Below, piece by piece: positions 1 through 43,008 of a DNA stretch of 43,008 bases. Each line of letters opens with the position of its first letter. Position 1 is the first letter of the stretch. A program made the translations under genes and the position numbers. Below the pieces are notes generated by a model that was given only the letters and a program-made list of their open reading frames with translations, searched no databases and was not told the origin of the DNA. Location: positions 1-43,008 of the forward strand of contig JAJDUK010000018.1 in assembly GCA_022826665.1 (NCBI GenBank), in the 5' to 3' direction. The stretch comes from Alphaproteobacteria bacterium (GTDB lineage Bacteria > Pseudomonadota > Alphaproteobacteria > UBA828).

Positions 1-135
1 CCCGAGCAGAAGCTCGATCGCGCCGCATAGAGCCTGCCCCGCGAAGCCGGGGCCGGATCCCGCCCGGAACTTCATCGCCAGCATCACCGCGCCGCCAATC
101 TCAGCCCGGGATACCCTGCGGTCCTTGGCGGATGC

Positions 136-510
136 TTACGAAATAGGGCGCTCGCCCGTGTCTGAACTCTTGAAAATAGTTCTATTTATCGCAAGAGAGT
201 GCCATGCCCGACGGAAATACCGCATGTTAGCAATGGTAAGTCCACCTAGGGTCAACAGGAAAAACGGAAAGAGATACCAATTTGGTTTTTCGAAGAATCC
301 CTTCCACGCATTTGTCTCGTGAATTAAGTCACAGTCCGTTCTGACCGTCAGAACGGCGCTGTCCTTGCCATCTATTATCCAAGCGCCATTAGCGAAAGCC
401 AGCGTTACAGACAGAACATACAGCAATAACCCCAAGGCGACCAAATGGCTTACGATGTTGTCCCCTGGCTTAAAGAAGTTCCTAAAAATACAAAGTAGGG
501 TGACGCGCAT
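136..510 (-). CDS. Two-helix membrane protein of unknown function
   Basis: A 124-residue protein with two hydrophobic segments, about residues 20-42 (VSHLVALGLLLYVL region) and 76-92 (WYLFPFFLLTLGGLTIAN), separated by a polar loop carrying one cysteine. I recognise no family. Base composition is clearly poorer in GC than the metabolic genes further right, which suggests foreign origin. A purine-rich GGGAGG lies immediately against the ATG, with no normal spacing, and the ATG follows a run of eight G on the coding strand, so the true start could be slightly downstream. There is no co-directional partner within 390 bases. The open frame and low GC fit an acquired gene, but expression is unproven. 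Confidence 0.5.
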   Translation of the reverse strand: MRVTLLCIFRNFFKPGDNIVSHLVALGLLLYVLSVTLAFANGAWIIDGKDSAVLTVRTDCDLIHETNAWKGFFEKPNWYLFPFFLLTLGGLTIANMRYFRRAWHSLAINRTIFKSSDTGERPIS

Positions 511-901
511 CCTCCCCCCCCTTCGTAGTCACCTGAATCTAATATTTGTGGTATAAGTCTTGTTCGACATGCAGGCAAAAGCGTTATTGCATTCAAACAG
601 ATAAGTGTGGGAAGGCAAGTGCTTGATCCATCGGCCCGTATCTCTAGCCGTCTACACAAGAGCCTTCCTGGGCTTGCTCTACTCCGCTGTCAGAGGCCAA
701 TTCCTCGACCTACAATGACCGTGCCTTACGCCATCCACACAAGCATTCCTAGGCTCCTTCTGTGAGGTGGCCTCGGTTCGTCGGACCAGCCTGACGGACG
801 AGCTAACGTGCTAACGTGTATGCTGGTTGAAGTTCAGGCCGCCAGAATCCTCTTGAATCTCTCTTCCTGCTGCTGCTGTTGCACGCTTGTAGGTAACGTG
901 G
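511..901. other. Gene-free stretch with short direct repeats
   Basis: No convincing gene in 391 bases. CTAACGTG is repeated head-to-tail at 803-810 and 811-818, with a further TAACGTG near 894-900. Two imperfect copies of an ACACAAG...TTCCT...GGCT sequence lie near 652-676 and 738-758. These could be operator fragments or degenerate ends of a mobile element; nothing here decides between them. Confidence 0.4.
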
Positions 902-2176
902 TCAAGGCGGCGCGAAGACGCACTCCTCTTCGTCGCATCTATAGCGCATCAGGGGGTCACCTTCGTTGTGTCTGATGTAAAAGAAATAAGGAATCTGGAG
1001 CTTGCCGTCAACATAAGTGTGTTCACGCCTAGTGATCATAGGTGGCAGTATCACGTCTCGCGGCCCTTCGTAAGTATAACTCATAACCCAACCCCCTTGC
1101 ATCTTACCTTCGATAAACTCACCCGAGGCACTCATAGAACTATAGATATCGTAGGTGTCATCCTCCCCCATTCTATAGCTAACGGTCAAAGTGCCCTTTC
1201 CATTTGCCGCGTTGTTCCAACAATCTCCAGACCACTTTATAGGGCCTTTCTTGTTCTTGTATATGTAGTAGCCAGCCTCGTGAAAGAAGTCACAGTCATT
1301 CCGGTTGGAAGCTGCGAGCCAACAACCGCCTCCGGGCTCATTCCCTGAGTTGTTACACTGTGGAAAATGGAGCAGTTGGTTTTTAGAATCGGACGGATCC
1401 GACTCGCTCTCCTCGTGCGCTTGCTCGCCAACTGACTCACTCTCGGAACCCTGTTTCCCGAATAAGGCTTCGGTCTCTTGGCTTATTACTCCGAGCGCTT
1501 CCACCTCTTCTTGCGTGAGATAACCCGTTGCCTCTAGCCCCTTCGCAGTCTGCCAGTCCCATATGGCGGCTCGCGTCTTAGGGCCGAATAGACCGTCGGC
1601 GAGGCCGGGATCAAAGCCCAGCGCGGAGAGACCCTGTTGCACCTGTACGCGCTGCTCGCGCGTGAGTGACTCGTCCCGTGCTTTCACGACTTCTGCCTGC
1701 ATTTCCGCTCGGCGGTCGTCGGTGTCCGATTCTGGGGCTACGAGGACGCGCTCGCTGCCCGACCATGTGCCTGCCTCTCCGCCGGGGCTGGCACACTGCG
1801 AGCCGACCACGGCGCATCCCGATCCCCCTCTGGTCTCACACGTTTGCACCGCGCGCGCCTCCGCCCGATCCTGCGTCATCGCTGCTTTTGCTCCGCCGTT
1901 GCCGTACTGATCCACTGCGAGGGCACCGCAACCGTTCTGGAACCAAGCGCGTTCGACGCAGTCCGCGCCCCCGCCGGCACGACAAGCGTTCAGCGCAGCT
2001 TCTGCCGCATCGTCCTTGGTGATGTAGTTCCACGCAAAGCCGTATGCCACGGACTCTCCGTAGGCCGTTTGGCCGATGGCGATGGCACCATAGGCAACAT
2101 CCAATGCACGTACCGTGCCAGCGCAAAGAATCAACGTGGCCGCGATCATTGCCGCGCAGCAATGCTTCAGGACCAT
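902..2176 (-). CDS. Secreted DUF4189 / peptidoglycan-binding protein with MORN-like tail
   Basis: A 424-residue exported protein. It starts with a signal peptide (MVLKHCC, hydrophobic core, cleavage probably after the VRA near residue 25). Residues about 25-130 are a cysteine-rich DUF4189-type domain (AYGAIAIG, repeated AEALNAC and AVQTC elements). Residues about 175-235 form a peptidoglycan_binding_1 three-helix domain (LSALGFDPG, DGLFGPKTRAAI, LEATGYLT). An acidic Ser/Glu linker follows, then a C-terminal region with MORN-like W.G.C...GKGTL and GEFIEGKMQGG elements. The ATG at 2176 is preferred over upstream ATGs because GAGAGG sits correctly before it and the signal peptide begins there. 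Likely periplasmic or envelope-attached; enzymatic activity is not evident. Confidence 0.75.
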   Translation of the reverse strand: MVLKHCCAAMIAATLILCAGTVRALDVAYGAIAIGQTAYGESVAYGFAWNYITKDDAAEAALNACRAGGGADCVERAWFQNGCGALAVDQYGNGGAKAAMTQDRAEARAVQTCETRGGSGCAVVGSQCASPGGEAGTWSGSERVLVAPESDTDDRRAEMQAEVVKARDESLTREQRVQVQQGLSALGFDPGLADGLFGPKTRAAIWDWQTAKGLEATGYLTQEEVEALGVISQETEALFGKQGSESESVGEQAHEESESDPSDSKNQLLHFPQCNNSGNEPGGGCWLAASNRNDCDFFHEAGYYIYKNKKGPIKWSGDCWNNAANGKGTLTVSYRMGEDDTYDIYSSMSASGEFIEGKMQGGWVMSYTYEGPRDVILPPMITRREHTYVDGKLQIPYFFYIRHNEGDPLMRYRCDEEECVFAPP

Positions 2177-2248
2177 TATTCCTCTCTCCCACCATCGGAA
2201 GCAAGGTGCGGGCATGAGTATGAATGGCATGAGCAGTCACCGCAACCA

Positions 2249-2268
2249 AGGATCAGTTCAGGATCAGT
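2249..2268. promoter_or_regulatory. Tandem AGGATCAGT repeat, candidate operator
   Basis: AGGATCAGT occurs twice with an 11-base period (2249-2257 and 2260-2268), so both copies face the same side of the helix. The site lies in the divergent interval between the DUF4189 gene and the coiled-coil gene. Regulator unknown. Confidence 0.3.
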
Positions 2269-2415
2269 GAGGAATTTGCAGTAGCGGGATTACTTGGCGC
2301 CGCACGCTAGCCGACGCTACTTGAGATCATCTATCCGGCCTTGCGATTCGATCCACCCGCACCGATATGACTGTTTGGCACTACCTGCGAGCAATGGCTT
2401 TGGCCGAGGGCAACC

Positions 2416-3291
2416 ATGGCATCCGAGGACGAGACACGCCCTGGGGCCAACTCGAGCAACGACGGCTTTGATGGCCGCGACCTTCTTGTGGGCCGGCCGG
2501 AAGGAGAGACAGTCGGCAAGCCTGCCACCAAGGCCAAGCGATCGCCGCGGTCGCCGCCATCACCACAGCCCAACGCACACGACGATGCTATCGCGGAGAT
2601 TCTCGCGACGGTGCGGGCCACCGCCGCACGCATCGACACGCTCCGGGACGAGACAGGACCGAAGCACGAAACGGCCGAGGCCCTTGCCCGCGAGACGGCC
2701 GCGCTGACCCAGGCGGTCACGAACGCGCGCGGCGCGCTCGCCAAGGCAGCAGATCTGGCTGCGCGCCGGGACGGAGCGGTGGAGACAGCGCGCGCCCTGG
2801 CCGGGGCCGCCGCCGCGCTAAAGACGCAGGGCGAGGTCCTGGACCAGCGTATCCACGCTACGGACCGGCAGTCGGCTGTGGCAGCCCACAGCTTGGAGGA
2901 CATGAACCAGTCGGCGACGGCGCTCGGTGATCAACTGCGCTCCCTCCGCAACGACTTGTCCCGCATTTCCGACAGACTGCGGTGGCGGTACTGGCGCTTC
3001 GGCCTTGCTGTGGCTGGCGCGGCGTTCGTCTTCTTCGCGCTGGGCCTGGTGCTTCAACGGGAGACCGATTTCGTGTCCTTCGGCGACCCGCGAGACGCGT
3101 GGAACGATTTTGTCGCCGAGCACTACGCGCCGTCGCTCGCAATATGCGCTTCGAAGGCCCGTCTGGACGAGAGAACCATCCGGTGCGGGCCGGATATCGC
3201 CCCCGCGCTGGATGTAACGGTCCCCTTCTATCCGGGAACCCTGACCAAGGTATCGTCCGAAGGGGAATTCGACGCCGAGGTGGAGCAGTAG
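2416..3291 (+). CDS. Membrane-anchored coiled-coil protein next to relaxase
   Basis: A 291-residue protein without signal peptide. The first 55 residues are polar and disordered (Pro/Arg/Lys-rich near 40-52). Residues about 57-187 are Ala/Glu/Arg heptad-like coiled coil. One transmembrane helix follows at about 194-214 (FGLAVAGAAFVFFALGLVL), then a C-terminal 75 residues with two cysteines. The ATG is preceded by GAGGGC. The stop is only 6 bases before the relaxase start, so the two are almost certainly co-transcribed. The layout (coiled coil, single helix, short tail) resembles proteins called DUF6118 found beside alphaproteobacterial MobF relaxases; that match is from memory and weak. It may tether the relaxosome to the inner membrane (inference). 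Confidence 0.7.
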   Translation: MASEDETRPGANSSNDGFDGRDLLVGRPEGETVGKPATKAKRSPRSPPSPQPNAHDDAIAEILATVRATAARIDTLRDETGPKHETAEALARETAALTQAVTNARGALAKAADLAARRDGAVETARALAGAAAALKTQGEVLDQRIHATDRQSAVAAHSLEDMNQSATALGDQLRSLRNDLSRISDRLRWRYWRFGLAVAGAAFVFFALGLVLQRETDFVSFGDPRDAWNDFVAEHYAPSLAICASKARLDERTIRCGPDIAPALDVTVPFYPGTLTKVSSEGEFDAEVEQ

Positions 3292-3297
3292 CCAACC

Positions 3298-6200
3298 ATG
3301 GTCGCGACCGTCACGCGCCTGAAGGCCGCCGCCACGACGGTGCACTACTTCGAGGCGGACGGCTACTACGCGAAGGGAGACCCGGAGCATCGCAAGGCGA
3401 GCGGATGGTACGGCGAGGCTGCGGCGTTGATGGGCCTGAAGGGGCCGGTGAAGCCGAAGCGCTTCGAGGAAATCCTGGCCGGATACGTGCCCGGCACCGA
3501 TCTTCGCCTCGGCCGCCTGCGCGACGGCGAGCACCAGCACAGGCCCGGCGTGGACGTGACCTTCTCGGCCCCGAAGTCCGTATCCCTGGAGGCGCTGGTC
3601 TACGCGGCGCCGAAGACGGGCGCGCGGGTGGTGAGGGCGCACGACGAAGCGGTGCGCGCCACTTTGGGCTTCATCGAGACCGAGCTCTTGCAGACCCGGA
3701 GCTACGACCCGGCGACCGGCCGCAGGCCGCGGGTAGAGGCCGGCGGCATGGCGGCTGCGACCTTCCGGCATCTCGCAAGCCGCAACCTCGACCCGCAGCT
3801 GCACACGCACGCCGTGATTGCGAACATGACGCGCGGCCGGAACGGGGAGTGGCGGAGCGCGGAGTTCACCGCAGTCGAGCGGTCGAAGCTTCTCATTGGC
3901 GCCTACTACCGGAACGAGCTGCGCATGGGGCTCGAAGAAATCGGCTATGCCACGGTGCCGACGTTGGTGGGCAGGATGCCGGGGTTCGAGATCGCGGGCT
4001 ACGGCAAGCCGATGCTGGACGCGTTCTCGACCCGCCGCCGCGAGTTGCTGGACTACATGCAGGAGCGAGGCTGGGAGAACACCCCCGCACGGACCCAGCA
4101 GGCGGCGCTTTACACACGGCGCCGCAAGGCCGAGCCCGACCGGCAGGTCCTGCGCGAGACCTGGGAGGCGCGGGCGCAGGAGCTTGGCCCGGAGCGTGAC
4201 CGCGACACGGCGCGCGGCCGCAACGGCGTCGAAGCGTCGGCGTTTCTACAGAGCGAGGCGCGAGCGGCTCCGTCGGCGCTGTCGGTGGTGCGGCAGGCCG
4301 TGGAGCACCTGGAGGAGCGGCGCACGGTATTCTCCGCCAACGACCTGCGCGCCTGGGCGCTGGCGCATGGGAGCGGGCGGCATTCCCTCGACGCGTTGGA
4401 CGCCGGTATCGCCCGGCTCCGTCGCGACGGGCACTTGATCGAAGCGACGGCGCGAAGGGCCGACCTGGCCTTCGTCACCGACCGCGCGCGCAACGCCGAG
4501 CGCGAGATCATCGCCGGCATGCGCGCCGGCCTGAACGCCGGGCACGGCCTGGCACCGGCAGACGCGGTCGAGGCCAGGCTGGACGCGGCCGGGCTGAACC
4601 CTGGCCAGCGCGATGCCGTGCGCGGAATCCTGCTGTCGCCTCATGTCACGGTGGGGGTGCAGGGCCATGCCGGCTCCGGCAAGACCACCATGCTGCGTGC
4701 TGTGGCGGAATTGGCCGGGCGGCAGATCGTCGGCCTGGCTCCCTCGGCCAGCGCCGCGCGCGTGCTCGAAGGCGAGGCCGACATCCCGGCGCGGACCCTG
4801 CAATGGTTCCTCACCCGCTACCGAGACGTGGGCGACGGCATCACCTCCCCTGAGAAGATGAAGGAAGCGCGCAAGGCGCTCGGCGGCTCGTTGCTGATCC
4901 TCGACGAAGCCTCCATGGTCGGCACGACCCAGATGCGTGCGTTGACGCGGATCGCGGCCGAGACCGGCGTGGAGAGGCTCGCGCTGATCGGCGACCGCCG
5001 GCAGTTGCGGGCCGTCGAGGCCGGCCAGCCCTTCGCCCTGTTGCAGGACGCGGGCATGCCCACCGCCAGGATGGACGAGGTGGTGCGCCAGCGCGATGGA
5101 GACTTGCGGCAGGCCGTGCTGCACATGGTGGCGGACGAGCCGCGCTTGGCGATCGAAGAGCTCGGCAACGGCGTCCTGGAGACCGACGGCGACGAGCTCG
5201 GCAGAAGGGCGGCGCAACTCTGGCTCGACCTCGATCCGGCCCTGCAGCCCGGAACGGCGATCCTCGCGCCCACGCACGAGATGCGGGCCGAGATCAACGC
5301 CGCCGTCCGCCACGGCCTCGAAAACGAAGGAGTGTTGCACGGCCCCGAGCTGGAGATCGAGCGCTACGTCAACCTCCACCTGACCCGCTCGCAGAAGGGC
5401 GATATCGCCAACTACCGCGAAGGCGATGTCGCCATATTCCATCACGACGTCTACGGCGTCCGTGCGAAGGCGGGCGATGCCTGCCGTGTGACGGAGGTGG
5501 GAGACGAGCGCGTCGTGCTCACCCTTCCCGGCGGCAAGGAGCGCAGTGTCGACCCCTCCGGCTATATCCGCTACCGCCTCGACCTCTTCGAGACCCGGCC
5601 GATGGTGCTAAAGGCAGGAGACCAAGTGCGCTGGACCCGCAACGATCCCGCGCGCGACCTGATCAACGGCGAGCGCGCGGAGATTCTGTCCATCCGACGG
5701 GTGAACGTCACGATACGCACCCAGGACGGCCGCGAAATCGTCATGGCGCGCGACGATCCTCAGCTTCACCATCTGGACCACGCATACTCGTCCACCGTGC
5801 ATGCTGCCCAGGGCATCACCTGCGACCGGGCCATCGCTGTCCTGGATACCGAGCGCGGGGGAGTCGCCGATCAGGCGACCTTCTACGTGGAGCTCACGCG
5901 CGCCCGCGACAACGTGGTGCTGCTCACCGACGACCGCGAGGCGCTGATCGAGGCGCTGGAGACCGCGCCTGCGGGGGAGATGTCGGCGCTGAAGGCCATC
6001 GGCGAGCAGTTCGAGGTCGCAACCTCGGTTTCAACCCCCGCCTCCGCCTCGGTCTCGCCCCACGTCTCGACCTTGGCCTCGGCCTCCGTCACCGCGGAGA
6101 CAGTTCCGCGGCACCCGCCTCCGGAGAGGGAGACGATCCTGGACGAGGCGACGAAGGAGAACCGCAAGGCTGCGGTGCGCTTCCTGGACCGGGTTCTGTC

Positions 6201-6528
6201 GGCAGCCTCAGCCTCGATCCGGCAGCGGGAGGAGCATGCAACCATTGCTGCCAGTGACCGCGCCCACGTCACCCAGGACTCCGGCTACGGCGAATGGCGC
6301 GACGGTGCCCAGCGTGCCCTCGAGGGCTGCCGCCGTATCCTCGACGATCCCGAGACCTTCGGCACGCATCTCGCGCGCCGTCCGGGCGCGGAGGACGACC
6401 TCAAGCGCATGTCCGCGCGGATCGAGTCGACCCTGGCGTCGGACAAGGCCGAGATCGAACGCCGCCGGCAGGAGCAGGAAGCCAGCAAGGCGATAGAGCG
6501 CGACATCGACATGGGCCTTGAGCTGTGA
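3298..6528 (+). CDS. MobF-family conjugative relaxase-helicase (TrwC/TraA-like)
   Basis: A 1076-residue bifunctional relaxase. The N-terminal 300 residues are the TrwC-type nicking domain. Tyrosines Y17, Y23 and Y24 lie where TrwC has Y18 and Y26, and the metal triad is H158, H169, H171, the same spacing as the TrwC triad. FSAPKSVS precedes it. The helicase half is RecD/TraI-like, with Walker A GHAGSGKTT (K462) and Walker B LDEAS (D536, E537). Residues 900-920 contain a duplicated VST-ASASV linker, followed by a charged helical tail. Length is close to TrwC and far below F TraI. It should cleave and covalently hold oriT DNA and unwind it. No coupling protein or mating-pair genes are in the window. 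Confidence 0.93.
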   Translation: MVATVTRLKAAATTVHYFEADGYYAKGDPEHRKASGWYGEAAALMGLKGPVKPKRFEEILAGYVPGTDLRLGRLRDGEHQHRPGVDVTFSAPKSVSLEALVYAAPKTGARVVRAHDEAVRATLGFIETELLQTRSYDPATGRRPRVEAGGMAAATFRHLASRNLDPQLHTHAVIANMTRGRNGEWRSAEFTAVERSKLLIGAYYRNELRMGLEEIGYATVPTLVGRMPGFEIAGYGKPMLDAFSTRRRELLDYMQERGWENTPARTQQAALYTRRRKAEPDRQVLRETWEARAQELGPERDRDTARGRNGVEASAFLQSEARAAPSALSVVRQAVEHLEERRTVFSANDLRAWALAHGSGRHSLDALDAGIARLRRDGHLIEATARRADLAFVTDRARNAEREIIAGMRAGLNAGHGLAPADAVEARLDAAGLNPGQRDAVRGILLSPHVTVGVQGHAGSGKTTMLRAVAELAGRQIVGLAPSASAARVLEGEADIPARTLQWFLTRYRDVGDGITSPEKMKEARKALGGSLLILDEASMVGTTQMRALTRIAAETGVERLALIGDRRQLRAVEAGQPFALLQDAGMPTARMDEVVRQRDGDLRQAVLHMVADEPRLAIEELGNGVLETDGDELGRRAAQLWLDLDPALQPGTAILAPTHEMRAEINAAVRHGLENEGVLHGPELEIERYVNLHLTRSQKGDIANYREGDVAIFHHDVYGVRAKAGDACRVTEVGDERVVLTLPGGKERSVDPSGYIRYRLDLFETRPMVLKAGDQVRWTRNDPARDLINGERAEILSIRRVNVTIRTQDGREIVMARDDPQLHHLDHAYSSTVHAAQGITCDRAIAVLDTERGGVADQATFYVELTRARDNVVLLTDDREALIEALETAPAGEMSALKAIGEQFEVATSVSTPASASVSPHVSTLASASVTAETVPRHPPPERETILDEATKENRKAAVRFLDRVLSAASASIRQREEHATIAASDRAHVTQDSGYGEWRDGAQRALEGCRRILDDPETFGTHLARRPGAEDDLKRMSARIESTLASDKAEIERRRQEQEASKAIERDIDMGLEL

Positions 6529-6577
6529 CTCGCCCCGCCGACCTTGTATTCAATCACCGCTGGCCCAAGCTATCGGC

Positions 6578-6598
6578 ACGGCGGCGGTCTCCCGCCGT
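6578..6598. terminator. Hairpin between convergent relaxase and RHH operon
   Basis: A perfect 7-base-pair inverted repeat ACGGCGG / CCGCCGT with a 7-base loop lies in the 91-base convergent interval. It has no T-run, so termination (possibly bidirectional) is only a guess. Confidence 0.3.
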
Positions 6599-6619
6599 CG
6601 GCGGCGGGGCGCCGCTCCA

Positions 6620-7066
6620 CTATTGCGAATCCGAACTTTCGACACTCGTGCGTGCGCGGAGCCGATCGACGGTTGCCGCCGCAAGCTGCTCGCCGAAGAG
6701 GTCCGCAAGAGTCGCCCCCAGCTCCCCCTCGCGGCCCTCGCGCATCATGGTCCGCATTGTCTCCTCGGCAAGGAAGGAGAGTGAATTGCGGATGTGTGTC
6801 AGCAACGCCTCATCCGTCTCTGCCTCCGCCGTGCGCTCCGCAATGGCGGTCACATGGCCGAGAAGGGCGCGCTGTTCGGCTTCGTCCAGCACGAGCCGGG
6901 GCGGCGGTTCAGGCTCCGTCGTCGGGTCCACGGTGAGCCCACACTCGATCATGTAGCGCGAGATGGAGAGCCCCTTCCGCTCGGCCAGAACCCTCACGCG
7001 TCCCCAATCGCTGTCGGTACAGGAGAGCGAGTACGCCTTCGGCAGGCGCCGGCCACGCCTCTTCAT
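6620..7066 (-). CDS. RHH-like mobilisation accessory protein, third of three paralogues
   Basis: A 148-residue protein. The N-terminal region carries a basic stretch (KRRGRRLPKAY), a W at about residue 21, and then an AERKGLSISRYMIECGL helix-turn-helix segment typical of MobC/TraY-like ribbon-helix-helix proteins. The remainder is acidic and helical, ending near a repeated DRLRARTS. The ATG at 7066 overlaps the stop of the preceding gene as ATGA, so translation is coupled. The two upstream genes share the same [G][LM]xxSR[FY][MI] signature, which marks internal duplication. Likely binds DNA near oriT or its own promoter; exact role is inferred from homology of layout and from the neighbouring MobF relaxase. 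Confidence 0.72.
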   Translation of the reverse strand: MKRRGRRLPKAYSLSCTDSDWGRVRVLAERKGLSISRYMIECGLTVDPTTEPEPPPRLVLDEAEQRALLGHVTAIAERTAEAETDEALLTHIRNSLSFLAEETMRTMMREGREGELGATLADLFGEQLAAATVDRLRARTSVESSDSQ

Positions 7067-7422
7067 GAACCGTCCCCGCTCTCGTCGTCGGACCCGGCAC
7101 GAGCCTCCCGAATCAGGAATGCAAGCGCGCCAAGTGCCGATATCTCCGTCCCCGGCAGACGCGACAGCAGCGCCTCGTTGCACCGGTCAAGAAGAGCAAC
7201 GCGCTCATACAGAATCCTCTGCTCATCCTCGGACAGGACCAGGCGAGGACCCTCGTCGTCGTCGGCCTCTGCACCGTGAAGCGCGCATAAGACCATGAAG
7301 CGCGAGAAACTCATCCCCGCCTCCTTGGCCCGCCGTCCGATCAATGCGCGGTTCCCCGGCGAGCAATAGATGCTGCGGATGCGCGCGATCTCCCGCTTCC
7401 CGCCTCCCTCGATTGCCGTCAC
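7063..7422 (-). CDS. RHH-like mobilisation accessory protein, second of three paralogues
   Basis: A 119-residue protein, GTG start at 7422 overlapping the previous stop as GTGA. An N-terminal strand region (RIRSIYCSPGNRALIG) is followed by the shared RAKEAGMSFSRFMV motif. Residues about 60-119 are acidic and helical (LVLSEDEQRILYERVALLDRC, then ALAFLIREARAG). The LVL.E.EQR segment is also found in the third protein (LVLDEAEQR), so similarity extends beyond the DNA-binding motif. Probably a dimeric RHH DNA-binding protein of the relaxosome or a repressor; not separable from sequence alone. Confidence 0.7.
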   Translation of the reverse strand: MTAIEGGGKREIARIRSIYCSPGNRALIGRRAKEAGMSFSRFMVLCALHGAEADDDEGPRLVLSEDEQRILYERVALLDRCNEALLSRLPGTEISALGALAFLIREARAGSDDESGDGS

Positions 7423-7745
7423 CCGAGTGCCTCCTCGGCATCGATCCGTGCACCGGCACGGCGCACCAGAGCCTGCCAGGTATCCGCCCCTGCGGAACCC
7501 TCGACGCGCTCTTTCTCGACCTCGTAGAGCACCCTGACCATGCGCTCGATTCGCGCCACTGCGACCGCGAGATCGCGCGTCAAGACCGGGTCCACCGGCA
7601 CCGCAACAGGCGCCGTCAGACGCTCAAGAATGAAGCGCGAGACGTCCATACCCGCAGCGTCGGCGCGCTCCTTGAGCGCCTGCCAGTCGCTGTCGGTTGC
7701 CATCACGGCGCGCTGCCGCTTGCGCCCCTCGGCTGCCCCGCTCAT
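7419..7745 (-). CDS. RHH-like mobilisation accessory protein, first of three paralogues
   Basis: A 108-residue protein that opens the three-gene operon. After a basic N-terminus (EGRKRQRAV) comes SDWQALKERADAAGMDVSRFI, the same helix-turn-helix segment as in the two downstream proteins. The C-terminal half is helical (LAVAVARIERMVRVLYEVEKE), a segment commonly seen in plasmid mobilisation MobC-like proteins. The ATG at 7745 has a GGCGGA-like sequence before it; in-frame upstream starts exist but would add an unlikely His/Thr-rich extension. The 507-base gap upstream contains its promoter and possibly oriT. Confidence 0.7.
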   Translation of the reverse strand: MSGAAEGRKRQRAVMATDSDWQALKERADAAGMDVSRFILERLTAPVAVPVDPVLTRDLAVAVARIERMVRVLYEVEKERVEGSAGADTWQALVRRAGARIDAEEALG

Positions 7746-8252
7746 GCCGTCCGCCCCATGGTTATGACTTCCTGTGTCGTGTCTGTGTCGCCATAAGGTG
7801 GACGATTTTTGCTGCGTATTACGCGCGCAATCCGCCAACGCCTCGCCTACCGGCTCTATAGTCATCTGAGACAATATTACATATGCGTTATGGAGTCCAA
7901 AATCAAGCGTAGAAAAGGCTTTGAGCGAGTGCAACCAGATTGCGTCTCCCGCATTCGTTTGAAATACGTCAAGTCCCCGAATGCAACTATTGAGCTATCG
8001 ATGATTCTGCCTTATGGACCCCAACCCCTCACGCGAATCCCGTTGACGAGCCGTCCAAGTGTCTGTAATATAGCCCGTATTGGAGGAGATCGCAACGCTG
8101 ATCAGATGTGCAACCGAGAGCTAATCCTGCTCATAGGTTGTCACACCCGACGAAGCTCGGACGCGGACTGATTTCCCTCGACTGCGACTGCGCTCATTCG
8201 TTCCCTCCTGCGATTGGCCGCCGGTATCGTACACTCACCCCTCGCGGAAGGC
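7746..8252. other. AT-richer gene-free gap, candidate oriT/promoter region
   Basis: No convincing gene in 507 bases; GC is visibly lower than in flanking genes around 7800-8120. An 11-base palindrome GCGTATTACGC lies at 7814-7824 (TGCGTATT overlaps it from 7813) and TCTATAG lies at 7855-7861. Both short strings also occur in the R388 nic region as I recall it, but there they are nearly contiguous and preceded by a hairpin; here they are 30 bases apart. The position beside the RHH operon and near the relaxase makes this the best place for an oriT, but no nic site can be assigned. Confidence 0.3.
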
Positions 8253-8834
8253 TCACGACGCCTTCGATCGCACCTGATCCGTGGACGCCTGCAGCTCGTC
8301 CACGCCAACCAGCTCCCGCAGTGTGATCGGGTTCGCGGGCGCCAGTGCACGCCGGAAGTGCCGAAGCTCCAACGCGGCGCTGAAGGCCGCCGTCACTTCA
8401 TCCTGGGAAATCGGCAATGACTCTCCCAGCTGATCCGCGCACCAACGCTCCACATCGGACCAGCGCCACAACCGATAGCGGCCGCGCGGGTCGGTGACCG
8501 GCTTCGGAAATCCGCCGGGCCCGCGAGCACCGCTTACCAACAATCGAACACTCTCTCGGGTTCGCCCGAGGCGGGCGGCGATATCCGCTAGCGAAGCGAG
8601 GCCGGCGTCGGCAATGCGTACGACCTCGACCCCCTCCAGCTTTTCCAGGTCGTCCACCGCCGACAAGATGGCACGGTCGAGTGTTTCGGCCTCACGATCG
8701 AAGTCGGCGAACTGGGTTCCATCGCTTCGACCGATGGCGGCATCGCCGCACCCGGCCTCGAACAACGCGTCGATGCGCGACTCATCTTGAAGGTCGGGCC
8801 CCTCGACGATCAGAGTGAAGTGAAACGTAGACAT
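8253..8834 (-). CDS. Winged-HTH DNA-binding partner of the HicA-like protein
   Basis: A 193-residue protein. The N-terminal 70 residues look like a small alpha/beta domain (FHFTLIVEG, then TQFADFDREAETLDRAILSAVDDLE), whose beta-hairpin plus helix recalls the HicB partial RNase-H fold. Residues about 75-140 are an excisionase/MerR-like winged helix (SLADIAARLGRTRESVRLLV, then GRYRLWRWSDVERW). The C-terminal 50 residues are unassigned. Its ATG lies one base after the stop of the upstream small gene (TGAGATG), with GGGAGAAGG inside that gene as ribosome site, so the two are translationally coupled. It is probably an autoregulator or antitoxin-like partner; I know the family as widespread but without described function. 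Confidence 0.7.
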   Translation of the reverse strand: MSTFHFTLIVEGPDLQDESRIDALFEAGCGDAAIGRSDGTQFADFDREAETLDRAILSAVDDLEKLEGVEVVRIADAGLASLADIAARLGRTRESVRLLVSGARGPGGFPKPVTDPRGRYRLWRWSDVERWCADQLGESLPISQDEVTAAFSAALELRHFRRALAPANPITLRELVGVDELQASTDQVRSKAS

Positions 8835-8835
8835 C

Positions 8836-9087
8836 TCAGCCTTCTCCCGTTCGCTGGGCCCATGTATGTGGACAGCGAGCGATGAACCGCCGCAATTGTT
8901 TGGCGTGGTTGCCGGCGTTTCGGGGCGTGGACCAGATTGATATCTGACAGCCGGAAGGACCCTCCACGCCGCATCTCATCACGCCCCAGCGATGTCCGGA
9001 TTGTGTCGGCGTCACGGTCCAACCGGCGCTTTCGGCATCGCGTAGGGCACTTTCGACCTCCTTCTTCGGATGCTTGGCCCGAGGCAT
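8836..9087 (-). CDS. HicA-like small protein (candidate toxin)
   Basis: An 83-residue protein starting MPRAKHPKKEVESAL. The order helix (KKEVESALRDAESAGW), strand, SGHRWGVM (H32), strand (CQISIWST), helix (NAGNHAKQLRRFIARC) follows the HicA layout: helix, GW, then G-S/G-H within beta strands, and a final helix. Three cysteines (C39, C47, C72) are unlike classical HicA. No strong ribosome site precedes the ATG. It is the first gene of a two-gene unit with the winged-HTH gene. HicA proteins are dsRBD-fold mRNA interferases; that this protein has such activity is inference from topology and pairing only. Confidence 0.65.
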   Translation of the reverse strand: MPRAKHPKKEVESALRDAESAGWTVTPTQSGHRWGVMRCGVEGPSGCQISIWSTPRNAGNHAKQLRRFIARCPHTWAQRTGEG

Positions 9088-9283
9088 GTTGACACGATAC
9101 AACAGCTGCGATGCGAGCGTCCACCGCTGCCGTCGAAATCGATCTCCACTCGAACCTTGACCGCGATGCTTCGATCGGACGAACTGCGGCCGGCGGCATG
9201 TGCGACACGGCGAACCGTCTGTTGAGACAGCGTCATGCGGAACTTGCGGTGACAGCGGCGCGACCCAGGACCACGGGAATAGG

Positions 9284-10786
9284 ATGACCGAGGCGCTCTC
9301 GGCCGATGTCGTGATCGTGGGCGGCGGCAACGCCGCGCTCACGGCGGCGCTCGCCGCGGCCGAGGCGGGCGCACGCGTGTGCCTGTTGGAGGCCGCGCCG
9401 GAGGAGGAACGCGGCGGCAACAGCACCTATACCGCAGGCGCCATGCGGGTGGTCTTCGACGGCCCCGATTCGCTCCGCGCGCTGATGCCCGATCTCTCCG
9501 AGCGCGAGCTGGCCGAGACCGACTTCGGCGCCTACACCGAGGCCGACTATTACGACGACATGGCGCGGCTCACCCAGTACCGCGCCGATCCCGACCTCGT
9601 GGAGCAGCTCGTGACCCGCAGCCACACCACGCTCGTCTGGCTGCGCGAGAAGGGCGTGCGTTTTCAGCCGAGCTACGGTCGCCAGGCATTCAAGCGGGAG
9701 GACGGGCGCTTCCGCTTCTGGGGCGGCCTCGCGGTCGAGGCCTGGGGCGGCGGGCCGGGCCTCGTCCAAGCGCTCTATAGTGCCGCAGAGAAGGCGGGCA
9801 TCACCGTCCACTACCAGGCCCCAGGTCTCTCTCTGCTCACCGATGAGTCTGGCGTGCGCGGTGTGACCGCACGCGTCGACGGGCACACGGTCGAGGTCCG
9901 TGCACGGGCCGTGGTGCTCGCCTGCGGCGGCTTCGAGGCCAATGCCGCGTGGCGAGCACGCTATCTCGGGCCCGGCTGGGACCTTGCCAAGGTGCGCGGC
10001 ACCCGCTTCAACCAGGGCGACGGCATCCGAATGGCGCTGGAGGCCGGCGCCATGCCGGCCGGCCACTGGTCGGGCTGCCACGCGGTCGCTTGGGACCGCA
10101 ACGCGCCCGAATTCGGCGACCTCGCCGTGGGCGACGGCTTCCAGAAGCATAGCTACCCTTTCTCGATCGTCGTCAACGCATTGGGCGAGCGCTTCGTCGA
10201 CGAAGGCGCGGATTTTCGGAACTACACTTACGCCGCCTACGGCCGCCGCGTGCTTGAGCAGCCCGGTCAAGTGGCATGGCAGGTCTTCGACGCACAGGTG
10301 ACCCACCTGCTACGCGACGAGTACCGCATCCGCCAGGTCACCAAGGCGAAGGCCGACACGCTGGAGGAGCTTGCCGCGCGCATGGAGGGCATCGACGGCG
10401 CGCGCTTTCTCGAAACCGTGCGGGCGTACAACGACGCCGTGATGACCGAGGTGCCCTTCGACCCTACCGTGAAGGACGGCCGCAGCACCCGCGGCCTCGC
10501 CCCGCCCAAGTCCAACTGGGCCAACCGGATCGAGACTCCGCCCTTCGAGGCCTACGCCGTCACGTGCGGCATCACCTTCACCTTCGGCGGTCTCGCGATC
10601 GACCCCGGCGCGCGGGTGCAGGCGGTTTCCGGCGCGCCGATTCCGGGCCTCTTCGCCGCGGGCGAGCTGGTGGGCGGGCTCTTCTACGGCAATTATCCGG
10701 GCGGTACGGGCCTCGTCTCCGGCGCGGTCTTCGGCCGCCTCGCCGGCACGGGAGCCGCCCATTTCGTAATGGAGGGCGCGTCGTGA
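9284..10786 (+). CDS. FAD-dependent tricarballylate dehydrogenase family flavoprotein
   Basis: A 500-residue flavoprotein of the fumarate-reductase/succinate-dehydrogenase fold, closest in my reading to TcuA. The N-terminus has the dinucleotide fold DVVIVGGGNAA with glutamate ending the second strand; GGNSTYTAGAMR, ACGGFEAN and the C-terminal FGGLAID, GLFAAGE and NYPGGTGLVSG are family hallmarks. TcuA oxidises tricarballylate to cis-aconitate; the real substrate here is open because the electron-transfer partner TcuB and transporter TcuC are missing. Start at 9284 chosen for the fold beginning; upstream codons give no match. Its TGA overlaps the GTG of the next gene (GTGA). First gene of a three-gene operon. 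Confidence 0.82.
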   Translation: MTEALSADVVIVGGGNAALTAALAAAEAGARVCLLEAAPEEERGGNSTYTAGAMRVVFDGPDSLRALMPDLSERELAETDFGAYTEADYYDDMARLTQYRADPDLVEQLVTRSHTTLVWLREKGVRFQPSYGRQAFKREDGRFRFWGGLAVEAWGGGPGLVQALYSAAEKAGITVHYQAPGLSLLTDESGVRGVTARVDGHTVEVRARAVVLACGGFEANAAWRARYLGPGWDLAKVRGTRFNQGDGIRMALEAGAMPAGHWSGCHAVAWDRNAPEFGDLAVGDGFQKHSYPFSIVVNALGERFVDEGADFRNYTYAAYGRRVLEQPGQVAWQVFDAQVTHLLRDEYRIRQVTKAKADTLEELAARMEGIDGARFLETVRAYNDAVMTEVPFDPTVKDGRSTRGLAPPKSNWANRIETPPFEAYAVTCGITFTFGGLAIDPGARVQAVSGAPIPGLFAAGELVGGLFYGNYPGGTGLVSGAVFGRLAGTGAAHFVMEGAS

Positions 10787-11694
10787 GCGGCGAGCGCATC
10801 GGCTTCATCGGTACGGGCGTTATGGGCGAGCCCATGTGCCGCAACCTCGTGCGCAAGCATGACGGGCCGATCACCGCCTACGACCTCGACCCGGCACCGT
10901 TGGAGCGGCTCGCCGCCGATGGAGCGGGAATTGCGCCCTCCATCGCGGCGCTCGCCGGGGCCTGCGACCTGATCTTCCTGTCGCTGCCCTCGGGCCGCGA
11001 GGTGCGGACCGTGTGTCTTGGCGAAGGCGCCCTGATCGACCACCTCCCCACCGGGCGCACCGTGGTCGACACCAGCACCGCGCCGCCCGCGCTTGCCCGC
11101 GAGCTAGAAAGCACGTTCGCCGCGCGCGGCATCGCCTTCGCCGATGCGCCGATCGCGCGGACGCGCCAGGCCGCCATCGACGGCACGCTCAGCATCATGG
11201 TGGGTGGCGATGCCGCGCTGGTGGAGCGACTGCGCCCACTGCTCGCCCACATCGCGCAAGACGTGACTCACTGCGGCCCGGTCGGCAGCGGGCAGGCGGT
11301 GAAAATCCTCAACAACATGATCCTCTTCCAGAACGTCCGGGCGCTGGCGGAGGGGCTCGCGGTCGCGCGCCGTCAGGGGATCGAGCCCCAGACGTTCCTG
11401 GAGGCCGTGGGGCGAAGCTCAGGCGACAGCTTCGCGCTGCGCAATCACGGAATGAAGGCGATGTTGGAAGGGCGCTACCCCGAGGGCGCTTTTCCGGTGA
11501 CATACGCGCTGAAGGACCTCGACTACGCGCTTGATCTAGCGCAGGAGTCGGGGGTCGACGCCGAGGGCGCAGCGCTGGTCAAGGCGCTGTTCACCGAAGC
11601 CATCGAGTGCGGGCTCGGCGCGCGCTACCATCCCGTCATCGCAACGCTGATCGACCGCACGCTCCCGACCCAGCCGGAGGAAGAAACGCCATGA
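10783..11694 (+). CDS. Beta-hydroxyacid dehydrogenase (3-hydroxyisobutyrate dehydrogenase family)
   Basis: A 303-residue NAD(P)-dependent dehydrogenase with GTG start. The N-terminal Rossmann motif is GFIGTGVMGEPM; the catalytic lysine lies in GSGQAVKILNNM. The substrate-binding segment reads DAPIARTRQAAIDGTL rather than the usual DAPVSGG, a variant I associate with L-threonate/tartronate-type members, so the substrate is probably a hydroxy-polycarboxylate or sugar acid rather than 3-hydroxyisobutyrate. GTGA overlap with the preceding flavoprotein and ATGA overlap with the next gene show tight coupling. Likely oxidises or reduces an intermediate made by its operon partners. Confidence 0.85.
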   Translation: MSGERIGFIGTGVMGEPMCRNLVRKHDGPITAYDLDPAPLERLAADGAGIAPSIAALAGACDLIFLSLPSGREVRTVCLGEGALIDHLPTGRTVVDTSTAPPALARELESTFAARGIAFADAPIARTRQAAIDGTLSIMVGGDAALVERLRPLLAHIAQDVTHCGPVGSGQAVKILNNMILFQNVRALAEGLAVARRQGIEPQTFLEAVGRSSGDSFALRNHGMKAMLEGRYPEGAFPVTYALKDLDYALDLAQESGVDAEGAALVKALFTEAIECGLGARYHPVIATLIDRTLPTQPEEETP

Positions 11695-12347
11695 CCCAGG
11701 TTCCCGACACGCTTCTCGCGAAGGTCCGTGCAGAGCTTTCCACCGCGCAGTTGGGGGACGTGCTGGACACTCTCGGCCGCCGCCATCAGTTCCTGCCGCC
11801 CGAAATCTGTTCGGCCATGCCCGGCACCACGCTGGTCGGCTGGGCGATGCCGCTGCTGGAGGTTGCTGCGACGCCGGACGATCACAGCTTCGGCCTGATG
11901 TTCGAGGCCCTCGACTCCCTTGGGACGGACGAGGTCTATGTCGCCGCCGCCGGCGCGCCGCCCTTCGCGCTCTGGGGCGAGCTGATGACCACCCGTGCGC
12001 TGGCGCAGGGCGCGGCAGGCGCCGTGCTCGACGGTTACATGCGCGATACGCGGGAGATTCGTGCCATGACGCTGCCGGTCTTCGCGCGCGGCTCCTACGC
12101 GCAGGACCAGCGCGGCCGAGGCCGGGTGGTCGCCTATCGGGAGCCGGTTCGCATCGCCGAGGTCGCCGTCCGGCCCGGAGACCTTATGGTGGGCGACGAC
12201 GACGGCGTGCTCGTCGTCCCGAGCGATGTCGCGTCCGAATGCGTGGAGAAAGCCTTGGAAAAGCGGCGCATGGAAAACATCATCGCCCAGGAGATCGAGG
12301 GCGGTCTGTCCACCACCGAGGCCTGGGAGAAATACGGGGTCATGTAG
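11691..12347 (+). CDS. RraA-like aldolase/decarboxylase family protein
   Basis: A 218-residue member of the RraA / 4-hydroxy-4-methyl-2-oxoglutarate aldolase family. Seen: AQLGDVLDTLG near the start, GAVLDGYMRDTREI (position of the substrate-contacting GxxxDGxxRD motif, here GAVLDGYMRD), PVFARGSYAQD, and VRPGDLMVGDDDGVLVVP. The motif retains the Asp and Arg used for metal and pyruvate-enolate stabilisation in HMG/CHA aldolases, so an enzyme rather than the RNase E inhibitor RraA is favoured. GGAGGAAG precedes the ATG, which overlaps the upstream stop. It would cleave or decarboxylate a tertiary hydroxyacid, consistent with a polycarboxylate-degrading operon. Confidence 0.82.
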   Translation: MTQVPDTLLAKVRAELSTAQLGDVLDTLGRRHQFLPPEICSAMPGTTLVGWAMPLLEVAATPDDHSFGLMFEALDSLGTDEVYVAAAGAPPFALWGELMTTRALAQGAAGAVLDGYMRDTREIRAMTLPVFARGSYAQDQRGRGRVVAYREPVRIAEVAVRPGDLMVGDDDGVLVVPSDVASECVEKALEKRRMENIIAQEIEGGLSTTEAWEKYGVM

Positions 12348-12377
12348 GGCCTTGGCCGGTATGGGCGAGGCCGCACC

Positions 12378-14078
12378 TCAGCGGCTCCGCGGTTCGTCCA
12401 GCTCGGCCTTGAGGTGTGAAAGCAGCGGGTAGAGCGCGGCCATGAGCGCGATGACGAATCCCAATCGTCCCTCGCGATAGCCGCGCCGGCTCACGTAGCA
12501 TTTCAGAAAGCGCGAGAGCGAGCGGCGGAACGTCCAGATCAACGGCGGCAAGGACGCGGCGGAGTCCCGCAGGTCGGCAGCGTGCGCGTCGGTGTAGCGC
12601 TGCAGCCGCTCCACCATGTCCGCCAGGTCGCGGTCGACATAGTGATGCATGGCCGCCTTCAAGCGCCGTTCCGGCCCTCGTAGGGTGACCTGCGGGTGGA
12701 TGCGTTGATCGCCCCATTGCTTGGCGCCAGGGATGAAGAGACGCGCCGTCTTCGTGACCCCCCACACGCCGCCCCAGCCGTGGCGCACGAGCCGCTCGCC
12801 GACGAAGTTCTCGAACGGAACCATGAAGTAGCCCGGCGCCGCATCGCGGATGGTCTCGCGGATCTCCCGCGCCAGCGCCTCGGGCACGCGCTCGTCGGCA
12901 TCGACCTCCAGGATCCAGTCACCCGTGCAAGCATCGATTCCGGCATGGCGGCGCGGCCCTTCGAGCGGCCAGGCGCCCTCGACGATCGTCCGGCTGAAGC
13001 GCTCGGCGATCGCCCGCGAGCCGTCGGTGCAGCGGTCGAGCACCACCACGATCTCGTCGGCGAAGAGCAACGTCTCCAGGCAGTCCGCGAGCTGACCTTC
13101 CTCGTTGCGCGCGACCACGAGGGCCGAGAGGCGGGGGCGCGCTTTAGTCTCGTGCGTGCCCGCGCTCGTCGCGATGACCTCGGCACAGCGCTCGATGAAT
13201 GCTGCATGATTGCGCATGATCGGCAGGTGGCTGCGCCGGTAGAGTGCATTCCCGCGCCGCAGTGCACCCATGCCTGCCCCGCTGCGGGCGGCGAAGCGTC
13301 GGCACCGGCCTGCGGCCCGCCGGCATGCGAACTGCTTGTGACGCCACGGGAGCTGCGGTCGGTCCTCGACGAAACGCGCGAGGGTCGTCGTCGAATCGCG
13401 CAACTCACGGGGTGTGTCTGCGCTCAGCCGGCCCGGCACGTCGCGCGGAAAGAACGCGACCGTGGCCCGCACGCGGAGGAACGGCCCCTGCCCTGCCAGC
13501 CTGAGCGCCAGCGTATAGTCCTGCGCGAAGGGAACACGCTCGTCGCAGCCGCCGCAGTCTCGGGCCGCAGCGGTCCGAATGAGGCACTGGGCCGGCCCGA
13601 AGAATTTGTGCCTGAGCGTTGGCCTGAGCGGCCTCGCGATGACGGCGGCATGGGCGCCCGCGAGCGGGGCGTTCAGGACGATATCGGCTTCGTCATCGAA
13701 GTCCTCGCCGCCGCCATAGGCGAGAACCGGCCTCTCGTCCCGGCGCAGAGCATCCAGCAAGACCGCCGTCGCATCGTCGGCCAGCAGGTCGTCGGCGTCG
13801 CAGAGCTTGATGAAGGGCGCCGTCGCCCTCTCGATGCCCCGATTCGTGGCGTGTGCCGGCCCGTGGTTCGCCTGTTCGACGATCGTGACGTTGCGCCAGC
13901 CCGCGGTGTGGCGCTTCAGGACCGACAGCGATTCGTCGGTGCTGCCGTCATCGACGAAGATGTATTCGCGGGCGAAGCTCCCGCGCTGCGCGGCGATCTG
14001 ATCCAAGACACGCGGCAGCCAGCGCGCCTTGTTGTAGACCGGCACCACGAATGCCACGGCGTCGTCCGGGCGGTCCAT
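12378..14078 (-). CDS. Two-domain family 2 glycosyltransferase
   Basis: A 566-residue protein with two GT-A domains. Domain one (about residues 5-110) has VPVYNKARWLP, FVDDGSTDES and CDADDLL. A linker of about 200 residues contains a cysteine/arginine-rich part. Domain two (about 320-420) has VVARNEEGQLADCLETL, VLDRCTDGS and EVDADERVPEAL, followed by a tail like the WaaE/KdtX lipopolysaccharide-core transferases (GAKQWGDQRIHP, MHHYVDRDLADMVERLQRY). Predicted to add two sugars in surface polysaccharide or LPS synthesis. ATG at 14078; a TTG codon directly before it is less likely. Probably co-transcribed with the GT4 gene upstream. Confidence 0.82.
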   Translation of the reverse strand: MDRPDDAVAFVVPVYNKARWLPRVLDQIAAQRGSFAREYIFVDDGSTDESLSVLKRHTAGWRNVTIVEQANHGPAHATNRGIERATAPFIKLCDADDLLADDATAVLLDALRRDERPVLAYGGGEDFDDEADIVLNAPLAGAHAAVIARPLRPTLRHKFFGPAQCLIRTAAARDCGGCDERVPFAQDYTLALRLAGQGPFLRVRATVAFFPRDVPGRLSADTPRELRDSTTTLARFVEDRPQLPWRHKQFACRRAAGRCRRFAARSGAGMGALRRGNALYRRSHLPIMRNHAAFIERCAEVIATSAGTHETKARPRLSALVVARNEEGQLADCLETLLFADEIVVVLDRCTDGSRAIAERFSRTIVEGAWPLEGPRRHAGIDACTGDWILEVDADERVPEALAREIRETIRDAAPGYFMVPFENFVGERLVRHGWGGVWGVTKTARLFIPGAKQWGDQRIHPQVTLRGPERRLKAAMHHYVDRDLADMVERLQRYTDAHAADLRDSAASLPPLIWTFRRSLSRFLKCYVSRRGYREGRLGFVIALMAALYPLLSHLKAELDEPRSR

Positions 14079-14104
14079 CAACGCTTCTAAAGGTCCGCGT
14101 CACC

Positions 14105-14127
14105 CCTTCATGTCGCGACGATGAAGG
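14105..14127. repeat. Inverted repeat between glycosyltransferase genes
   Basis: CCTTCAT / ATGAAGG, 7 base pairs around a GTCGCGACG loop that is itself partly palindromic, in the 55-base gap between the two minus-strand glycosyltransferase genes. It could weaken read-through or stabilise mRNA; no T-run. Confidence 0.3.
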
Positions 14128-14133
14128 AACTCT

Positions 14134-15171
14134 TCATCGGAAGAGCGTTTCGAACTCGGTGGCCGCAGCATCCCAGCTTCGCCCCCGGCCGCTCCGAGTG
14201 GCGGTCTTGCTCGCCGCCTGAAAGGCCTCGTCGTCCTTCAACATGGCCAGCGCGTTCTCGACGAAAGCATCATCGTCGGACGCAAGAAAGCCCGACTGAC
14301 GATCGGTGAAGCGCTCTTTCACGGAACCGACCGGCCGAGCCACCGCCGGCAGGCCCACGGCCTGCGATTCCGCCAGCGTCGAGCAATACATCTCGCGTTC
14401 GGAGCCGGGATAGAGGTGCACCCGGGCGCGGGCGTAGGCCTTCGCCATGTCGCGGTCGCCGGCCGGGGCCATGATCGTCACACCGTGGTCGGCGCCTGCT
14501 AGCGCCTTCTCGTAAATCGGCTTGAGATCGTCGGCGAGAGCGTCACCGGCGGTCTCGGCGCGTTTGAAAGCGGCCGAATAGACCTGCAACTGGGCGTTCG
14601 GCGCCTGCGGGCGAATCCGCTCCATCCACAAGTCGAGCAGCCAGTCGAGATCGTGCTTGGGGTGGGTCGTGACCACCGCAGTCGGCGGATCCTCCGGCGA
14701 CATCTCCGTTTTGCTGCGGTATTCCTCGCGCACACCCGGCGCGATCGAGCGATAGTAGACCAGGTTCTCGCCCTGGGTCCGATAGGCTTCGGAATGGGTA
14801 TTGCCCAGAAAGACGAGCTTGGCATCCGTGCGGTTCAGCACCTCGTGAACCGGCGGACGGTGGAGATAGTCGGGCGGCCCGGTGACCCAGAGGATGCGCG
14901 CCCGCGTTGCCCGCGTGAACTCGAGCAGCGCCGGCTTGCGAAAGGCGATCAGCACCTCGGTGATCGGCGGCTTGCGGCCCTCCCAGTGAATCCAGCTCAC
15001 GTTCTCGAAGCCGAGGCTGTTGGGGCTGCGGTTGACGGCGCGCACGACGTGGCCCTGGCGCGCAAGCGCAGCCGGCAAGCTGGCGAACGCCTTTTCGGCG
15101 CCACCAATGGGTTGATATGCCGGGGTCATCCCGTTGAATGGGATAGAGTCGTCAACCAAGGTGACAAGCAT
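14134..15171 (-). CDS. Family 4-like glycosyltransferase
   Basis: A 345-residue predicted GT-B glycosyltransferase. The N-terminal domain has the acceptor-side loop PIGGAEKAFASLPAAL; the C-terminal domain has a group1-type donor region (VHLYPGSEREMYCSTLAESQAVGLPAVARPVG) with the E-x7-E type arrangement (EMYCSTLAESQA) and a following VKERFTDRQSGFLA segment typical of GT4. Substrate unknown. The ATG at 15171 opens MLVTLVDDS; there is no strong ribosome site, but nothing upstream looks coding. Together with the downstream two-domain GT2 it points to a surface-glycan function. Confidence 0.75.
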   Translation of the reverse strand: MLVTLVDDSIPFNGMTPAYQPIGGAEKAFASLPAALARQGHVVRAVNRSPNSLGFENVSWIHWEGRKPPITEVLIAFRKPALLEFTRATRARILWVTGPPDYLHRPPVHEVLNRTDAKLVFLGNTHSEAYRTQGENLVYYRSIAPGVREEYRSKTEMSPEDPPTAVVTTHPKHDLDWLLDLWMERIRPQAPNAQLQVYSAAFKRAETAGDALADDLKPIYEKALAGADHGVTIMAPAGDRDMAKAYARARVHLYPGSEREMYCSTLAESQAVGLPAVARPVGSVKERFTDRQSGFLASDDDAFVENALAMLKDDEAFQAASKTATRSGRGRSWDAAATEFETLFR

Positions 15172-15272
15172 GCGTCGGCTTATAGCCCTGCCCGCTATGC
15201 TTGCCAAGCAACGGCAGAGTGCCGGGGGCCGGACGGCATGAACGAGGACTGAACCGCACGGGTGAGCAGACG

Positions 15273-16619
15273 ATGACGACGACCGATAGGAGCGAATTGG
15301 CGGCGCCCGCGCTGCCGCAATGCCCGAGCGCGGATGGGATTGCGGCCGGGGTTCGATTCGGCCGAGAGAGCGCGGCGGTGGCCTGCGACGCGGCGCTGGA
15401 GCGCATCGCCGCGACCGAGCCAGCGGTTCGGGCGTGGTGCCATCTCGACCCCACCGAGGCTGCGGCGCGGGCACAAGCGATCGACGCTGCCGGCGCGCGC
15501 GGGTTGCTCGCGGGCGTTCCGGTGGCCGTCAAGGACATCATCGATACCGTCGACCAGCCGACCGAGAACGGCACGCCGCTCGACGAAGGACGCAGGCCAA
15601 GCGCAGATGCCACGGTCGTCAGCCGGCTGCGCGCGGCGGGCGCGCTGATCCTCGGTAAGGCCGTGACCACCGAGCTTGCCTGCGGTGCCGCCAACGCCAC
15701 CCGCAACCCCCATGCTCTCTCACGCACGCCCGGTGGCTCGTCCTCGGGCTCGGCGGCCACCGTAGCGGCCGGCGGCGTGCCGCTGGCGCTCGGCACCCAG
15801 ACTGCCGGCTCGGTCGTGCGGCCTGCGGCCTTCTGTGGCGTCTGGGGTATGAAGCCGAGCTTCGGCACGATCCCCCGCACCGGAGTCACGCGGCTGTCGC
15901 GCACGCTGGACCACGTCGGCGTGCTCGCGGGCTCGGTGCAGGACGTGGCGCTCGGCATCGACGCGATCTCCGGCGACGACGGGCTGGATCAGGCAAGCGC
16001 CGGACGGGCACCGACCCGCCTCGCCGCCGCGCTCGCCCTGCCGCTTGGACGACCCAGGCTTGCCTTCATCAAACAACCGGCCTGGGAGGAGGTCGAGCCG
16101 GGCGCCGCGGCAGCCCTCGAAGCCGCCGCGGCAGCATGTGGCGCGGCACCGCTCACCCTCGGCTCTCCCTTCGACGACGCGGCGGCGGTGCACCTCGGCA
16201 TCATGCGGCGCGAGATCGCCCACGCGCTTGCGCCCTGGTATGAGCGCGGCGCAGCAGACCTTTCCGATACCATACGCGCCCACATCGAAGCGGGCCGGAA
16301 GATCGACACCGATGGCTATCTCGCCCTGCTCGACGCGGCGGACGCGATGCGGCGCGCGTTCGAGCACGAGATGCGGCCCTTCGATGCGGCGCTCACCCCC
16401 GCCGCGCCGGGTGCTGCGCCCGAGGGCCTGGCCTTCACCGGCAGTCGCTTCCAGACCATGCTCTGGACCATGCTCGGCGTGCCGGCGGTCAATGTTCCCG
16501 TCCTTTCGGTGGACGACCTGCCGCTCGGCCTGCAGGTCGTGGGGCGCTACGGCGCCGACGCGACGACGCTGCGCGCGGCGGCCTGGTGTGCCGGCCGCTT
16601 GCAGGAAGCGGGCGAGTAA
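15273..16619 (+). CDS. Amidase signature family hydrolase
   Basis: A 448-residue amidase. The Ser-cisSer-Lys triad is in place: K87 in VPVAVKDIIDT, the GGSSSGSAA loop at 154-162 and the nucleophile S180 in TQTAGSVVRPAAFCG. The C-terminal region has FTGSRFQTMLWTMLGVPAVNVP and LGLQVVG, common to AtzF/biuret-type and glutamyl-amidotransferase-like amidases. It is not a GatA by context, since no gatB or gatC is near. Substrate unknown. ATG at 15273 is divergent from the GT4 gene with about 100 bases between. The FIST gene follows 39 bases downstream and is probably co-transcribed. Confidence 0.85.
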   Translation: MTTTDRSELAAPALPQCPSADGIAAGVRFGRESAAVACDAALERIAATEPAVRAWCHLDPTEAAARAQAIDAAGARGLLAGVPVAVKDIIDTVDQPTENGTPLDEGRRPSADATVVSRLRAAGALILGKAVTTELACGAANATRNPHALSRTPGGSSSGSAATVAAGGVPLALGTQTAGSVVRPAAFCGVWGMKPSFGTIPRTGVTRLSRTLDHVGVLAGSVQDVALGIDAISGDDGLDQASAGRAPTRLAAALALPLGRPRLAFIKQPAWEEVEPGAAAALEAAAAACGAAPLTLGSPFDDAAAVHLGIMRREIAHALAPWYERGAADLSDTIRAHIEAGRKIDTDGYLALLDAADAMRRAFEHEMRPFDAALTPAAPGAAPEGLAFTGSRFQTMLWTMLGVPAVNVPVLSVDDLPLGLQVVGRYGADATTLRAAAWCAGRLQEAGE

Positions 16620-16658
16620 GCGCACCATTGGGCGCTCCACAGCGCCGGGACGCAGAGG

Positions 16659-17774
16659 ATGACGCGATTTCACTTCGCCCACGCCAGCGGGCCGACCGGC
16701 GAAGCCGCCATCGAGGCCTGCATCCAGCAGTTGGGCCCCACGATGCCGCAGCAGGGCCTCGGCGTGCTCTACGTGACCGACGCGATCGGCGACCACTTGC
16801 CCGCCGCTCTGGATCGGCTCAAGCGCGCGACCGGCCTCGACGAGTGGGTGGGCTCGGTCGGTATCGGAATCTGCGCCACTGGGCGGGAATATTTCGACGA
16901 GCCTGCCGCGGCGGTCATGATCGCCGACCTCGACCAGCAGAGTTATCGGGTCTTCGAGACCATCCGCGACGACCTCGGCGAGTTCAGCCGCTCGAACGGC
17001 GCGTGGATTGCCCGCGCGCCCGCACACTTCGGCATCGTTCACGCCGACCCGCGCAACCAGCGCACGGGCGATATCGTTGCGGATCTCGCCGATGAGCTGG
17101 ACGGCTTCCTGGTCGGCGGGCTCTCGTCGTCGCGCGCCGTGCCCGCACAGATCGCAGGCGGCGTTACCGAGGGCGGGGTCTCCGGCGTCCTGCTGTCGGA
17201 CACCGTCGCCGTCGCCACCGCGCTCAGCCAGAGCTGCATGCCCATCGGCGCGATCCACGAGATTACTGACTGCCGGGCCAACATCCTGATCGAGCTCGAC
17301 GGCCGGCCGGCACTGGAGGTCTTCAAGGAGGAAATCGGCGAGGAGCTCGCCAGCGACCTGCGCCGGGTCGGCGGCCTCATCTTTGCCTCCCTCCCGGTCT
17401 CGGGCAGCGATACCGGCGACTATCTGGTGCGCAACATCGTGGGCTTCGACGTCGACCGGGGGCTGATCGGCATCGGCGAGCTGGTGGAACGCGGCACCCA
17501 GGTGCAGTTCTGCCGCCGGGATACGGCCGCCGCAGAGCACGATCTCGGCCGCATGGTGGAGTCGGTGAAGCGCCGGGCCGGTGCCGAGCCGCGTGGCGCC
17601 CTCTACTTCAGCTGTCTCGCCCGCGGCCCCAACATGTTCGGCGAAACGTCCGAGGAACTGCGGCTGATCGAACGAACTCTTGGCGACGTGCCGCTGGTGG
17701 GCTTCTTCTGCAACGGCGAGATTTCGCACAACCGGCTCTACGGCTACACCGGCGTGCTCACCCTCTTCCCGTAA
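16659..17774 (+). CDS. FIST N/C domain sensory protein
   Basis: A 371-residue protein consisting of a FIST N-terminal domain (about 25-205; GSVGIGICATGREYFD, ELDGFLVGGLSSSR, GGVSGVLLSD) and a FIST C domain (about 220-350; RPALEVFKEEIG, NIVGFDVDRGLIGIGE, GALYFSCLARGP, PLVGFFCNGEI). FIST domains bind small ligands, proposed to be amino-acid-like, and are normally fused to or encoded next to signalling output domains. Here there is no output domain, kinase or GGDEF gene nearby; the neighbour is an amidase, so a link to an amide-derived ligand is conceivable (inference). Ends at a palindrome shared with the convergent gene. Confidence 0.88.
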   Translation: MTRFHFAHASGPTGEAAIEACIQQLGPTMPQQGLGVLYVTDAIGDHLPAALDRLKRATGLDEWVGSVGIGICATGREYFDEPAAAVMIADLDQQSYRVFETIRDDLGEFSRSNGAWIARAPAHFGIVHADPRNQRTGDIVADLADELDGFLVGGLSSSRAVPAQIAGGVTEGGVSGVLLSDTVAVATALSQSCMPIGAIHEITDCRANILIELDGRPALEVFKEEIGEELASDLRRVGGLIFASLPVSGSDTGDYLVRNIVGFDVDRGLIGIGELVERGTQVQFCRRDTAAAEHDLGRMVESVKRRAGAEPRGALYFSCLARGPNMFGETSEELRLIERTLGDVPLVGFFCNGEISHNRLYGYTGVLTLFP

Positions 17775-17785
17775 GCCGGCCGGCT
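17774..17785. repeat. Palindrome between convergent stop codons
   Basis: AGCCGGCCGGCT is a perfect 12-base palindrome. The TAA of the FIST gene overlaps its left end and the TAG of the kinase gene its right end, leaving only nine bases between the coding regions. Perhaps a compact bidirectional terminator without T-run. Confidence 0.3.
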
Positions 17786-18803
17786 ACCCGCCAAGATATT
17801 CTTCCGCCAGGGTGCATGCGAGCCGGGCGACTTCGGGCGCCAAGCTTTGCGCGCTTGCGGTTTCCGACCGCGAGTGGACCCAGCCGAGGTAGCTGAAGGC
17901 GCGCGCAAGCTCGAAGAGCGACAAGTGGGCGAGCTCCTCGTCCGGCAGGGCGCGGTGGCGGCGGTAGCCCTCGACGACCCCGGCACGGATAGCCTCGGCC
18001 AGATCGCTGCCGTGAAACATCGTCCAGACCGTCACCAGGTCGAAGAGGTGCCAGCCGAAGCCGCAATCATCGAAGTCGAGGGGGATCACCCGGTCGCCGT
18101 CGAGCAGCATGTTGTCGAGGTTGAAATCGGCGTGGATCAGGCCGTAGCGGTGCGGTGAGCGGCCGTAGGCCGTCAGCGCCTCGTGAACGCTGGTGCGGGC
18201 GCGATCGATCAGGCGGCGCTGCTCGGCGCCGAGGACGGCGGCCTCCCAGAACCGGCCCCAGAGCGGCTCTGGGCCGACCAGCCCCTCGCGATCCCAGGCA
18301 TGGCGGGTGAATCCCGCCGGCAGCGGCCACGCTTCGGTCTGATTGTGAAGTCGAGCACAAAGGCGGCCCACCCCGGCGAAGGCCGCGTGCACGTCTCCGA
18401 TCGCCGGGTTCAGGCCCTCCTCCAGGGTGCCGATCGGGATGCCGGGCATCCAGGTCAGCATGTCCACCTGGCGAGGCTCCGGCACGCCGGCGGTCTGCAC
18501 TGTCTCGAACCGCTCGCCGGCGGCACTCGGGATCACCGTCGGCGCGTCGATGCCCTCGGCGTGCAGCGCCTCCATCCAGGCAAGCTCGGAATGGAGCGCC
18601 GCGTCGCTGTGATAGCCGTGGCGGTGCACGCGGAGCACCGCGTCGTCCCCATCCGCTGAAACCACCCGGAAGATCGCGTTCTCGCGAAACTTGACGATCT
18701 CGGGCTCGCCTCCCTCCACGCCCCAGAGGAGGAGAGCCCCGACGGCGAGCGCGCGCAGGCGTTCGGCCCGCTCGTTGAGCGGCAGGCGATAGAAGTCGGT
18801 CAT
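17784..18803 (-). CDS. Aminoglycoside-phosphotransferase-fold small-molecule kinase (hydroxylysine/homoserine kinase-like)
   Basis: A 339-residue kinase of the APH/choline-kinase fold. Seen: ATP-site region KFRENAIFRV with VLRVHRHGYHS; catalytic loop HADFNLDNMLLDG; metal-binding LDFDDCGFGWHLFDL. Many homologues are annotated as homoserine kinase type II-like. The gene follows a class-III PLP enzyme by only 10 bases, and that enzyme resembles the phospho-lyases ETNPPL/PHYKPL. In mammals hydroxylysine kinase (HYKK) and the PHYKPL phospho-lyase act in sequence, so this protein likely phosphorylates an amino alcohol or hydroxy-amino acid for its partner. An antibiotic-resistance role is unlikely from context. 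ATG at 18803. Confidence 0.8.
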   Translation of the reverse strand: MTDFYRLPLNERAERLRALAVGALLLWGVEGGEPEIVKFRENAIFRVVSADGDDAVLRVHRHGYHSDAALHSELAWMEALHAEGIDAPTVIPSAAGERFETVQTAGVPEPRQVDMLTWMPGIPIGTLEEGLNPAIGDVHAAFAGVGRLCARLHNQTEAWPLPAGFTRHAWDREGLVGPEPLWGRFWEAAVLGAEQRRLIDRARTSVHEALTAYGRSPHRYGLIHADFNLDNMLLDGDRVIPLDFDDCGFGWHLFDLVTVWTMFHGSDLAEAIRAGVVEGYRRHRALPDEELAHLSLFELARAFSYLGWVHSRSETASAQSLAPEVARLACTLAEEYLGG

Positions 18804-18813
18804 GGGCGCGTGG

Positions 18814-20070
18814 TCACGCGAGCGAGTCGAGAGTTTCGTCGAGGGCTGCGAGAAGCTGATCCGCGTCGGCGGCGGAGAACGGCATGGGCGGGCGGATCTT
18901 GAGCACATGGTCGTGCCGCCCGGTGCGGCTGATCAGTACGCCGCGCTCGCGCATCCCGTTCACGGCAGCCTTGGTCAGCTCTGGCGCCGGCGTTTCCCTG
19001 TCCCCGTCGGCGAAGAACGGAACGCCCGTGAAGAAACCGCGCCCGCGCGGTGCGCCGATCATGGGGTGCTTGTTGCCGAGAGCCAGCAGCCCCTCCTGCA
19101 GATGCTCGCCGACCTTGCGCGCGTTCTCTATGAGACGTTCCTGCTCGACGACCTCCAGCACCGCATGTCCCACTGCACAGGAGACCGGATTGCCACCGAA
19201 GGTGTTGAAATACATCGCCTTATCCGCGAAATCGTCGATCAGATCGGGTCGGGCAACGACGCCCGCGAGCGGATGGCCGTTGCCGAGCGGCTTGCCGAGG
19301 GTCACGAGGTCCGGCACGGCGTCATAGAGCTGATGCCCCCACATCCCGGCGCCCGTGCGGCCGAGGCCCGGCTGCACTTCGTCCGCGATGTAGAGCCCGC
19401 CGGCCTCGCGGGTGAGCGCGACGGCCTCCTCGACGTAACCCACGGGCACGGCCGGCATGCCCTCGGTCGCGAAGATCGTATCGAAGAAGATCGCGGCGGG
19501 CTTCATGCCGGCCTCGGCCATCGAGGCGATGACCGCCTCCACCTCGGCCGCCGCCTCGGCCGGATCGTTGTCGGCCTCGGGTACCCTGATCGTGCGCACC
19601 CTGGGGTCGATCCCCTCTGGCATCGCGAACGCGGTGCAGAGCCCGGCGACCACGGCGGAGTTCCCGTGGTAGCAGAAGTCGGTGACGATGACGCCCTCGT
19701 TACCGGTGCAGGCGCGGGCCATCCTGAGCGCGAGCTCACTGGCCTCGGTGCCCGAGCAGACCAGCGAGACGCGGGAGAGCTCGTCCGCAAACGTAGCCGT
19801 CAGGGCCTCGCCGTAGTCGAGGATGCGCTCGTCCAGATAGCGGGTGGAGAGATTGAGCCGACCGGCCTGATTCGCCAGCGCCTCCACCACGTGGGGATGG
19901 CAGTGGCCGACGTGGGGCACGTTGTTGTAGGCGTCGAGGTAGACCCGCCCGTCGCTGTCCCAGACCCGGACCCCCTCCCCTTTCACCAGGTGGAGCGGGC
20001 GGTCGTAGAAGAGCGGCGCGCCGGCGCCCAGCAGCCGGTGCCGGCGTTCAAGCAGCGTGTCGTTTGACAT
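18814..20070 (-). CDS. Class-III PLP enzyme, amino-alcohol phosphate phospho-lyase-like
   Basis: A 418-residue fold-type I PLP enzyme. PLP lysine K260 in TLGKPLGNGHPLAG; cofactor-ring aspartate D230 in YIADEVQPGLGR; NNVPHVGHCHP near residue 50, AMYFNTFGGNPVSCAVG and HVLKIRPPMPFSAADAD. These segments match human ethanolamine-phosphate phospho-lyase ETNPPL and its paralogue PHYKPL better than ordinary omega-transaminases, as I recall their sequences. Expected reaction: elimination of phosphate and ammonia from a phosphorylated amino alcohol to give an aldehyde. The kinase gene directly downstream would make the substrate. Start at 20070 (MSNDTLL) with GAGGA upstream; a GTG/ATG five codons further up is possible. 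Confidence 0.82.
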   Translation of the reverse strand: MSNDTLLERRHRLLGAGAPLFYDRPLHLVKGEGVRVWDSDGRVYLDAYNNVPHVGHCHPHVVEALANQAGRLNLSTRYLDERILDYGEALTATFADELSRVSLVCSGTEASELALRMARACTGNEGVIVTDFCYHGNSAVVAGLCTAFAMPEGIDPRVRTIRVPEADNDPAEAAAEVEAVIASMAEAGMKPAAIFFDTIFATEGMPAVPVGYVEEAVALTREAGGLYIADEVQPGLGRTGAGMWGHQLYDAVPDLVTLGKPLGNGHPLAGVVARPDLIDDFADKAMYFNTFGGNPVSCAVGHAVLEVVEQERLIENARKVGEHLQEGLLALGNKHPMIGAPRGRGFFTGVPFFADGDRETPAPELTKAAVNGMRERGVLISRTGRHDHVLKIRPPMPFSAADADQLLAALDETLDSLA

Positions 20071-20161
20071 GTCCGGAGTCCTCACTTGTCAGCCGGCAGG
20101 ACACCGACCTCTCCACAGGGTGTGGTTCGACTTTAGGCGCGGGCCGCGCTAGAGACGTGCC

Positions 20162-20929
20162 ATGAGCATTACGGTCACGGCGCGCGGCGTGGTCAAGGCG
20201 TTCGACGGCAAGCCGGTGCTGCGCGGCGCCGATCTCGACGTGCCGGAGGGCCGCTCGACCGTCCTGGTGGGCCCCTCCTCGGGCGGCAAGTCGGTGCTGC
20301 TGAAGTGCTTGCTCGGGCTGCTGCCGATGGACGGCGGCAGCGTCCGCTACGGCGATACCGCCCTCGCGACCCTGGACAAGAGCGGGCTCGAGCGCCTGAT
20401 GCGCGACGTGGGGGTGCTGTTTCAGCAGAACGCGCTCTTCGACAGCCTCACCGTGTGGGAGAACGTGGCCTTCACCCTGATTCACGGCCACGGGATGAAC
20501 CGGCGTGCCGCCAGAGACCAGGCACTCGAAACCCTCGCCTCGGTGGGCCTCAAGCCCGACGTGGCCGACCTGTCGCCGGCCGAGCTTTCCGGCGGGATGC
20601 AGAAGCGCGTCGCGCTGGGCCGCGCCATCGCCGCCGAGCCCCGGTTCCTCGTGCTCGACGACCCGACCGCGGGCCTCGACCCGATCCTGACCGGCACGAT
20701 CGTCTCGCTCATCCAGGGCGCCATCGAACGAAGCGGCGCGACCGCGCTGACCGTGACCAGCGACATGGCGATCGCCCGGCGCAGCTTCGACCGCCTCGCC
20801 ATGCTGCACGAGGGCTCGATCATGTGGCAGGGCGCACCCGACGAGATCGACGAGAGCGGCAACGCCTACCTGGACCAACTGATCAACCAGCGCGCCGAAG
20901 GCCCCATCCAGATGCGCATCAACGCCTGA
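20162..20929 (+). CDS. MlaF-like ABC transporter ATPase with altered catalytic residues
   Basis: A 255-residue ATPase of the MlaF (phospholipid/toluene-tolerance importer) group. Walker A GPSSGGKS (37-44), Q-loop FQQNALFDSLTVWENV, signature LSGGMQKRVALGRA (142-155), Walker B LVLDDPTAGLDP. The residue after the Walker B aspartate is D167 instead of the catalytic glutamate, and the switch histidine is S200 (TVTSDMAIARR). Codons at both sites read clearly (gac gac; agc gac). No mlaE, mlaD, mlaC or mlaB gene is in the window, so it is an orphan here. It may be a slow or regulatory ATPase partner of a permease encoded elsewhere. Confidence 0.8.
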   Translation: MSITVTARGVVKAFDGKPVLRGADLDVPEGRSTVLVGPSSGGKSVLLKCLLGLLPMDGGSVRYGDTALATLDKSGLERLMRDVGVLFQQNALFDSLTVWENVAFTLIHGHGMNRRAARDQALETLASVGLKPDVADLSPAELSGGMQKRVALGRAIAAEPRFLVLDDPTAGLDPILTGTIVSLIQGAIERSGATALTVTSDMAIARRSFDRLAMLHEGSIMWQGAPDEIDESGNAYLDQLINQRAEGPIQMRINA

Positions 20930-20967
20930 GCGCGCGGCACACGCGAACGCTCGGCTGCGGCAGAGCG

Positions 20968-22347
20968 TCAGCGGATCAACAGGAATAGCGCCCCGTCGCC
21001 GCGCCTGACGTTCATCAGGATCGGAAGCCCGGTCTCCTCCACCACCTGGATGATTTCGTTGGGAGTCTCCACAGGGCGGCGGTTAACCGAGGTGACAACA
21101 TCGTCCTCGCGAAGCCCCGCGTCCCAGGCGGGCGTATCGGCCTCGACGCTCACGACGAGCACGCCCTTCACCTTGCCGTAGAGCGGTGAGGACGAGCCGA
21201 GCGGCCCGAACACCGCGCCCTCGAGCTGAGGGATCTGGCTCCCGGCGCCGAGCGCCACCTCGCCGATTTCGCCGACCGCGAGATCGATCGTCATCGTCTC
21301 TCCCTCGCGGACGATGGTGAGCTGAACCGCATCGCCCACCCGCAGCATGCCGACCATGTTGCGGAGGTCGGACGAGCCGGCGACAGGCTCGCCGTTCATT
21401 CCGACGACCACGTCGCCGGGTTGGATCCCTGCCGCCTCGGACGGCGTTCCTGGGATTACCTGGGCCACCACGGCGCCCTTCTGGTGGGTGGTGCCGAGCG
21501 CCTCGGCGAGATCGGGCGTCAGGTCCTGAATCTGCACGCCGATTCGGCCGCGCTGGATCTCCCCGTGGGTGAGGAGCTGGTCCATGATCTGGCGCGCCAT
21601 GTTGATCGGGATCGCGAAGCCGATGCCGATGTTGCCCCCGGCCCGTGCGAAGATGGCGGTGTTGATGCCGACCAGCTCGCCCTTGAGATTCATGAGCGCG
21701 CCGCCCGAATTGCCGAAATTGATGGCCGCGTCGGTCTGAATGAAGTCCTCGTAGGATTCGATGCCGAGCCCCGAACGGCCGACCGCGCTCACGATGCCGG
21801 CGGTGACGGTCTGCCCGAGCCCGAACGGGTTGCCGATGGCAACGACGTAGTCGCCCACCTGCAATGCGTCCGAATCGGCGAGCGGCATGGCGGAAAGCGA
21901 GTCCGCGTCGATCTTGAGCAACGCCACGTCGGTCCCCGGATCGGCGCCCACCACCTCGGCCTCGAATCTGCGGCCGTCGGTGAGGGTCACGGCGATCTCG
22001 TGCGCGTCCGCGATCACGTGCTGGTTGGTGAGCAGATAGCCCTGCTCCGCGTCCACGATCACACCCGAGCCGGCCGCCTGGCTGCGGCGCGGCTGGCGGC
22101 GGCGCGGGCGCTCGCGCTCACGCTCGCCGAAGAAGCGCTCGAAAAACGGATTGTCGAAGAAGGGATGCTGCGGCGCCTCCTCCAGTTGGCCCACGGTCCT
22201 GATGTTGACCACCGCCGGCGCGCTCTCCTTCACGAGCGGAGCCAGCGAGGGCACCTCGTCGGCCGTCATGTGCGCGTGCGCCGGGGCCGCGGCCAAGAGC
22301 GTGACCGCGAGCGCGATGGGGGTGAGCAGCAACAGCGGGAAGCGCAT
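20968..22347 (-). CDS. HtrA/DegP-family periplasmic serine protease
   Basis: A 459-residue Do-type protease. Signal peptide at 1-25 (cleavage near AHA). Trypsin-like domain with the triad H110 (LTNQHVIA), D140 (GTDVALLKI) and S214 (NFGNSGGAL). Residues 56-92 form the LA-loop, here rich in Phe then Arg/Glu. Two PDZ domains follow (about 260-350 and 370-455; [39 protein letters not shown]). Function: degradation or chaperoning of misfolded envelope proteins. The ATG at 22347 is preceded by GGGAGGAA and begins the signal peptide. An 11-base palindrome lies 25 bases upstream and may be regulatory. Confidence 0.93.
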
Positions 22348-22371
22348 CGATTCCTCCCTCGAATCGTTAAT

Positions 22372-22382
22372 CCACAATGTGG
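22372..22382. promoter_or_regulatory. CCACAATGTGG palindrome in divergent htrA/HDAC interval
   Basis: A 5-1-5 perfect palindrome 25 bases upstream of the protease ATG and about 103 upstream of the deacetylase-like gene. Its place in a 138-base divergent interval suggests an operator. Regulator unknown. Confidence 0.25.
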
Positions 22383-22485
22383 CGATTATCCGGCGCAGGT
22401 CCAGCCCCAATCAGCCGTCGATCTTGCATCGGCAGGATATCGTCGATAAGGCCGTGCTAGGCTCTGGGCAACCGGAGGGCAGGCC

Positions 22486-23418
22486 GTGGCGAAGACGATT
22501 CTATACAGCCATCCCGTGTGCGCGGACCACGACCCCGGCGCGCGTCACCCGGAATCGGGCGCGCGGCTGGGGGCCATCGAGGATGCGCTGGCCGCCGACG
22601 CCTTCGAGCCGCTCGATCGCCGCGAGGCGCCGGTGGGCGAGCCCGAGATCCTCGCCTGGGCGCACGACCAACAGTTGGTGGACGCCATTCTCACCAGCGT
22701 GCCCTCCGAGGGGCGCGTCGCCATTGACGCCGACACGGTGATGTCGCCCGCTTCTGGCGAGGCGGCGCGGCGCGCGGCGGGTGCGGTCGCGGCTGCGGTG
22801 GATGCGGTGTTCGCCGGCGAGGCGGACAACGCCTTCTGCGCGGTACGCCCGCCGGGCCACCACGCCGAGCCCCGCCGGCCGATGGGCTTCTGCCTCTTCA
22901 ACAACGTCGTGATCGGGGCCGAGCGGGCGCGGCGCACCCACGGCCTCACCCGGATCGCCGTGATCGACTTCGACGTCCACCACGGCAACGGCACGCAAGC
23001 CGCGTTCGAGCGCGACGGCGACCTCTTCTTCGGCTCCACCCACCAGTGGCCGCTCTATCCGGGAACGGGCGCGGCGAGCGAGACCGGCGTCGGCAACATC
23101 GTCAACGCGCCGCTCTCGCCGGGCACGGGCTCCGCCGGCTTCCGCGACGCGATGGAGAGCCACATGCTGCCGGCGCTCCGCGCCTTCCGCCCCGAGATGA
23201 TCCTGATCTCCGCCGGTTTCGATGCGCACCGCGACGATCCGCTGGCGAACCTCGAGCTCGTCGAAGACGACTACCGCTGGATCACCACGGAGTTGACCCG
23301 GTTGGCGGGCGAGCTCTGCGACGGCCGCGTCGTCTCGACCCTCGAAGGCGGCTACGACCTGCGCGCCCTCGGCGCCAGCACCGCAGCCCACGTCGAGACG
23401 CTGATGGCGGCGGAGTAA
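22486..23418 (+). CDS. Histone-deacetylase-superfamily amidohydrolase
   Basis: A 310-residue zinc-dependent deacetylase of the HDAC/AcuC/acetylpolyamine amidohydrolase superfamily. Seen: RPPGHHAEPRRPMGFCLFNN (tandem catalytic histidines), IDFDVHHGNG (zinc ligands Asp and His), SAGFDAHRDDPLANL (third ligand Asp) and STLEGGYDL near the end. All ligands are present, so it should be active. Bacterial members remove acetyl groups from polyamines or other small acylamides or from proteins; the substrate cannot be told here. GTG start at 22486 with GGAGGGC upstream; divergent from htrA, convergent with bolA. Confidence 0.9.
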   Translation: MAKTILYSHPVCADHDPGARHPESGARLGAIEDALAADAFEPLDRREAPVGEPEILAWAHDQQLVDAILTSVPSEGRVAIDADTVMSPASGEAARRAAGAVAAAVDAVFAGEADNAFCAVRPPGHHAEPRRPMGFCLFNNVVIGAERARRTHGLTRIAVIDFDVHHGNGTQAAFERDGDLFFGSTHQWPLYPGTGAASETGVGNIVNAPLSPGTGSAGFRDAMESHMLPALRAFRPEMILISAGFDAHRDDPLANLELVEDDYRWITTELTRLAGELCDGRVVSTLEGGYDLRALGASTAAHVETLMAAE

Positions 23419-23425
23419 GGCCGCT

Positions 23426-23725
23426 CTACGGCGCGGCGTCTTCTTCTGGGGTGAGGGTTTTCAGCGCGAGCGCGTGCACGTCGGTGCGCAGCTCGTCTTC
23501 GAGCACCTTGTGGACCAGGCGCTGGCGGGCGACGCGCGAGAGCCCCGCGAAACGCTCGGATGCAATCTCGACGATGAAGTGGCTTTCGCCCTCGGGCCGT
23601 GCGCCGACATGGCCGGCGTGGCGCGCGGAATCGTCCACGATGTCGAGGCGGCTGGGTGCGAGCGCCTCGCTCAGTTTTTGGCGGATCGTGGCCTGAACAC
23701 GCCCGCCTTCACCCTCAATCGCCAT
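23426..23725 (-). CDS. BolA family protein
   Basis: A 99-residue BolA-fold protein: an N-terminal helix (ATIRQKLSEALAP), strands, GESHFIVEIASERFAG, and the hallmark C-terminal helix LVHKVLEDELRTDVHALALKTLTP. BolA proteins pair with monothiol glutaredoxins in iron-sulfur trafficking and affect envelope and stress responses. The conserved histidine of the loop (SARHAGH) is present. Seven bases separate its stop from the convergent deacetylase gene. A palindromic repeat element lies just upstream, so it is probably not part of the monooxygenase operon despite the shared strand. Confidence 0.9.
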   Translation of the reverse strand: MAIEGEGGRVQATIRQKLSEALAPSRLDIVDDSARHAGHVGARPEGESHFIVEIASERFAGLSRVARQRLVHKVLEDELRTDVHALALKTLTPEEDAAP

Positions 23726-23760
23726 GCCTCAGCCCGATGCGACCCGGCCACTCCTTACGT

Positions 23761-23873
23761 CGTCATGCGCGGACTTGTTCCGCGCATCCATCTGGCCGAC
23801 CTCCTGCCGAGGTTGAGCGGCCGCGTGGATGGCCGGAACACCCCCGGACTTGATCCGGGGGCCGGCCATGACG
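23761..23873. repeat. Palindromic intergenic repeat element (alphaproteobacterial type)
   Basis: A 113-base nested inverted repeat. The ends are CGTCATG (23761-23767) and CATGACG (23867-23873). Inside lie two perfect 8-base-pair hairpins with CTTGT and CTTGA loops (23766-23786 and 23841-23861), and a further pair CATCCA / TGGATG (23785-23790, 23826-23831), so the whole can fold as a cruciform. Elements of this style are scattered between genes in many alphaproteobacteria. It separates tmoD-like and bolA genes. Confidence 0.75.
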
Positions 23874-23919
23874 AAGTAGGAGTACCGCGCAAGACCTCGC
23901 GAACGTCTTGAGCGGGCCA

Positions 23920-24225
23920 TTACAGCCTCTTCTCGAAGTAGAAGCGCATGGTGTCGTCTGTGGTCTCGATCCGGCCCGAGAACGAGCTGAGGTTGACCTC
24001 CAACTCCGCAATCTTGAACGGCCGGCCGAGCACCCGCGCCACGGTCTCCGCCCGCACCACGCACTCGCCCTCGGTCTCGGCCCGGACGTAAGCGACCCGG
24101 TCCTCGACCGTGAACTCCTTGCCGGGATTGTCCTCCTCCAGGGCCTCGACCACGGCGTCGGCGACCTCGCCCGCGCGCAGCACGGGGCCCACCGCGTTGT
24201 TGCGTGCCACAGCGTCACCGCTCAT
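23920..24225 (-). CDS. tmoD: Monooxygenase coupling/effector protein (MmoB/TmoD family)
   Basis: A 101-residue MmoB/DmpM-type effector. Such proteins bind the hydroxylase and gate the diiron site. Seen: VGPVLRAGEVADAVVEALEEDN at the start, then VEDRVAYVRAETEGECVV and LGRPFKIAELEVNLSSFSGRI, all characteristic. No cofactor motifs, as expected. ATG at 24225 with GGGAGGAG upstream. It is the last gene of the four-gene set in this order (A-B-C-D); in canonical tmoABCDEF the beta subunit gene would follow, but here the next feature is a repeat element and bolA. Confidence 0.88.
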   Translation of the reverse strand: MSGDAVARNNAVGPVLRAGEVADAVVEALEEDNPGKEFTVEDRVAYVRAETEGECVVRAETVARVLGRPFKIAELEVNLSSFSGRIETTDDTMRFYFEKRL

Positions 24226-24252
24226 CGCCGCTCCTCCCGCTAAGTCGCGTCC

Positions 24253-24588
24253 TCAGGGCTTGGCATGCTTGGGCTCGATGCCTTCGACGTCGACCAGGAC
24301 GTCCTCGCCCTCGATCTTGACCGGATACTGGGCGATCTCGGCATCGGCCGGGTTTACCCCCTTGCCCGCCACCACGTCGAACTCCCAGAGGTGCATCATG
24401 CAGGTCAGCACCCGGCCGTCGAGATCGCCGTCCACCAAGTCCACCTCCTGATGCGGGCACTGCGCCTGGAGCGCGTGAATGCCCTCGCCCTCGACATGGA
24501 CGAGCAGCACCTCGGTGCCGTCCACGTCGAAGGTCTCCATGTCGCCTTCCCAGATGTCGTCCAGCGTGCAGGCCTTCTTGAACGCCAT
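24253..24588 (-). CDS. tmoC: Rieske ferredoxin of diiron monooxygenase (TmoC family)
   Basis: A 111-residue Rieske [2Fe-2S] ferredoxin. Cluster ligands C44 and H46 (QAQCPHQE), C63 and H66 (LTCMMHLWEFD) are all present with normal spacing. It would pass electrons from a reductase to the hydroxylase. The N-terminal KKACTLDDIWEGDME resembles TmoC. Spacing to neighbours is 27 and 32 bases, so one operon. The reductase (TmoF) that should feed it is not encoded in the window. Confidence 0.9.
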   Translation of the reverse strand: MAFKKACTLDDIWEGDMETFDVDGTEVLLVHVEGEGIHALQAQCPHQEVDLVDGDLDGRVLTCMMHLWEFDVVAGKGVNPADAEIAQYPVKIEGEDVLVDVEGIEPKHAKP

Positions 24589-24620
24589 GCGTCAATCACT
24601 CCATCCCCGGTGCGCGTGGG

Positions 24621-24893
24621 CTATTGGGGTTCTTCGAAATAGATGTCGATGCAGTCGTAGAAGCGGATGCCCGCCTTCTCGACCGTGAGATCGCGCGGCC
24701 AGGGCGGCGCGGAGTCGTCCTCGGTGGTGGGCCGCACGCGCAGCGTCCGGCCGGGCTTGTCCGCCACGTGCAGCCCGATCGAGTGGAAGGCGCAGGCCGC
24801 CGCCACCTCGTCCATGGTCTGACCCGGCTCGATCTCCACCGTCTTGATGTGCGCATCCTGCTGGAAGCGCGAGAGAATCGGGAACGCGCTCAT
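24621..24893 (-). CDS. tmoB: Gamma subunit of toluene-4-monooxygenase-like hydroxylase (TmoB family)
   Basis: A 90-residue protein of the TmoB/TouB type (ubiquitin-like gamma subunit). Seen: FPILSRFQQDAHIKTVEIEPGQTMDEVA, then HSIGLHVADKPGRTLRVRP and AGIRFYDCIDIYFEE. The gamma subunit binds the outside of the alpha subunit. Ribosome site GAGGGCGG upstream; 33 bases after the alpha gene. Normal length for the family. Confidence 0.88.
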   Translation of the reverse strand: MSAFPILSRFQQDAHIKTVEIEPGQTMDEVAAACAFHSIGLHVADKPGRTLRVRPTTEDDSAPPWPRDLTVEKAGIRFYDCIDIYFEEPQ

Positions 24894-24926
24894 GCCGCCC
24901 TCAGCAACGCGATAAGTGCCGCTTGG

Positions 24927-26417
24927 CTATTCCGCCGCCTGGGCGCGAAAGCCCTCGACCCAGCCGTAGTCGTGGCCGTCGCGGCCGCCCTCGCTGATGA
25001 CGCCGATACCCATGTATTTGAGCACGTTCTCCAGCGTCGGCGGGTCGATCTCGCCCGAATACATGCGGTCCACGATGGTCTCGTGGTCCTTGTAGCGCTC
25101 CGGGTCGGTATCGAAGATCCAGCGGCACACCTCGGTGCAGAAGTTGTAGCGCCGCTCGCCGTACTCGCGCTGGTAGGCGCGGGCGCCCCACTCCGGGCCC
25201 GGCCGGTGCGAGATCGGGATCTGGCACATGTTGCAGATGATCGGGATGCACTGCGGGTGCGTCTTCTCCTCGTGCCCCTGCAGCAGGTTGTTGGTGATGA
25301 CGTCCCAATAGCTGCCGTAGCTCTCGTTCCAGCCGGGGTATTTCTCCTCCAGCCATTCACGCTCCTTGGGTCCCACCGCGCCCGGCGGGTTCCACCACAC
25401 CGTCGGCCGCCACGACCAGATGCCGCCCTGCTGGCAGTGGTGGTGGTTGTCGATGTCGAGGAGGAAGATGTCCCAGTACCACGGCCGCTCCAGGCCGAGG
25501 TCCTGCACCTGCCGCTCCCACTGGTTGATCACCCACTCGTGCATGAACTCCTTGAAGGACATGTGCCGCTGCTCGAGCGGGATGTAGTAGTCCATCGGGA
25601 TGCCGACGGTGATCGAGAACAGCCGCCAGACGCGCCAGAGCGCGATGTCCATCGCCTGCTGCGCTTCCTTCTTGCGGCCGTTGCGGATCATGATCTCGAT
25701 GGTGGGCGTGCCGAGCTGGGCGTGACGGGCCTCGTCCGACTGGATGCTGGTAATCAGGTTGGCGAAGGTGTGGTCGCCCAGATTCGCAGCGTCGGTCGAA
25801 AGCCCGATCATCTGCAGGTTGGTGAGCGCGGTCTCGAAGGCGAAGGAGACCATCACCGAGGACGTGATGGCGTCCCGCGTCATCATGATGTCGTCCATCG
25901 CGTGACGGCCGCCCAAAACCGCCCAGTTCTTGGAATGCTGGGCCTCGTGGGCCCAGTCGTACTGGCGGTCGCGGTGGACCAGCTCGTGCGGGAAGAAGAG
26001 CTGCAGCTGGGTGTGCCGCAGCTCGTCCAGCATGCCGTAGACCGACATGTTGCGCATCGCGGGCGACGGGCCGAAGCGGGACATCCGCGCCTGGAACTGG
26101 CAGGCCTGATACTCGGTGAGCGCCACGGCGCCGTAGTGCAGCTTGAGCACGCAGGCCCAGCCCTCGTCGGCCTCGTCGTGGAACTTGGAGCGCGCCAGCG
26201 CCGCCTTCACCGAGTAGGCGGCCGAATCCTTCTCGCGCTGGATGTTCACGTACTCGCGGTAGGAGACCTTGTAGGGCTCGTCGAAGGTCTCCCACTCCTC
26301 GGTGGGAATGCCGTAGGGATCGCCCATCTCGGGCGGAAACAGCGCCTCCTGCGAGACGTAGGAGGGCGTCCAGTTGGTATCCCGCGCGATATCGTACCAT
26401 TCGGAGCGTTCGAGCAT
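24927..26417 (-). CDS. tmoA: Diiron hydroxylase alpha subunit (TmoA family)
   Basis: A 496-residue carboxylate-bridged diiron hydroxylase collinear with TmoA (500 residues). Predicted iron ligands are E102, E132, H135 (DELRH), E195 (FAFET), E229, H232 (DEARH), each two positions below the TmoA numbering I recall. The gate threonine equivalent is T199. The residue before the first ligand is T101 where TmoA has G103, a known regiospecificity position, so substrate range probably differs. Start at 26417 (MLERSEWYDI) has GGGAGG upstream and matches the family N-terminus. It would hydroxylate an aromatic or alkene. A beta subunit is normally essential for the (alpha-beta-gamma)2 core and is not found nearby. 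Confidence 0.92.
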   Translation of the reverse strand: MLERSEWYDIARDTNWTPSYVSQEALFPPEMGDPYGIPTEEWETFDEPYKVSYREYVNIQREKDSAAYSVKAALARSKFHDEADEGWACVLKLHYGAVALTEYQACQFQARMSRFGPSPAMRNMSVYGMLDELRHTQLQLFFPHELVHRDRQYDWAHEAQHSKNWAVLGGRHAMDDIMMTRDAITSSVMVSFAFETALTNLQMIGLSTDAANLGDHTFANLITSIQSDEARHAQLGTPTIEIMIRNGRKKEAQQAMDIALWRVWRLFSITVGIPMDYYIPLEQRHMSFKEFMHEWVINQWERQVQDLGLERPWYWDIFLLDIDNHHHCQQGGIWSWRPTVWWNPPGAVGPKEREWLEEKYPGWNESYGSYWDVITNNLLQGHEEKTHPQCIPIICNMCQIPISHRPGPEWGARAYQREYGERRYNFCTEVCRWIFDTDPERYKDHETIVDRMYSGEIDPPTLENVLKYMGIGVISEGGRDGHDYGWVEGFRAQAAE

Positions 26418-26855
26418 CGCCGGCCTCCCGCACGCTGACGATTCCGGGGCGCCGCGGCGCTTAGCCGCCGTCCCGGCCACGCCTGCCATTGTCATGTCAT
26501 CGCTGAGGAGACGCAAGCTCGCGACGGGTGCAGACCTCGCAATCCAGACGGGTGCGCCTGGATCGACGATGCCGGCCCGCGCTAAGGACATGGGACGCGA
26601 AACAAAAATTTGAGGCGAGACACGCCGGGATCAGGCGGGATGCGTGGGACAAGTTTGGGACTGCCGGACGGGCGGCCGCCGGCGCAGACGGCAACCCCTC
26701 GACCGGGACGCACCCCCTTGCCGACACCATCGCGCGCCGCTCGCCCTCGTTCCGCATGGCGCTATCATGGCGCGGCCGCCGCCCGCCGAGCACCGCACCA
26801 TGGTCCGGGGCATGAGGGAAACGCAGGCGGCGACGGCGGAACCGCCTGCACCCAC
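26418..26855. other. Gene-free upstream region of the monooxygenase operon
   Basis: 438 GC-rich bases without a convincing gene. GACGGGTGC is directly repeated at 26523-26531 and 26547-26555. A short A-rich patch lies at 26600-26612. No -24/-12 sigma-54 pattern was recognised. The region separates the lipoprotein gene end from the tmoA start and should contain the operon control. Confidence 0.4.
26488..26516 (-). promoter_or_regulatory. Candidate housekeeping-type promoter for tmoABCD
   Basis: On the minus strand TTGCGT (26516-26511) and GACAAT (26493-26488) are separated by exactly 17 bases, giving a leader of roughly 65 bases before the tmoA ATG. The direct repeat GACGGGTGC sits just upstream of the -35 box, a usual position for an activator site. 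Chance occurrence cannot be ruled out. Confidence 0.3.
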
Positions 26856-27551
26856 CTAGTTGGAGGAGCGGAGGGCGCCGAACACGCCCGCAAGGCCGTC
26901 GCGGGCGAAGGTGCCGGCGGCGCCTTCATGATCCGCGCCATAGAACGAGCCCTCTATGCCCGCGGCCCCGCTCCCGAACGCGCCGTTGTCCACGGCGAGC
27001 CCGTCCCAGGACATGTCTGCCTGGCTGTTGTCCAAGTTCGTGAAAGCGATATCGACGGTCAAGGCCGCGAAGTCGACCTCCAGCCGGGCGTCACCTTCCA
27101 CTGGCACGTAAGTCGTGACGGACATTCCGCCGGAGGTCATAACGTCTTCCGTCTCATAGGCGTGGACATCGCCGGTCCAGACGGCGCTCCCGCTGACTGG
27201 CGAGGTTCCGGACCGCGTGCCGTCCACCGTCGCGGTGACAGTCCCGTTGGTCTCGCTGGTCAAGTGCGCCCAAAAAGTTGTGTCGCCCGCGGGAGGACAA
27301 CCAATGGCCGTACACGTGGCATAGTCGTCTCTGAGGACTCCTCCCCATACCCCCCATTTGTAGAATTCCGCCGTGAAGGCATCTCCGGTGCCGTCGATCG
27401 GGACGGCTCGAAATTCGCCCGTGGTGCTCAGCGTGGTTTCGCTGGCAGGTTCAACCGGGTCCGTAGTCACCATCTCCTTGACACCACCACCGCCGCCACC
27501 GCAACCGGCAACGACCAACAACGCGCATCCCAGAACTGCCGTGCGTCTCAT
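26856..27551 (-). CDS. Surface lipoprotein, transferrin-binding-protein-like beta-barrel
   Basis: A 231-residue lipoprotein. Signal peptide with lipobox VAGC at about residues 14-17, followed by a run of six glycines. The body is Gly/Thr/Ser-rich beta sequence with GEFRAVP, SGSAVWTGDV and the closing motif IEGSFYGADHEGAAGTFARDGLAGVFGALR, which is the end of the eight-stranded barrel found in TbpB-like and factor-H-binding-like lipoproteins. Two cysteines (CTAIGC) lie near residue 80. Such proteins are often displayed by a Slam translocon; none is encoded here. GGGGAGAG precedes the ATG. It starts 43 bases after the transketolase C-terminal gene, so read-through is possible. Confidence 0.72.
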   Translation of the reverse strand: MRRTAVLGCALLVVAGCGGGGGGVKEMVTTDPVEPASETTLSTTGEFRAVPIDGTGDAFTAEFYKWGVWGGVLRDDYATCTAIGCPPAGDTTFWAHLTSETNGTVTATVDGTRSGTSPVSGSAVWTGDVHAYETEDVMTSGGMSVTTYVPVEGDARLEVDFAALTVDIAFTNLDNSQADMSWDGLAVDNGAFGSGAAGIEGSFYGADHEGAAGTFARDGLAGVFGALRSSN

Positions 27552-27594
27552 GTCCACTCTCCCCGCAAGTGGAAGCAGTTGTGGCGCAGCGCCC

Positions 27595-28575
27595 CTAGCC
27601 CAACAGGTCGAGGCAGGCGTCCACAATGTGCCGGGCGCTCATGCCGTAGCGCGCGCGAATGCGATTAGTCGGGCCGACGACAGCGAACTCGTCGGGCATG
27701 CCGACCATGCGCATGGGCGTCGGCCGCTTGACCGCCAGCAGCTCCGCCACCGCGCCGCCGAGCCCGCCGGTCAGATGATGCTCCTCGGCGGTGACGATGC
27801 CGCGCGTCTCCTCGGCGGCCGCGAGGATCGCCTCCTCGTCGAGCGGCTTGATCGTCGACATGTTGAGGACACGCGCGCCGATACCCTGCTCGGCGAGTTC
27901 CTTTGCCGCGTCCACGGCTGGCGCCACCAGGGCCCCGCAGGCGATCACGGCGACGTCCGAGCCCTCGGCGAGACACGTGGCCTTGCCCAGGCCGAACGGC
28001 GCATCGACGGGCGTCACCGGGGGCTCGGGCACGCGCCCGCCGAGGCGAATGTAGGCGGGGCCGTCGATGTCGTCGGTGGCGAGTGTCGCGTGCCAAGCCT
28101 CGTGGGAATCCGCCGGCACCACGACCGTCATGTTGGGCAGGCTCCGCATCAGCGCGAGGTCCTCCAGCGCATGATGCGTGCCGCCGGAGACCGCAAGCGA
28201 TACCCCGCTCGCCGCCGCACCGATCACCACGCGCTGATCGGCGTAGGCGACCTCGTTGCGGATCTGCTCCATGGAGCGCGCGGTGATGAAGGGCGCGTAG
28301 CCGCAGACGAAGGGGCGAAGCCCCGTGGTGGCGAGCCCCGCGGCCACGCCCATGGCGTTCTGCTCGGCGATGCCGACGTCGATGACCCGCGCGGGCGCGT
28401 GCTCGATGAAGCCCCTGAGCCCGATGAGGTCGAGGGTGTCGGCGCCGACCGCCACCACCCGCTCGTCGCGCCGGCCGAGCTCGGTCACGGCGAGGCCGAA
28501 GGCGAGCCGCGATTGATTGGCAGCCGCCTTGACCCAGGCGGGCTCGGTCCCGCTGCCCTGCTTGGGCGCGTTCAT
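27595..28575 (-). CDS. Transketolase, C-terminal subunit
   Basis: A 326-residue protein with the pyrimidine-binding and C-terminal domains of a split transketolase. Seen: RVVAVGADTLDLIG, RVIDVGIAEQNAMGVAAGLAT (catalytic Glu), the HHALEDLALMRSLPNM loop, and the C-terminal domain with LNMSTIKPLDEEAIL and VTAEEHHLTGGLGGAVAE. It pairs with the N-terminal half encoded immediately upstream, whose stop overlaps this ATG (ATGA). Split transketolases occur in pentose phosphate metabolism and in several secondary pathways; the sugar substrate is not determinable. Confidence 0.92.
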   Translation of the reverse strand: MNAPKQGSGTEPAWVKAAANQSRLAFGLAVTELGRRDERVVAVGADTLDLIGLRGFIEHAPARVIDVGIAEQNAMGVAAGLATTGLRPFVCGYAPFITARSMEQIRNEVAYADQRVVIGAAASGVSLAVSGGTHHALEDLALMRSLPNMTVVVPADSHEAWHATLATDDIDGPAYIRLGGRVPEPPVTPVDAPFGLGKATCLAEGSDVAVIACGALVAPAVDAAKELAEQGIGARVLNMSTIKPLDEEAILAAAEETRGIVTAEEHHLTGGLGGAVAELLAVKRPTPMRMVGMPDEFAVVGPTNRIRARYGMSARHIVDACLDLLG

Positions 28576-29402
28576 GCCGGCTCTCCCAGCTCGGCTATGG
28601 CCTTCTCGTAGACCTCGTCGCCCACCAAGTTGTTGTGCCAGAGATACGTATCCTCGGCGAAACTCGCGCCCTTGCCCTTGACCGTGTGGGCGATGAGCAG
28701 CGAGGGCTTATCGGGCGCGGCGGGCAGCGCGTCGAGAGCATCGACGATGGCCTCCATGTCGTGCCCGTCGCATTCGCGCACGGACCAGCCGAAGGCGCGC
28801 CACTTGTCGGCCAGCGGCTCCAGCCCCAGCATCTCGGCGACGTGGCCGCTCTGCTGCACCTTGTTGTAATCGAGGATGGCGGTGAGCCGGAGCGGCGCGA
28901 GGTGAGCTGCGGCCATCGCCGCCTCCCAGTTCGAGCCTTCCTGCAGCTCGCCGTCGCCCAGCATCACCACGGTGCGCCAATCCTTGCCCTGCAGCCTGGA
29001 CCCGAGCGCCATGCCGAGGCCGACGGAGAGGCCGTGGCCGAGGGCGCCGGTGCACATCTCGACACCAGGCACCTTGATGTCGGGGTGCATGCCGAATCGC
29101 GATTCGTAGGCGTAGAAGGTGTCGATGAACCCATCGTCCACGAAGCCCGCCTGGGCCAGCACCGCACCGAGCGCCGTGTTGGCGTGCCCCTTGGAGAGCA
29201 CGAAGCGGTCGCGCTCGGGCCAATCGGGCTCTTCGGGTCGGAGGTTGAGGTGGTGGAAGTAGAGCGCAGCCAGCAGGTCGGCCGCAGAGAGCGAGCCCCC
29301 CATGTGGCCGGAGCCCGCCGCATGCAGCGCCCGCCACGTGTTGCGCCGGATATCGAGCGCCTGCTCGCGGAGTGCGCGCAGCAGCGCCTCTCTGTTGCTC
29401 AC
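28572..29402 (-). CDS. Transketolase, N-terminal subunit
   Basis: A 276-residue thiamine-diphosphate-binding half of a split transketolase. Seen: HAAGSGHMGGSLSAADLLAALYF, RDRFVLSKGHANTALGAVLAQAG, TGALGHGLSVGLGMALG and the ThDP motif GDGELQEGSNWEA ending at LDYNKVQQSG. A GTG at 29402 with GAGGGAGG upstream is the best start; extending further gives an Arg/Ser-rich tail without family match. ATGA overlap with the C-terminal subunit gene ensures balanced synthesis. The 261 bases upstream hold a short GCGCA tandem tract (about 29519-29538) but no clear promoter. Confidence 0.92.
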   Translation of the reverse strand: MSNREALLRALREQALDIRRNTWRALHAAGSGHMGGSLSAADLLAALYFHHLNLRPEEPDWPERDRFVLSKGHANTALGAVLAQAGFVDDGFIDTFYAYESRFGMHPDIKVPGVEMCTGALGHGLSVGLGMALGSRLQGKDWRTVVMLGDGELQEGSNWEAAMAAAHLAPLRLTAILDYNKVQQSGHVAEMLGLEPLADKWRAFGWSVRECDGHDMEAIVDALDALPAAPDKPSLLIAHTVKGKGASFAEDTYLWHNNLVGDEVYEKAIAELGEPA

Positions 29403-29663
29403 CGTCCCGGCCTCCCTCTGGGTCTCCACGCAGCGCGACACGACACGCCCACCCTTGGGCGACGCGCTATGCACTCTCTTTACCACGGCGGATTGAAGCA
29501 ACCACCCCCACCTCACGCGCGCAGCGCAGCGCAGCGCGATTCCCCGTGCCTTGCCCACATCGCCACCGGCCCAACGGACAGATTGATTGGAGGATAGGCT
29601 GCTCGGAAAAACCCGAATGCACCTTAAACGAGCCGCCGGACATTTCGAATGGGCGTGGCCACC

Positions 29664-30308
29664 TCAGAGCTCAGGCCGGACGAAGCGAAACCCTCCCCGC
29701 AATCCGGCTATGTCGATGCTTCCCCAGCATCGGGCGGTCAACTGCGCGCCCCTCGGAGGGAAAGCCCCGTGTATTACCTTGATTCCCTTGGTCTCGAGAA
29801 ACTCGGCTACCGGCACGAAGTCGCGATCGGACGAGACCAGAACTGCGACATCGTAGTTGTCGACCCAGGCAAGGCTGATCATGTCCGTTGCCATGCGGAC
29901 ATCGACGCCCTTCTCCTCGGTGCCGCGCATATCGGCACCGCAAGCAGGACATTCGACCACTGCCGTATGGCAGGCGGGGCACGCGGGCGGCGAACGCCTC
30001 CTCTGACGCGGAACGATCGACACGCGCACGCCGGGAAATGTGTCCACCACTCTCGTAGCCCATCGGCGAAGTTTCCGGTCTGCTTCGCTGGCCGGGTCGT
30101 AGGAGCCGTAGAAATTCAGTCCTTGAAATTCACCTGTGGCGGCGGCGTCAACGACTGTCGCCGCGGCGCGAGAAAGTATCGGTCCAAGCCGAGACCAGTC
30201 TGTGCGGAACGCCTCGTCTGCATCCCGCATGGAGAGAGTGAAATTCCAGAAATCAACGAACACCCGCACGCGATGGCGGGGCCCTGGAGCTGGCTCGTCA
30301 TTGGGCAT
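29664..30308 (-). CDS. NYN-domain nuclease-like protein with zinc-ribbon insertion
   Basis: A 214-residue PIN-like NYN/LabA-type protein. Acidic catalytic candidates are D19 (FVDFWNF), D136 (EKGVDVRMATDM) and D161/D163 (VSSDRDFVPVAEF). Between the second and third conserved blocks a Cys4 zinc ribbon is inserted (C110, C113, C120, C123; CPAC twice), preceded by the basic stretch RQRRR, which may grip RNA. NYN proteins are RNases in known cases (human MARF1, yeast/metazoan relatives). Start at 30308 has only a weak GGA upstream, and a strong hairpin stands 19 bases before it. No operon partner. Confidence 0.82.
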   Translation of the reverse strand: MPNDEPAPGPRHRVRVFVDFWNFTLSMRDADEAFRTDWSRLGPILSRAAATVVDAAATGEFQGLNFYGSYDPASEADRKLRRWATRVVDTFPGVRVSIVPRQRRRSPPACPACHTAVVECPACGADMRGTEEKGVDVRMATDMISLAWVDNYDVAVLVSSDRDFVPVAEFLETKGIKVIHGAFPPRGAQLTARCWGSIDIAGLRGGFRFVRPEL

Positions 30309-30326
30309 CTTGGGATCCACAAAACA

Positions 30327-30349
30327 CAGGGACGCGCGAGGCGTCCCTG
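30327..30349 (-). promoter_or_regulatory. Hairpin in leader of the NYN nuclease gene
   Basis: A perfect 9-base-pair stem CAGGGACGC / GCGTCCCTG with a 5-base loop. On the minus strand it is followed by TGTGTTTTG and then, 19 bases from the stem, the NYN start codon. It could be an attenuator, an RNA-processing site or an intrinsic terminator of a short leader RNA. Confidence 0.5.
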
Positions 30350-30548
30350 GGGTGATGATAATCGGACTCCGTGTCTCCCTGTCTGGGCGGTAGTCCGATG
30401 GGTTATGTTGAAGCAAACCTATGCCTACAGGATAGGCTCTGCAAGCTGATTCGTGAGCCAGCGCATCGGGGCTTGTCACACCCGTTCGGGCCGGGGACGC
30501 AACGCACCCTAGTTCCGCTTACACCAAATTGCTCTTAGGCTTGCCGCC

Positions 30549-30947
30549 ATGAGCGGGGCGAAGATCCACGCGCCGAGCGCGGCGGACATCGAGTCGATCG
30601 CGGACCGGGAATACCGCCGCATTCCCGCCTTCATGCGCGAGAAGGTCGACCCGGTGATGATCCAGGTCGTGGACTTCCCCAGCGACGAGGTGCAGGAGGA
30701 GATGGAACTGGAGAGCCCCTACGAGCTGCTCGGCCTCTATCAGGGCGTCTCCCTCGACCAGAGCGGGGTCCACGACATCCGCGAGGATGTCGACCTGATC
30801 TTCCTCTACCGCCGGCCGCTGCTCGACTACTGGGTCGAGACCGGCAACAGCCTGGAGGACGTCGTCCGCCACGTGCTGATCCACGAGATCGGCCACCATT
30901 TCGGTCTCTCGGACGAGGACATGGAACGCATCGAGGAAACCGGATGA
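30549..30947 (+). CDS. Small zincin-like metallopeptidase
   Basis: A 132-residue predicted zinc peptidase. HEIGHHFGLSDED near the C-terminus supplies H112, E113, H116 and probably D122 in the HExxHxxGLxD pattern of the bacterial minimal zincins (DUF1025 / metallopeptidase family). Upstream the conserved LLGLYQGV and VDLIFLYRRPLLDYW are also typical. No signal peptide; cytoplasmic. Physiological substrate unknown. Convergent with thpR, with 30 bases between. Confidence 0.87.
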   Translation: MSGAKIHAPSAADIESIADREYRRIPAFMREKVDPVMIQVVDFPSDEVQEEMELESPYELLGLYQGVSLDQSGVHDIREDVDLIFLYRRPLLDYWVETGNSLEDVVRHVLIHEIGHHFGLSDEDMERIEETG

Positions 30948-30977
30948 CGCGGCGCGCGCCGGTGCCTCGGCCAACAA

Positions 30978-31529
30978 CTAGGTTTCCGCGCCCACCAGCG
31001 GGTAGCTCGCCTCGATCTCGTAATGTGCGCCGCCTGCGCCGAGATGGCTCGAGAAAAGCTCGAACGAGCGCACCGCGAACGGCCCGCTGTTGAACATGCC
31101 GTGGTAGGAGACGAAGTCTTGCATCCGGTGGGCCGGCACGCGCGCGGTGAGGCGCGCGAGGGTGACGTGGGGCGCGAAATTGCGGCCATCGGGCTCGAAT
31201 CCGAGGCTGGTGATGGTGGCCTCGGTGCGCTCGCGCAAGTGCGTGAGCGCCGGGTTCGGCACCACGCCAGCCCACACGATGCGGGCCCGCCCGCGCGGCG
31301 GGAAGTGCCCGACGCCATCCAGTCTCAGCGTGAAGGCCTCCGCCTCGATGTCCCCGAGCGCGTCCCCGATCTCGCGGAAGGCGGCGCCGTCGACCTCGCC
31401 GATGAAACGCAGCGTCAGGTGCATCTGCTCCGCGCTCTGCCAGCGCGCGCCGGGCAGTCCACCCCGCAGCCCCTCCATGCGGCGGCGGACGTCTTCCGGC
31501 AGCGCGAGCGCGACGAACAGGCGGATCAT
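30978..31529 (-). CDS. thpR: RNA 2',3'-cyclic phosphodiesterase (ThpR/LigT)
   Basis: A 183-residue 2H phosphoesterase. Both HxTx motifs are present: H37 in MHLTLRFIG and H121 in PHVTLARL. The opening MIRLFVALALPEDV is characteristic of ThpR. It hydrolyses 2',3'-cyclic phosphates on RNA ends. ATG at 31529; the tesA-like gene stop is 24 bases upstream on the same strand, so the two may be co-transcribed. Confidence 0.92.
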   Translation of the reverse strand: MIRLFVALALPEDVRRRMEGLRGGLPGARWQSAEQMHLTLRFIGEVDGAAFREIGDALGDIEAEAFTLRLDGVGHFPPRGRARIVWAGVVPNPALTHLRERTEATITSLGFEPDGRNFAPHVTLARLTARVPAHRMQDFVSYHGMFNSGPFAVRSFELFSSHLGAGGAHYEIEASYPLVGAET

Positions 31530-31553
31530 CGGGCAACTGCCCTCCCCTGCCTC

Positions 31554-32213
31554 TCAGCCGCCCTTGTGCCCGGCGATGATGGCCACCACATGGGGCAGAA
31601 TGCGCCGCACGATCTCGGCCACGCCGGCCGCGTTGGGATGGATACCGTCCGTCTGGTTGAGGTCGGGCTCCATGGCCACCCCCTCGAGGAAGAACGGATA
31701 GAACGCCACCCCATGCCTGGCGGCGAGGCGCTCATAGACGGCGTGGAACGCGGCTTCATAGTCGGGGCCGAAGTTGGCCGGCGCACGCATGCCGGCGAGC
31801 AGCGTCGCCGCACCGGAGTCGCGCACTTGCGTCAGGATCGCGTCGAGATTGGCCTCCATCTGCTCCGTCGGCAGTCCGCGCAGACCATCGTTGGCGCCGA
31901 GCTCGACGATCACGACCTCCGGCTCGTCGGCGAGCACCCAGTCGAGCCGCGCCAGCCCGCCGGCGCTGGTATCGCCCGAGACACCGGCGTCGATCACCTG
32001 CCAGGCGTGGCCCTTGGCCCTGAGCGCGGCCTCCAGGCGCGCCGGAAAGGCATCCTCGCGCGGCAATCCGAAGCCGGCGGTCAGGCTGTCGCCCAGCACG
32101 GCGATTCGGGGCTCCTCGGCGGCGCCCGTCACCGGGCCGAGCTGCAGGAGCCACGCGCACAAGGCGGCTCCGATCCATGACACGACGCGGCCGGGGGAGC
32201 GGCGGGATGACAT
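31554..32213 (-). CDS. tesA: GDSL-family esterase/thioesterase (TesA-like)
   Basis: A 219-residue periplasmic SGNH hydrolase. Signal peptide at about 1-31 (RR then WIGAALCAWLLQLG). Catalytic S43 in AVLGDSLTAGFG (block I), G79/N-containing VELGANDGLRG (block III) and the D189-x2-H192 pair in TDGIHPNAAG (block V). Same divergent arrangement with an ABC ATPase and FtsX-like permease as E. coli tesA-ybbAP. Its ATG shares the CATG tetranucleotide at 32211-32214 with the ATG of ybbA. No good ribosome site lies before it, so a GTG at codon 11 is possible but would shorten the signal peptide. Confidence 0.9.
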   Translation of the reverse strand: MSSRRSPGRVVSWIGAALCAWLLQLGPVTGAAEEPRIAVLGDSLTAGFGLPREDAFPARLEAALRAKGHAWQVIDAGVSGDTSAGGLARLDWVLADEPEVVIVELGANDGLRGLPTEQMEANLDAILTQVRDSGAATLLAGMRAPANFGPDYEAAFHAVYERLAARHGVAFYPFFLEGVAMEPDLNQTDGIHPNAAGVAEIVRRILPHVVAIIAGHKGG

Positions 32214-32895
32214 GAGCGATCCGGCGGTGGTGCTGGATGACGTGCACCTCACCCTGACCAGCAAGGCCGGGCCCGTCAATATCCTGCGGGGCGTCTCGCT
32301 CACCGCCGAGCGAAGCGAGAGCATCGCCGTGCTCGGGCCGTCGGGCGCCGGCAAGTCGACCCTGCTCGCGATCATCGCGGGCCTGGAACGGGCGGACCGG
32401 GGCCGCGTCGTCGTGAGCGGCACGGACATCGGCGGTCTGGGCGAGAGCGACCTCGCCGCCTTCAGGCGCAGCGCCGTCGGCATCGTGTTCCAGGCCTTCC
32501 ACCTGATCCCCACCATGACGGCGCTGGAGAATGTCGCGCTGCCCTTGGAACTCGGCAGCCACGGCGACCCCTTCGGCGCGGCGCGGGAGGCGCTGGAGAG
32601 CGTCGGCCTCGGCGAGCGCGTGCAGCATTACCCGAGCCAGCTCTCCGGCGGCGAGCAGCAGCGCGTCGCGCTTGCCCGGGCCTTCGTGCCGCAACCGGAC
32701 GTGCTGCTTGCCGACGAGCCCACCGGCAACCTCGACGGCGAGACCGGGGATGCGGTGATGAGCGAGCTTTTTCGTATGCGGGCCGTGGGAGGCTCGACGC
32801 TGATCCTGGTTACGCACGATCACGACCTCGCCGCGCGCTGCGACCGCATGGTGCATATCGCCGACGGGCGGATCGTGGCGCCCGCCGAGGGCTGA
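32212..32895 (+). CDS. ybbA: ABC transporter ATPase YbbA-like
   Basis: A 227-residue MacB/LolD-type ATPase. Walker [11 protein letters not shown]-loop [17 protein letters not shown], signature [14 protein letters not shown], Walker [12 protein letters not shown] with catalytic Glu, and H-loop VTHDHDLA, all intact. GGGGGAG about 15 bases and GGCGGG about 7 bases upstream act as ribosome site and lie inside the tesA coding region. The permease gene begins six bases after the stop. The YbbAP-TesA system is thought to extract hydrophobic molecules from the membrane for TesA to cleave. Confidence 0.92.
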
Positions 32896-32901
32896 TCCCC
32901 A

Positions 32902-35424
32902 ATGGTGTTTCCTCGTCAGGCGCCGGCCTCGTGGCGCATCGCCCGGCGCGAACTGCGCGGCGGCGTGCGGGGCTTCCGGGTCTTCCTCGCCTGTCTGATC
33001 CTGGGCGTCGGCATTACCGCCGCCGTCGGCTCGCTCGGCGAGGCGCTGAAGGCCGGTCTCGCGCGCGACGCCCGCATGATCCTGGGCGGCGACGTCGAAC
33101 TGGTGCAGTTCTCCCAGCCCCTCGCGGACAAGGCGATGGCCTGGCTCGAAGCCAACACCGCCGCGCTCTCGCATGTCGTCACCATGCGCGGCATGGCCCG
33201 CGACGAGGACGGCGCGCACCGCTCGCTGGTCGAGCTCAAGGCGGTGGACGGCGCCTATCCACTGGTCGATCGCGCGCGCCTGGAGGACGGCACGGCGCTC
33301 GCGGACGCGTTGGCTGATGGGGGCGCTGCGGTCGACAAGGGATTGCTCGACCGCCTCGGCATCGGCATCGGCGACAGGGTCCGGATTGGTGCTGCGCTCC
33401 TGACGGTGCGCGGCGTGCTCCTGCGCGAGCCCGACCGGCTCACCGGCGGCATCGCGCTCGGCCCCCGCCTGATGATGGACCATGCGTCGCTGCAAGAGAC
33501 GCAGTTGGTGCGGCCGGGCACCCTTGTGCGGCACCGCTACCGCGCGCTCGTGCCCGACGGCACGGCAGTCGGGGGGTGGGTGGCGGGCCTTGAGACGGCG
33601 TTTCCCGATGCGGTCTGGCGGCTGCGCGACACGCGCGACGCCAACCCGTCGCTCCGGCGCCAGCTCGACCGGGTCGGTCTGTTCCTCACCCTCGCGGGCC
33701 TCGCCGCCCTCCTGGTGGGCGGCATCGGCGTCGCCAGCGCCGTCTCGAGCCATCTGCACGGCAAGCTGCACACCATCGCGGCGCTCAAGTGCGTGGGCGC
33801 GACGCAAGCCACTGTGCAACGCGCCTTCCTGATGCAGCTTGGCGTACTCGGGCTCGGCGCCATCGCGGCGGGGCTGATCCTCGGCGCTGCGGCACCGCCC
33901 GTCCTCTCCGCCCTGTTCGGCGACACGCTGCCGGTGCCGCTGGCGGGCGTGATCCACGGCGCGCCGCTCGCCCTCGCCGCAGCCTATGGCGCGCTGACCA
34001 TGCTCGCCTTCTCGCTCTGGCCGCTCGGCCGTGCCGCGCGGACCCGGCCCGGCGTGCTCTTCCGCGGCGCCGCCGCGCCGGCCTCGGGCTGGCCGCCCCT
34101 TGTGGCGATCGTGGGCACGGCGCTCGCCGCGCTGGCGCTTGCCGGCATCGCCGTCGGCACCGCGCCCCGCATGAGCATCGCGCTGGGGTTCGTCCTGGGC
34201 GCGCCGGTGGCGCTTGCGATCTTCAGGGCGGCGGCGGCCCTGGTGGTCGTCCTGGCGCGGCGCACGCGCCCGCGCCGGCTCCCTGCGCTGAGGCTGGGCT
34301 TCGCCAACCTGGCGCGGCCGGGGGCGCCCACGGTCCCTGTCGCGATGTCCTTGGGTACCGGACTCGCGGTCCTGGTCTCGATCGCGCTGGTCGAGGGCAA
34401 TCTCGGCGCGATGCTCAGCGAGCAGCGCAACGACGAGCGGCCGGCGTTCTTCTTCCTCGATATCCAGAAGCAGCAGATCGCGCCGTTCGAGCGGCTGATC
34501 GAAGAGACGGCGGGCGTCGACTATGGCCGCAGGGTGCCGATGCTGCGCGGCCGCGTCGTCCGCATCGACGGCGTCCCGGTGCGCGACGCCAAGGTCGCGC
34601 CGGGCTCGGAATGGGTGGTGCAGAGCGATATCGGCCTCAGCTACGCCGCCGAGGCGCCGCCCAATGCGGAGATCGTCGCGGGCGAATGGTGGCCCGCCGA
34701 CTACGACGGGCCGCCGCTGGTCTCGCTCGCCGAAGAGGAGGCGCTCGATTTCGGACTGGAGTTGGGCGACACCCTCTCGATCAACGTGCTCGGGCGCGAG
34801 TTCACGGCCGAGGTCGCGAGTCTGCGCCGGGTCGACTGGACTGCCTTCGATATCAACTTCCTCGTGATATTCTCGCCCGGAGTCCTGGAGGGAGCGCCGC
34901 AGACGCAGCTTGCCACCGCGCACGCGACACCGGAGGCAGAACCCGTGCTCGAGCGTGCGGTAGCGGAGCGCTTCGCCAACATCACGGCGATCCCCATACG
35001 CGCGATCATCGAGGCCTTGGACGAACTCATGGGACGAGTCGGCGCGGCGATTCAGGCGGTGGCCGGACTGACGGTTGCCGCGGGCCTGCTGGTGCTGGCG
35101 GGCGCGACCGCCGCCGGCCACGAGCGCCGGGTCCACAACGCGGTCGTCTTCAAGGTACTGGGCGCCCGGCGGGGGGACCTGCTGCGCGCCTTCCTCGCCG
35201 AGCACATCCTGCTCGGCTGCGCCATCGCCGGGCTCGCCATCGGCATCGGCACGTTGGCCGCCTGGGCCTTCGTGACCCAGGTGCTCGACCTGCAATGGCG
35301 CTTCCTGCCCGAGTATGTGGCCGTGACCGCCGCAGCCTGTATAACCATGACGCTCGTTCTCGGATTCGCGAGCACATGGCGCGCGCTCGGCCGCAAGGCC
35401 GCGCCCCTCCTGCGAGTGGAATAG
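32902..35424 (+). CDS. ybbP: FtsX-like ABC permease YbbP-like
   Basis: An 840-residue permease with duplicated FtsX halves. First helix at about 25-45 (GFRVFLACLILGVGITAAVG); periplasmic domain to about 250; helix cluster at about 255-275, 310-330, 350-375 and 400-470; second large periplasmic region about 490-720 (starting after LVSIALVEGN, with FFFLDIQKQQI); final helices at about 720-745, 775-795 and 805-825. The HGKLHTIAALKCVGAT and HERRVHNAVVFKVLGAR coupling helices occur once in each half, as in YbbP and MacB-type mechanotransmission systems. Pairs with the ATPase immediately upstream. Confidence 0.92.
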   Translation: MVFPRQAPASWRIARRELRGGVRGFRVFLACLILGVGITAAVGSLGEALKAGLARDARMILGGDVELVQFSQPLADKAMAWLEANTAALSHVVTMRGMARDEDGAHRSLVELKAVDGAYPLVDRARLEDGTALADALADGGAAVDKGLLDRLGIGIGDRVRIGAALLTVRGVLLREPDRLTGGIALGPRLMMDHASLQETQLVRPGTLVRHRYRALVPDGTAVGGWVAGLETAFPDAVWRLRDTRDANPSLRRQLDRVGLFLTLAGLAALLVGGIGVASAVSSHLHGKLHTIAALKCVGATQATVQRAFLMQLGVLGLGAIAAGLILGAAAPPVLSALFGDTLPVPLAGVIHGAPLALAAAYGALTMLAFSLWPLGRAARTRPGVLFRGAAAPASGWPPLVAIVGTALAALALAGIAVGTAPRMSIALGFVLGAPVALAIFRAAAALVVVLARRTRPRRLPALRLGFANLARPGAPTVPVAMSLGTGLAVLVSIALVEGNLGAMLSEQRNDERPAFFFLDIQKQQIAPFERLIEETAGVDYGRRVPMLRGRVVRIDGVPVRDAKVAPGSEWVVQSDIGLSYAAEAPPNAEIVAGEWWPADYDGPPLVSLAEEEALDFGLELGDTLSINVLGREFTAEVASLRRVDWTAFDINFLVIFSPGVLEGAPQTQLATAHATPEAEPVLERAVAERFANITAIPIRAIIEALDELMGRVGAAIQAVAGLTVAAGLLVLAGATAAGHERRVHNAVVFKVLGARRGDLLRAFLAEHILLGCAIAGLAIGIGTLAAWAFVTQVLDLQWRFLPEYVAVTAAACITMTLVLGFASTWRALGRKAAPLLRVE

Positions 35425-36189
35425 ATGTACGGCCACGGAGCCCCCTCGCCGCCGAGGCTCAGGGTGTATGAAACGGTCGGTGAGGCCTTCCGACTCACCT
35501 TCCGCAATTTCCGCACCATGCTCGGGCTCGCGCTGGCGCCGATGGTGCTGGCGGTGCTGCTGCCGGCGGTGATGCGACTCGACCTCGAGGCGATGGCCTC
35601 CGAAAAATTGCTCGTTATCCACGCGCTCGCCCGGCTCTTCCTGCTCTCGGTGTTCGCGGTCGCCTGGCACCGCTACCTGCTGCTGGGGACGCGGGATACG
35701 AGCGTGCCGGTCCAGTTCTGGCCCGGCATGCGGGACGTGAAGTATTTCGGCCGGCTCATCCTCTTCCTGTTGCCGCAGGAGATCATCCTGGTCGCGATGC
35801 AGGCGCAGGACCTGCTGCTGGTCCTGGTGCTGCTGCTGATCACGCTTTTCATCGCCGCACCGTTCGCGCTGGCCTTCCCGGCGACGGCGGTCGACGAGTA
35901 CCAGGGGCTCCTCGCCGCCCGGCGCAAGCTGCGTGGCGCCACGCTACAGCTCGTGGGTGCGATTCTGCTCTCCTTCGTGGCGATTACCGTCATCCTGTTC
36001 CTGCTCGGCGGCGTGCTCGGATCGTTGATTCTCGCCACGTTCGGGCCCGGCGCGATGGTGTCCTTCTTCAACGCGCTGACCTTCCTCACCGTGAGCATCC
36101 CGGTGGCGGTGGTCTCGGTCGCCTACCGCAAGCTCAACACGCCGGTATCCCCGCTGGGGACGGCCGGGAGTCCCCCGCCCGCGACCTGA
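35425..36189 (+). CDS. Polytopic membrane protein of unknown function
   Basis: A 254-residue integral membrane protein with about six hydrophobic helices (near 33-50, 65-85, 108-125, 128-150, 172-200 and 208-235). It carries VGEAFRLTFRNF at the start and LLAARRKLRGA before the last helices, a pattern seen in glycerophosphoryl-diester-phosphodiesterase-type membrane-domain or YciC-like proteins, but I cannot name the family firmly. The ATG follows the ybbP stop with no gap (TAGATG), so it belongs to the same transcript and may cooperate with the YbbAP complex. Proline-rich last ten residues are cytoplasmic. Confidence 0.75.
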   Translation: MYGHGAPSPPRLRVYETVGEAFRLTFRNFRTMLGLALAPMVLAVLLPAVMRLDLEAMASEKLLVIHALARLFLLSVFAVAWHRYLLLGTRDTSVPVQFWPGMRDVKYFGRLILFLLPQEIILVAMQAQDLLLVLVLLLITLFIAAPFALAFPATAVDEYQGLLAARRKLRGATLQLVGAILLSFVAITVILFLLGGVLGSLILATFGPGAMVSFFNALTFLTVSIPVAVVSVAYRKLNTPVSPLGTAGSPPPAT

Positions 36190-36310
36190 TGGGCCGCCTG
36201 CAGGCTCGTTGCTGGAGAAACAGTAATGCGGCCAGGCGTTGAAACTGGGCCGCGGGCTACCTAATATGAGTCTTCGAATCCCACAGTTTGCGGCACTAGA
36301 GGACGCTTCG

Positions 36311-37027
36311 ATGGCACTCGGGACGCAAGGCCAGCCGTTCGCTGGCACGACTCTGACCCAGGCACAGGTCGACCAGGGTCTCAGGAGCTACATGCTCCGG
36401 GTCTACAACTACATGGCCTCGGGCCTCGCGCTTACGGGCGTCACGGCCTACATCATCGCCAATACCGGGCTTTTCAACGTGCTCTACGGCTCGGGCCTCG
36501 GCTTCGTCGTCATGCTGGCCCCGCTCGGCATCGTGTTTTTCCTGGGGATCAAGATCCAGAATATGAAGCACACCACGGCGCAGTGGTTGTTCTGGGCCTT
36601 CTCGATCCTGATGGGGGCCTCGCTCTCCTACATCTTCATGGCCTACACGGCGACCAGCATCGTCCGGGTGTTCTTCATCACCATGGGCATGTTCGGCGCG
36701 ATGAGCCTTTACGGCTACACCACCAAGCGCTCGCTGGTCTCCTGGGGCTCGTTCCTGTTCATGGGCCTGATCGGCGTCATCATCGCCATGGTGGTGAACA
36801 TCTTCCTGCAGTCGGAGCTGCTTCACTTCGTGATCTCGGTGATCGGCGTGCTGGTCTTCCTCGGGCTCACCGCCTACGACACCCAGCGGATCAAGGACGT
36901 CTATCGCGAGACCGACGGCCAGGCGGTCATGGTGAAGAAGTCGGTGATGGGCGCGCTCTCGCTCTACCTCAACTTCATCAACATCTTCATCTTGCTGCTG
37001 CATCTCTTTGGCGCCGCACGCGAATAG
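36311..37027 (+). CDS. Bax inhibitor-1 (BI-1/YccA/YbhL) family membrane protein
   Basis: A 238-residue protein with seven predicted helices. Seen: RSYMLRVYNYMASGLALTGVTAYI, FFITMGMFGAMSLYGYTTKRSLVSWGSFLFMGLIG, LGLTAYDTQRIKDVY and LSLYLNFINIFILLLHLF, all hallmarks of the BI-1 family, including the acidic residue of TAYDTQ implicated in calcium/pH gating of BsYetJ. ATG at 36311 follows GAGGACG; earlier in-frame ATGs exist at 36239 and 36266. Followed by a strong intrinsic terminator. Confidence 0.92.
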   Translation: MALGTQGQPFAGTTLTQAQVDQGLRSYMLRVYNYMASGLALTGVTAYIIANTGLFNVLYGSGLGFVVMLAPLGIVFFLGIKIQNMKHTTAQWLFWAFSILMGASLSYIFMAYTATSIVRVFFITMGMFGAMSLYGYTTKRSLVSWGSFLFMGLIGVIIAMVVNIFLQSELLHFVISVIGVLVFLGLTAYDTQRIKDVYRETDGQAVMVKKSVMGALSLYLNFINIFILLLHLFGAARE

Positions 37028-37049
37028 CGGCGCGGCTGGATAGGAGCGG

Positions 37050-37083
37050 AGGGCACCGGGCAGCCAACGCCCGGTGCCCTTTT
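37050..37083 (+). terminator. Intrinsic terminator of the BI-1 gene
   Basis: A perfect 12-base-pair stem (AGGGCACCGGGC / GCCCGGTGCCCT) with a 7-base loop followed by a short T-run (TTTTCG). It lies 23 bases after the BI-1 stop and is the clearest terminator in the window. Confidence 0.92.
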
Positions 37084-37092
37084 CGTTGAACC

Positions 37093-37893
37093 ATGCTTGG
37101 ATGGCTCTGGCGTCACGGGCCGCCCGGCCCGGTGGCGGCGTTTCAGCGCTCGCTCACCTACTATCCCGACCGGACCCGGCCGACTCCGGCCGAGTCGGAC
37201 GTTCCCGAGCTTGCGCCCGTCACGCTCGAGACCGAGGACGGGCTCTCGCTGCTCGCCTGGTATGTCCCGCCCCGCGCCGAGGGCGCACCGAGCCTGATCT
37301 ATTTCCACGGCAATGCCGGCCACATCGGCATGCGGGGCTTCAAGGTGCGGGCCTATCTCAACACCGGGCTCGGCGTCCTGCTCACCACCTGGCGCGGCTA
37401 CAGCGGCAACCCCGGCACGCCGACCGAAGAGGGCCTCTACGCCGACGGCCGTGCTGCGCGGGCCTTCCTGCGCACCCGCGGCTGCGGCGACGCTGAACAG
37501 ATTCTTTACGGTGAATCCCTCGGTACGGGCGTCGCGGTTCATCTCGCCCGAGAGACGACGCCAGCCGCCGTGGTGCTGGAAGCGCCCTTCAGTTCGGTCG
37601 TGGATATCGCTTCAGGCCGCTTCCCGCTGCTTCCGGTCGGCCCGCTGATCGTGGACCGCTTCGATTCGGCTGCCAAGATCGGCAAGGTCGCGGCGCCGGT
37701 TCTGATCGTGCACGGCGAGCGCGACCGGACCATCCCCGTCCGACTCGCGCGCAAGCTCTTCAAGCGCGCGCGCGAGCCCAAGGAGGCCGTGTTCATCCCC
37801 GAAGCCGACCACGCCGACCTCGTGGACTTCGGCCTGCCCACCTATGTGCTCGAATTCCTGGCCCGCCACGGCCATATATCGACTCAAGAGTGA
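37093..37893 (+). CDS. Alpha/beta hydrolase (Bem46/ABHD13-like)
   Basis: A 266-residue alpha/beta-hydrolase. Seen: oxyanion region YFHGNAGHIGMR, nucleophile elbow YGESLGTGVA (Ser of GESLG), acid in VHGERDRTIPV and catalytic histidine in PEADHADLVDFG. A short N-terminal QRSLTYYP segment is typical of this subgroup, which is often membrane-associated; here the N-terminus is only weakly hydrophobic (MLGWLW). Substrate unknown. The start lies 9 bases after the terminator T-run, leaving little promoter space, so transcription may begin within the terminator region or upstream. Confidence 0.87.
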   Translation: MLGWLWRHGPPGPVAAFQRSLTYYPDRTRPTPAESDVPELAPVTLETEDGLSLLAWYVPPRAEGAPSLIYFHGNAGHIGMRGFKVRAYLNTGLGVLLTTWRGYSGNPGTPTEEGLYADGRAARAFLRTRGCGDAEQILYGESLGTGVAVHLARETTPAAVVLEAPFSSVVDIASGRFPLLPVGPLIVDRFDSAAKIGKVAAPVLIVHGERDRTIPVRLARKLFKRAREPKEAVFIPEADHADLVDFGLPTYVLEFLARHGHISTQE

Positions 37894-37903
37894 GCATCGA
37901 GTC

Positions 37904-38053
37904 ATGAACGCCGAACCGATCAAGAGCGAACGAGACCACCAACGCGTCTTGGAGGAGATCGAGAGCCTGATGGCGGCGAAGCCCAACACGCCGGAGGGCG
38001 ATCGTCTCGACGTTCTGGTGACGCTCGTGGAGGCTTGGGAAGCCGAGCAATAG
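37904..38053 (+). pseudogene. Truncated HigA-type antitoxin (N-terminal fragment)
   Basis: A 49-residue frame that matches only the N-terminal helical region of HigA-type XRE antitoxins (IKSERDHQRVLEEIESLM, TPEGDRLDVLVTLVEAWE). In full antitoxins this is followed by a proline-rich hinge and the HTH; here the frame ends in TAG right after EAEQ, and no HTH continues in any frame downstream. No HigB toxin is adjacent. Either a remnant of a decayed toxin-antitoxin locus or a short protein retained for another role. Start ATG follows the hydrolase stop by 10 bases. Confidence 0.6.
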
Positions 38054-38143
38054 CGTACGATCTGGCCGGACGGGTCCGCGCCCAACTGCCGCTCGTTTTC
38101 CCTTACTCTTTCAGTGCGGGCCGAGAGTCCCCCACCCTGGCCC

Positions 38144-38190
38144 GCTCCGCTCCCTCGCGCCGAGAGGCGCGGGAGCCAAGCGAGCGGAGC
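38144..38190. repeat. Complex palindromic intergenic element
   Basis: Outer arms GCTCCGCTC (38144-38152) and GAGCGGAGC (38182-38190) enclose a CGCGCC-GAGA-GGCGCG hairpin (38156-38171). An alternative stem with GCTCC/GGAGC overlaps it. Typical dispersed intergenic palindrome; no gene. Confidence 0.6.
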
Positions 38191-38256
38191 GAGCGCCCGG
38201 CGATTGAGAGAAATGAATAAGCAGCGGAGAGGGAGAACGAGCGGCGCCGTCTGCGT

Positions 38257-38283
38257 TCCCCCTCCGCCTTCGGGGGAGGGGGA
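38257..38283. repeat. TCCCCCTCC/GGAGGGGGA hairpin downstream of the HAD gene
   Basis: Nine-base-pair stem TCCCCCTCC / GGAGGGGGA around a GCCTTCGGG loop. A common dispersed palindrome in alphaproteobacteria. It lies just downstream of the minus-strand dehalogenase stop and may protect or end that mRNA; no T-run. Confidence 0.6.
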
Positions 38284-38311
38284 CAGGGGGAGGTGGGTGT
38301 CCCGTCGAGAG

Positions 38312-39028
38312 TTACCCGCCCACCCCCATTTGCCGGGCGAGGGCCATGAAGTCCGGCACCACAGCCTCCCAGTCGTCGCTGGGGGCGAGATCGGGGGTGC
38401 CGACCGGGCCATTACCGTACTCATCGGGGCGCGACACGAAGGCTGTTGCCAGCCCCGCCTCACGCGCGGCCGCGAGATCGAAGTTGTGCGCGGCGACCAT
38501 CATCACGGCCTCTGGCGCGAGGCCGAGCGCGGCGGCGGAGGCGGTGTAGACCGCCGCCTGCGGCTTGTAGTCGTGCGCGATGTCGGCGCCGACGATGGCG
38601 TCCCAAGGCAACCCGGCGAAGCGCGCAAGCCGCGCCATCATCCCGATCGAGCCATTGGAGCAAGGTGCGAGCAGATAGCGGCTGTGCAGGGCCTCAAGGC
38701 CGGGCGCCACATCCGGCCACGGCGGGAGCTTCTCCCACGCCCGGTTGAGGCGTGCGCGGCCCTCGTCGTCCACGGCGTCGTCGAGCCCGCACTCAGCCAG
38801 CGTCGCGTCCAGGTTCTCGCGATGAAGCACGTCGAGCACCGTGTAGCCGCGCCGACCGGAGCGGATTTCCTCCATCGACGGCTGGTACTTGGCCCGCCAC
38901 GAATCGGCAAAGGCGACGGGATCGACCGTCCGATCCGACTCCGCGAAGAAGGCTTCGACCTCGCGGGCAACGCCGGTGCGCCAGTCGACCACCGTGCCGA
39001 AGACGTCGAAGATCAAGGCTTCGATCAT
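38312..39028 (-). CDS. HAD-type haloacid dehalogenase (type II)
   Basis: A 238-residue HAD hydrolase of the L-2-haloacid dehalogenase subgroup. Nucleophile region LIFDVFGTVVDWR (Asp at residue 8), motif II LAPCSNGSIG, catalytic lysine in AHDYKPQAAVY, and motif III MVAAHNFDLAAAREAGLATAFV in which HNFDL-AA is typical of type II dehalogenases. Most likely releases halide from 2-haloacids, although many genome-annotated relatives have unknown substrates. Transcribed toward the palindromic region; convergent with nothing coding for 258 bases. Confidence 0.87.
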   Translation of the reverse strand: MIEALIFDVFGTVVDWRTGVAREVEAFFAESDRTVDPVAFADSWRAKYQPSMEEIRSGRRGYTVLDVLHRENLDATLAECGLDDAVDDEGRARLNRAWEKLPPWPDVAPGLEALHSRYLLAPCSNGSIGMMARLARFAGLPWDAIVGADIAHDYKPQAAVYTASAAALGLAPEAVMMVAAHNFDLAAAREAGLATAFVSRPDEYGNGPVGTPDLAPSDDWEAVVPDFMALARQMGVGG

Positions 39029-39081
39029 CGCAGCCTCATGGGCCAGTCAGTGACGGGGTGCTGGGGCGGCGGAATCAGCGA

Positions 39082-40113
39082 TCAGCGCGCCTCGACCGTC
39101 CAGGTATGGCCGGTCCGCAGCAGGGCGTCGATGCCATCGGCCTTGGATATTGCCTTGGCGTCCTCGATCTGCGCATAGACCGCCGCCTCGTAGCTCTCTT
39201 CCGGGCTGCAGAAGAGCACGCCGAGCGCCATGGGGAAGTCCGGCGGCTCCATCTCCGCCAGGATGCCGGCGAGCGGCCGGTTGGTCTGGTCGTGAACCAG
39301 GAGCTCGGACTCGTCCACGCCGCCCTCGCCGAGCGGCACCACCTCCAGCGAGAAGGTGCCGGGCGCGAGCCGGAGGCCACGGTCCCGCTCCTTGCCGAAG
39401 ATCAGCGGCTTGCCGTGCTCCAGGAAGATCTGCGTCTCGGGCGCATTCTTCCGCTCGGCAAACGCGTCGAACGCCCCGTCGTTGTAGACGATGCAGTTCT
39501 GGAAGATCTCGAGGAACGAGGTCCCCTTGTGCGCATGCGCCGCCTTGAGGATGTCGGGGAGCCGTTTTTGGTCGGTATCGACCGCGCGGGCGACGAAGCG
39601 CGCCCCGGCCCCCAGCGCAAAGCGGGTCGCGGACAACGGATGGTCGACCGAGCCCAGCGGGGTCGACGGCGAGCGTGTGCCTTCGCGCGAGGTCGGCGAG
39701 TACTGGCCCTTGGTCAGGCCGTAGATCTCGTTGTTGAACAGCAGGATATTGAGATCGACGTTGCGGCGCAGGGCGTGCAGCGTGTGGTTGCCGCCGATCG
39801 ATAGCCCGTCGCCGTCGCCCGAGACCACCCAGACATCGAGCTCGGGATTGGCGAGCTTGACCCCGGTCGCGATCGCCGGTGCGCGACCATGGATGGTGTG
39901 GAACCCGTAGGTGTCCATGTAGTAGGGGAAGCGCGCCGCACAGCCGATGCCGGAGACGAACACCACGTCCTTGGTGTCGGTACCGATTTCGGCGAGCGCC
40001 TTGCGCACCGCCTTGATGATGGCGTAGTCGCCGCAGCCGGGGCACCAGCGGACCTCCTGGTCGGAGGTGAAGTCCTGCGGCGTCAGCGCAGGGATCGCGA
40101 CGGTATCGTTCAT
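39082..40113 (-). CDS. korB: 2-oxoacid:ferredoxin oxidoreductase beta subunit (KorB)
   Basis: A 343-residue ThDP/Fe-S subunit. Cluster cysteines C24, C27 (RWCPGCGDY), C58 (GIGCAARFP) and C207 (QNCIVY). ThDP motif GDGDGLSIGGNH ending in LLFNNEIYGLTKGQ. GFHTIHGRAPAIATGVK is characteristic of 2-oxoglutarate:ferredoxin oxidoreductase. One cluster only; electrons go to an external ferredoxin. Start ATG lies one base after the korA stop (TGAGATG). Likely acts in the oxidative or reductive TCA branch; direction cannot be inferred. Confidence 0.93.
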   Translation of the reverse strand: MNDTVAIPALTPQDFTSDQEVRWCPGCGDYAIIKAVRKALAEIGTDTKDVVFVSGIGCAARFPYYMDTYGFHTIHGRAPAIATGVKLANPELDVWVVSGDGDGLSIGGNHTLHALRRNVDLNILLFNNEIYGLTKGQYSPTSREGTRSPSTPLGSVDHPLSATRFALGAGARFVARAVDTDQKRLPDILKAAHAHKGTSFLEIFQNCIVYNDGAFDAFAERKNAPETQIFLEHGKPLIFGKERDRGLRLAPGTFSLEVVPLGEGGVDESELLVHDQTNRPLAGILAEMEPPDFPMALGVLFCSPEESYEAAVYAQIEDAKAISKADGIDALLRTGHTWTVEAR

Positions 40114-40114
40114 C

Positions 40115-41980
40115 TCATGTCTCCGAATGGGCGCGGATCGCGTCCATGATCTCGGCGATCTTGAAGGGCTTGCCAGTGACCTTGGGCACGCTCTCGGCCG
40201 GCACTAGGTAGCGGCTGCGCAGCACGGTGGTGAGCTGGCCCATGTTCATCTCGGGCACCAGCACCTTGTCGAAACCCGCGAGCAGATCGCCCAGGTTGCG
40301 CGGCAACGGGTTGAGGTAGCGCAGGTGGATGTGAGAGACGCTGATGCCCGACTCCCGGCTGCGCTCGACGGCCCGGCTGATCGGCCCGTAGGTCGAGCCC
40401 CAGCCGACCACCGCAAGCGGGCCTTGCGCGGGTCCCTGATCGACCTCCTGCTCGGGAATGTCGCCCGCGATGCGGGCGATCTTCTCGTGCCGCACGTCGG
40501 TCATGCGCTGATGGTTCTCGGGATCGTAGGAAACGTTGCCCGTCGTGTAGTCCTTCTCGAGCCCGCCAATGCGGTGCTCGAGACCCGGCGTGCCGGGCTT
40601 CACCCAGCGCCGCGCCAGCGTCTCCGCGTCCCGCCGGTAGGGCTGGAAGCCCTCCGCATCGGTGTGGAACGCCACCGGGAAGGGCTCGAGAGTACCGACG
40701 TCGGGCAGCCGCCACGGCTCTGCCGCGTTCGCGATGAAGGTATCGGACAGCACCACCACCGGCGTCATGTAACGGGTCGCCAGACGCACCGCCTCGATGG
40801 CGACGTCGAACGCTTCCGCCGAGGAGCGGGCCGCGAGCACCACCAGCGGCGCATCGGCGTTACGGCCGTAGACGGCGAGGTAGAGGTCGGACTGCTCGGT
40901 CTTGGTCGGCATGCCCGTGGACGGACCGGCGCGTTGGGAGTTGATCAGGATCAGCGGCAGCTCGGCGGTGATCGCGAGGCCGAGCGCCTCGGTCTTGAGC
41001 GCGACGCCGGGGCCGGAGCTTGAGGTGACGCCGAGGGCGCCGGCATAGGAGGCTCCGATCGCGGCGCCGGCTGCGGCGATCTCGTCCTCGGCCTGGAAGG
41101 TCACCACGTCATAGGCCTTGAGCCGGGAGAGCACGTGCAGCACGGAGGACGCCGGCGTGATCGGGTAAGAGCTGAACACCAGCTTGAGCCCGGCGAGCTG
41201 CGATCCCGCCACGAGACCCCAGGCCAGCGCCTCGGTCCCGGTGACAGTGCGGTAGAGCCCCGGCCGGAAGGTCGCCGGCTTGATCTCGTAGACCAGCGCG
41301 CCATCTGGCAGCTCGGCCGTCTCGCCGAAGGCATGGCCCGCCTTGAGGCAGGCGATATTGGCGGCCGCAATGTTGGGCAGCTTCTTGAACTTGGTGCCGA
41401 GCCACTCCACCGTCGCCGCAACGTCGCGGTCGTACATCCAGTAGATCAGGCCGAGGGTCCACAGGTTCTTGGCGCGCAGCCCTTCCTTCTTGGAGACGTC
41501 GCAGTCCTTGACTGCCTCCAGCGTGAGCTTCGAGATGTCGATGGCCATGATCCGATACCGGTCGAGGCTGCCGTCATCCAGGGGATTGGCCTCGTAGCCC
41601 GCCTTCTGCAGGTTCTTGTCGGTGAAAGTGCCGGTATCGACGATGATCAGGCCGCCTTCCCTGAGCTCGGAAAGATTAACCTTGAGCGCGGCGGGATTCA
41701 TGCAGACCAGCACGTCCGGCAGATCGCCCGAGGTCATCACGTTGCGCGAGCCGAAGTTGATCTGGAAGGCAGAGACGCCGTAGGTCGTGCCGATCGGCGC
41801 CCTGATCTCGGCCGGAAAATCCGGGAAGGTGGTGAGATCGTTGCCGGCGAGCGCCGTGGTCTCGGTGAAGCGCCCGCCGGTCAGCTGCATGCCGTCGCCG
41901 GAATCCCCGGCGAAGCGAATCACGGCCGATTCCAGCTCCTCGCGCGGCACCTCGTCGAGCGTCAATGCTGCTTCTGCCAT
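40115..41980 (-). CDS. korA: 2-oxoacid:ferredoxin oxidoreductase alpha subunit (KorA, gamma-alpha fusion)
   Basis: A 621-residue fused subunit. Residues about 10-195 are the gamma domain (IRFAGDSGDGMQLTGGRF, LVCMNPAALKVNL). Residues about 220-621 are the alpha domain with YPITPASSVLH, FQAEDEIAAAGAAIGASYAG and SSGPGVALKTEALG. The ATG at 41980 has GGAGAA and AGGG upstream; another in-frame ATG at 41998 would add six residues and has a poorer site. It binds the second substrate side and CoA in KorAB. A GntR-type palindrome lies about 85 bases before the start. Confidence 0.92.
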   Translation of the reverse strand: MAEAALTLDEVPREELESAVIRFAGDSGDGMQLTGGRFTETTALAGNDLTTFPDFPAEIRAPIGTTYGVSAFQINFGSRNVMTSGDLPDVLVCMNPAALKVNLSELREGGLIIVDTGTFTDKNLQKAGYEANPLDDGSLDRYRIMAIDISKLTLEAVKDCDVSKKEGLRAKNLWTLGLIYWMYDRDVAATVEWLGTKFKKLPNIAAANIACLKAGHAFGETAELPDGALVYEIKPATFRPGLYRTVTGTEALAWGLVAGSQLAGLKLVFSSYPITPASSVLHVLSRLKAYDVVTFQAEDEIAAAGAAIGASYAGALGVTSSSGPGVALKTEALGLAITAELPLILINSQRAGPSTGMPTKTEQSDLYLAVYGRNADAPLVVLAARSSAEAFDVAIEAVRLATRYMTPVVVLSDTFIANAAEPWRLPDVGTLEPFPVAFHTDAEGFQPYRRDAETLARRWVKPGTPGLEHRIGGLEKDYTTGNVSYDPENHQRMTDVRHEKIARIAGDIPEQEVDQGPAQGPLAVVGWGSTYGPISRAVERSRESGISVSHIHLRYLNPLPRNLGDLLAGFDKVLVPEMNMGQLTTVLRSRYLVPAESVPKVTGKPFKIAEIMDAIRAHSET

Positions 41981-42065
41981 GGCCCTGTCATTCTCCATGA
42001 AGCCCGCCGAGTCAGCCGACCGGGGCGGGAGGATTCACTTACTCCCAGCGGCCCCCGATGTCTAG

Positions 42066-42076
42066 TGGTCCGACCT
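42066..42076. promoter_or_regulatory. TGGTCCGACC-type operator upstream of korA
   Basis: GGTCCGACC (42067-42075) is a perfect 4-1-4 palindrome with a TGGTC-N-GACC(A/T) shape, the general form of sites bound by FadR-subfamily GntR regulators such as PdhR and LldR. It stands in the 132-base korA upstream interval. No gntR gene is in the window, so the regulator would be encoded elsewhere. Confidence 0.4.
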
Positions 42077-42112
42077 ATTTGGCCGGTCCGTGAAGTGCTT
42101 TCGCCTGAGATG

Positions 42113-42937
42113 TCACGCTTGGCCAACCGGCTGAACCCGACCGCGGGAATAGCAGGCCGGACAATAGCAGTGCTCCGACATCCTGCGATGATGGTAGAGG
42201 CCGTGCAACACGCCTCCGTCCGCATCGAATAATGGAATGAGGGGGTCGAAGAACCGACCGTCGCTCAGCTCGTACTTGCGGAACGTCGACCAGGCAACCA
42301 GATCCGCGAGCTGGACCATCCTTGATGCCGCAGAGTCCACGAAGAGCGGAACTTCAGCCAAATTACGAAAGTGCCCCCAGCGCGCACCATCCACCCTGAA
42401 GGTCCTCGCCAGCATTTGAAGGGGTCGCTCGTAGATGGACTTGTCCATTACAATCAAGCCCCTCTGTTGATCCCCTCTTCTGTTATAAATTCGTGTTAGA
42501 AAGAGGTCAAAGCGACTGCATAGTTCTTCAAAAGCAATTTCTACTGCATCTCGAGGACTTACTACCTCCTTATCTACAGCGATCGCGAACAATCTGATGC
42601 TTGGTCGATTGTGTAAGGTCTCAAGAGCACTTGTTATCATTCCTTCGCGTGCCGTCCGATCCCTGACTTGGTGCCAGAAGCCGCGCCCCGCATACATGGG
42701 GCTGGCGTGAAGCTCAATGTTGTGAGGGTCGCCGAGACCGTACGCCTCGACACAGGCATCTGCCGCCTGGATTTGATGGTAGAGCCCGCGCTCGAAGACC
42801 GCGACGCCACCGAGCACGAAATACTGCTCTGTCGCACTCGCCACGGAGCCGGAATCATCAATGTAAAGGGGATTATATACCAAAGTGCCATTTTCCGCTT
42901 GTGCCGGGAGGCCGACTCGGGTACAGTAGAGTGCCAT
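42113..42937 (-). CDS. DUF3800 protein
   Basis: A 274-residue DUF3800 family protein. Seen: YIDDSGS near the N-terminus (acidic pair), YFVLGGVAV, IELHASPM, VDKEVVS, GLIVMDKS and FVDSAASRMVQLADLVAWS, the family's most conserved segment. The fold is RNase-H-like with conserved acidic residues, but activity is unproven. The C-terminus carries a HCYCPAC cysteine pair. GC falls to a low level in the middle (around 42480-42620). ATG at 42937 has no ribosome site; a TATAAT-like string lies near the DDSG codons, so a start just downstream cannot be excluded. It is 14 bases from a divergent IS1595-type transposase start. Confidence 0.82.
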   Translation of the reverse strand: MALYCTRVGLPAQAENGTLVYNPLYIDDSGSVASATEQYFVLGGVAVFERGLYHQIQAADACVEAYGLGDPHNIELHASPMYAGRGFWHQVRDRTAREGMITSALETLHNRPSIRLFAIAVDKEVVSPRDAVEIAFEELCSRFDLFLTRIYNRRGDQQRGLIVMDKSIYERPLQMLARTFRVDGARWGHFRNLAEVPLFVDSAASRMVQLADLVAWSTFRKYELSDGRFFDPLIPLFDADGGVLHGLYHHRRMSEHCYCPACYSRGRVQPVGQA

Positions 42938-42951
42938 TGGGGGAGGCGGAC

Positions 42952-43008
42952 ATGGCACAGAAGGCACCCGGAAAAGCGCATCGCGAAGGCATCAGCCTGA
43001 CCAAGCTG
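42952..43008 (+). mobile_element. IS1595-type transposase, 5' fragment cut by window end
   Basis: Nineteen codons are visible. The N-terminus MAQKAPGKAHREGISL matches the start of IS1595-family (ISXO2-like) transposases, which open with a K-x-HREGIS segment before a zinc ribbon and DDE-type domain. A strong GGGGGAGG ribosome site precedes the ATG. The gene runs off the window, so intactness and the element's ends cannot be judged. Confidence 0.7.

Follow-up and report, generated by a model that had tools for sequence, protein, structure and literature searches.

A two-gene cassette on the minus strand

The window (the 43,008-nt stretch of DNA analyzed here, taken at its full length) carries two adjacent open reading frames (ORFs) on its minus strand, with gene A first, gene B second, and a single base between the stop codon of A and the ATG of B (Table 1). 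An earlier note on this DNA had placed the two ORFs at these same coordinates and described them as coupled; the ORFs are confirmed, and so, in the survey below, is the coupling. The sequence evidence indicates that A and B are a genuine ORF pair. Chance is ruled out because both proteins match PADLOC profiles (PDC-M06A and PDC-M06B) and because the same adjacent pair recurs in well over 100 loci from many phyla.

Table 1. Features of the A/B locus and of the neighboring relaxase block, in window coordinates.
Feature	Position	Strand	Description
Gene A	8836..9087 (including stop)	-	83 aa; predicted toxin; PDC-M06A, E 2.7e-24
Gene B	8253..8834	-	193 aa; predicted antitoxin and autorepressor; PDC-M06B, E 3.7e-21
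Predicted operator	9088..9103	-	GTTGTATCGTGTCAAC; 16-bp GTTG-N8-CAAC palindrome abutting the ATG of A
Possible promoter	9094..9123	-	-35 TGGACG (9118-9123), 18 bp, -10 TATCGT (9094-9099); read by eye
Presence/absence cassette	8262..9280	.	Both genes with operator and promoter; about 1 kb
TrwC-type relaxase	3298-6528		1076 aa
NikA/MobA-like ORFs (three)	7419-7934, 7063-7422, 6620-7183	Opposite to relaxase	Last two overlap

Within its genus, the pair behaves as a presence/absence cassette. The right flank is a chromosomal FAD-dependent gene in all eight congeners. The pair is present in 4/8 of these genomes, where it adjoins the FAD gene, and in the four without it (G060, G062, G064, and G065) the same left flank lies within about 50 to 80 bp of the right flank. 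On the left, synteny with the congeners breaks off near 8142, a point that separates the pair from the relaxase block; therefore, the relaxase and the NikA-like genes (6620-7934) appear to form a segment of their own. The earlier note had read the relaxase as the home of an addiction module, a context that congener synteny rejects, the pair lying beside the same FAD gene in three congeners. No integrase was seen in the annotated parts of the window, and none adjoins the cassette in this genus. The neighbors of the sampled loci are mostly ordinary genes. A defense-island context was also considered and rejected, as there were only scattered defense matches among 125 neighbors of these loci.

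Distribution and coupling of the two genes

Scans seeded with A, which do not favor the detection of B, returned 221 relatives from reference genomes (80 of them retained) and 30 from viral contigs. The latter were found with an alignment; a scan of the viral contigs with a single A protein found no relatives. Relatives of A occur in Pseudomonadota, Acidobacteriota, Chloroflexota, Planctomycetota, Cyanobacteriota, Actinomycetota, Verrucomicrobiota, and others. We find that B lies directly downstream on the same strand in 119 of 122 A matches. Of the other three, one lies at a contig end and two are accompanied by B in an overlapping frame. In most pairs, A and B overlap or lie less than about 30 bp apart; a second group has gaps of 50 to 90 bp. 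The earlier note had suggested surveying how often the two genes co-occur: in our final classification, all scorable intact A genes (143/143) are accompanied by a B with the ferredoxin-like domain described below. A and B thus form an obligate, closely spaced or overlapping gene pair, as is characteristic of type II toxin-antitoxin systems.

An even sample of the window's phylum contained A in 24 of 398 genomes, and all but one weak partial match adjoin B. Among 5,426 complete Escherichia coli genomes, the pair is found in about 110, always on plasmids, and SSU5-type phage-plasmids hold many copies of it. That the pair is common and without assigned function, as the earlier note stated, agrees with its spread over many phyla and with its uncharacterized PADLOC entry.

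Previous annotations of the pair

The pair is already catalogued in PADLOC as the candidate anti-phage system PDC-M06, with its mechanism unexplained. PDC-M06 comprises the same two protein families as A and B: the two profiles match the adjacent genes of the window, and the PDC-M06A profile matches all 56 aligned A proteins. To call the pair undescribed, as the earlier note did, is therefore too strong. PDC entries are putative, unvalidated defense candidates from a guilt-by-embedding screen (PMC12988326), and the preprint behind this screen is cited in PMC12255303. A literature search found no paper naming PDC-M06, which is, as far as we found, a catalogue entry only. The entry comes without fold, operator, domain logic, or decay pattern, all four of which are added here.

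Other databases say little about either protein. A has no family in Pfam or NCBIfam and no nuclease annotation from Pfam, NCBIfam, or PHROG, while the helix-turn-helix (HTH) matches of B in Pfam and NCBIfam are weak only. Among PHROGs, A is phrog_5923 (unknown) and B is phrog_2620 (“excisionase and transcriptional regulator”). The phrog_5923/phrog_2620 pairs of SSU5-type phage-plasmids are direct homologs of A and B, with an A that is ~45% identical and an operator that is mostly GTTGACA-N2-TGTCAAC over the -35 box. Salmonella phage SSU5 has the pair, labeled as a hypothetical protein and an AlpA-like regulator. The record of Escherichia phage Cyrano labels its copies “HicA toxin protein” and “putative antitoxin HicB”; the HicAB guess has thus already been made by the annotators of that phage. 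Sequence searches for solved relatives returned nothing credible for A or B. Our analysis corrects three current labels, namely “hypothetical protein”, “AlpA/excisionase”, and “HicB”.

Gene A has a HicA-like predicted fold

The AlphaFold2 model of A (pLDDT 82; 56 sequences) has the topology alpha-beta-beta-beta-alpha (helix 9-20; strands 24-27, 33-38, and 48-52; helix 58-71). It agrees with the order of elements given in the earlier note (helix, GW, strand, SGH, strands, helix) and is the canonical HicA order (PMC10865869). A Foldseek search of the model against the PDB returned nothing significant. With VIA-align, HicA chains are 5 of the model's 11 best rows (Z 4.6 for 5yrz, 4.5 for 4p78, 4.4 for 6g26, 4.2 for 6hpb, and 4.1 for 1whz, which we take to be a HicA), and most of each HicA chain is covered; these Z scores (<5) are modest and tie with those of unrelated folds, such as T7 gp1.2 and PafA. 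In BFVD, phage proteins named HicA-like rank 4th (probability 1.00) and 12th for A. When A was compared with 30 HicA sequences by hhalign, H32 paired with the HicA catalytic histidine, although the signal is weak (24%), and the profile-profile score was 21.9, whereas the highest of 60 column-permuted controls scored 19.3.

At the family level, Pfam HicA_toxin (PF07927) matches none of 64 A proteins, and the A of the window has no HicA match in Pfam or NCBIfam. A HicA-like fold, as the earlier note had proposed, is likely for A; with no Pfam match among the 64 proteins, the analysis supports a likeness in fold rather than membership of the HicA family. Elsewhere, the same genome has at least two ordinary Pfam HicA genes (G000:C24:18568-18741 and C98:4156-4302; L121 and L122) and one weak match.

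The conserved residues of A are of two kinds. H32 is present in 63/64 A sequences and stands just before strand 33-38, the place of the HicA catalytic histidine at the start of strand 2, so that the histidine singled out in the earlier note does occupy the HicA catalytic position. The histidines of HicA are needed for activity in the systems studied (PMC11594946). An STP motif is conserved as well, with T54 in 63/64 and P55 in 64/64 sequences. The second kind comprises position 39 (Cys in 63/64, with one gap), position 72 (Cys in 63/64), and position 47, which is only ever Cys (57) or His (7). This strict Cys/His exchange suggests a metal ligand at position 47, and the conservation of C39, C/H47, and C72 suggests that they constitute a putative metal site. 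Judging from the topology of the model, the sheet would have positions 39, 47, and 72 at one of its ends and H6, H32, and the STP loop at the opposite end. H6 and K9 are also conserved; H6, P7, and K9 were in the search seed, and their invariance is therefore partly built in, but relatives of A found without the seed also keep H6 and K9. The Cys/His set, the STP motif, and the lack of a Pfam HicA match distinguish A from HicA.

Gene B combines a ferredoxin-like domain with a winged helix

The model of B (pLDDT 94) comprises a ferredoxin-like domain (residues 1-77), a MerR/Xis-type winged helix (78-137), and a helical region (145-192). The first domain is modeled as beta-alpha-beta-beta-alpha-beta (pLDDT 95-98) and matches ferredoxin-like proteins (Z 5-6.4). 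The second is closest to terminase small subunits, Xis, BldC, and MerR proteins (Z 5.7-7.7), consistent with the excisionase-type winged HTH recognized in the earlier note. Residues 78-137 thus have the same fold as the excisionase/AlpA/MerR regulators (Xis, Nu1, and BldC). In contrast to these regulators, the winged helix of B is optional and lies C-terminal to a ferredoxin-like domain that is tied to A.

The N-terminal domain of HicB is a partial RNase H fold with the topology beta-beta-beta-alpha-beta (PMC10865869). The first domain of B differs from this in topology and is therefore not HicB-like; nor is HicB among the top structural rows. On both grounds we reject the HicB fold that the earlier note had assigned to this domain. 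Its wider proposal of a diverged HicA/HicB-like module is supported for the fold of A but not for the first domain of B. Whereas the HicAB partner joins a partial RNase H fold to an HTH or ribbon-helix-helix (RHH) domain, B joins a ferredoxin-like domain to a MerR/Xis-type winged helix. No such partner is among the 14 HicA contexts of the Gerdes survey, as far as two parts of its results go (PMC10865869), and the words winged, MerR, excisionase, and ferredoxin occur nowhere in the full paper.

Some B proteins are short. These consist of a complete ferredoxin-like domain and then end, and their A is intact. Because they carry the whole domain and stop there, they look like a natural form, and we reject truncated Bs as counterevidence to coupling. 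Since the ferredoxin-like domain is all that these natural short forms hold, it appears to be the part that A needs. The second gene of HicAB (Gerdes classes 1, 3, and 4) likewise occurs with or without a DNA-binding domain, and the pairs without a winged helix parallel class 1 hicAB without a DNA-binding domain (PMC10865869). At one planctomycete locus (L031), directly downstream of a short B and in its frame (from about 8564), lies a stretch that by eye resembles an ordinary HicB (GGYVADIPDL...GATPEEAL).

A palindrome upstream of A accompanies the winged helix

A palindrome lies 5' of A. It reads GTTGACA-N2-TGTCAAC in most pairs and GTTGTCA-N2-TGACAAC in Burkholderiales and relatives, the general form being GTTG-N8-CAAC. 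Its left half often contains TTGACA, likely a -35 box. In the window, the -10 box of the promoter would instead fall inside the operator, and the transcript of A would be leaderless. The predicted operator of the window is unique in the 4.6-Mb assembly, even when up to 2 mismatches are allowed. An exact GTTG-N8-CAAC occurs once in the window, which is unremarkable alone (expected 0.27), so the case for an operator rests on the comparison across pairs.

Among distinct pairs whose B has a winged helix, 81/111 have the exact palindrome and 100/111 have it with at most one mismatch; the corresponding frequencies in random windows are 1.4% and about 6%. None of the 11 distinct pairs without a winged helix has the palindrome (Fisher P 5e-10, kinship ignored). 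These operator-less, winged-helix-less pairs come from several unrelated groups, namely Planctomycetota, Acidobacteriota-type, and phage and viral contigs. Tied as it is to the winged helix, the palindrome is probably the operator through which B represses its own transcription. HicAB modules are autorepressed via a palindromic operator (PMC10865869 and PMC11594946).

Decay of the pair is one-sided

We classified 157 loci. Intact A together with the ferredoxin-like domain of B is found at 143 of them (131 with and 12 without the winged helix), and intact A without this domain at none. The converse, a broken or missing A next to a complete B, is found at eight loci: a frameshift in A in plasmids of Mycobacterium chimaera (L158), three stops in A in a plasmid from Janthinobacterium (L161), single stops at L186 and in a viral contig (L118), disruptions at L167 and L058, a deletion in an E. 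coli plasmid (L219), and a decayed remnant of A at L183. Some of the broken A genes are from draft assemblies, in which sequencing errors are possible. As for other loci, divergence prevents scoring of the short partner in phage Mao1 (L004), and L066 runs into a contig end.

Of 26 places in E. coli plasmids that match the SSU5 pair, 24 span B or part of B alone. The two such plasmids inspected both lack A; one (L162) also lacks the start of B, and in the other (L219) B is complete. Loss of A with retention of B is the pattern expected if A were harmful without the ferredoxin-like domain.

A predicted toxin-antitoxin module

Our interpretation is based on conservation, coupling, predicted folds, the dependence of the operator on the winged helix, one-sided decay, and cassette behavior. 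We consider it fairly probable that A and B form a compact, horizontally moving, and autoregulated two-gene module that is type II toxin-antitoxin-like, with a HicA-like predicted toxin and a new kind of antitoxin. For this module we infer toxicity, RNase chemistry, and a metal site in A, neutralization by the ferredoxin-like domain and DNA binding in B, and an anti-phage role. A would most likely be a toxin that cuts or binds RNA, with His32 at its active site and a fold stabilized by the Cys/His metal site. HicA toxins themselves are ribosome-independent RNases with a bacteriostatic effect. The ferredoxin-like domain of B would keep A inactive, while the winged helix would dimerize on the 16-bp GTTG-N8-CAAC site, cover the -35 or -10 of the promoter, and so repress transcription; phage infection or another stress might then free A.

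The loss of A while B persists would also fit a mobile-element regulatory switch, in which B acts as a directionality factor or as a repressor of the AlpA/excisionase kind, with A modulating B harmlessly as an anti-repressor or RNA-binding cofactor. The nearest relatives of the winged helix (Xis, terminase small subunit, and MerR), the PHROG label of B, and the many copies in SSU5-type phage-plasmids all point in this direction. We nevertheless regard such a switch as unlikely: in the assembly of the window, the operator is found solely at the promoter of the pair itself, the chromosomal cassette has no adjoining integrase in this genus, and the winged helix can go while A and the ferredoxin-like domain persist, where a switch directed at DNA predicts otherwise. 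It also seems quite unlikely that the pair is an anti-phage system rather than a toxin-antitoxin system, with B as a structural cofactor and autorepressor and with A, which would not harm an uninfected host, as a sensor or an effector specific to phage. One-sided loss of A is predicted if A is harmful, whereas a joint complex would decay either way. Furthermore, the sampled loci have few defense-gene neighbors, and the entry of PDC-M06 through a guilt-by-embedding screen (PMC12988326; PMC12255303), which favors a defense role along with the patchy cassette behavior, is that of an unvalidated candidate.

The small first gene, the size of A, its HicA-like fold, and the HicA/HicB annotation in one phage are what a canonical hicAB module with a diverged HicB would share with this pair. 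Such a module is, however, highly improbable given the ferredoxin-like N-terminus of B in place of beta-beta-beta-alpha-beta (PMC10865869), the 64 A proteins without a Pfam HicA match, and the lack of any such partner among the 14 contexts of Gerdes, as far as two parts of the results of that survey go.

Returning to the toxin-antitoxin reading, the association of operator and winged helix, the one-sided decay, and the behavior of the ~1-kb cassette are new here. A testable toxin-antitoxin hypothesis, with an operator sequence to assay, follows from the operator, the modularity of B, and the one-sided decay. A broader proposal, tentative and in our judgment just short of probable, is that PDC-M06 represents a new and widespread class of autoregulated toxin-antitoxin systems, in which a metal-stabilized HicA-like RNase is paired with a ferredoxin-like neutralizer and a MerR-type winged helix reading GTTG-N8-CAAC, and which serves addiction or superinfection exclusion in phage-plasmids. 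If this is true, the ferredoxin-like domain is a toxin-binding fold that HicB does not use, and the pair points to a second antitoxin fold for HicA-like toxins.

Variants of the pair

Several loci depart from the common arrangement. In two sphingomonads (L005:6246-8752 and L054:8245-10742), B has a C-terminal extension (219-221 aa), and immediately 3' of it is a large ORF, which in L005 carries an AAA ATPase annotation; this is possibly a three-gene variant. At another locus (L011:4291-5481), B continues into a 397-aa ORF whose C-terminal half is unrelated, through either a fusion or a missing stop. Mycobacterium phage Mao1 gp40/gp39 (L004:3995-4527) comprise A and a short partner, with neither a winged helix nor an operator. 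Gordonia phage Horus gp53/gp52 (L163:2476-2784 and 2857-3444) resemble a far-diverged A/B pair, whose A-like protein lacks the conserved cysteines (GW...GHGFG...DGTPRG) and which lies just 3' of the immunity repressor gene.
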